This document shows, piece by piece, positions 1-36,109 of a DNA stretch of 36,109 bases. Origin of the DNA: Bacteroidales bacterium (lineage in GTDB: Bacteria; Bacteroidota; Bacteroidia; Bacteroidales; Azobacteroidaceae); the NCBI GenBank assembly GCA_003851245.1, contig BHEP01000028.1:1-36109 (forward strand), written 5' to 3'. The position numbers were made by a program, and so were the translations under genes. How positions within the stretch are numbered: the first letter of the stretch is position 1; every line of letters begins with the position of its first letter. The notes under the pieces were generated by a model. The model was not told where the DNA came from. It searched no databases and saw nothing but the letters and a program-made list of their open reading frames with translations.

Positions 1-16
1 ATATTGATTTTAGTTT

Positions 17-1066
17 ATGGCAAAAACATTAGTTGTTAGATATTCACAGATAGGCGATGTGCTAATTTCTATTCCTCTAATCTATTCTTTAGCAAAGCAA
101 AATCCTGGAGATAATTTTACAGTCTTGACAAATCCTAAGTTTGTTGGTTTGTTTGCACAGATGCCTTGCAATGTGGTTTTGATGCCTATGATTTATCGCA
201 AGAAAAAAATTCCCTTGAGGGGTCTTTTATATCTCATGCAGCGTTATTTTCTTGTGTTGAAGCTTTTGCTATTCTCTGATTTCGACAAGGTAGTTTTGCT
301 TCAAAATGGCAGCTTTGAAGACCAGCTAAAGTGGATTTATGAGCTTAAAAAAAGCAAGGTTTCGATGATTAACTTAAAGAGTTTTCTTTCGCCCCAAAAA
401 TTGCAAAAACCTTTTGTAGCAAGCACAGAATCTTTACTTGATATTTTTATTAGCACTTTTGCGCATGTGGGGTATTGCAATTTGACTAAAGAATTTGATA
501 TTTCTTATTATAAAAACACAGAAAATAAGCTCGCCTTATTGAGTAAAAATGAAATAGATGCAAAGCGTATTTTAGTGGGGATTGCTCCTTTCTCTCGCTT
601 AGAAGCAAAGGTTTTTCCCTTGGATGAGATGGAAAAAGTGATTGATTATTTTAAGGACTATCCCAATGTTCAAGTATTAATTTTTGGAGGAGGAGAAAAT
701 GAGAAGAGGATAGCTGAAAATTGGAAGGCGAAATTCCCCTCCATTATTCCGCTTATTGGTAAACTGAGTTTTGACGAAGAGTTGATTGTGATAGCCGCTT
801 GTAAGTTAATGGTTTCTATGGATTCTGCCAATTTACATTTGGCTTCTTTACTTAAGATTCCTGCAGTTTCTATTTGGGGCCCCTCTCATCCTGATTTGGG
901 TTATTATCCCTATAATGAAAAAAAAGAAAATGCCATTCTATTGAATTTATCGTGTAGCCCTTGTTCCTTCTGGGGAGAAAATGCCTGTACTAACAAGCGA
1001 AAGTATGCTTGTATGGATATTTCTCCCAAAATTGTAATCTACAAGATCGAATCTCTCCTAAAATAA
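17..1066 (+). CDS. GT9-family glycosyltransferase (heptosyltransferase-like)
   Basis: The protein has 349 residues. It starts with the GT9 signature region (VVRYSQIGDVLISIP, about residues 6-20), a GxG-type N-terminal loop in which a G-D pair precedes the first helix. A C-terminal Rossmann half carries MDSANLHLASLLKIPAVSIWGP from about residue 268, which matches the donor-binding D-S-x-x-x-H region of ADP-heptose:LPS heptosyltransferases. The length is usual for the family. Enzymes of this kind add a sugar to the lipid A-core or O-antigen at the inner membrane. The donor and acceptor cannot be read from sequence. It leads a run of three glycosyltransferase genes on the same strand, so it probably belongs to a surface-polysaccharide cluster that extends left of the window. 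The start is the first in-frame ATG, and no upstream promoter is visible in the 16 bases present. Confidence 0.88.
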   Translation: MAKTLVVRYSQIGDVLISIPLIYSLAKQNPGDNFTVLTNPKFVGLFAQMPCNVVLMPMIYRKKKIPLRGLLYLMQRYFLVLKLLLFSDFDKVVLLQNGSFEDQLKWIYELKKSKVSMINLKSFLSPQKLQKPFVASTESLLDIFISTFAHVGYCNLTKEFDISYYKNTENKLALLSKNEIDAKRILVGIAPFSRLEAKVFPLDEMEKVIDYFKDYPNVQVLIFGGGENEKRIAENWKAKFPSIIPLIGKLSFDEELIVIAACKLMVSMDSANLHLASLLKIPAVSIWGPSHPDLGYYPYNEKKENAILLNLSCSPCSFWGENACTNKRKYACMDISPKIVIYKIESLLK

Positions 1067-1069
1067 GTT

Positions 1070-1077
1070 TATCTTTG
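1070..1077 (+). promoter_or_regulatory. Putative -7 box before the GT2 gene
   Basis: TATCTTTG matches the Bacteroidota -7 consensus TAnnTTTG. It lies just after the stop of the GT9 gene and 28 bases before the GT2 ATG. No good -33 TTTG was seen at the usual spacing of about 20 bases, so this is a candidate internal promoter only. Confidence 0.5.
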
Positions 1078-1105
1078 ACCTGAAATCTATTATATTTTAA
1101 TAATA

Positions 1106-1921
1106 ATGGCGACAAAAAAAGAAAAACCTCGTGTTTCTATGATTATTTCTACCTATAATAGGGTGGATGCACTTAGTCTATGTTTGCAGAGTATTGCTTG
1201 TCAAAGCCTTTTGCCTGATGAGCTGGTTATTGGTGATGATGGATCAAGGAATGATACTTTGCAGATGATTCAATCTTTTCAGAAGCATTTTCCAATTCCC
1301 ATAGTACATGTTTGGCAGGAAGATAAGGGCTTTCGATTGGCTATGGCAAGAAATAAGTCGGTGGCACAATGTAAATATGAATATATTATCGAGATTGATG
1401 GAGATTTAATATTGGATAGGCGATTTGTGGAAGATCATGTTTATTTTGCTTGTGAGGGCTATTTTATTAAGGGAGGGAGGGTGAATCTTACTGAAGAATT
1501 GACAAAAAAACTTTGTTCAAGTTTGAGATTGCCAGATTTGAATTTCTTATCCAAAGGGCTTAAACGTCGCATAAATGCCTTTCATTGCCTATCCCTTAGT
1601 ACTTACCTTTCTACCAGATATAAGAAAAATAAAATTGTGGGTTTAGGCTGCAATATGTCTTTTTGGAAGAAGGATTATATAGCTATCAATGGCTATGATG
1701 AGTTTTTTGAAGGTTGGGGAGGTGAAGATTGGGATTTTGCTTGTCGTATGTTGAATAGTGGCGTAAAACGTTTCTATCTTAAATTTTCTGGTATCGTTTT
1801 TCATTTGTGGCATCAAGATTTTCACATGCAAAACAAGGATAAAAATTTTGAATACTATTATGAAAAAAAAGGAGCAAAAGCAAGTCGTTGTGACAAGGGT
1901 ATAGATCAGTATTTATTATGA
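1106..1921 (+). CDS. GT2-family glycosyltransferase with GT7-type C-terminal region
   Basis: The protein has 271 residues. An N-terminal GT-A fold begins with VSMIISTYNRVDALSLCLQS (about residues 10-29). It continues with a G-D-D-G-S nucleotide-binding segment and an acidic metal site EIDGD near residue 97. The C-terminal part has GWGGEDWDF near residue 203, the hallmark of the glyco_transf_7C region seen in chondroitin-polymerase-like and galactosyltransferase-like GT2 enzymes. It is predicted to be a cytosolic or peripheral inner-membrane enzyme using a nucleotide sugar. The gene overlaps the next glycosyltransferase by 4 bases (ATGA), so the two are very likely co-translated. The exact sugar is unknown. 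Confidence 0.88.
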   Translation: MATKKEKPRVSMIISTYNRVDALSLCLQSIACQSLLPDELVIGDDGSRNDTLQMIQSFQKHFPIPIVHVWQEDKGFRLAMARNKSVAQCKYEYIIEIDGDLILDRRFVEDHVYFACEGYFIKGGRVNLTEELTKKLCSSLRLPDLNFLSKGLKRRINAFHCLSLSTYLSTRYKKNKIVGLGCNMSFWKKDYIAINGYDEFFEGWGGEDWDFACRMLNSGVKRFYLKFSGIVFHLWHQDFHMQNKDKNFEYYYEKKGAKASRCDKGIDQYLL

Positions 1922-3051
1922 TCATTGGATTTGATGGAAAGCGAGCCACCCAAAACGGTACAGGCTTGGGCAATTATTCTCGGTACATTATTTCTATATT
2001 AGCGAAATATTATCCCTTGAATACTTATAGAATATACACTCCAAAGAAGCAAAAGAACTTTTTGGTCAATAGGATATCGATAGGCGATAATTGCAAGCTT
2101 TTAGAGCCTCGGAAAGGTTTGCTGAACCAGCTATCATCGCTTTGGCGCAGCTGTTTTGTTTCAAAAGAATTGCAAGCGGATAAGGTCGATTTATTTGTAG
2201 GCTTAAGCAACGAATTGCCTCTAGGGCTTAAGAAGCGAGGCATTTCTTCGATAGTTGTAATTCACGACCTTATATTTATTCGCTATCCAGAGTTTTACAA
2301 GGCGATAGATTGTTGGATTTATAAGAGAAAATTTAAGTCGGCCTGTCTTAATTCTGATAAAATTATTGCTGTGAGTGAATGCACCAAGCGAGACATAGTC
2401 ACTTATTTTGGTGTTCCAGAGCATAAGGTGGCCGTTGTGTATCAGGCTTGTGATCCTATGTTCTCTAAGGTTTTGCCAGCATCCACTTTGCGGTCTATTG
2501 TTCAAAAATATGCGCTTCCATCGAAATATATCCTTTTTGTAGGAAGCATTGAGGCCCGAAAAAACCTGCTTTTGATTGCTCAAGCACTACTTCTTATTCC
2601 TAGCGACACGCATTTGGTGGCAGTAGGTCGTAGAACTCCCTATGCCGATAAGGTAGCAGATTTTTGTCTTCACAATGGGCTTTCAGACAGATTTATGTTC
2701 TTTCATGATGTTCTTTTTGCCGATCTTCCTGCGATTTATCAAAAGGCAGAAATATTTGTTTACCCCTCTTTTTTCGAGGGTTTTGGCATTCCTATTATTG
2801 AGGCATTGTCGAGTGGTATTCCTGTGATTGCTGCCACAGGTTCTTGTTTGGAAGAGGCTGGGGGAGAGGCTTGCATCTATGTTGACCCCAAGGACCCCAA
2901 GGTCTTGGCAGAAAAGATTATGTTGCTCAAAAATAATCCAGCACTTGTAGCCGAAATGTGTGTGCGAGGAAAGGAATATATAAAGAAATTTGCCGATGAA
3001 AGCATCGCTTCTCAAACCATGGATCTCTATTGTGAGGTCGCAAATTCTTAG
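1918..3051 (+). CDS. GT4-family glycosyltransferase
   Basis: The protein has 377 residues in a GT-B fold. The start GFDGKRATQNGTGLGNYSRY contains the glycine-rich acceptor loop. SIEARKNL near residue 210 supplies the R-K pair that contacts donor phosphates. FFEGFGIPIIEALSSGIPVI (about 285-304) is the E-x7-E motif of GT4 (group 1) enzymes. These transfer mannose, galactose, rhamnose or similar sugars in polysaccharide assembly. The ATG overlaps the stop of the preceding GT2 gene (ATGA), and the next gene follows about 130 bases later behind its own promoter-like box, so this is probably the last gene of the glycan operon. The substrate is not inferable. Confidence 0.9.
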   Translation: MIIGFDGKRATQNGTGLGNYSRYIISILAKYYPLNTYRIYTPKKQKNFLVNRISIGDNCKLLEPRKGLLNQLSSLWRSCFVSKELQADKVDLFVGLSNELPLGLKKRGISSIVVIHDLIFIRYPEFYKAIDCWIYKRKFKSACLNSDKIIAVSECTKRDIVTYFGVPEHKVAVVYQACDPMFSKVLPASTLRSIVQKYALPSKYILFVGSIEARKNLLLIAQALLLIPSDTHLVAVGRRTPYADKVADFCLHNGLSDRFMFFHDVLFADLPAIYQKAEIFVYPSFFEGFGIPIIEALSSGIPVIAATGSCLEEAGGEACIYVDPKDPKVLAEKIMLLKNNPALVAEMCVRGKEYIKKFADESIASQTMDLYCEVANS

Positions 3052-3063
3052 GTGTTTTTTTGC

Positions 3064-3094
3064 TTGTATCATAAATAAAAAAGAATTATCTTTG
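3064..3094 (+). promoter_or_regulatory. Putative Bacteroidota promoter for the decayed small ORF / AlbA_2 pair
   Basis: TTG at 3064-3066 and TATCTTTG at 3087-3094 are separated by 20 bases, which fits the -33/-7 architecture of the Bacteroidota primary sigma factor. The first ATG downstream that opens a plausible ORF is at 3182. The rest of the gap between 3052 and 3181 shows nothing else. Confidence 0.5.
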
Positions 3095-3181
3095 AGGTAT
3101 AATAAGGCCGTAGGTTAGTGCGATTTGCAAATCATCAGTATTTTTGTGTTATTGTTAGTTAGCTTGACAAATATGTTATAT

Positions 3182-3369
3182 ATGGAAAAGTATAGTTTTG
3201 ATTCAAAGGAAGAGGCAAGTGATGAGCAATTAAAAGCCTTAATGAAGATGTATTAAAGGATGTAAAAGAGCGGGCTGCTATAGCGAATGCTAAGTTTGAT
3301 ATTTTGAGAAAGAAAGATTTAGAGAATGTGATTTCAAATCGCAATAAAAGAAAGAATGAAAGGAAATAA
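3182..3369 (+). pseudogene. Small charged ORF (about 62 codons), frameshifted
   Basis: I do not recognise a family. From the ATG at 3182 the frame reads MEKYSFDSKEEASDEQLKAL and then ends at TAA 3254-3256. Shifting by one base at about 3240 opens NEDVLKDVKERAAIANAKFD and a lysine-rich tail, with its stop at 3367-3369. The joined product would be about 62 residues: helical, acidic at the N-terminus and basic at the C-terminus. That composition is typical of small partner proteins or antitoxins. A lost base near 3240 explains the break. The second half ends 17 bases before the AlbA_2-type gene, so the two look like a former two-gene operon. A sequencing error is an alternative to real decay. 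Confidence 0.45.
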
Positions 3370-3386
3370 GCCAAGATTAGTGATGT

Positions 3387-4838
3387 ATGGAAATCGAACA
3401 ATTGAAAAAAATACTTGACAATTTGGCTCAATCCCATTCTGAAAATGAGTGGATAGAGTTTAAACATAATTTTCATTCTCCTGAGGAGATTGGACAGCGA
3501 ATATCCGCATTAGCCAATGGAGCTCGTCTTCATAATCAACCTAATGCTTATCTTATTTTTGGAGTGGAAGATGAATAGCATAAAATTGTAGGAACAACAT
3601 TCAAGGTTAAAACGCATAAAAAAGGAAACGAAAATATCGAACTTTGGCTATTCAATAGATTGGACCCAAGAATTGATTTTAAAACTCATGAATTTGATTA
3701 TGCTCTTGGATTGCATATCTCATTGTTTATCATTCCCGCCGCAACAGATCGCCCTGTAGACTTTATTAACATTCCATATATTCGTATTGGAAGCGATACA
3801 CGAAAATTGAGTGATTTTCCTGAAAAAGAATCAAAAATATGGCAAAAAGATTCGCATGCGTGTTTTGAACAGGGTATTGCTAAACATGGAGTGAATGCAG
3901 CTGATGTTATTGACCTATTAAGCACCCAAGCCTATTTTGATTTATTGAAAATACCATATCCTTCTAACCAAGAAGGAGTTATATCAAAAATGCTCGCCGA
4001 AAATTTGATTACTAAAGATAATGCAGTGTATAATATTACTCAACTGGGAGCAATTTTGTTTGCCAAAGACCTATCCAAATTTGAAACAGTGCAACGAAAA
4101 TCAGTCAGAGTCATTGTGTATAAGGTAAAAAACAAGGTGGAAACCATTAGAGAACAAATATTTACAAAAGGTTATGCAATTGGTTTTGAAGGCTTAGTTG
4201 ATTGGCTGAACAGTCAATTGCCTGCAAATGAAGAGATAGGAGAGGTTTTAAGAAAGGATACCCGAATGTATCCTGCAATAGCTATACGTGAGTTGCTTGC
4301 AAATGCTTTAATTCACCAAGACTTTTCGGAAAAGGGCTTCCCAATGATAGAAATATATTCAGATAGAATTGAAATTTCAAACTCAGGCATACCACTAATT
4401 ACCTCCGAACGATTTATTGATGAATATGTTTCTCGTAATGAAAAACTTGCCGATTTGATGCGTAGAATGGGCTTTTGTGAAGAAAAAGGAAGCGGACTTG
4501 ATAAAGTTGTTTTTCATAATGAATTATTTCAACTCCCTGCTATAAATATTCTTGTAGGAAGCAATAGGACAAGCGTTATAATGTATAGCTACAAGCCCTT
4601 GAATAGTATGGCTAAAAATGATAAGATGCGAGCTTGTTATCAGCATGCCTGTTTGAAATATGTGTCGAATGAAAAAATGACCAACCAAACATTGCGAGAA
4701 AGGTTTGAAATAGAATCTCAAAATTATGCAATTGCTTCAAGAATTATTAGGGACGCTTTGGATGAGAAGTATATAAAAGAAGTGGATCCTGACAGCAAGT
4801 CACGAAAATATGCCAGTTACATTCCGTTTTGGGCATAG
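3387..4838 (+). pseudogene. AlbA_2 / HATPase_c_4 protein (often called RecG-like), interrupted by in-frame TAG
   Basis: A single frame of 484 codons runs from ATG 3387 to TAG 4836-4838, interrupted once by TAG at 3576-3578. Before it lies the AlbA_2 start (ENEWIEFKHNFHSPEEIGQR, then ISALANGARL and LIFGVEDE). After it the same frame continues at once with HKIVGTTF, the expected continuation of that domain. ELLANALIHQDF near residue 302 and EEKGSGLDKV near 366 are the ATP-lid motifs of the C-terminal GHKL-like ATPase domain. A winged-helix-like tail follows. Such proteins are putative nucleic-acid-binding regulators, often mislabelled RecG. Apart from the TAG the frame is clean over 1.4 kb, so the nonsense change is recent, suppressed, or an error. 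Restart at a later codon would lose the AlbA_2 core. Confidence 0.8.
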
Positions 4839-4841
4839 ACT

Positions 4842-4939
4842 CTTATGTGATGCTTATGTGATGCTTATGTGATAGACTGGCTTTGTTGAAATATAAATGT
4901 CTTATTTACAATGAATTGTTATGTGATGCTTATGTGATA
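4842..4939. repeat. 11-bp direct repeats (cttatgtgatg), 3 + 2 copies
   Basis: Three near-perfect tandem copies of cttatgtgatg occupy 4842-4874 (the last ends in a). Two more occur at 4918-4939 after a 43-base spacer. They fill the intergenic gap just after the AlbA_2-type gene and just before the stop of the convergent DUF3078 gene. The copies are too short and too few to be CRISPR. Confidence 0.85.
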
Positions 4940-4941
4940 GT

Positions 4942-5829
4942 TTAAAATTTATATGCAAAGCCCATGCCTAGAATTTCCTTAAACTGAATTTTTGGTCCCT
5001 TATTTTCTCCCTCAGAATTTATAAAATGCTCTTTATCATAATACCTCAGAGTGGTATTGAGAGTAGTGGTCAGCAATTTATTGATTTTGAAAGAAAGCAA
5101 TAGATCCCAGTTGATATCTACATTTCCAAAATCTTTGTCGTATGGCGTAAAGAGGTCTAATTTAGAAATCATATCTACATTTTCCATTAGGTTCTTCTTG
5201 GCAGAAGCCTTAAAATATGCCCCTACCTGAATTTTTGTTTTCTTTGTCTTATCTACACCAAATGCGCCAATATTTGACAGAGAGTCGTCTAAAACAAAGG
5301 TTGTACGCACAGTTGTAGGCGACATAAAAAAGCTATAAGCATCGTTGGGCTTATAATCGATACCAAAAGCCAAATTAGAATAGGCGGGAGCCATAAGTTT
5401 GGAGGTGTAATGGTCTTTATTGGGATAGTTGTATCCCTTGGCGAGCTGCGAATTAAAATCTATAAGCATAGAATAATACCATTTCTTATTTATAGAATAT
5501 CCTAGCTTGGAGGCAAAAGAGATTTTATCGATATTCTTGCGCCATTTATTTTGTTCAGAAAATGTGAGGCCATAGTCAAAAACAAAGTCGTTGTCCCATG
5601 CCCAATGTTTCTTGGTATAAGCCATAGAGCCGTTGAAATAAAAATTTGTAGACGCCGAATTTTCGCCTCCTTTAGACCAATTTACAAGTGCCGATTGCGA
5701 TAAGTTGATGCCACCAATGCCTGAATATTTCCAGTAGCAAGTGTCTTTATTGGCAGTGCTTTCTTGGGCATCCATATGGCTACAAACAGCGCATAAAGAT
5801 GCAAATGTAAAAATAAAAAACCGTTTCAT
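4942..5829 (-). CDS. DUF3078 outer-membrane-associated protein
   Basis: The protein has 295 residues. The N-terminal signal peptide is MKRFFIFTFASLCAVCSHMDAQ, with likely cleavage after about residue 21. The mature part begins with WKYSGIGGINLSQSALVNWS and GGENS, the conserved opening of DUF3078. Alternating aromatic and polar strands and a C-terminal phenylalanine (MGFAYKF) suggest a small outer-membrane beta-barrel. The function is unknown. It is found almost only in Bacteroidota. It lies 47 bases downstream of ychF on the same strand, so it could be cotranscribed with it. No -7 box was seen directly upstream. The length is normal and the frame is intact. Confidence 0.87.
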   Translation of the reverse strand: MKRFFIFTFASLCAVCSHMDAQESTANKDTCYWKYSGIGGINLSQSALVNWSKGGENSASTNFYFNGSMAYTKKHWAWDNDFVFDYGLTFSEQNKWRKNIDKISFASKLGYSINKKWYYSMLIDFNSQLAKGYNYPNKDHYTSKLMAPAYSNLAFGIDYKPNDAYSFFMSPTTVRTTFVLDDSLSNIGAFGVDKTKKTKIQVGAYFKASAKKNLMENVDMISKLDLFTPYDKDFGNVDINWDLLLSFKINKLLTTTLNTTLRYYDKEHFINSEGENKGPKIQFKEILGMGFAYKF

Positions 5830-5876
5830 ATTCTTTAGTTGAATTTAAATAAGCTTAATGAAAGGCGCTTAATGTT

Positions 5877-6980
5877 TTATACATTAAATCTAAAGTGCAT
5901 AATATCACCATCCTGAACCACATATTCCTTGCCTTCAACACTCATTTTCCCCACTTCTTTACAGGCACTTTCAGAACCATATTTTATAAAATCTTCGTAC
6001 TTAATAACTTCGGCACGAATAAAACCTTTTTCAAAATCTGTATGAATAACCCCCGCACACTGTGGGGCCTTGCTTCCCTTTATGTAAGTCCAGGCTCTCA
6101 CCTCAAGAACTCCGGCGGTAATATATGTTTCTAAGTCCAAGATGCCATAGGCAGCTTTTATCAGTCTATTTACTCCCGATTCTTTAAGACCTATTTCCTC
6201 AAGAAACATCTGCCTCTCGTCAAAAGTATCGAACTCGGCTATTTCGGATTCTATTTTTGCTGCGACCACCAAAAAATCGGCATTCTCATCCTTGATAGCT
6301 TCTTTTACCATCTCTACATACTTATTGCCTGTCGTTGCCGAAGCCTCATCCACATTGCAGACATATAAAACAGGCTTGTAGGTCAAGAGGAAGAGTTCCC
6401 TTGCGGCTTTTTCGTCTTCCTTATTGTCAAATTCCACTGTTCTAGCAGATTTTCCTTGCAGCAAAGCTTCTCTAAATTTTAAGAGTATCTCATACATTAT
6501 CTTAGAGCCCTTGTCTCCCCCCGTTTGTGCCTGCTTTTGCACCTTGGAGATGCGTGCTTCCACCGTTTCGAGGTCTTTTATTTGCAGCTCATAATCTATA
6601 ATTTCCTTGTCTCTCACGGGATCTATATGCCCATCAACATGGGTCACATTCTCATCGTCAAAGCATCTAAGCACGTGCAAGATGGCATCTGTTTCGCGAA
6701 TGTTTGCTAGAAATTTATTTCCCAAACCCTCTCCCTTGCTTGCCCCTTTTACGAGGCCTGCAATATCAACAATTTCTACTGTGGTGGGTAATATTCTCTG
6801 CGGTTTTATAAATTCGGCAAGCTTGCTCAGGCGCTCGTCGGGCACTGTTATCACGCCCACATTGGGCTCTATAGTACAGAAAGGAAAATTTGCCGCCTGC
6901 GCTTTCGCATTTGAAAGACAATTGAAAAGAGTAGATTTACCTACATTGGGTAGACCCACGATGCCGCATTGTAGTGCCAT
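5877..6980 (-). CDS. ychF: YchF, Obg-family ATPase
   Basis: The protein has 367 residues, the normal length for YchF. G1 is GLPNVGKSTLF (about residues 8-18). The switch region is DIAGLVKGASKGEGLGNKFL. The G4 position reads N-V-D-E rather than NKxD, the change that makes YchF prefer ATP over GTP. A TGS domain forms the C-terminus, including RAWTYIKGSKAPQCAGVIH. YchF is a ribosome-associated, redox-responsive ATPase. The gene is divergent from the deacetylase, and a minus-strand -7 box lies about 25 bases upstream at 7005-7012. Confidence 0.97.
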   Translation of the reverse strand: MALQCGIVGLPNVGKSTLFNCLSNAKAQAANFPFCTIEPNVGVITVPDERLSKLAEFIKPQRILPTTVEIVDIAGLVKGASKGEGLGNKFLANIRETDAILHVLRCFDDENVTHVDGHIDPVRDKEIIDYELQIKDLETVEARISKVQKQAQTGGDKGSKIMYEILLKFREALLQGKSARTVEFDNKEDEKAARELFLLTYKPVLYVCNVDEASATTGNKYVEMVKEAIKDENADFLVVAAKIESEIAEFDTFDERQMFLEEIGLKESGVNRLIKAAYGILDLETYITAGVLEVRAWTYIKGSKAPQCAGVIHTDFEKGFIRAEVIKYEDFIKYGSESACKEVGKMSVEGKEYVVQDGDIMHFRFNV

Positions 6981-7004
6981 TATTATTTTTTTTTATTTAA
7001 AACA

Positions 7005-7012
7005 CAAAGATA
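7005..7012 (-). promoter_or_regulatory. -7 box for ychF
   Basis: On the minus strand the bases read TATCTTTG, a perfect match to TAnnTTTG, 24 bases before the ychF start codon. No clear -33 element was found. Confidence 0.6.
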
Positions 7013-7058
7013 AGCTAAATTAACTAAAAATAAAAATGATAGCACTCTCATAATTTAT

Positions 7059-7066
7059 TACCTTTG
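7059..7066 (+). promoter_or_regulatory. -7 box for the polysaccharide deacetylase gene
   Basis: TACCTTTG matches the TAnnTTTG consensus. It contains the TTG at 7064 that could be mistaken for a start codon. Its presence argues that translation begins at the ATG 7091, 24 bases after the box. Confidence 0.6.
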
Positions 7067-7090
7067 CCTCCCAATACCTTCATATTACAA

Positions 7091-8095
7091 ATGCTAAAAA
7101 ATAAAATATTCCCTATTCTTGCCTCTGCTATTGGATTAAAAACCTTAATTCGTGTTTCTGAGGTAGGTGTGATACATGTTTTTTATCATACCGTTTCTGA
7201 CAATTATATGCCGCATATACATCCGCTCTATACGCCCAAAACTACGAAAGAATTTTCCGATGATATGGATTATTTACTAAGAAATTTTGAGCCAATAAGC
7301 ATACAGGCGGTGTGGGAGAGTAGGAGAGAGGGGCAAGCAATAAAAAAACCCTCCTTTCATCTATCTTTCGATGATGGATTGAGGGGGATTTATGATCAAA
7401 TATCACCCATTTTATCGGAAAAAGGAATACCTGCAACGGTTTTTGTGAATAGCGATTTTGTTGATAATAAAGACTTGTTTTACAGGTATAAAGCTGCCTT
7501 GCTTATTGATAAAATGAATGAAATAAATGGAAAAAATATAAGTGCCCCCAAAATTGCTGAAATACACAAAATACTATCTCTTGCAAATATATTTGAGGGC
7601 TCAGTAAGGCTTGGCATATACAAGTTGCAATACAGGGACAAAAAATTATTAGATGAAATAGCTCTTGTATTAGGTATAGATTTTTATTCTTTCTTAAAGC
7701 ATGAAAGACCATATCTTGAAAGTGGGGAGTTGAAATTATTGCAAGAAAGAGGATTTACCATTGGAGGGCACAGCAAAGACCATCCTATATATGAGGATTT
7801 GCAATTGTCGGAGCAGATAGATCAGACACTTACATCTTGTAATTTTGTGAAAAACAATTTTCATGAAAAAAATCTTTTCTTTGCCTTTCCTTTTTATGAT
7901 TCGGGCGTGGGAGAAGATTTCTTTTCAAAAATATACCCTGAGATTGATCTTACTTTTGGAATTTCAGGCATTAAGAGTGAGTATCAAGGGCGGCATATAC
8001 ACCGAATAGATATGGAGAAAAGAGGTAAAAATGCAAGGCAAGCAATTCATGCAGCCTACCTTACCTCAATATTTAAAGAGCTTAAATACTTTTAA
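7091..8095 (+). CDS. Polysaccharide deacetylase family protein
   Basis: The protein has 334 residues when started at ATG 7091. A TTG at 7064 would add nine residues but lies inside the -7 promoter box. The NodB-homology signature is FHLSFDDGLRGIYD (the F-D-D-G metal and catalytic motif), followed by GIPATVFVNSDFVDN. GGHSKDHPIY carries the H-S-x-x-x-H zinc triad typical of carbohydrate esterase family 4. There is no clear signal peptide. It is predicted to remove N- or O-acetyl groups from a glycan or sugar precursor; the substrate is unknown. The stop overlaps the stop of the convergent methyltransferase gene by 4 bases (TTAA). Confidence 0.87.
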   Translation: MLKNKIFPILASAIGLKTLIRVSEVGVIHVFYHTVSDNYMPHIHPLYTPKTTKEFSDDMDYLLRNFEPISIQAVWESRREGQAIKKPSFHLSFDDGLRGIYDQISPILSEKGIPATVFVNSDFVDNKDLFYRYKAALLIDKMNEINGKNISAPKIAEIHKILSLANIFEGSVRLGIYKLQYRDKKLLDEIALVLGIDFYSFLKHERPYLESGELKLLQERGFTIGGHSKDHPIYEDLQLSEQIDQTLTSCNFVKNNFHEKNLFFAFPFYDSGVGEDFFSKIYPEIDLTFGISGIKSEYQGRHIHRIDMEKRGKNARQAIHAAYLTSIFKELKYF

Positions 8096-8874
8096 TTTGC
8101 ACCTTTCTTCATTTTTGTACATTTGAATATCGTCTCTCTATCGCCGTTTCCTAGGGAGAAACGCACATTTTTTTCCTTTCCCAGAGCGGAGATATAATCC
8201 ACTACCTCCACCTCGAAGCCCGATGCTGCCAGGCGTTCTGCAAAATCAGCGCCATGGAGACGCAGCAGGTCATGTTCCGAATAGTGTTTCAAACGCTCCG
8301 AATCGGTTTTTACTTTGTCGGACTCATAAGTTTGCGGATTTTTCCAGTCAATAATGGTCATTATAAGCGCCATTCCTGTGGGTTTCAATACCCTACACAT
8401 CTCTGCAATAGCCTTGCCCTCGTTTGGCACATGCCCCAATACGTGCGAACAAATGATATAGTCGAAGCTGTCGTCGGGAAATTGTATATCCATCAGATCC
8501 ATCTGTATATCAGCATAATTGGGATTAATATCTACATTGTAATATTTCAAGGTCTTGCAGGACTTAAATATCGGCCTTAAGCCCAATTCGGGGGCTACGT
8601 GCAAGAGGGAGCATTGTTCACTAAAAATACCTGTCTCGTTTTGCAAATAAAATAGCAAGAGTCTTCCTCGCTCCACAGATCCGCAATAGGGACATTCGGC
8701 ATTTTGTCTCTTAGTCCACGTTCCTTTTGCTTTAAATTTTTTGAATGTCTTGCCACAAAAATTGCATTCTAGCACATTACCTCTATAAAATATAGAGGTA
8801 AGTTTGTTTATGAGGAGACGATTTTTTAAACGACTATTTTCCGAAATAATAGACTTGTAAATTTGCTTGATCAT
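8092..8874 (-). CDS. Class I SAM-dependent methyltransferase with zinc-ribbon N-terminus
   Basis: The protein has 260 residues from the ATG at 8872-8874. An ATG at 8952 would add 26 residues but would run into polA by 35 bases. Residues of about 36-70 hold C-x2-C (CNFCGKTF) and a second C-x2-C (CPYCGSVERGR), a zinc ribbon. The Rossmann methyltransferase follows. LHVAPELGLRP is a degenerate motif I and YNVDINPNYADIQMDL an acidic post-I. DSFDYIICSHVLGHV is motif II, followed by RVLKPTG. Proteins of this layout sit in glycan and surface clusters, but the acceptor is unknown. The gene follows polA on the same strand and may be read from the same transcript. Confidence 0.83.
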   Translation of the reverse strand: MIKQIYKSIISENSRLKNRLLINKLTSIFYRGNVLECNFCGKTFKKFKAKGTWTKRQNAECPYCGSVERGRLLLFYLQNETGIFSEQCSLLHVAPELGLRPIFKSCKTLKYYNVDINPNYADIQMDLMDIQFPDDSFDYIICSHVLGHVPNEGKAIAEMCRVLKPTGMALIMTIIDWKNPQTYESDKVKTDSERLKHYSEHDLLRLHGADFAERLAASGFEVEVVDYISALGKEKNVRFSLGNGDRETIFKCTKMKKGAN

Positions 8875-8917
8875 TGAAAATAAATTAATAAATAATGAGG
8901 TTATTGGCACATTTTTA

Positions 8918-11692
8918 TCAGTGCGCTTCCAGCCAATTTTTACCTGTTCCATACTCTACCAGCAATGGAACAGAAAGATTGACCGCATTTTCCATTTCAT
9001 GCAAAACGATGGATTTTACAATCTCCATTTCATCGGGAAAAATGGAGAAATTTAGCTCATCATGCACCTGCAGCATTAGTTTTGATAGCAGGTTTTTTTG
9101 CTTAAAACGCCTGCGTATATTCACCATCGCCACCTTGATTATGTCTGCTGCAGAGCCCTGGATAGGCGCATTAATTGCATTGCGCTCGGCATAACCTCTA
9201 ACAATAGAATTGCGAGAATTGATGTCGGGCAAAAAGCGTTTGCGGTGAAAAATAGTTTCTACACAGCCTTGCTTTTGAGCCTGCTCTATGCAATTGTCCA
9301 TATAATTTTTTACCTCTGGATAGGTCTCAAAATAACCATCTATCAAGTCCTTGGCCTCTGCTCTAGGTATTGCCAATCTCTCGGCAAGTCCAAACACCGA
9401 GATGCCATAAATAATCCCAAAATTGGCCGTTTTTGCCTTGTTGCGCATCTCCTTGCTTACTTGGGCAAGGGGTATTTTGTATATTTTAGCGGCGGTAGCA
9501 GCATGAATGTCCTGCCCATTGGCAAAGGCCTCAATCATATTCTTATCTTGGCTAAGATGCGCCATTATTCGCAATTCTATTTGCGAATAGTCGGCAGAAA
9601 AGAAAATGCAATCTTTATCAGCGGTAAATGCCCTTCGTATTTCTTTCCCTTCTGCATCTCTGATAGGTATGTTTTGTAGATTGGGATTTGTAGAGCTAAG
9701 GCGCCCTGTGGAAGTTACCGTCTGATTGAAAGTTGTATGTATCTTATTTGTTGTAGGATTGATGAGCTGGGGCAGTGCATCTATGTATGTGCTCAATAAT
9801 TTTTTTAGCCCTCGGTATTCCAATATTTTTCCAACAACCTCATGTTTTGATCGCAGGCTTTCCAATATTTCCTCGCCAGTAGAGTATTGTCCGGTTTTGG
9901 TTTTTTTAGCTTTTTCTACAATTTTCATCCTGTCGAAGAGAATTTCTCCTACCTGCTTGGCCGAATTAATATTGAACTCTAGTCCTGCAAACGCGTAAAT
10001 TTCCTGCTCTAAGGCAATAAGTTTTGCCGTAAGCAGCTGGGATGAGGCTTTTAAGGCATCCGCATCCAGGCTTATTCCACAAACCTCCATGTCGGACAAG
10101 ACTTTTACTAGGGGCATTTCAATATCATAGAATAGATCTGCCAACATATTTGTTGCCAATTCCTTTTCCAGCACATTCTTGAGTTTTAGTGTGATATCTG
10201 CATCCTCAGCGGCATATTCCGTGATTATTTCGAGAGGAACTTGCCGCATACTCAATTGATTTTTTCCTTTTGGCCCTATAAGATCTTCTATTGGAAGCGT
10301 TTTGTACTGGAGGTATGTTTCTGCCAAATAATCCATATTGTGCCTTTGCTCAGGATTGATAAGATAATGAGCAATCATGGTATCAAACATTTTTCCATCT
10401 ACATCAATACCGTATTTATTCAAAACGCCAATATCGTATTTTATATTTTGTCCGATTTTCAATATGCTAGCATCTTCGAGTATCTCTTTAAATTGGGAAG
10501 CACATTTTTTTGCATCCTCCCAGTTTTCGGGTATCGCAATATAAAAAGCTTCGTTTTCAACGACAGAAAAGGACATTCCCACCAAATTGGCGGTAAGGGG
10601 ATTAATTCCTGTTGTTTCGGTGTCAAAAGACACAAATTTACAAGCCTTAATTTTTTCGATTAATTCGATTATTTTCGACTCATTATCAAGCAAATAATAG
10701 GAGTGAGGATTGCTTTTTAAGTCGCTGAGAATCGAATGGTTTTCTACGACTACATTATTGCCCGCAAATTCGGGAAAGAGAGAGGCTTGTTGGCTTGGCT
10801 TTTTTGCTGCAGTCGCTATTTTTTTATCTTCTCCCAAAATTCGGCTGATAAGATTTCTAAATTCTAGCTCATTAAAAATTGCGCTTAATTTTTCCTCATC
10901 AATTTTTTCTCTAATCAAGGCATTTGCATCAAAGGCAATTGGTACATCAATTTTTATTGTTGCCAAAAACTTAGAAAATAATATTTGCTCTTTGTTGTTA
11001 CATACTTTCTCTTTGAGAGCTCCTTTTAAGGTATCGACATTTTCCAACAAATTTTCTATGCTTCCAAATTGAGCCAGAAGTTTTTTTGCTGTCACTTCAC
11101 CCACTCCTGGGCATCCCGGAATATTGTCAGAGGCATCACCCATCAGGCCCAATAGATCAATTATTTGAAGAGGGTCGGTAATGCTATATTTTAGCTTTAC
11201 CTGCTCCACACCCAATACCTCGCAATCGTTGCTCCCATACTTAGGCTTATAGATGAAAATATTATCTTCCACCAGCTGAGCATAATCCTTGTCGGGAGTC
11301 ATCATGTACACATCAAATCCAGCCTTTGAAGCCTCCTTTGCAAGCGTGCCTATCACATCGTCGGCCTCATAAAATGGAACTTCCAAAATAGGAATGTGGT
11401 AGGCATTCAATATATCTTTTATATACGGAATAGATTCCTTGATTACTTCGGGGCTAGCCTCGCGTTGTGCCTTGTATAGGGGGTAAGCTTCATGCCTAAA
11501 AGTTGGGCCATCAGGGTCAAAAGCTACACCGATATGTGTGGGATTTTCTTTTTTCAATAAGTCCTCAAGGGTATTGACAAAACCAAAAATGGCAGAAGTA
11601 TTCTGAGCCTTTGAATTAATCCTAGGATTTTTTATAAAAGCATAATACGACCTATATATAAGGGCATAAGCGTCTAATAGAAATAATTTCAT
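8918..11692 (-). CDS. polA: DNA polymerase I
   Basis: The 924-residue protein has all three domains. The N-terminal 5'-3' flap exonuclease (about residues 1-290) includes AFDPDGPTFRHEAYP and the GLMGDASDNIPGCPGVGEVT helix-hairpin-helix. The 3'-5' proofreading domain, from about 350, keeps DTETTG and EDADITLKL, so it looks active. The polymerase domain shows motif A (FSADYSQIELRIMAHLS, near 700), motif B (KTANFGIIYG) and motif C (LQVHDEL, near 877). It fills Okazaki gaps and acts in excision repair. No TAnnTTTG box is obvious in the 200-base gap shared with the divergent polyprenyl synthetase. The frame is intact. Confidence 0.98.
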   Translation of the reverse strand: MKLFLLDAYALIYRSYYAFIKNPRINSKAQNTSAIFGFVNTLEDLLKKENPTHIGVAFDPDGPTFRHEAYPLYKAQREASPEVIKESIPYIKDILNAYHIPILEVPFYEADDVIGTLAKEASKAGFDVYMMTPDKDYAQLVEDNIFIYKPKYGSNDCEVLGVEQVKLKYSITDPLQIIDLLGLMGDASDNIPGCPGVGEVTAKKLLAQFGSIENLLENVDTLKGALKEKVCNNKEQILFSKFLATIKIDVPIAFDANALIREKIDEEKLSAIFNELEFRNLISRILGEDKKIATAAKKPSQQASLFPEFAGNNVVVENHSILSDLKSNPHSYYLLDNESKIIELIEKIKACKFVSFDTETTGINPLTANLVGMSFSVVENEAFYIAIPENWEDAKKCASQFKEILEDASILKIGQNIKYDIGVLNKYGIDVDGKMFDTMIAHYLINPEQRHNMDYLAETYLQYKTLPIEDLIGPKGKNQLSMRQVPLEIITEYAAEDADITLKLKNVLEKELATNMLADLFYDIEMPLVKVLSDMEVCGISLDADALKASSQLLTAKLIALEQEIYAFAGLEFNINSAKQVGEILFDRMKIVEKAKKTKTGQYSTGEEILESLRSKHEVVGKILEYRGLKKLLSTYIDALPQLINPTTNKIHTTFNQTVTSTGRLSSTNPNLQNIPIRDAEGKEIRRAFTADKDCIFFSADYSQIELRIMAHLSQDKNMIEAFANGQDIHAATAAKIYKIPLAQVSKEMRNKAKTANFGIIYGISVFGLAERLAIPRAEAKDLIDGYFETYPEVKNYMDNCIEQAQKQGCVETIFHRKRFLPDINSRNSIVRGYAERNAINAPIQGSAADIIKVAMVNIRRRFKQKNLLSKLMLQVHDELNFSIFPDEMEIVKSIVLHEMENAVNLSVPLLVEYGTGKNWLEAH

Positions 11693-11730
11693 ATTTTAAG
11701 AATGTTGTTATTATTCATTTTAAGAATGTT
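11693..11730. repeat. 14-bp direct repeat upstream of polA
   Basis: attttaagaatgtt occurs at 11693-11706 and again at 11717-11730, a period of 24 bases. The first copy touches the polA start codon. It is another example of the short direct duplications seen in intergenic DNA here. A short hairpin (GAATGC at 11761-11766, GCATTC at 11777-11782) lies further upstream. Confidence 0.7.
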
Positions 11731-11839
11731 TGTGACAAAAACAAGGCAATATAACAAAAGGAATGCTAATTTCAAGGCATTCTTATAATTTGTTAAATGA
11801 GGGGGTAAAGGTATGAAAAAAGGCTTTAGGCTGTAGATT

Positions 11840-11873
11840 TTTGATCAAAGTCTTGATTTTATTTTTAACTTTG
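11840..11873 (+). promoter_or_regulatory. Promoter for the polyprenyl synthetase operon
   Basis: TTTG at 11840-11843 and TAACTTTG at 11866-11873, 22 bases apart, match the -33/-7 pattern of Bacteroidota. The start codon follows 20 bases after the -7 box. This is the best-formed promoter in the window. Confidence 0.65.
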
Positions 11874-11893
11874 CAATTTACTACATTAAACTT

Positions 11894-12868
11894 ATGGATA
11901 AGCGTTCAAAGATTGCGAAGACTGTTGAAAAAGAAATGGAAGCCTTTACTGACCTATACAATGAATCATTGCAGGGGCATTCGCTAGACTTTCAATCTAT
12001 GATTGATTATATTTCTCACTCAGAGGGAAAAAAAATACGACCCCTAATTCTTTTGTTATGTGCAAAGGTTTGCGGCGATATAAACTCCAAAACAATTGAA
12101 TATGCTGTTGTTTTAGAGCTTCTTCATACCGCCACCCTCATACATGATGATGTGGTAGACGATACCAAAGAACGCCGAGGTCGCCCATCCGTAAATGCGC
12201 AGTATGACAATAGATCGGCTGTTTTAGTTGGTGATTATCTGCTTTCTATTGCAATCGTTAGGGCAGTTATGACCCAAAGCTTACCCATCTTGGGAATTAT
12301 TTCTAGCTTGTCACTCAATTTAGCCGAAGGAGAACTTAGCCAATGGCGAATTTCAAAAGAAGCAATCATTGATGAGGCACACTATTTTGAAATCATTAGA
12401 AAAAAAACCGCTGTCTTGCTCTCTTCATGTACAGAGATTGGTGCATTGTCGGTTGGCGCAAGTAAGGAAACCATAGAAAAATTTCGATTGTTTGGCGAAT
12501 ATATTGGCATATGCTTTCAGATAAAAGACGATATATTCGACTACTACGAGCAAGGAGATTTAGGCAAGCCTACGGGCAATGATATTAAGGAGGGAAAAAT
12601 AACACTTCCTCTTATTTATGCGCTACAAAACGGTGATGTTATAGCTAGAAATGAGGTGCTAGAAATAATAGAAAATGCTGAGTTCACCAGTGAAAATATC
12701 AAACTTATTATTGATTTTGCAAAAAATAGTGGAGGTATTGAGTATGCAGAAATGCGCATGGAGGAGACAAAACAAAAATCCATTGCCCTGCTTGCAGATA
12801 TAGCTCCTTCAGAGGAAAAAACTGCCCTGCTTAGTCTTGTAGACTATATAACAGAAAGGGAAAAATGA
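11894..12868 (+). CDS. Polyprenyl synthetase family protein (trans-isoprenyl diphosphate synthase)
   Basis: The protein has 324 residues. The first aspartate-rich motif is in LIHDDVVDDTKERRGRPSVN (about 88-107), with D-D-x2-D and the R-R pair. The second is in FQIKDDIFDYYE (about 208-219). These bind the allylic diphosphate and isopentenyl diphosphate through magnesium. The family makes long-chain prenyl diphosphates; in Bacteroidota the usual product is the octaprenyl-type tail of menaquinone, but chain length is not readable here. The gene has its own promoter and overlaps the next gene by 4 bases (ATGA). Confidence 0.93.
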   Translation: MDKRSKIAKTVEKEMEAFTDLYNESLQGHSLDFQSMIDYISHSEGKKIRPLILLLCAKVCGDINSKTIEYAVVLELLHTATLIHDDVVDDTKERRGRPSVNAQYDNRSAVLVGDYLLSIAIVRAVMTQSLPILGIISSLSLNLAEGELSQWRISKEAIIDEAHYFEIIRKKTAVLLSSCTEIGALSVGASKETIEKFRLFGEYIGICFQIKDDIFDYYEQGDLGKPTGNDIKEGKITLPLIYALQNGDVIARNEVLEIIENAEFTSENIKLIIDFAKNSGGIEYAEMRMEETKQKSIALLADIAPSEEKTALLSLVDYITEREK

Positions 12869-13455
12869 TAAAGCTCAAGATATTGTTGCTTTCCCTTGTA
12901 TATCTCTCATTACAAGGTCAGCTAACAGCGCAAGGCAACAAAGCATTTGCTCAAAAACTTTCTGATGCCGCAATCTCTATCACCAGTGACAAGGTAATCT
13001 ATGATCCCGCCTATTTCTCAATCCCTTACCCCAATGGAGATATACCCGCCAACAGAGGTGTATGCACTGATGTAGTAATTAGGGCTTATAGAAAATTAGG
13101 TGTAGACCTTCAAAAGCAAGTGCATGAAGATATGCGTATAAATTTTGAGAAATATCCTAAAAACTGGGGCTTAAAGAAAACAGATAGAAATATTGATCAC
13201 AGGAGAGTACCTAACTTAATGACATTTTTTTCTCGAAAAGGAATTTCTAAATCCATAAAAAAAGAGGCAGAATATGTTCCTGGAGATATTGTTACTTGGA
13301 ATCTACCTAATGGAGCAAGTCATATTGGAATTGTTGTAGACAAGAAAAATTGGAATAGCAAACGCTACAAAATAGTACATAATATTGGCAGTGGTCAAGT
13401 GATTGAAGACTGTCTGTATAATTTTAAAATAACAGGACACTACACCTTTGAATAA
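12865..13455 (+). CDS. DUF1287 domain protein (secreted, amidase-like fold)
   Basis: The protein has 196 residues. The signal peptide is KLKILLLSLVYLSLQGQLTAQ, cleaved after about residue 22. The body matches DUF1287: YDPAYFSIPYPNGDIPANRG, then GVCTDVVIRAYRKLGVDLQ with the conserved Cys. PGDIVTWNLPNGASHIGIVV supplies a His and the glycine-rich strand. The Cys-His arrangement resembles NlpC/P60-type peptidases, so a cell-wall hydrolase role is possible but unproven. Its ATG overlaps the stop of the polyprenyl synthetase gene, which implies coupled translation. It converges on the GH43 gene with a 59-base gap that shows no strong terminator. Confidence 0.87.
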   Translation: MIKLKILLLSLVYLSLQGQLTAQGNKAFAQKLSDAAISITSDKVIYDPAYFSIPYPNGDIPANRGVCTDVVIRAYRKLGVDLQKQVHEDMRINFEKYPKNWGLKKTDRNIDHRRVPNLMTFFSRKGISKSIKKEAEYVPGDIVTWNLPNGASHIGIVVDKKNWNSKRYKIVHNIGSGQVIEDCLYNFKITGHYTFE

Positions 13456-13514
13456 ATTTTAGATTGATTTTTATACCATTGGGACGGCTAAATACGAGAT
13501 TTTGGACGAAAATG

Positions 13515-14600
13515 CTATTTTTTCATTTTGTGAGAGTATATAATGTCAGGATCGGCATAGTAGTCAGTGCGCACGGGCTTGTTGCCAATCTGAGGGAAGC
13601 CTTTAGGAATGCCCCATCTGCTGCTTAGTGTTTCTAGCTCTTTTCGTGTAATGGGTATTATGGAGCCGTGGCGAGGATGAAAATCCATGGATATTTTGTT
13701 GTCGATGACAGAAAAATTCTCCAAGTCCTTGCTTTCAGTGAATTGGTAAGTGCCTTTTCCATATACATCATACATAAGTATGTAGGTGTCCGAATTGAGG
13801 ATTTTGAAAACACTTGAGCCTTCAACAGCATCTTTTGTTTGTTGTTTGTAATCTTCCTGCTCCAACCATTTTCCCGAGCTCAAAGAATTTGTTGTTGCCA
13901 GCTTGATGCCGTTTCCATGTCCTTCAGTTTTGTAGAACAGATAAAATTTTCCATCTTTCGATACAATATCTCCATCAATGCAAGACTTGCCCGACAGGGG
14001 AAAAAATAATTGTTTGACTTTGCCTTCTAAATCTGTAAAATCCTCGTTGGCATAAGCATAGTAAATAATGTCGGCACCATCTCCATGTTTCATAGACCAG
14101 TAGACCATATATTTCTTTGCTTCAGGATCATAAATGGTTTGCGGTGCCCATACTCGTTTTAAGTCTTCATTTCCCGCATATTTATTTTGCATATTTATTA
14201 TTTTGGATGTCCAATTTACCAGATCTGTAGATTTGAGCAATACCATCGCTCTATTTGACTCCCATCCCTTATGCGAAGTCATATCGGTGACCACCATATA
14301 AAAAGTTTTGCCATCCTCACACCTTAGTATATGTGGGTCGCGCACGCCTCCCGATGAGCTTATACTCTTAGAATCAATGATGGCTTTATTGCCATTGAGT
14401 GCCATATAATTGTATCCGTTTTCGCTTATTGCAAAATGAATGGCTTCCTCTTCAATTTTATTTCCTGCGAAATAGGCAAATAAATACGCAATATAATCTT
14501 TTTCTTCTACCCCAGTCTTGTAGTTTTGGGCATTCAAAGGAAATAGGAGGCTGCAAATAAGGCTGCAAACAAGTAAAATATGAGAGCGTTTTTCAGTCAT
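13515..14600 (-). CDS. Glycoside hydrolase family 43-like secreted enzyme
   Basis: The protein has 361 residues with an N-terminal signal peptide (HILLVCSLICSLLFPLNAQ). The beta-propeller pattern of GH43 is visible. GGVRDPHILRCEDGKTFYMV contains the catalytic-base-like R-D-P-H. RVWAPQTIYDPEAKKYMVYW is the W-A-P blade. GKSCIDGDIVSKDGKFYLFY carries the pKa-modulating D-G-D region, and DAVEGSSVFK supplies the E-G acid motif. Family members are arabinofuranosidases, xylosidases or galactosidases; specificity is not predictable. It is probably periplasmic and has its own promoter at 14651-14658, divergent from the alpha-2-macroglobulin gene. Confidence 0.85.
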   Translation of the reverse strand: MTEKRSHILLVCSLICSLLFPLNAQNYKTGVEEKDYIAYLFAYFAGNKIEEEAIHFAISENGYNYMALNGNKAIIDSKSISSSGGVRDPHILRCEDGKTFYMVVTDMTSHKGWESNRAMVLLKSTDLVNWTSKIINMQNKYAGNEDLKRVWAPQTIYDPEAKKYMVYWSMKHGDGADIIYYAYANEDFTDLEGKVKQLFFPLSGKSCIDGDIVSKDGKFYLFYKTEGHGNGIKLATTNSLSSGKWLEQEDYKQQTKDAVEGSSVFKILNSDTYILMYDVYGKGTYQFTESKDLENFSVIDNKISMDFHPRHGSIIPITRKELETLSSRWGIPKGFPQIGNKPVRTDYYADPDIIYSHKMKK

Positions 14601-14650
14601 GGTGCAATTTTAAAATATTATTAAGGTCAGTGTTTTTATAGACAATTGTG

Positions 14651-14658
14651 CAAAGGTA
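14651..14658 (-). promoter_or_regulatory. -7 box for the GH43 gene
   Basis: The minus strand reads TACCTTTG, 50 bases before the GH43 start codon. It is divergent from the promoter of the alpha-2-macroglobulin gene. Confidence 0.55.
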
Positions 14659-14696
14659 GTACATTTTTTAATGACCTACTCACAGTGTTCAGCACT

Positions 14697-14732
14697 TATT
14701 TTGTTGTGGTCTATTATTTTGTTGTGGTCTAT
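14697..14732. repeat. Perfect 18-bp tandem duplication
   Basis: The unit tattttgttgtggtctat is present twice head to tail at 14697-14714 and 14715-14732. A third partial copy follows. It lies between the divergent GH43 and alpha-2-macroglobulin promoters and repeats a TTTTG that resembles a -33 element. Confidence 0.9.
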
Positions 14733-14771
14733 TTTTTTGTTATTATAATTTTTTATTCCATTTTAAACTCA

Positions 14772-14779
14772 TACATTTG
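14772..14779 (+). promoter_or_regulatory. -7 box for the alpha-2-macroglobulin gene
   Basis: TACATTTG fits TAnnTTTG. It leaves 40 bases to the ATG at 14820, which supports that start over the longer open frame reaching back to 14646. Confidence 0.5.
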
Positions 14780-14819
14780 TAAGTTAATAAGTAATTATAT
14801 TTTAGCATACCCTAACCCT

Positions 14820-17800
14820 ATGAAAAAGAAATTATACCTTCATTTCTTGTTTTTTGCCCTAGCTGCTATGGCTATGGTGCAAACTGCCTGTAAGCAAAAT
14901 AAGGAAATAGTGCCTTCGTCGGCTTTTGCAGCTTATATCAATTCCTATTCGGGAGGGCAAATGTCGGCTTATTCGACCATTAAAATAGAATTTACCCAAG
15001 ACCAGCCTATGGTAGAAATTGGGGTTGCGATAGATGATAAACTCTTTAATTTTTCGCCATCGCTCAAGGGGGAAGCCCATTGGGTAGATAGACGCACTAT
15101 AGAGTTTGTGCCTGATTCGGGGGCTTTGAAGTCTGGAACTCTCTACAATGCAGAGTTTAAGCTAGACGAGGTGATGGAAGTAGAGAAAGATTTACAAGAA
15201 TTTGCTTTTTCTTTTAGGGTGCAAGGCCTGAATTTTTCCTTCGATGTAGACGCAATAGAAGTTCTCAGTGCCGATGCAAGTAAGGTAAATATAAGCGGAG
15301 AAATAAGACTCAGCGACAAATCTTCTTTGGAAAAAGTTGAAAAAATGTTGTTGGTGAGTTTCGATGGCGATAATTCGTATGCTACGAAAGTTTTGGCTAC
15401 GCCCAACGAGCTCATTTATAGATTTGAAATAGACAATATACTCAAGGCGGCAGACGACAAACAGATGCGACTAGAATTTGATGGGAAATCTCTGGGCATA
15501 GACAAGAAAGTTGCTAAAGAAATACTCATTCCCGCCTTGTCCTCATTTAGAGTGCTAGAAGCCAAAATGATACAAGTTCCCGAAAATGGGATACAGATAA
15601 TATTCTCTGAGCCCCTTTTTAAGAGCCAAGGATTAAGAGGGCTGATAGATGTAGCTGGGATTTCCAACTATGTTTTTGAGATCGACAACAATAAGATAAA
15701 TGTTTTTTTTGAGAGGAACAAACTTACCTCCATCAATCTCGACGTGCACGGTGCAGTGCGCAATCATGCAGAGAAAAAATTGGGAAGCACGACCAGCTTT
15801 GTCCTTGATGTAGAATCTGTCAATCCCCAAATAGTTTTAACCTCTTCGGGGATGATATTGCCAGATTCTAAGAACCTTATTTTGCCTTTTAAAACAGTCA
15901 ATATTTCTGCGGTAGACGTGAAAATAATTCAGATATTTGAGAAAAATATCATGATTTTTTTACAGAACAATACACTAAGCTCCGAAAATGAGCTGAGGCG
16001 TTCGGGACGTTTGGTATATAGCACCACCATTCAATTGGATGCCGACCCTACACTCAAGCTCTCGGAATGGGCAGATTCATACATTGATCTGGCAGAGATT
16101 TTCAATAGAGAGCCTGGAGCCATTTATCGTGTTGAATTGGGTTTCAAAAAAGAATACTCTCTTTACGGAAGAGCCCACAATGCTTCAGGAAAAGTTCAAA
16201 ACAAGGCATTGACAAAAATATTAGCACCGCAATTGACAGAAGATGATGATAGATTTTGGGATATAGCTTCCCCTTATTATTATTCTGGAAGCTACGAAAA
16301 TATGGATTGGGATATCTACGATTGGGAAGACATACAGGATCCTTCTAAGCCTTCCTTCTACATGCTAAAATCAAATATCTCAACGTACTGCAATCTTATT
16401 GCATCCAATATTGGACTTATAGCCAAGGCCAATCAAGACAATTACCTGTGGCTAACAACCAATAGCATACTTACTACCGAGCCTCTTGCGGAGGTCGATG
16501 TGAAAGCCTACAACTTCCAATTGCAAGTTGTTGGAGAAGGAAAGACCGACAAGAATGGATTTGCCAGTTTCCCGTGTAAGGGCAAGCCTTTTGTTGTTGT
16601 TGCCCAAAAAGATCAGGATAAGGCCTACCTGCGTGTGGTGGATGGAGAAGAAAAATCGCTTACCCGTTTCGATATTGAGGGCAAAGAAACCCAAAAAGGA
16701 CTCAAAGGATATATCTTTGGAGAAAGAGGAGTATGGCGGCCTGGCGACACCCTGCATCTGGGATTCATCCTCGAAGATAGATTAAATAAAATACCCGACA
16801 ATCATCCCGTAGCCTTGGAACTGTACAATCCCAACGGACAATTTTATGCTAAGCAGATTTCTACCAAGGGAAAGGATGGGTTTTATGTCTTCAATGTGCC
16901 AACCAATGCCGACGACATAACAGGTATGTGGAGTGCCTACGTCAAATTGGGAGGTGCCAGCTTCTATAAATCTTTGCGCATAGAAATGATTAAGCCTAAT
17001 CGCTTGAAAGTCAATCTTAACATTCCTGTCTCTCGATTGGAAGCATCCTCAGGTACTGTCAAGGCAAAACTTTCTTCCAACTGGCTCACAGGAGCAATTG
17101 CCCGCGAGCTAAAAGTAAGTGTTGAGATGACACTCTCTAGGGTGCGCACACAGTTCAAGGGGTTTGAGAAATACGAATTTAACAATCCTGCCAGCTCCTT
17201 TGTGAGTGAAACAGTCTCTGTTTTTGAGGGTAAACTTGACGACAATGGAATGGTAGATTTCAATATGACATTGCCCGGCGCCAGCAATTCGCCAGGACTT
17301 TTGCAAGCCACCTTTGTGAGTAGGGTATTTGAGCCCAGTGGCGATGTGAGCACCTTTGTGCAAAGCATGCCCTATTCCCCATTCTCCTCGTATATAGGGC
17401 TCAATTTGAACGAAAAAGAAAACGAATATGCCTTGGAGACAGACAAGAATAATCTATTCGATATTGTTACTCTTAATGCTGATGGCAAGTTGATCGACAG
17501 ACAAAACATTGAATATAAGATTTATAAGATGAATTGGTCGTGGTGGTGGCATCGCAACTCCACATCATTCGACTCTTATATCAACAATAGTTCAATAGAG
17601 GCATTGTTTTCAGGAAAATTAAGTACTAAAGGAGGTAAGGCAAGCATAAATTTCCAGATTGATTATCCCGAATGGGGCAGATATTTGGTTTATGTGGTAG
17701 ACAAAGAAAGTGGGCATGCCACAGGAAAAGTAGTATATGTAGACTGGCCAGAATGGCGAGGACGTGCAGCCAAGAATGATGCTGATGGTGTTAATATGCT

Positions 17801-20417
17801 ATCTTTTTCAGTCGACAAAAAGAGCTATGAAGTAGGCGAAGAAGTAACAGTAATAATTCCATCGGCTGCCAAAGGCAGGGCTCTTTTAGCCTTGGAAAAT
17901 GGAACTTCAGTACTCAGCCGCGCCTGGGTAGATATTTCCGAAGGAGGCGACACAAAATATAAATTTAAGGTTACAGAAGATATGGCTCCCAATTTTTACG
18001 TCCATATCAGTCTCCTGCAAGCACATGCCCAGACAGTAAACAGCCTACCAATACGCATGTACGGAGTAGTTCCTGTGATGGTGACTAATAAAAACTCCAA
18101 TCTCTTGCCAGAAATAAGCATGCCCGAAAGCCTTGAGCCCGAGAAAGAATTTACCGTAAAAATTAAGGAAAGCAAGGGCCGAGCAATGAGCTATACACTA
18201 GCCATTGTTGATGAGGGCTTGCTTGACCTTACGGCTTTCAAAACACCAGACCCATGGTCGGAATTTTATTCTCGAGATGCCCTTTCTATACGCACATGGG
18301 ATATGTATGATTACGTAATAGGGGCATTTGGAGCCAATTTCTCCCCTCTATTTAGTATTGGGGGCGACGAGTCTATGAAATCAGGCAATACTAAGGCCAA
18401 TAGATTCAAGCCTGTAGTTAAATTTATAGGGCCCTTTGCACTCAATAAAAATGGATCTGGCACCCACAAAATCACCCTCCCTATGTATGTGGGTTCAGTG
18501 CGTGTGATGGTGGTAGCCGCCCAAGAAGGAGCTTATGGAAATGCTGAAAAAACAGTGCCCGTAAAAAGCCCCTTGATGATTCTTCCTACCCTGCCTCGAG
18601 TGGTGAGTGTGGGCGAAGAAATTAAGCTGCCTGTAAATGTCTTTGTGATGGAAAATAATATAAAGGACGTGAGTGTCAAGGTAAGCACCACGGGCCTTAC
18701 TAAAATCTCCGATGCTGCCACTCGCTCTCTGCAATTCAATGCCGTAGGCGATAAAATGGCTTATTTTAATCTAAAGGTGGGCTCACAAACGGGCATAGAG
18801 AAAATAACAGTAACAGCAAGTGCCAATGGTAAAATTGCCAGCGAAACAATAGAAATAGATGTGCGCAACCCCAACCCCGCTGTTATCAGTAATACAGATG
18901 CACTTATTGCGCCTTCCAAGGAACAGGAATTTGATTTTGCATTGGGCAACAAGTCTGCGGAATCTTGGGTAAAAATCGAACTCTCACGTATTCCCTCTGC
19001 CGACATCAATAGGCGTTTTGACTACTTAGAATCTTACGAGCATTGTTGCTCCGAACAGTTGGTGTCTAAGGCATTTCCCCTACTCTACATAGAGCAATTC
19101 AAGGAATTGAGCCCCAAAGAATCCGAGACTGTAAAGAAAAATGTGCGTGAAGCTATTCGCCTGCTCTATGCTCGACAAATGGCTGATGGTGCATTTATGT
19201 ACTGGCCAGGACAAACCTATCAGTATGCCTGGGTAATCAATTATGTAGGGCATTTCCTTGTGGAAGCCCAAAAGAAAGGGTATGATGTGAATGCCGGTGT
19301 GCTTTCGCGCTGGAAAAAATTTCAGAAAAATAAGGCGCAACAGTGGACTTACAATAGCCCTAATTCGGAAAAATACAGATACCACCAGTCCGATTTGGAA
19401 CAATCGTACAGGCTCTACACCCTTGCTTTGGCAGGCGTTCCTGAGCTAGGAGCGATGAATAGACTCCAGGAAATAAAGGATCTAACAACACAATCGCGAT
19501 GGCGATTGGCGGCAGCTTATGCCTTAGATGGCAAGACCAAGCATGCCAAGGAATTGATATTTAACATCCCTTCGGAGATAGACGCTTATACTTCCAATAA
19601 TGCAAGCTTTGGATCCTCCTATCGCGACGAGGCAATGATCTTGGAGACCATGGTATTGCTGGGAGATATTAAAAAAGCATTCATTCAGGCTAATAAAATC
19701 TCTAAGAACCTTTCTTCAGAGTCCTATTTCAGCACGCAAACAACGGCCTACTCCTTGCTGGCAATGGCAAAGCTGGCAGAGAAAGTCGGCGATGGAATGA
19801 TTGATGCAGAATGGTCTGTCAATGGGCAAACGCAAAAGGCAGTAAAAACGGCAAAAGCTGTCTACCAATTAAGCATACCTGATAATATATTGGAGGGAAA
19901 AATTAAACTAAAGAACCTCGGAAAGGGTGATTTGTTCGTGAATCTTACAAGCAAGTATAAGCCACTCATTGATAGTCTACAAGCTGTAAGCAACAACCTG
20001 CAAATAAATATTTCATATACGTCCACAGGGGGCATTCCTATGGATGTGTCGAGATTGCAGCAGGGCTCTGATTTTGTGGCTTTGGTAAGTGTGACCAATA
20101 CGAGCATAGTCAACGATTACAACGAACTTGCACTGACTCATATATTTCCTGCAGGTTGGGAAATATACAACCAGCGTATGATGACGACAGATGATCAGCA
20201 GGGAGAGGGCTCCAGAACATTCAGCTACCAAGATATTCGCGACGACAGGGTGTTCACCTATTTTAATCTCTTTCGTGGTCAGAGCAAGATTTTTAGAATC
20301 CGTCTGCAAGCAGCTTATATTGGTAAATATACCCTTCCTGCAGTGCAATGCGAGGCAATGTATGATACAGGAGCGCAAGCTAGAACTAGGAGTGGCATAG
20401 TGGAGGTCTTGGAATAA
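14820..20417 (+). CDS. Bacterial alpha-2-macroglobulin lipoprotein
   Basis: The protein has 1865 residues from ATG 14820. The frame is open back to 14646 but that part is low-complexity and non-coding in character. KKKLYLHFLFFALAAMAMVQ ends in T-A-C, a lipobox, so it is membrane-anchored and periplasmic. After the MG domains, GYIFGERGVWRPGDTLHLGF marks the MG3/4 region. VDEGLLDLTAF precedes the bait and C-terminal half. C-S-E-Q (about residues 1410-1413) is an intact thioester motif, followed by the alpha-alpha toroid and a receptor-like MG10 end. Such proteins trap proteases that breach the envelope. A penicillin-binding protein 1C gene often sits beside this family but is absent here. The C-terminus EVLE lies inside an inverted repeat. 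Confidence 0.93.
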   Translation: MKKKLYLHFLFFALAAMAMVQTACKQNKEIVPSSAFAAYINSYSGGQMSAYSTIKIEFTQDQPMVEIGVAIDDKLFNFSPSLKGEAHWVDRRTIEFVPDSGALKSGTLYNAEFKLDEVMEVEKDLQEFAFSFRVQGLNFSFDVDAIEVLSADASKVNISGEIRLSDKSSLEKVEKMLLVSFDGDNSYATKVLATPNELIYRFEIDNILKAADDKQMRLEFDGKSLGIDKKVAKEILIPALSSFRVLEAKMIQVPENGIQIIFSEPLFKSQGLRGLIDVAGISNYVFEIDNNKINVFFERNKLTSINLDVHGAVRNHAEKKLGSTTSFVLDVESVNPQIVLTSSGMILPDSKNLILPFKTVNISAVDVKIIQIFEKNIMIFLQNNTLSSENELRRSGRLVYSTTIQLDADPTLKLSEWADSYIDLAEIFNREPGAIYRVELGFKKEYSLYGRAHNASGKVQNKALTKILAPQLTEDDDRFWDIASPYYYSGSYENMDWDIYDWEDIQDPSKPSFYMLKSNISTYCNLIASNIGLIAKANQDNYLWLTTNSILTTEPLAEVDVKAYNFQLQVVGEGKTDKNGFASFPCKGKPFVVVAQKDQDKAYLRVVDGEEKSLTRFDIEGKETQKGLKGYIFGERGVWRPGDTLHLGFILEDRLNKIPDNHPVALELYNPNGQFYAKQISTKGKDGFYVFNVPTNADDITGMWSAYVKLGGASFYKSLRIEMIKPNRLKVNLNIPVSRLEASSGTVKAKLSSNWLTGAIARELKVSVEMTLSRVRTQFKGFEKYEFNNPASSFVSETVSVFEGKLDDNGMVDFNMTLPGASNSPGLLQATFVSRVFEPSGDVSTFVQSMPYSPFSSYIGLNLNEKENEYALETDKNNLFDIVTLNADGKLIDRQNIEYKIYKMNWSWWWHRNSTSFDSYINNSSIEALFSGKLSTKGGKASINFQIDYPEWGRYLVYVVDKESGHATGKVVYVDWPEWRGRAAKNDADGVNMLSFSVDKKSYEVGEEVTVIIPSAAKGRALLALENGTSVLSRAWVDISEGGDTKYKFKVTEDMAPNFYVHISLLQAHAQTVNSLPIRMYGVVPVMVTNKNSNLLPEISMPESLEPEKEFTVKIKESKGRAMSYTLAIVDEGLLDLTAFKTPDPWSEFYSRDALSIRTWDMYDYVIGAFGANFSPLFSIGGDESMKSGNTKANRFKPVVKFIGPFALNKNGSGTHKITLPMYVGSVRVMVVAAQEGAYGNAEKTVPVKSPLMILPTLPRVVSVGEEIKLPVNVFVMENNIKDVSVKVSTTGLTKISDAATRSLQFNAVGDKMAYFNLKVGSQTGIEKITVTASANGKIASETIEIDVRNPNPAVISNTDALIAPSKEQEFDFALGNKSAESWVKIELSRIPSADINRRFDYLESYEHCCSEQLVSKAFPLLYIEQFKELSPKESETVKKNVREAIRLLYARQMADGAFMYWPGQTYQYAWVINYVGHFLVEAQKKGYDVNAGVLSRWKKFQKNKAQQWTYNSPNSEKYRYHQSDLEQSYRLYTLALAGVPELGAMNRLQEIKDLTTQSRWRLAAAYALDGKTKHAKELIFNIPSEIDAYTSNNASFGSSYRDEAMILETMVLLGDIKKAFIQANKISKNLSSESYFSTQTTAYSLLAMAKLAEKVGDGMIDAEWSVNGQTQKAVKTAKAVYQLSIPDNILEGKIKLKNLGKGDLFVNLTSKYKPLIDSLQAVSNNLQINISYTSTGGIPMDVSRLQQGSDFVALVSVTNTSIVNDYNELALTHIFPAGWEIYNQRMMTTDDQQGEGSRTFSYQDIRDDRVFTYFNLFRGQSKIFRIRLQAAYIGKYTLPAVQCEAMYDTGAQARTRSGIVEVLE

Positions 20418-20446
20418 GTCAGGAGCCTATCTCAGCCCAAGACCTC
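20403..20446. terminator. Inverted repeat between convergent genes, likely bidirectional terminator
   Basis: GAGGTCTTGG at 20403-20412 and CCAAGACCTC at 20437-20446 are perfect 10-base arms around a 24-base loop. The left arm encodes the last residues of the alpha-2-macroglobulin. The right arm, on the minus strand, encodes the predicted original end of the nuclease-domain remnant (EVLG). There is no T-run, so termination is inferred from position and symmetry. Confidence 0.5.
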
Positions 20447-20781
20447 ATGCTTAGATTCAGTGATGTTTTTGTCGTCGCTGCTGAAATTGATGGCTATCTG
20501 CTGAAATTGATGGCTATCAGATGTATTGGTTTGTCTAGGCTGGCATATTTCTCGGCATAGCCATGGGTCTTTATCTGATCCATCGCTATATCTGCCGATT
20601 CGTTGTGCTTGAACTCAAATATAAACATCGCCTTATGGCTTTCGCAGGCTGCATCTATGCGCCCCTTGTTGGTCTGCATCTCTGCATTGAAGCGGTAGGG
20701 CAGCAGATGAAAGATGCAGTAAAAAACTGTGTGGTAGTAGGCCTCTGTTGATGTAAATCTAAAAGGATATAAAAATCGCTA
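20432..20781 (-). pseudogene. C-terminal remnant of an AAA-ATPase-like / PD-(D/E)XK nuclease (DUF1703) protein
   Basis: The minus strand from about 20760 to 20494 reads TSTEAYYHTVFYCIFHLLPY, then NKGRIDAACES and FIFEFKHNESADIAMDQIK. This is the C-terminal nuclease-like domain (R-x-D, F-E-F-K) of proteins with an N-terminal AAA-ATPase-like domain that are abundant in Bacteroidales. The ATPase part is missing upstream. The reading frame ends at 20494 because a 20-base unit is duplicated at 20478-20517. Removing one copy extends the frame through INFSSDDKNIT and ends at TGA 20432-20434, close to the family's usual tail. So this is a broken fragment of about 110 codons, truncated at its 5' end and frameshifted at its 3' end. 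Confidence 0.8.
20478..20517. repeat. Perfect 20-bp tandem duplication inside the nuclease remnant
   Basis: ctgctgaaattgatggctat occurs at 20478-20497 and 20498-20517. Twenty is not a multiple of three, so the duplication shifts the frame of the minus-strand remnant. Confidence 0.95.
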
Positions 20782-20873
20782 TGAATACGAGTCGTTATAA
20801 AGTCACCGGTAAAGGACAAAAAGCAGATGCTTAAGCTAAATTTGCAGATTAGATTTATATAGAACAGGGTCAG
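20781..20873 (+). pseudogene. 3'-end remnant of an HpaII-like endonuclease gene
   Basis: Bases 20819-20873 repeat the complement of 30838-30892 with 54 of 55 identical. In the frame of the intact endonuclease they encode KLNLQIRFI and stop. Just before, from 20781, MNTSRYKVTGKGQK resembles the intact protein's MDT..STRYRFG..GEKQ, with a small gap and a one-base shift in the A-run at 20818-20822. The 55-base identity is direct. The homology of the preceding 38 bases is my own alignment and is weaker. The rest of the gap to the AraC gene (20874-20910) shows nothing more. Confidence 0.6.
20819..20873 (+). repeat. 55-bp inverted repeat, arm A (partner 30838-30892)
   Basis: The arm starts aaaagcagatgcttaagc and ends agaacagggtcag. 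It equals the reverse complement of 30838-30892 except at 20829 (g here, a in the other arm's orientation). The arms are 10 kb apart in opposite orientation. Confidence 0.95.
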
Positions 20874-20910
20874 GAGTGTTAATTCTTACGCATCAATTAT
20901 ATTTTAAGAT

Positions 20911-21795
20911 ATGGAAAAAATAGCCGACGGTTTCAAAGGAGAAAAAGCCATAATCACTCCTTATAATATTCGCCAACTACAAACGCAAAATCCCATCTGC
21001 AGCCAGCTTTTCTTGACGCATATAGGATATTATCCTAAGGCAAAGTTTCATTTTAGGGAACGCATAGAGGGCAATAAGGAATACATCCTTCTCTATTGTG
21101 AGAAGGGCAGCGGGTGGGTAGAATACCAATTAGAAAGGTATTTGCTGAAAGAAAATCAGGTTTTTATCATTCCTCCTAGCCAAGCTCATGCTTATGGAGC
21201 CGACCCCAAGGATCCTTGGAGCATCTATTGGCTTCATTTTAGGGGAGATAATGCTGCTATGTTCGACTCCATTATGGGCAAAATAATGGACATCGAAGAT
21301 TCCGACAAGGGCAGGCACAAGGATAGGTTCTTGCTATTTGAAGAGATGTATCAAAACCTCAGCATGGGTTATAGCCCCGAGAACCTCGAATATATTAGCT
21401 TTTGCCTGATGCACTTCTTGGCTTCTATCAAATATCTCAACCAATTTAGAGAGATAAAGAAGGTAAAAGAAAGCGATATTATACAAAAAAGTATTGTATA
21501 TATGAAGGAGCACTTAGAAACAAAAACTAGCCTCGAAGATATTGCGCAACACGTATCCTACTCTACCTCACATTTTTGTAGCCTATTTACGCAGCGCACC
21601 TCCTACTCTCCGGTGGAGTATTACCACCAACTAAAAATACAGCGTGCTTGTTCCTATCTTCAATTTTCGGACCTAAAAATCAAGGAAATAGCCTTCCGCC
21701 TATGCTACTTCGATCCCTTTCATTTCTCCAAAGCCTTTAGGCAGGAGATGGAAATAAGCCCCTCTGAATATAGGCAGAGGTATAGGAATGGCTAA
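20911..21795 (+). CDS. AraC-family transcriptional regulator
   Basis: The protein has 294 residues. The N-terminal cupin-type sensor (about 20-165) includes HFRERIEGNKEYILLYCEKG, an internal NQVFIIPPSQAHAYG and DPWSIYWLHFRG, typical of arabinose-binding-like AraC domains. Two helix-turn-helix motifs lie at about 195-290. The first is TSLEDIAQHVSYSTSHFCSL; the second is IKEIAFRLCYFDPFHFSKAF followed by G-less E-I-S-P-S-E-Y. Such regulators usually activate carbohydrate-use genes. The natural target is unclear; the neighbouring MBL gene is convergent. The gene follows directly on the endonuclease remnant. No TAnnTTTG box is evident upstream. Confidence 0.92.
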   Translation: MEKIADGFKGEKAIITPYNIRQLQTQNPICSQLFLTHIGYYPKAKFHFRERIEGNKEYILLYCEKGSGWVEYQLERYLLKENQVFIIPPSQAHAYGADPKDPWSIYWLHFRGDNAAMFDSIMGKIMDIEDSDKGRHKDRFLLFEEMYQNLSMGYSPENLEYISFCLMHFLASIKYLNQFREIKKVKESDIIQKSIVYMKEHLETKTSLEDIAQHVSYSTSHFCSLFTQRTSYSPVEYYHQLKIQRACSYLQFSDLKIKEIAFRLCYFDPFHFSKAFRQEMEISPSEYRQRYRNG

Positions 21796-21959
21796 GCCAC
21801 ATGTGAAACATCATATTCCTATCAAACTCACATTGCCAGAGCCCGACAATTTCAATTTACTTATTCACAATGGTATCATTGGCAACTATTTGTTTGCCCA
21901 ATGGCATACAGCAATAGAAAAAAGGAGCTGCAAAAATAAGTGTCTACTTGTTCATAATA

Positions 21960-22715
21960 TTAATGATAAAAAACACATTTAGCTGCTCTGTCTGTGATTT
22001 CTTGTAAGAGTTTAATTTTAGCCTCTACCGAGGCTAGAGGTTCAATATCATAGGCCGATATCCAATCTACTGACAAATGTGCTTTTGTAGGAATAACGTC
22101 TGAGGGATACACATACATTCCTTCCTTAGTATTGAAAAAGCTGACAATTTGACCCAAAGAATGTCCATCATATAGTTGCAGATCTAAGCCCTCAAAAAGG
22201 CTGCAATCGCCTTCTATAAGTCGCAGAAGACCTTTGTTATAAATAGGCATCATATCGTCAGGTCTAAAAGCATCTTTTTCTAATCTATTGGGAGCACAAT
22301 ACGATGCCCATTGCCGCTCGCTTACCCAATGCTGGGCATTGGGTAAACTTATTTGCAAATCATTTGCAGCATCCAAATAAGTACAGCCCCCACAGTGGTC
22401 AAAATGCAGGTGAGAAAGCACCACATCGGTCACATCTGCGGGTTCAAATCCAAAAGGACGCAGCATTTCACTGATAGATTGAAGATTGAAAAAACGATAA
22501 TACGACAGACTTTTCAAGCCCCTAGTTCCCACTCCCGTGTCTAAGACAATCACTCTGCCTTCGCCCCAAAGTAAGACGCAAGACATAGACATCAAGCAGG
22601 TGTTGTCTTCTAAGGCATGACATTTTCTTTGCCAAGCACGTTTGGGAATAGCCCCAAACATTGCCCCTCCATCAGCATAAAAATAACCAGCCTCTAAGAT
22701 TCGATATTCCACCAT
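21960..22715 (-). CDS. MBL-fold metallo-hydrolase (lactonase-like), C-terminus truncated
   Basis: The protein has 251 residues. S-H-L-H-F-D-H (H102, H104, D106, H107) is the metal signature. H185 in YDGHSLGQ and D206 in PSDVI are the next ligands. The protein ends CVFYH, so its last residue is at the position of the final metal-binding His. Relatives similar to AHL lactonases usually have an Asp next and some 25 to 30 further residues. All metal ligands are therefore kept but the tail is gone, replaced by TAA at 21960-21962. The 164 bases downstream to the AraC stop hold no convincing gene. It may hydrolyse a lactone or other ester. The -7 box at 22758-22765 serves it. Confidence 0.85.
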   Translation of the reverse strand: MVEYRILEAGYFYADGGAMFGAIPKRAWQRKCHALEDNTCLMSMSCVLLWGEGRVIVLDTGVGTRGLKSLSYYRFFNLQSISEMLRPFGFEPADVTDVVLSHLHFDHCGGCTYLDAANDLQISLPNAQHWVSERQWASYCAPNRLEKDAFRPDDMMPIYNKGLLRLIEGDCSLFEGLDLQLYDGHSLGQIVSFFNTKEGMYVYPSDVIPTKAHLSVDWISAYDIEPLASVEAKIKLLQEITDRAAKCVFYH

Positions 22716-22747
22716 TGTTTAAGATGCTACTAAGATTAAAAACTCAC

Positions 22748-22765
22748 TACTTTTGCACAAAAATA
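22748..22765. promoter_or_regulatory. Overlapping divergent -7 boxes
   Basis: TACTTTTG on the plus strand (22748-22755) and TATTTTTG on the minus strand (22758-22765) lie two bases apart and form an imperfect palindrome. The minus box fits the MBL gene, whose start is 42 bases away. The plus box points to the AAA-ATPase-like remnant. Confidence 0.5.
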
Positions 22766-22830
22766 TGCATTTTATTCTTAATCCTATGCCGATTAATAAA
22801 AAACATCTTTTCAAGTAGCCAAGTTTTTAG

Positions 22831-22838
22831 TATCTTTG
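22831..22838 (+). promoter_or_regulatory. -7 box before the AAA-ATPase-like remnant
   Basis: TATCTTTG is a perfect match to TAnnTTTG, 14 bases before the ATG at 22853. The promoter appears to have outlived the gene. Confidence 0.55.
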
Positions 22839-22852
22839 CTAAAAAATTGATC

Positions 22853-23141
22853 ATGAGTGCCAAATTCAAACCCATAGCAACAGATATTTATACTTTTGAA
22901 GAAATGATCAAAAGCAATTATCTGTACGTCGATAAGACCGACTGCTTTGTATTGATGACGGGAGTAGCCAAATTTACTAAGGTCAGCATCTTCTCTAAGC
23001 TCAACAGCCTCTTCGACATTACGATGGATGCCCACATACTCCTGCATGCTGGGCTATACGCAAATACATCTTATTGTAATAAATTTTTGTAGCACCGATA
23101 GAAATATAACCGACAGCTTGCACAAACAAATAGCAGAATAA
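22853..23141 (+). pseudogene. N-terminal remnant of an AAA-ATPase-like protein with internal deletion
   Basis: The start KFKPIATDIYTFEEMIKSNY and LYVDKTD is the conserved opening of the Bacteroidales AAA-ATPase-like family. It is fused directly to VLMTGVAKFTKVSIFSKLNS and LFDITMD, which in full proteins lies well over 100 residues later. The Walker A and B region has therefore been deleted in frame. At about 23033 the frame shifts: reading from 23037 gives YSCMLGYTQ and then a decayed segment to TAA 23139-23141. The original frame instead ends at TAG 23090-23092. The nuclease domain expected at the C-terminus is missing here; a fragment of that type sits at 20432-20781 on the other strand. 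The short stretch to rfbD (23142-23176) is empty. Confidence 0.75.
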
Positions 23142-23176
23142 TCTCCTAAATATATTTACAACAAGATAAAAACTGA

Positions 23177-24064
23177 ATGACAAACAAATCAAAAAAGAAC
23201 ATATTAATAACAGGCGCAAATGGACAATTGGGCAATGAGCTTAGGCAGCTTGAAGTAAGCTATGCGCAATACAACTTTTATTTTGCAGATATTGACACAT
23301 TGGATATTTGCCGACGAGGAGCTGTAAATGATTTTATTGAGGCAAACAAAATTGATTATATAGTAAACTGTGCTGCATACACCGCCGTAGACAAGGCGGA
23401 AGACGAACCTACAGAAGCCCTGCTTGTAAATAAATATGCAGTTGAAAACCTAGCCTTGGCGGCCGCAGGAAAGGCAAAAATCATTCATATATCCACAGAC
23501 TATGTCTTTGACGGTACAGCCACAAGTCCCTACAAGGAAACAGACCCCACTAATCCTAATTCTGTATATGGACGCACCAAACAAGAAGGAGAGGCAGTAT
23601 TGATGAGGTATTGCAAAGAGAGCATTATTATACGTACGGCTTGGTTGTATTCTTCTTTCGGCAATAATTTTGTGAAGACTATGCGCAAATTGGGCATAGA
23701 AAGAGAATCTCTCAATGTGGTGGCTGATCAGGTAGGCACACCCACTTATGCTGGCGATCTGGCAAAAACAATAATGGAGATACTTCTATTTTGTGATAAA
23801 GAAAATACTTTTGCAGCAGGCATTTACCATTATAGCAACCACGGGCAGTGCTCATGGTATGATTTCGCACAGAAAATTCACGAGATTTCCCATATTACAA
23901 GTTGCAGGATAAGCCCTATAGACACTGCGTCTTATCCTACCAAGGCAGCAAGACCAGCATATAGCGTGCTCGACAAAACAAAAATTAAAGAGACCTTCAA
24001 GCTGCATATTCCACAATGGGAGGACAGCCTGAAAATTTGCATAGCTCTACTACCGCCCATATAA
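23177..24064 (+). CDS. rfbD: dTDP-4-dehydrorhamnose reductase
   Basis: The protein has 295 residues in an extended short-chain dehydrogenase fold. ITGANGQLGNEL (about 10-21) is the G-x-x-G-x-x-G cofactor loop. HISTDYVFDG and YGRTKQEGEAVL provide the Ser/Thr, Tyr and Lys of the catalytic set. DQVGTPTYAGDLA is the RmlD substrate-binding stretch. It catalyses the last step of dTDP-L-rhamnose synthesis, reducing dTDP-4-keto-rhamnose with NAD(P)H. The other rml genes are not in the window. Here it is followed by prfC after 66 bases with no strong terminator. Confidence 0.95.
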   Translation: MTNKSKKNILITGANGQLGNELRQLEVSYAQYNFYFADIDTLDICRRGAVNDFIEANKIDYIVNCAAYTAVDKAEDEPTEALLVNKYAVENLALAAAGKAKIIHISTDYVFDGTATSPYKETDPTNPNSVYGRTKQEGEAVLMRYCKESIIIRTAWLYSSFGNNFVKTMRKLGIERESLNVVADQVGTPTYAGDLAKTIMEILLFCDKENTFAAGIYHYSNHGQCSWYDFAQKIHEISHITSCRISPIDTASYPTKAARPAYSVLDKTKIKETFKLHIPQWEDSLKICIALLPPI

Positions 24065-24130
24065 AAATTAAGAGCAATAAAATTATTCCCTTATTATTAT
24101 TTATTCATCACCATCCACTTATCATTTACA

Positions 24131-25711
24131 ATGAGCGATTTAATAAAAGAAATACAAAAAAGACGTACATTTGCCATCATCAGTCATCCTGATGCAGGAA
24201 AGACAACATTAACAGAAAAACTGCTTCTTTTTGGAGGAGCAATACATGTGGCTGGAGCCGTTAAATCCAACAAAATAAAAAAAACGGCAACTTCCGACTG
24301 GATGGAAATAGAGAAACAAAGGGGAATATCCGTTGCAACATCCGTTATGGGATTTGAGTACGATGGCTATAAGGTAAATATTCTCGACACCCCTGGTCAC
24401 CAAGATTTTGCCGAAGACACTTATCGCACCCTTACCGCCGTAGATAGTGTAATTATAGCAGTAGACATAGCCAAGGGGGTAGAGATGCAAACCCGCAAGC
24501 TCATGGAGGTCTGCCGCATGCGCAAGACCCCCGTTATTGTATTTATAAACAAATTGGATAGGGATGGCAAGGATCCCTTCGACCTGCTCGATGAGCTCGA
24601 AGAGGAGCTTAAAATAAAGGTGCGTCCCCTGAGCTGGCCCATAGATATGGGACATACTTTCAAGGGAGTATACAATTTGTTTCAAGAAAAACTAGACCTA
24701 TACACTCCCAGCAAACAAACCGTCACCGAATCGGTAGAATTAAGGGACATCAACAGCCCCGATTTGGAAAATCATATAGGCAAGCACCTTGCGAATCAAT
24801 TGCGTTCGGATATAGAGCTCATCGAAGGCGTTTATCCCAAGTTTGATGTAGATGATTATTTAAGGGGAGAGCTGGCTCCAGTATTTTTTGGCTCCGCACT
24901 CAATAATTTTGGGGTGCGCGAGTTGCTCGACTGTTTTGTGAAAATTGCCCCTTCGCCCCGCCCCGTTTTGGCTCAAGAAAGAATGGTAGAGCCCGAAAAA
25001 GACCCATTCTCAGGTTTTATTTTCAAGATACATGCCAATATGGATCCCAATCATAGAAGTTGCATTGCGTTTCTAAAGATCTGTTCGGGCACCTTTGAGC
25101 GCAATGTGAACTACAAACATGTGCGTTTTAATAAGATGATGCGCTTTTCGTCGCCTACTGCTTTTATGGCACAAAAAAAAGAAACTGTAGATGAGGCCTT
25201 TGCTGGCGACATCATAGGATTGCCCGATACTGGCAATTTTAAAATTGGAGATACCCTTACCGCTGGCGAAATGTTGCACTTCAAAGGCCTGCCTAGTTTC
25301 TCTCCCGAAATGTTTAAATACATAGAAAATGCCGATCCTATGAAAACCAAGCAACTCAATAAGGGCATTGATCAGTTGATGGATGAGGGTGTGGCACAGC
25401 TGTTTACCAATCAATTTAATGGTCGCAAAATAATTGGAACCGTTGGACAACTCCAGTTTGAAGTCATCCAATACCGACTACTGCATGAATATGGAGCGCA
25501 ATGCAGGTGGGAGCCCATCAATTTGCACAAGGCTTGTTGGATAGAGTGCGATTGTAATGAAGATTTGGAGAATTTCAAAAAAAGGAAATATCAATACATG
25601 GCAAAAGACAAGGAAGGGCGCGATGTTTTTCTTGCCGATTCTAACTATGTATTGCAAATGGCACAGCAAGATTTTAAAACCATTAGCTTTCATTTTAATT
25701 CAGAGTTTTAG
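24131..25711 (+). CDS. prfC: Peptide chain release factor 3
   Basis: The protein has 526 residues, as expected for RF3. It is a translational GTPase: G1 is [10 protein letters not shown] (about 18-27), G2 is around [11 protein letters not shown]3 is DTPGHQDF and G4 is [27 protein letters not shown] and [20 protein letters not shown] belong to domain II. The C-terminal [20 protein letters not shown] is the RF3-specific domain III. It recycles RF1 and RF2 from the ribosome after termination and uses GTP. The frame is intact. The start codon is the first ATG, without a Shine-Dalgarno tract. Confidence 0.97.
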
Positions 25712-25808
25712 TACTCATTATTAGTACTGATTTTTAATGCTTTGGCTAAAACCAAGAAAGAGAAAGCTCAATAGGCAAAGGATAATTCATAATTGATTTT
25801 TTATTCAT

Positions 25809-25816
25809 TAACTTTG
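25809..25816 (+). promoter_or_regulatory. -7 box for leuS
   Basis: TAACTTTG, a perfect TAnnTTTG match, lies 70 bases before the leuS ATG. The leader between them can fold: AGTTTT and AAAACT, flanked by GGAG and CTCC, lie between about 25842 and 25871. A regulatory role for that fold is speculative. Confidence 0.55.
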
Positions 25817-25886
25817 CTCGCTTTTGCATAACTAACAAAGAGGAGTTTTAGGAAAAAACTGTCGAAGCTCCAAAAAACAATAATAA

Positions 25887-28640
25887 ATGGAATACAATTT
25901 TAGTGAAATTGAGAAGAAATGGCAGACCTACTGGAAAGACAATAAGGTTTACCAAGTAAAGGAAGATAGCTCCAAGCCCAAATTTTATGTGCTTGACATG
26001 TTTCCATATCCCTCCGGTGCTGGATTGCATGTAGGCCATCCACTGGGATATATAGCCTCCGATATTTACGCACGCTTCAAACGTATGCAGGGCTTTAATG
26101 TATTGCATCCAATGGGCTATGATGCCTACGGACTGCCTGCCGAGCAATATGCCATTCAAACGGGGCAACACCCTGCCATTACCACAAAAAAAAATATAGA
26201 ACGCTACCGCGAGCAATTGGATAAAATTGGCTTCTCCTTCGACTGGGATAGAGAGATTCGTACCTGCGAACCCGACTACTATCACTGGACACAATGGGCA
26301 TTTATACAAATGTTTAATTCCTATTACGATACCAAGCAGCAAAAAGCACAGGCTATAGCTCTTTTAGTTGAGCATTTTGAAACCAAGGGAACTGCCGATA
26401 TAAATGCTTCGTATTCACAAGAGATGACTTTTACCGCTCAAGAATGGGGCAGTAAGAGCAAAAAAGAACAACAAGCCATATTGCTCAATTATCGCATAGC
26501 GTATCTTGGCGAAACAATGGTCAATTGGTGCGCTGCCCTAGGCACAGTTCTTGCCAACGACGAGGTGGTAAATGGCCTTTCCGAAAGGGGAGGGCATCCC
26601 GTAGAGCAAAAAAAGATGAAGCAATGGTGTCTGCGCATTTCGGCTTACGCCCAGCGTCTGCTCGATGGACTAGACACCATAGAATGGACCGATTCGCTAA
26701 AAGAAATTCAAAAACACTGGATAGGTAGAAGTGAGGGCGCAGAAATGAAATTTCCTGTTAAAGAAAGAGATTTTGACATTGACATATTCACAACTAGGGC
26801 CGACACAATATTTGGCGTTACTTTTATGGTATTGGCTCCCGAAAGCGACTATGTAAATAAACTGCTTACCAAGGAGCAAAAAACCGAAGCCGACAACTAC
26901 CTAGCAGCAGTAAAAAAACGCACCGAACGGGAGCGACAAGCAGATCAAAAGGTATCGGGAGTTTTTTCTGGAGCCTATGCCATCAATCCGCTCAATGGCA
27001 AAGAAATACCTATATGGATTTCCGATTATGTGCTGGCAGGGTATGGCACAGGAGCCATAATGGCGGTGCCAGCCCACGACAGCCGCGACTATGCTTTCGC
27101 CAAGCATTTCGATTTGGAGATTATTCCCCTTATCGAAGGCTGCGATATTTCCAAAGAAAGCTTCGACGCAAAGGAGGGTGTCATCATAAATTCTGATTTC
27201 TTAAATGGGCTTACAGTAAAACAGGCCATAGAAAAAATAAAAGATTATATCGCAGAAAAAGATTTGGGCAAGATAAAGACAAATTTTCGCCTGCGTGATG
27301 CAACCTTTAGCCGCCAGAGATATTGGGGTGAGCCCTTTCCTGTATACTACAAAGAGGGTATGCCCTACATGATAGACGAAAGCAAACTGCCTCTACAACT
27401 TCCTGAGGTGGATAAATTTTTGCCAACAGAAACTGGCGAACCTCCCTTGGGAAGAGCCAAAGACTGGACTTACGAGGGCTTCCCCCTAGAATTTTGTACC
27501 ATGCCCGGATTTGCAGGTTCGTCGGCATACTACCTGCGCTACCAGGATCCTAAGAATGATAAAGCACTGGTTTCCAAAGAGGCTAACAAATATTGGGGCA
27601 ATGTAGATCTATATATTGGAGGCACAGAGCATGCGACGGGTCACTTGGTATACAGCCGTTTTTGGAACAAATTTCTTTTCGACATGGGCATTATTTGCCA
27701 AGATGAGCCTTTTAAAAAATTGGTAAATCAGGGAATGATACAGGGAAGATCAAATTTTGTGTACCGCATAAATGGCACAAACACCTTCGTTTCCTTAAAC
27801 CTGAGAGATCAGCACCAAACCACAGCCCTACATGTAGATGTCAATATTGTGAGCAACGACACACTCGATATAGAGGCTTTCAAAGAATGGAGCCCAGAAT
27901 ATAAGACGGCCGAATTTGTGCTCGAAGACGGCAAATATATTTGTGGATGGGCGGTAGAGAAAATGTCTAAATCTATGTATAATGTGGTAAACCCCGACCT
28001 AATTGTAGAAAAATATGGAGCCGACACCCTGCGTTTGTACGAGATGTTTCTAGGACCGCTGGAGCAATCCAAGCCATGGGATACCAATGGAATTGATGGT
28101 GTGCACCGCTTCTTGCGCAAATTATGGGGCTTGTTCTACAAAAATGGAGCCTGGCAAGTTGCACAAGATGCCGCCACGCCAGGAGAGCTAAAAGCACTGC
28201 ATAAATTAATTAAGAAGGTTGCTATAGATATTGAAAATTTTTCGTTCAATACCTCTGTTTCTGCTTTTATGATATGCGTCAATGAACTAACAAGCCTAAA
28301 ATGCAATAAAAGAGCCATTCTTAATGAGCTTATTATTGTATTAGCTCCCTTTGCCCCACACCTTAGCGAAGAGCTTTGGCAAAAACTTGGTAATGAGCAT
28401 ACCATTTGCGATGCTCCGTTTCCCGAATTAAATGAAGCCTTTTTGGTGGAAGACAGACTCAGCTACACCATTTCATTCAACGGCAAGGCGCGTTTTACTA
28501 TGGAGTTTGCTACCGACTGCGATGCTAAAGAAGTGGAAGAAAAAGTACTTTCCAACGAAAATACTGCGAAATGGATGGAGGGTAAAATGCCCAAAAAAGT
28601 AATTGTCGTAAAAGGAAAGATTGTAAATATAGTCCTATAA
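25887..28640 (+). CDS. leuS: Leucyl-tRNA synthetase
   Basis: The protein has 917 residues. The class I HIGH signature is seen as [10 protein letters not shown] (about 47-56) after [13 protein letters not shown]. The CP1 editing domain lies in the middle third, with [15 protein letters not shown] and [27 protein letters not shown] is the ring-2 Trp region. KMSKS appears in [14 protein letters not shown] near 692. The anticodon-binding domain follows ([15 protein letters not shown]). An insert of about 40 residues just before KMSKS and a second one after the HIGH region are typical of Bacteroidota enzymes. It charges tRNA-Leu. It is followed by an inverted repeat and gene remnants. Confidence 0.98.
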
Positions 28641-28645
28641 CAGAA

Positions 28646-28852
28646 ATTACAAGTAAATACAAAAGGCTTGGCATATTTTCTATCCCGAGCCTTTTGTACT
28701 TATTGATTATAAGTTTTTTCACCTCCTGCGAAGAAATCCCGTCGGATGAAGTTCGCAAAAAGCAAGCTGAGGCTGGTTTCTATTTATGTAAAATATACTT
28801 AAGGATAGATTCTCAAACCTTCCTACAACATGAATTTACAAGTCCCAGATAG
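28646..28852 (+). pseudogene. Lipoprotein N-terminus-like remnant without ATG
   Basis: The frame from about 28646 reads KYKRLGIFSIPSLLYLL, then IISFFTSCEEIPSDEVRKK and AEAGFYL, and stops at TAG 28850-28852. Basic residues, a hydrophobic stretch and F-T-S-C with acidic residues after the Cys form a lipoprotein signal of Bacteroidota type (Cys codon at 28727-28729). There is no ATG, GTG or TTG in frame after the leuS stop; only ATT or ATA codons could serve. The product would end some 40 residues after the Cys. It is best read as a remnant. Its coding segment overlaps the inverted repeat at 28658-28698. Confidence 0.4.
28658..28698. terminator. Inverted repeat downstream of leuS, likely terminator
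   Basis: TACAAAAGGCT at 28658-28668 pairs with AGCCTTTTGTA at 28688-28698 across a 19-base loop. The perfect 11-base arms, with GGCT/AGCC next to A/T runs, look like a Bacteroidota bidirectional terminator. Confidence 0.6.
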
Positions 28853-28863
28853 GCCATAATCCC

Positions 28864-28971
28864 CAAAAAATTGGAGTAGAGGGAGGAAGTCAAGGTGGAG
28901 CTTTCTCAATAGTTGCAAGTGCATTGGACAAAAGATTAAAAGTTATTCTCTTACACTCAAATACACCTTAA
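28864..28971 (+). pseudogene. Remnant of an acetylxylan-esterase-like hydrolase
   Basis: The frame reads QKIGVEGGSQGGAFSIVASA and then LDKRLKVILL, ending at TAA 28969-28971. G-G-S-Q-G-G followed by S-I-V-A-S-A-L-D-K-R is the nucleophile elbow of acetylxylan esterase / cephalosporin-C deacetylase proteins. In those the next residues lead to a YP-x-L segment, which is missing here. Only about 36 codons remain. The frame can be extended back to a stop near 28831 without more recognisable residues. Confidence 0.6.
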
Positions 28972-28973
28972 TT

Positions 28974-29294
28974 ATGTTTCAAAATTTAGTTCTTTGGCTT
29001 GAGCAACATTCAATTGCTTGCCCTAGCAAGAGCCTGTTTCTCATAGATTGCCCAGGCTGTGGAATGCAGCGAAGCTTTATTGCCCTGCTTAGAGGAGATT
29101 TATATCAGAGCCTTATGTTCTACCCTGCTACTATCCCAATTATTTTTTTGCTTGTCTTTGCAGGTCTACATCTGAAGTTCAATTTCAACAGAGGCGTCCA
29201 AATCATACTATGGACACAAATTATTTGTGTCAGCATTATTTCTGTTTCCTATATTATAAATATAATGGCACCCTTAATTTGCAAATTAGTTTAA
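28974..29294 (+). CDS. DUF2752 membrane protein
   Basis: The protein has 106 residues. The DUF2752 hallmark C-P-G-C-G-M-Q-R-S-F is present in IDCPGCGMQRSFIALLRGDL (about 24-43). Hydrophobic stretches PATIPIIFLLVFAGL and IILWTQIICVSIISVSYIIN form two membrane segments. The function is unknown; the family is common in Bacteroidota as a small inner-membrane protein. The ATG comes 2 bases after the esterase remnant stop, so the remnant may once have been upstream in the same transcript. No promoter box was seen. Confidence 0.88.
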   Translation: MFQNLVLWLEQHSIACPSKSLFLIDCPGCGMQRSFIALLRGDLYQSLMFYPATIPIIFLLVFAGLHLKFNFNRGVQIILWTQIICVSIISVSYIINIMAPLICKLV

Positions 29295-29389
29295 TGAAAA
29301 AATAATATACTTACGGATTGTCGCAGTACACAATTAGTCTTTATTCCTCCTCAAGGGCCAGCATATTTTCTGGTATTTGCTTGTTAGAC

Positions 29390-30793
29390 TTAAGTCCAAG
29401 GTTTTTGAGCTTTATATCCTGCCCCCACAAGAAGTCCGCTGCCCCTATTGAGCTGAGATGTGGCAGTGGCGTAAGCCGTTTGTGTTCTTTGTAGGTGCTT
29501 GCCTACATCTTCTAAGGATGACCCAAAGGACACAAATTTTTCGTAAAGCAGCTCCCCATGCTTCACTATTTCCATGGCATTATTGCTCTGCATCTCGCGC
29601 TTCCACAAGTCGGAAATAAGTTTTAGGCAGGCAATGAGGTTGGTGGGGCTAATGAGGAGAATACGCTTTGAATAGGCATAGTCCCAAAGTTCTGGGTCGG
29701 CCTGTATGGCAAACATATATGCTGGTTCTATGGACACAAACATCATAGTAAAATCGAGGGAGTCCGTTAGATTGTCGTAATTCTTGCCTTGAAGATCATC
29801 GATATGCTTGCGTATGGAGAGCAGGTGTTCTGCCATATGCAAACTCTGCTCCGAGGAGTTTTGTGCAGAAGCAAACCTCTCGTAAGCCACAAGAGAGGCT
29901 TTGGAGTCGATGATGATAATCCGCCTGTCGGGAAGTTCCACGATAACATCTGGCCTTTGATTTTTGCCATCTTCGTTTTGTATGGTGGGCTGCACACGGT
30001 ATTGCTTATCTTTTAGGAGGCCCGATTTTTCCAATATGCTTTCTAGTATCATCTCTCCCCAGTTTCCCTGAGTTTTGGCCTGGGCACTTACCTTATTGTT
30101 TTGCTCTACCAGGTCTTTTACTTTCTCTTCTAGCGAAAATCTTTGTTTCGATTCCTTGTCGTAAGTCTCTTCTACCTTTTGCTTAAAAACGCTGATATTT
30201 TCGCTCAGGGGCTTCAACAAGGCCTCTATATTCACCTTATTGGGTTCTGTAATTTTTCCCGACTTATCTTCGAGTATTTTATTGACTATTTTTTCAAATT
30301 GCAGGTGCGCTGTTTTCTGCATCTCTATTATCTCCGCTTTGTGGGAAGACAACTTCTCCTCCAGTGCTTCGTTTTGCGAAGTCAAGCGGCTTTCACGCAC
30401 CTCCATTTGTTTGATCTGTTCTGTCAATATCTCAAGTTGAGCACTTTTTTTTTGCTCTATCTCTTCTTTTTCTTTTATGCGCTGCAGTGCATTTTTGTAG
30501 TCGGCTCCCATTTCTGCTATTTCTTGCTTGTAGGCATTAATTTTATCTTGCATATATATGCACATTTCCTCTTTTTGAGAGAGCAGGGTCTTTGCTTTAT
30601 TTAAATTCTCAGAGACTGCCACCTGCCGTGTTTCCAAAATAGCGATATCCCTTTGCAGCGAGGCTATAAGGTCATTCTGATTGTAAAAAAGCTCCTTATC
30701 GACAGTACTTTTTTTTTGCCTAAGGCTCGCAACAAGATAAGTAAGGAGGGCTCCAAGAAGGAAGCTCAGTAAAATAAAAACTATGTTCATCAT
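29390..30793 (-). CDS. rmuC: RmuC-family DNA recombination protein, frameshifted near C-terminus
   Basis: The protein has 467 residues. An N-terminal membrane segment (NIVFILLSFLLGALLTYLVA) is followed by a long coiled coil (about 45-190). The RmuC domain holds NWGEMILESILEKSGLLKDK, then RPDVIVELPDRRIIIIDSKA with the D-x-K core of a PD-(D/E)XK-like fold. RmuC limits recombination between inverted repeats. The last residues read GAGYKAQKPWT. Removing one G from the G5 run (plus-strand C5, 29422-29426) instead gives GQDIKLKNLGLKSNKQIP and a stop at 29341-29343, which fits the family better. The catalytic core is untouched. A -7 box ends five bases before the ATG. Confidence 0.9.
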   Translation of the reverse strand: MMNIVFILLSFLLGALLTYLVASLRQKKSTVDKELFYNQNDLIASLQRDIAILETRQVAVSENLNKAKTLLSQKEEMCIYMQDKINAYKQEIAEMGADYKNALQRIKEKEEIEQKKSAQLEILTEQIKQMEVRESRLTSQNEALEEKLSSHKAEIIEMQKTAHLQFEKIVNKILEDKSGKITEPNKVNIEALLKPLSENISVFKQKVEETYDKESKQRFSLEEKVKDLVEQNNKVSAQAKTQGNWGEMILESILEKSGLLKDKQYRVQPTIQNEDGKNQRPDVIVELPDRRIIIIDSKASLVAYERFASAQNSSEQSLHMAEHLLSIRKHIDDLQGKNYDNLTDSLDFTMMFVSIEPAYMFAIQADPELWDYAYSKRILLISPTNLIACLKLISDLWKREMQSNNAMEIVKHGELLYEKFVSFGSSLEDVGKHLQRTQTAYATATSQLNRGSGLLVGAGYKAQKPWT

Positions 30794-30798
30794 AAGTC

Positions 30799-30806
30799 CA
30801 AAAATA
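30799..30806 (-). promoter_or_regulatory. -7 box for rmuC
   Basis: The minus strand reads TATTTTTG. Only five bases separate it from the rmuC ATG at 30791-30793, so the transcript would start at or within a base or two of the start codon (leaderless candidate). A second ATG at 30788-30790 is an alternative start. Confidence 0.5.
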
Positions 30807-30837
30807 ATAAATTAATTGATTAATACACACCGCCTCA

Positions 30838-30892
30838 CTGACCCTGTTCTATATAAATCTAATCTGCAAATTTAGCTTAAGTATCTGCTTTT
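30838..30892 (-). repeat. 55-bp inverted repeat, arm B (partner 20819-20873)
   Basis: This arm covers the last 44 bases of the endonuclease gene including its stop, plus 11 bases downstream. The arm at 20819-20873 is its inverted copy with a single mismatch. Confidence 0.95.
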
Positions 30893-31931
30893 CGCCTATG
30901 TTTTCGACTATTCCAAATCTGTATCGAGTGCTGCTTGGCGTGTCCATAAAAGAAGTATTGAGCAGATAATTTTCAAATTCGTTGCGCTTGTATATGTGAT
31001 AACACAATACATCGCCATCTTTTTTTACCACAAGATAGCCCCCATTAGCATCAAATATTCCTGTCCATATGTGGGCAGGAGTCATACCCAATGCAGCATC
31101 GCAGAGTAGTCGTTTGAGTTTGTATTCATAAAATTTATGTTTGTCTCGCATGTCGTAGCCAAGGGGGTTTGTTTGCTGCAATCTTTCCGACAATTTATTT
31201 AACAATTTACCCTCGCCCGAATAATACATTAGTAGTAATTCTCCCATAATATTGGGCATGAAGCTATCAATCATTATTAGATTATTATTGAACACGGGCG
31301 AGTCTATACCATCAAAAGTCAGCAAAGCTCCCAATTCTTTGATACGCAAAATGCGATCGCGAATTTTGCTCTTTGTTTCGATGCTATTTATTTCGTCAAT
31401 TTGTATTTGAGTCAGTTTAACTCTACCAATAGTATAACGAAAATTTGTGGCTCTACTTGGGTTTATCAATGTCGAAGCGCCACCCATTTTAGACTTGATA
31501 CTGAAGCCTAGAGTTGGACACACACCAGTGTGTAGGTCGTGAATAATAATCTTAATATCAGTTTTGTCAGACGATTTTGCTTTAATCTTGGTGCAATATG
31601 CAGACCTCATAAACTGCTCTGTTTCGGGGCTTGTAAAAGCTCCCGCACTTTTTTTGATTATATTGAGTAAAAATTTAGCTTGCTTTGTAAATTCAGCCAC
31701 TGGTATACGTAACTCTTTCTTGCCATCGCCTGTAACGATGACTATATCTCCTTTGTGAATTGCAAATTCATAGTTTGTATTCTCCTCCTGTCTGAGAATT
31801 TTAATAATAGGATAGAACAAATCCTCAATTTTATTCAAATTACCATCACCTGCGAAGACTTTTTTATCTCCCAGCAACTTAAAGAGGGTATATACTTCGC
31901 TCCATTCGCCTTTGTTTCCAGAGAGTGCCAT
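30849..31931 (-). CDS. HpaII-family type II restriction endonuclease (CCGG predicted)
   Basis: The protein has 360 residues, about the length of R.HpaII. The start GNKGEWSEVYTLFKLLGDKK is the conserved opening of the RE_HpaII family. D-L-H-T-G-V-C-P-T-L-G-F-S-I-K-S-K near residues 133-149 contains an acidic residue followed by S-I-K-S-K, the likely variant PD-(D/E)XK nuclease core. It is predicted to cut unmethylated CCGG. The ATG lies three bases after the stop of the methyltransferase gene, so both are one operon with the methyltransferase first, which allows protection before cleavage. The frame is intact. Its 3' end is one arm of the 55-base inverted repeat. Confidence 0.9.
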   Translation of the reverse strand: MALSGNKGEWSEVYTLFKLLGDKKVFAGDGNLNKIEDLFYPIIKILRQEENTNYEFAIHKGDIVIVTGDGKKELRIPVAEFTKQAKFLLNIIKKSAGAFTSPETEQFMRSAYCTKIKAKSSDKTDIKIIIHDLHTGVCPTLGFSIKSKMGGASTLINPSRATNFRYTIGRVKLTQIQIDEINSIETKSKIRDRILRIKELGALLTFDGIDSPVFNNNLIMIDSFMPNIMGELLLMYYSGEGKLLNKLSERLQQTNPLGYDMRDKHKFYEYKLKRLLCDAALGMTPAHIWTGIFDANGGYLVVKKDGDVLCYHIYKRNEFENYLLNTSFMDTPSSTRYRFGIVENIGEKQILKLNLQIRFI

Positions 31932-31934
31932 GTT

Positions 31935-33182
31935 TTATTTTTTCAAAAGGTTAATTATCTGCTCTCCCGTTGCTTGTATTGCAGGTACGGCAACCGAATT
32001 GCCAAACTGCTTGTATGCTGAGGCATCAGCCACAGGAATTATAAAATTGTCTGGATACCCTTGTAATCTAGCCCATTCTCTAGGAGTCATCTTCCTTATA
32101 CCCTCGCGGTTGACTACCCCTTTGATTTTAGTGACGGGTGTAAAATCTATTATTCTATCGTCGAGAACTAAATTACGCTCACGCCCCATGCCTCCAACCA
32201 CTATGACATTGGAACACTTATCATCGCTTATAATTTCATAGCCAAAACCATTGCCTTTCTTCTCATGCCTCGCCTTGTGTGCTCTTAGTGTTTGTAGATA
32301 TTGAGTTGATAAATAGTATTTTGTGCTTACTACGCTCTTTTCTTTTACATCGGCAAATGTTGGCTCTTTATCTAAAGCTTTAGGATAGACAAATTCGCTT
32401 ATGCCCAAATCTTTTCTGAATGCGACAATGTATATGCGTTCTCGATTTTGGGGAACTCCAAAGTTTTTGGCATTAACAACCTGAGGCTCGGGTACAAAGT
32501 AGTTCAAATCTTCTCGCAAGGTGTGGATGATGGTTGCAAGAGTCTTTCCTCCATTATGGTTTATGAGACCTTTTACGTTTTCCAAAAATATAGCCTTTGG
32601 TTGCTTGTGTTTGATAATCGTAGCAAGGTCAAAAAAGAGTGTTCCTCGGGTATCCTCAAATCCGCCACGTTTACCAGCTATAGAAAATGCTTGGCAAGGA
32701 AATCCTGCACACAGCAGGTCAAAATTGTCGGGAATATACCCTTTAGTTTGTTCCGATGTTAAATCGCCAAAAGGCACCTCTCCAAAATTAGCAAAGTATG
32801 TCTTTTTAGCATCTTTGTCCCATTCTGATGAAAACACACACTTGCCTCCAAGGTTTTGCATCGCCATACGAAATCCTCCTATGCCTGCAAATAGATCTAT
32901 GAAAGTGAAGCTATAGTTCTTTGGCGTGGGGAATGGTGCGCCTTGAATCTCTTTCAGCATATTGTCAATGATACTGTCTTTATTTTGTAGAAACAGCTCA
33001 TTTGCCATTATTCTATCTAAAGCAAGCATTGCGTGAGGTTTGAAAAACTTGCAAACTCCAGTTCTGTAATTGTGTAGATAATGGCTTACAAGAGCTAAAT
33101 CGGTACTCGCAGAGTCCATCTTGTAGTGTGGCTTTGAGTATACCAAATTACCTATTATATTATTCTCTGTATTCAATACCAT
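31935..33182 (-). CDS. M.HpaII-like DNA (cytosine-5) methyltransferase (CCGG predicted)
   Basis: The protein has 415 residues. All C5-methyltransferase motifs are present: FIDLFAGIGGFRMAMQNLGG (I, from 94), GFPCQAFS with catalytic C163 (IV), ENVKGL (VI, 201), QNRERIYIVAF (VIII, 245) and PREWARLQGYPDNF (IX). Motif X is YKQFGNSVAVP. The target-recognition region KYYLSTQYLQTLRAHKARHE with GNGFGYEI closely resembles M.HpaII as I remember it, which supports CCGG. The first 90 or so residues form an extension of no known domain. Start codons at 33182, 33119 or further downstream remain possible. Two minus-strand -7 boxes lie upstream. Confidence 0.92.
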   Translation of the reverse strand: MVLNTENNIIGNLVYSKPHYKMDSASTDLALVSHYLHNYRTGVCKFFKPHAMLALDRIMANELFLQNKDSIIDNMLKEIQGAPFPTPKNYSFTFIDLFAGIGGFRMAMQNLGGKCVFSSEWDKDAKKTYFANFGEVPFGDLTSEQTKGYIPDNFDLLCAGFPCQAFSIAGKRGGFEDTRGTLFFDLATIIKHKQPKAIFLENVKGLINHNGGKTLATIIHTLREDLNYFVPEPQVVNAKNFGVPQNRERIYIVAFRKDLGISEFVYPKALDKEPTFADVKEKSVVSTKYYLSTQYLQTLRAHKARHEKKGNGFGYEIISDDKCSNVIVVGGMGRERNLVLDDRIIDFTPVTKIKGVVNREGIRKMTPREWARLQGYPDNFIIPVADASAYKQFGNSVAVPAIQATGEQIINLLKK

Positions 33183-33242
33183 ATTGTTTGTTGTATATTT
33201 CTAAAAGACTTTTTGCTGCCTTGCCTCCACCCATTGATACTG

Positions 33243-33250
33243 CAAAAGTA
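33243..33250 (-). promoter_or_regulatory. Proximal -7 box for the HpaII-type operon
   Basis: The minus strand reads TACTTTTG, 60 bases before the methyltransferase start. No -33 box is obvious. Confidence 0.45.
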
Positions 33251-33311
33251 CAGACAATAAAGAGTAGTTTAGCTAAGTCTATCTACTTTATATTAGCTTT
33301 AACCTGACAGC

Positions 33312-33334
33312 AAATGCAAAAATAAGCATTTTTT
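33312..33334. promoter_or_regulatory. Small hairpin with distal -7 box upstream of the HpaII-type operon
   Basis: AAATGC (33312-33317) and GCATTT (33326-33331) are 6-base arms with an 8-base loop, followed by Ts. The loop and left arm include TATTTTTG on the minus strand (33317-33324), a second possible -7 box for the methyltransferase. Function is uncertain. Confidence 0.35.
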
Positions 33335-33381
33335 ACATCCTTTCAGTAATATTGTCCATCTTTTGCATGCTCAATATCCCT

Positions 33382-33389
33382 TATCTTTG
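33382..33389 (+). promoter_or_regulatory. -7 box for the sugar porter gene
   Basis: TATCTTTG is a perfect TAnnTTTG match. Only four bases lie between it and the ATG at 33394, so the mRNA is probably leaderless. TTTG at 33362-33365 is a possible -33 element but the spacing is short (16 bases). Confidence 0.55.
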
Positions 33390-33393
33390 CAGT

Positions 33394-34782
33394 ATGAAAA
33401 ATAGAAACTATCTTTTCCTCATCTCCTTGGTTTCTGCCATGGGAGGTTTGCTCTTCGGCTACGACTGGGTAGTTATTGGGGGAGCTAAGCCCTTTTACGA
33501 AGTATATTTCGATATTGCTGGCTCCGCCTCCATGCAAGGCTGGGTTATGGGCAGTGCCATTTTGGGATGTCTCTGTGGAGTGATGGTGTCGGGGAGTTTG
33601 TCGGAGCGCTTTGGCAGAAAGCCCCTCATGATTGTTGCGGCCTTTGTTTTTCTAGTATCTGCCATAGGCACGGGCATGGTCGATAGCGTCACCTGGTTTA
33701 TTGTTTATCGATTGGTGGGTGGTGTGGCTATAGGTATTGCATCCAATTTGTCGCCCATGTATATTGCCGAAGTATCCCCTTCTGCAATACGCGGACGTTT
33801 TGTATCGATTTACCAATTGGCAATAGTGCTGGGTATTTTGGGAGCCCAAGTAGCAAACTGGTTGATAGCCGACCCCATACTGGATGGCGAAAACATACTC
33901 GCCACATGGAATGGGCAGATGGGATGGCGCTGGATGTTTTGGGCAGAGACTCTTCCTGCTTTGGCATACTTCGTATTGGTGTTTTTTATTCCCGAAAGCC
34001 CTCGCTGGCTTGCCAATCAGCAACAATATGATAGGGCAGAGAAGATACTAACAAATATTGGGGGGGCAGACTATGCCAAGCAAGAAGTAGCGGCAATAAA
34101 GTTTGCGGCAGGCAGTAGTACCGAAAAAGGATCTTTCAAACAGTTGTGGGAAGGCAAGATGCTAAAAATTGTGGTGATAGGCATCGTCATTGCAGCCTTT
34201 CAGCAATGGTGTGGCATAAATGTAATATTCAACTATGCGCAGGAGATATTCTCTTCGGCAGGCTATGGGGTGTCGGACATACTGTTCAATATAATTATTA
34301 CGGGACTAACAAACGTAGTCTTTACATTTATAGGCATGTATACCGTCGACAAGCTAGGGCGCAGGGCCTTGATGGTATTCGGATCCATTGGTTTGGCATT
34401 TATTTATGCCCTGCTGGGTGCGTGTTTCTATTTTGAAATAAGAGGAATAGCCGTCTTACTATTGGTAATGGCAGCCATTGCTACCTATGCCATGACTCTG
34501 GCACCGATTACCTGGGTGGTATTGTCCGAAATATTTCCCAACAAAATAAGGGCTATGGCTATGGGGGTGGCTACATTTGCGCTGTGGACTGCCTGTTTTG
34601 TGCTTACCTATACCTTTCCCCTACTCAACAAAAGCCTAGGAGCTTCAGGAACCTTTTGGCTCTATGGTGTGGTCTGTTTGTTGGGCTTTGTGTTTATCAA
34701 AAAGAACCTGCCCGAAACAAAGGGCAAGTCCTTAGAACAAATAGAGAAAGAACTAACAACGCCCAAGCCTCTAGAACAGTAG
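33394..34782 (+). CDS. Sugar porter family MFS transporter
   Basis: The protein has 462 residues from ATG 33394; a TTG further up (33352) precedes the promoter box and is rejected. There are twelve predicted membrane helices. Sugar-porter signatures are visible. MGGLLFGYDWVVIGGA is helix 1. RFGRK follows helix 2. PESPRWL precedes the central loop and QQWCGINVIFNY is the QQ-x-G-x-N sugar site in helix 7. PETKGKSLEQIE ends the protein. It probably imports a hexose or pentose with protons. It precedes a DUF5107 gene by 134 bases, a pairing suited to glycan use. Its last 20 bases before the stop recur at 34828-34847. Confidence 0.94.
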   Translation: MKNRNYLFLISLVSAMGGLLFGYDWVVIGGAKPFYEVYFDIAGSASMQGWVMGSAILGCLCGVMVSGSLSERFGRKPLMIVAAFVFLVSAIGTGMVDSVTWFIVYRLVGGVAIGIASNLSPMYIAEVSPSAIRGRFVSIYQLAIVLGILGAQVANWLIADPILDGENILATWNGQMGWRWMFWAETLPALAYFVLVFFIPESPRWLANQQQYDRAEKILTNIGGADYAKQEVAAIKFAAGSSTEKGSFKQLWEGKMLKIVVIGIVIAAFQQWCGINVIFNYAQEIFSSAGYGVSDILFNIIITGLTNVVFTFIGMYTVDKLGRRALMVFGSIGLAFIYALLGACFYFEIRGIAVLLLVMAAIATYAMTLAPITWVVLSEIFPNKIRAMAMGVATFALWTACFVLTYTFPLLNKSLGASGTFWLYGVVCLLGFVFIKKNLPETKGKSLEQIEKELTTPKPLEQ

Positions 34783-34905
34783 GCTCCAAGGGTCTAGTGA
34801 CCTGCTCCAAGGGTCTAGTGAGCCTGTGCCCAAGCCTATAGAACAGTCGTCAGCATCGGATAGAACAAGCCGTCAACATCGGCTAGAATAAAAACTATAA
34901 AAACT
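34761..34905. repeat. Cluster of short direct duplications after the sugar porter gene
   Basis: Four nested repeats are visible. A 20-base unit at 34761-34780 recurs at 34828-34847 with one mismatch. gctccaagggtctagtga is perfect at 34783-34800 and 34804-34821. An 18-base unit at 34848-34865 recurs at 34871-34888 with two mismatches. A 10-base ataaaaacta-type unit is doubled near 34888-34905. They fill most of the gap before the DUF5107 gene, and no gene is seen in them. Confidence 0.85.
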
Positions 34906-34916
34906 ATAAAACAAAT

Positions 34917-36109
34917 ATGGAGACAATAACAGAATACCTCATACAAGCGAGGGTGCACAAAGAAGGTGAAGTGAAGGTATGGGAAGAAGATATAATGATT
35001 CCCACCTACGCCATTGGTGAAGAAGAGAAGAACCCTATTTTTCTCGAAAAGCGTGTGTATCAGGGTAGTACTGGATCAGTATATCCCTATCCTGTGGTAG
35101 AGAAAATATCCGATACCAAGCTCGACAAGCAATATCATGCCATCTTTTTGGAAAACTACTATATAAAGATTATGATACTCCCCGAACTTGGGGGGCGCCT
35201 ACATATGGCTTACGATAAGGTAAAACAACGACACTTTGTATACTACAATCAGGTAATCAAACCAGCATTGGTAGGACTCACAGGCCCCTGGATTTCTGGA
35301 GGAATTGAGTTCAACTGGCCGCAGCATCACCGCCCCAGCACCTTTCTGCCCACCGACTTTGCCATAGAAGAAAATGACGATCAGAGCATCACAGTATGGT
35401 GCAATGAGGTAGAACGAATGTTCAGAACCAAGGGCATGCAGGGCTTTACTCTCCATCCCGACAAAGCTTATTTGGAAATCAAGGTAAAGGTATATAACCG
35501 CACAGCATTTCCCCAAACCTTTCTGTGGTGGGCAAATCCTGCGGTGGTGGTCAATGATCACTACAAATCGGTGTTCCCTCCAGATGTGCATGCGGTGTTT
35601 GACCACGGCAAAAGAGCGGTGTCCAATTTCCCTATTGCCATTGGTGAATACTACAAACAAGACTATTCGGCAGGAGTAGATATTTCAAAATACAAGAATA
35701 TTCCTGTGCCTACCTCCTACATGGCAATTAAATCGAAGTACAACTTTGTGGGAGGCTATCAGGATGATTTGCAAGCTGGTCTATTGCATATTGCCAACCA
35801 CCACCTATCGCCAGGAAAGAAACAATGGACATGGGGAAATGGTGATTTTGGTATGGCTTGGGATCGCAACCTTACCGACGAAGATGGCCCCTACATCGAA
35901 CTGATGACGGGAGTCTATACCGACAACCAGCCCGATTTTGCATGGCTGCAGCCATACGAAGAGAAATCGTGGGTGCAATATTTTATGCCCTACTCTGAGG
36001 TGGGCTACGTTAAAAATGCAAGTAAGGATGCGCTTATTAACATAGAAATAACTGGAGACGAGGCTACTGTGATGCTATACACCACGGGCGTATTCAAAGA
36101 TCTAAGCAT
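34917..36109 (+). CDS. DUF5107 protein (partial, runs off the window)
   Basis: The 397 codons visible are open to the window edge. The start is ATG 34917 (ETITEYLIQARVHKEGEVKV). LENYYIKIMILPELGGRLHM, GGIEFNWPQHHRPSTF and LWWANPAVVVNDHYKSVFPP are the conserved DUF5107 segments. The fold of the family resembles galactose mutarotase / aldose epimerase-like beta-sandwiches. In complete proteins TPR repeats follow, which lie beyond the window here. There is no signal peptide, so it is predicted to be cytoplasmic. It sits behind a sugar porter on the same strand, suggesting a role in handling an imported sugar. The exact activity is unknown. Confidence 0.85.
   Translation, partial: METITEYLIQARVHKEGEVKVWEEDIMIPTYAIGEEEKNPIFLEKRVYQGSTGSVYPYPVVEKISDTKLDKQYHAIFLENYYIKIMILPELGGRLHMAYDKVKQRHFVYYNQVIKPALVGLTGPWISGGIEFNWPQHHRPSTFLPTDFAIEENDDQSITVWCNEVERMFRTKGMQGFTLHPDKAYLEIKVKVYNRTAFPQTFLWWANPAVVVNDHYKSVFPPDVHAVFDHGKRAVSNFPIAIGEYYKQDYSAGVDISKYKNIPVPTSYMAIKSKYNFVGGYQDDLQAGLLHIANHHLSPGKKQWTWGNGDFGMAWDRNLTDEDGPYIELMTGVYTDNQPDFAWLQPYEEKSWVQYFMPYSEVGYVKNASKDALINIEITGDEATVMLYTTGVFKDLS

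Follow-up and report, generated by a model that had tools for sequence, protein, structure and literature searches.

A 20-bp tandem doubling in a DUF1703 nuclease fragment beside a probable inversion scar with a copied end of an HpaII-type restriction gene

The DUF1703 family, defined in PMC1913061, combines an N-terminal AAA-ATPase_like domain (PF09820) with a C-terminal PDDEXK_9 nuclease domain (PF08011), and the family description in that source gives GRID and EFK as motifs. An expansion of DUF1703 is described in Cardinium cCpun (PMC6387759). The term "DNA duplication associated with inversion", which PMC8963470 credits to Furuta et al. 2011, is applied there to a ~128-kb inversion that breaks a regulator gene in Thermus tengchongensis 15W; duplication with inversion in Helicobacter is mentioned in PMC4671568 and PMC3120642.

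The stretch of DNA analysed here, hereafter the window, comprises 36,109 nucleotides of a Bacteroidales bacterium (contig BHEP01000028.1). The literature searches made here listed no paper on this locus. As in the DUF1703 family and its cCpun expansion, to the extent that the sources above portray them, the window contains a PDDEXK_9 domain that scores above the cut-off and carries the motifs, and the genome holds many paralogues, some of them single-domain. Unlike the family at large, the copy in the window has kept just a 3' fragment and lacks both the ATPase half and a start of its own. Whereas the partial genes dealt with in the cCpun text (PMC6387759) all lie near scaffold borders, this fragment lies inside a contig. 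The rearrangement resembles the T. tengchongensis 15W case, as outlined in PMC8963470, in that a breakpoint falls at a regulator beside its partner operon. In DNA duplication associated with inversion, the duplicate stands in inverted form at both ends of the block, and the window shows this as well. The present rearrangement differs in that the block measures ~10 kb, the duplicate is 55 bp long and derives from a restriction gene, and the comparison here is with relatives outside the genus.

We assign a probability of roughly 0.74 to an account in which a young, probably neutral doubling sits in a dead nuclease fragment and in which a restriction-modification (R-M) pair was inserted nearby, followed by an inversion of ~10 kb that copied 55 bp. 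The doubling alone is minor: this genome bears several such scars of recent date. The probable inversion scar is the more informative feature. The neighborhood would constitute a compact, readable case in which an acquired R-M pair splits a regulator-transporter couple, after which an inversion carries along a fragment of the restriction gene. Table 1 lists the features of the locus.

Table 1 Features of the window that bear on the doubling and the rearrangement.
Feature	Position	Strand	Remarks
Long ORF, convergent neighbor of the remnant	14646..20417	+	True start probably downstream
Natural stop codon of the remnant	20432..20434	-	Frame reading
DUF1703 (PDDEXK_9) 3' remnant before the shift	20498..20753	-	Residues 427-510 of paralogue C11
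65-bp spacer, remnant to restriction-gene copy	20754..20818	.	Contains CCGG 20806-20809
Left arm, copy of the HpaII-type restriction gene 3' end	20819..20873	+	55 bp; ends LKLNLQIRFI-stop, plus 11 bp past the stop
AraC-family regulator	20911..21795	+	Apart from its divergent partner
Second decayed family copy in the window	22847..23141	+	Matches C11 residues ~1-30, 189-224, 502-522; both ends kept
RmuC-family gene, last of the presumed inverted block	29390..30793	-	Family match
Right arm, original site at the restriction gene 3' end	30838..30892	-	98% complementary to the left arm
HpaII-type restriction endonuclease (RE_HpaII), full length	30849..31931	-	PF09561 1-359 of 359
C5-cytosine DNA methyltransferase	31935..33182	-	Family match; adjoins RE_HpaII
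Methyltransferase-transporter intergenic region	33183..33393	.	Aligns with relatives' transporter-AraC interval; opposed promoter-like boxes
Sugar transporter (Sugar_tr/MFS)	33394..34782	+	AraC's divergent partner in relatives

The nuclease remnant and its doubling

An earlier note on this DNA had recognized the fragment as the remnant of a DUF1703-type nuclease, an assignment borne out by its match to PF08011 (72.8 bits, 2.6e-20; cut-off 25.5). Counted with the tail behind the frameshift, the whole remnant spans residues 427-523 of C11 (527 residues), which with C19 and C53 makes up its three closest paralogues. Homology to C11 begins only at residue 427, and the ATPase part is missing; at the DNA level this homology ends at 20753, and similarity to the C11 gene upstream past that position is at the level of shuffled sequences (31 versus a mean of 33.4). 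None of the 14 PF09820 places listed lies on the remnant's contig. The only open reading frame with a start in the remnant's frame encodes 61 amino acids from an ATG at 20679, inside the domain. The PD-(D/E)XK signature is kept (NKGRIDA and FIFEFKHN), as in C11, C19, and C53, and PADLOC returned no match for the remnant. The fragment is dead, and the missing 5' four fifths suffice to inactivate it even without the frameshift.

Comparison with the paralogues indicates how recently this happened. Of 254 sites compared between the remnant and C11, 31 differ, distributed 4/4/23 over the first, second, and third codon positions; the corresponding distributions are 4/4/19 against C19 and 3/4/20 against C53 (218 sites each). 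This third-position excess indicates that most of the divergence accrued under protein-level constraint, and the death of the gene is therefore recent. C11, C19, and C53 agree against the remnant at 20 sites, just 9 of which can be polarised with C8 and C45. These polarised changes, too few for timing the loss, fall on the remnant in five cases (1/2/2 by codon position) and on the other three copies in four (0/0/4).

Searches of the genome's own assembly revealed 12 places that match PF08011 and 14 that match PF09820 (E ≤ 0.001). Four further decayed copies of this subfamily were compared with C11, and all four have lost interior sequence while keeping both ends: C42 retains residues 1-382 and 513-527 in C11 numbering, C8 and C45 preserve the two ends and have interior parts missing or broken relative to C11, and the fourth is the second decayed copy in the window. 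This comparison omits C2, C68, C19, and C53, which are cut by contig ends. The remnant, with its 5' end lost, is the exception among the decayed copies. This exceptional pattern would fit a different cause for the loss. C42 was considered as the relocated missing half of the remnant and rejected, since it has a C-terminal end of its own (513-527) and is an inner-deletion copy. By eye, ~50 bp upstream of the start are common to the paralogues C11, C42, and C68 (L049, L048, and L050), and the 3' similarity of these copies stops at the stop codon, a pattern that would suit a gene carrying its promoter along as it spreads.

The doubling itself is exact, as had been noted before. The unit CTGCTGAAATTGATGGCTAT occurs twice in the window scan, head-to-tail and identical, at 20478-20497 and 20498-20517, and the repeat runs 1 bp past the two units to give 41 bp in total. 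The window contains no third site at up to 2 mismatches (0 in 100 shuffles), and the doubled 40-mer has no match elsewhere in the 2.94-Mb assembly at up to 3 mismatches. The frameshift reported previously is likewise present. In one frame of the minus strand, the PDDEXK_9 reading frame runs through PIHLIAINFSR and closes on a stop directly after AINFSR, whereas the remnant's tail after the shift, SDDKNITESKHEVLG and a stop, lies in a different frame. That second minus-strand frame ends in AINFSSDDKNITESKHEVLG and a stop at 20434-20432, in agreement with the natural stop at 20432 proposed earlier; here the two frames were read separately, with no copy of the unit taken out. Paralogue C53, which has a single unit, reads AINFSSIDKNIT without interruption, and alignments with C11 and C19 show a 20-bp gap opposite the doubling, as expected of a single unit. 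The single unit in all three paralogues of this genome indicates that, among paralogues, the doubling is the derived state; the other genomes searched all lie outside the genus.

Exact tandem duplications with units of at least 10 bp number three in the window, compared with one across 40 shuffled windows pooled. In 400 kb of other contigs of the same genome we counted eight, with units of 15-59, one of which is a multiple of a 12-bp unit. The 20-bp doubling is thus beyond chance when measured against shuffles, yet ordinary against the genome's own background. It also looks like ordinary slippage or end-joining duplications: an exact 20-bp repeat with a 1-bp overlap, present as a single copy in three paralogues, has nothing distinctive about it. 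The two copies differ at 0 of 20 positions, which indicates that the doubling is young. The genome has no match for a Ku gene, and Ku-type end joining was rejected as its source for that reason; the 1 bp shared at the edges together with the missing Ku match makes polymerase slippage or Ku-free joining the likely route. The other two tandem duplications in the window have an 11-bp unit (4842-4873), which starts just past the end (4838) of an ORF, and an 18-bp unit (14696-14733) close to where the long ORF opens at 14646 and probably upstream of its true start. The product of this long ORF may be alpha-2-macroglobulin-like. Searches for tRNAs and for Rfam families at the gathering score gave no match in the window.

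The earlier note regarded the doubling as a clear molecular cause of inactivation. This part is not supported: the fragment is without its 5' four fifths in any case, and the shift, which falls behind the GRID...FEFK motifs, costs only the last 15 residues. The note also placed the doubling at or after the loss of the 5' part, whereas the identity of the two copies says no more than that the doubling is young. A variant of the idea is that the doubling was the inactivating hit in a gene that was complete at the time, and that the 5' part was lost afterwards with nothing keeping it. The frameshift is real, and the 4/4/23 codon pattern points to constraint until recently. Such a hit would, however, have cost just 15 residues behind the nuclease motifs, and identical copies give no sign that the doubling is older than the 5' loss. 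Moreover, the four other decayed copies bear inner deletions, with the doubled unit nowhere else in the assembly. We therefore consider this order of events improbable and favor a doubling that is young, probably neutral, and sits in a dead DUF1703 3' fragment.

The split AraC-transporter couple and the HpaII-type pair

In the window, the AraC-family regulator gene and the sugar transporter gene lie on one strand, ~12 kb apart, with the R-M pair between them. In relatives the two genes are neighbors: of the 10 non-own loci at no less than 58% identity, 8 have them adjacent and divergent, with a gap of 115-200 bp. Over all non-own loci the pair is found in 11 of 21; the misses comprise two among the 10 closest loci and eight among the 11 more distant ones, including one locus without upstream DNA. 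A second set of 12 loci, which overlaps the first (L055 / G015:C142), has the pair divergent and adjacent in 10, the misses being L057 and L064 (26%-identical Paracoccaceae gene).

The RE_HpaII gene lies beside a C5 methyltransferase gene, as an HpaII-type R-M system requires, and the full-length endonuclease and adjacent methyltransferase are features that the pair shares with its type. A search for RE_HpaII in 36 family genomes picked up one, the genome studied here, and the pair was therefore probably acquired; over all 60 genomes the count is 2. What is particular to this pair is its placement in the regulator-transporter intergenic region.

The intergenic region between AraC and transporter of 11 relatives aligns to the window's transporter side, where this region has been left. 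A TAnnTTTG-type box, which we take to be a promoter-type box, points toward the transporter in 11 of these 11 relatives and toward AraC in 9 (all except L053 and L054); the window's transporter side carries both opposed boxes. On the AraC side, only 37 bp (20874-20910) separate the 55-bp copy from the regulator gene, and this interval contains no TAnnTTTG-type box. A promoter-like match, TAAATTTG, lies at 20837 within the 55-bp copy, so AraC may still be expressed. These arrangements point to an insertion in which the R-M pair would have entered between AraC's promoter and AraC, thereby splitting the couple. The regulator's old divergent promoter region (33183-33393) now faces the methyltransferase gene, and the R-M pair is perhaps read from that promoter.

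Inverted arms and the proposed inversion

The left arm, a copy of the restriction-gene end with a stop codon at 20860-20862, is separated by 65 bp from the 5' end of the remnant, a feature absent from the earlier note. It sits right before AraC; the neighbors of the transporter are the restriction and methyltransferase genes. The two arms are 55 nt long, inverted, 98% identical, and 9964 nt apart, and the flanking bases show no relation on either side (7/25 and 5/25 identical). A genome search found two copies of the segment and no others. An exact 30-mer scan of 20 other 20-kb pieces of the same genome revealed no distant inverted pair; it did identify one hairpin with 30-bp arms. The same segment thus stands inverted at both ends of the block between unrelated flanks, as expected for DNA duplication associated with inversion.

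The arrangement suggests a model in which, after insertion of the R-M pair, the ~10 kb that run from AraC to rmuC turned over between two breaks, one where the restriction gene has its 3' end and one beside the nuclease remnant. A 55-bp piece of the restriction gene would have been copied to the far end of the block, as in DNA duplication associated with inversion, and the inversion would have brought AraC up against the remnant. When the block is turned back in thought, AraC would immediately follow the end of the restriction gene and diverge from the transporter, as in relatives save for the R-M pair. We infer the inversion and the order of events from this geometry. The inversion may have removed the 5' part of the nuclease gene or may have met a gene that was already shortened; this part is absent from the other breakpoint (30794-30837), so its loss may predate the inversion. 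The neighbors of rmuC are not conserved among relatives, and in none of these do remnant and rmuC adjoin as they would have before the inversion; relatives therefore serve as outgroup for only one of the two breakpoints, that at the AraC/transporter end. Strand composition of the block was considered as a sign of inversion, and gene strand dominates the signal.

The arms could also have come first. According to this explanation, a stray restriction-gene end came to lie by the remnant, and homologous recombination between the arms then flipped the block, perhaps repeatedly. Arms of 55 nt and 98% identity are long enough for occasional recombination, and their inverted placement ~10 kb apart suits it. 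The explanation requires a separate, unexplained event for the first copy, however, and the assembly shows one orientation only. In addition, the arm abuts AraC, which would be the natural neighbor of the restriction-gene end in an ancestor with the inserted R-M pair. For these reasons we find it unlikely that the arms preceded the inversion.

An assembly artefact would account for the doubling, the orientation of the block, or both. The assembly is in 118 contigs, and the family copies C19 and C53 stop at contig ends, which indicates that repeats broke the assembly. Assembly words shorter than 55 bases could have left the orientation of the block to the assembler, although both arms would exist regardless. 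As for the doubling, reads are usually much longer than a 41-bp tandem, and the assembly has no doubled unit elsewhere that could have lent it. We consider an artefact very improbable and retain the inversion model.

The 65 bp between remnant and left arm (20754-20818) gave no match above chance. As the nuclease gene's own upstream region this spacer is unconvincing against shuffles, 500 of which were scored per comparison: the observed score was reached by 26 shuffles for C11, 121 for C42, 100 for C68, 42 for C2, 326 for C8, 147 for W2, and 119 for the whole C11 gene.

CCGG and the restriction enzyme

The presumed target of the R-M pair is CCGG. The window contains 9 CCGG sites compared with 38.3 expected from trinucleotides (0.24), the lowest ratio of 16 palindromes. 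In 400 kb of other contigs of this genome (20 pieces of 20 kb, L099-L118), CCGG is again the lowest of the 16 tetranucleotide palindromes with 214 sites against 456.8 expected (0.47). GGCC is nearly as depleted in the same 400 kb (0.54), and in 63 kb of other pieces of the genome the ratios are 0.39 for GGCC and 0.40 for CCGG. The depletion is thus not specific to CCGG. In eight family genomes the CCGG ratio ranges from 0.84 to 1.40; G006, with zero counts throughout, was left out of this comparison. Among the relatives' 15 loci, 14 have ratios of 0.91-1.38 and that of an uncultured Prevotella has 0.66. The other genome with RE_HpaII, G029, shows no avoidance of CCGG (19 sites against 14.3, or 1.33, in 10.9 kb), which speaks against tying the gene to the avoidance.

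The left arm's outer junction is 9 bp away from the CCGG in the spacer (20806-20809), and 0.55% of window positions are this close to a CCGG; the other three junction edges are 64, 3329, and 3384 bp from the nearest site. This proximity was spotted after the fact with four edges in view and is a lead only. It is tempting to speculate that the restriction enzyme itself made the inversion. The enzyme would have cut the unprotected CCGG in the spacer, and repair against the end of the restriction gene would have flipped the 10-kb block and left the 55-bp copy, thereby keeping AraC off its old promoter, which now stands before the methyltransferase gene. We regard this extension of the inversion model as doubtful. 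If the CCGG at the junction is no accident, the locus would record how a restriction enzyme reshaped the chromosome of its own host.

CCGG and GGCC are both depleted in this genome, which may reflect restriction against both.
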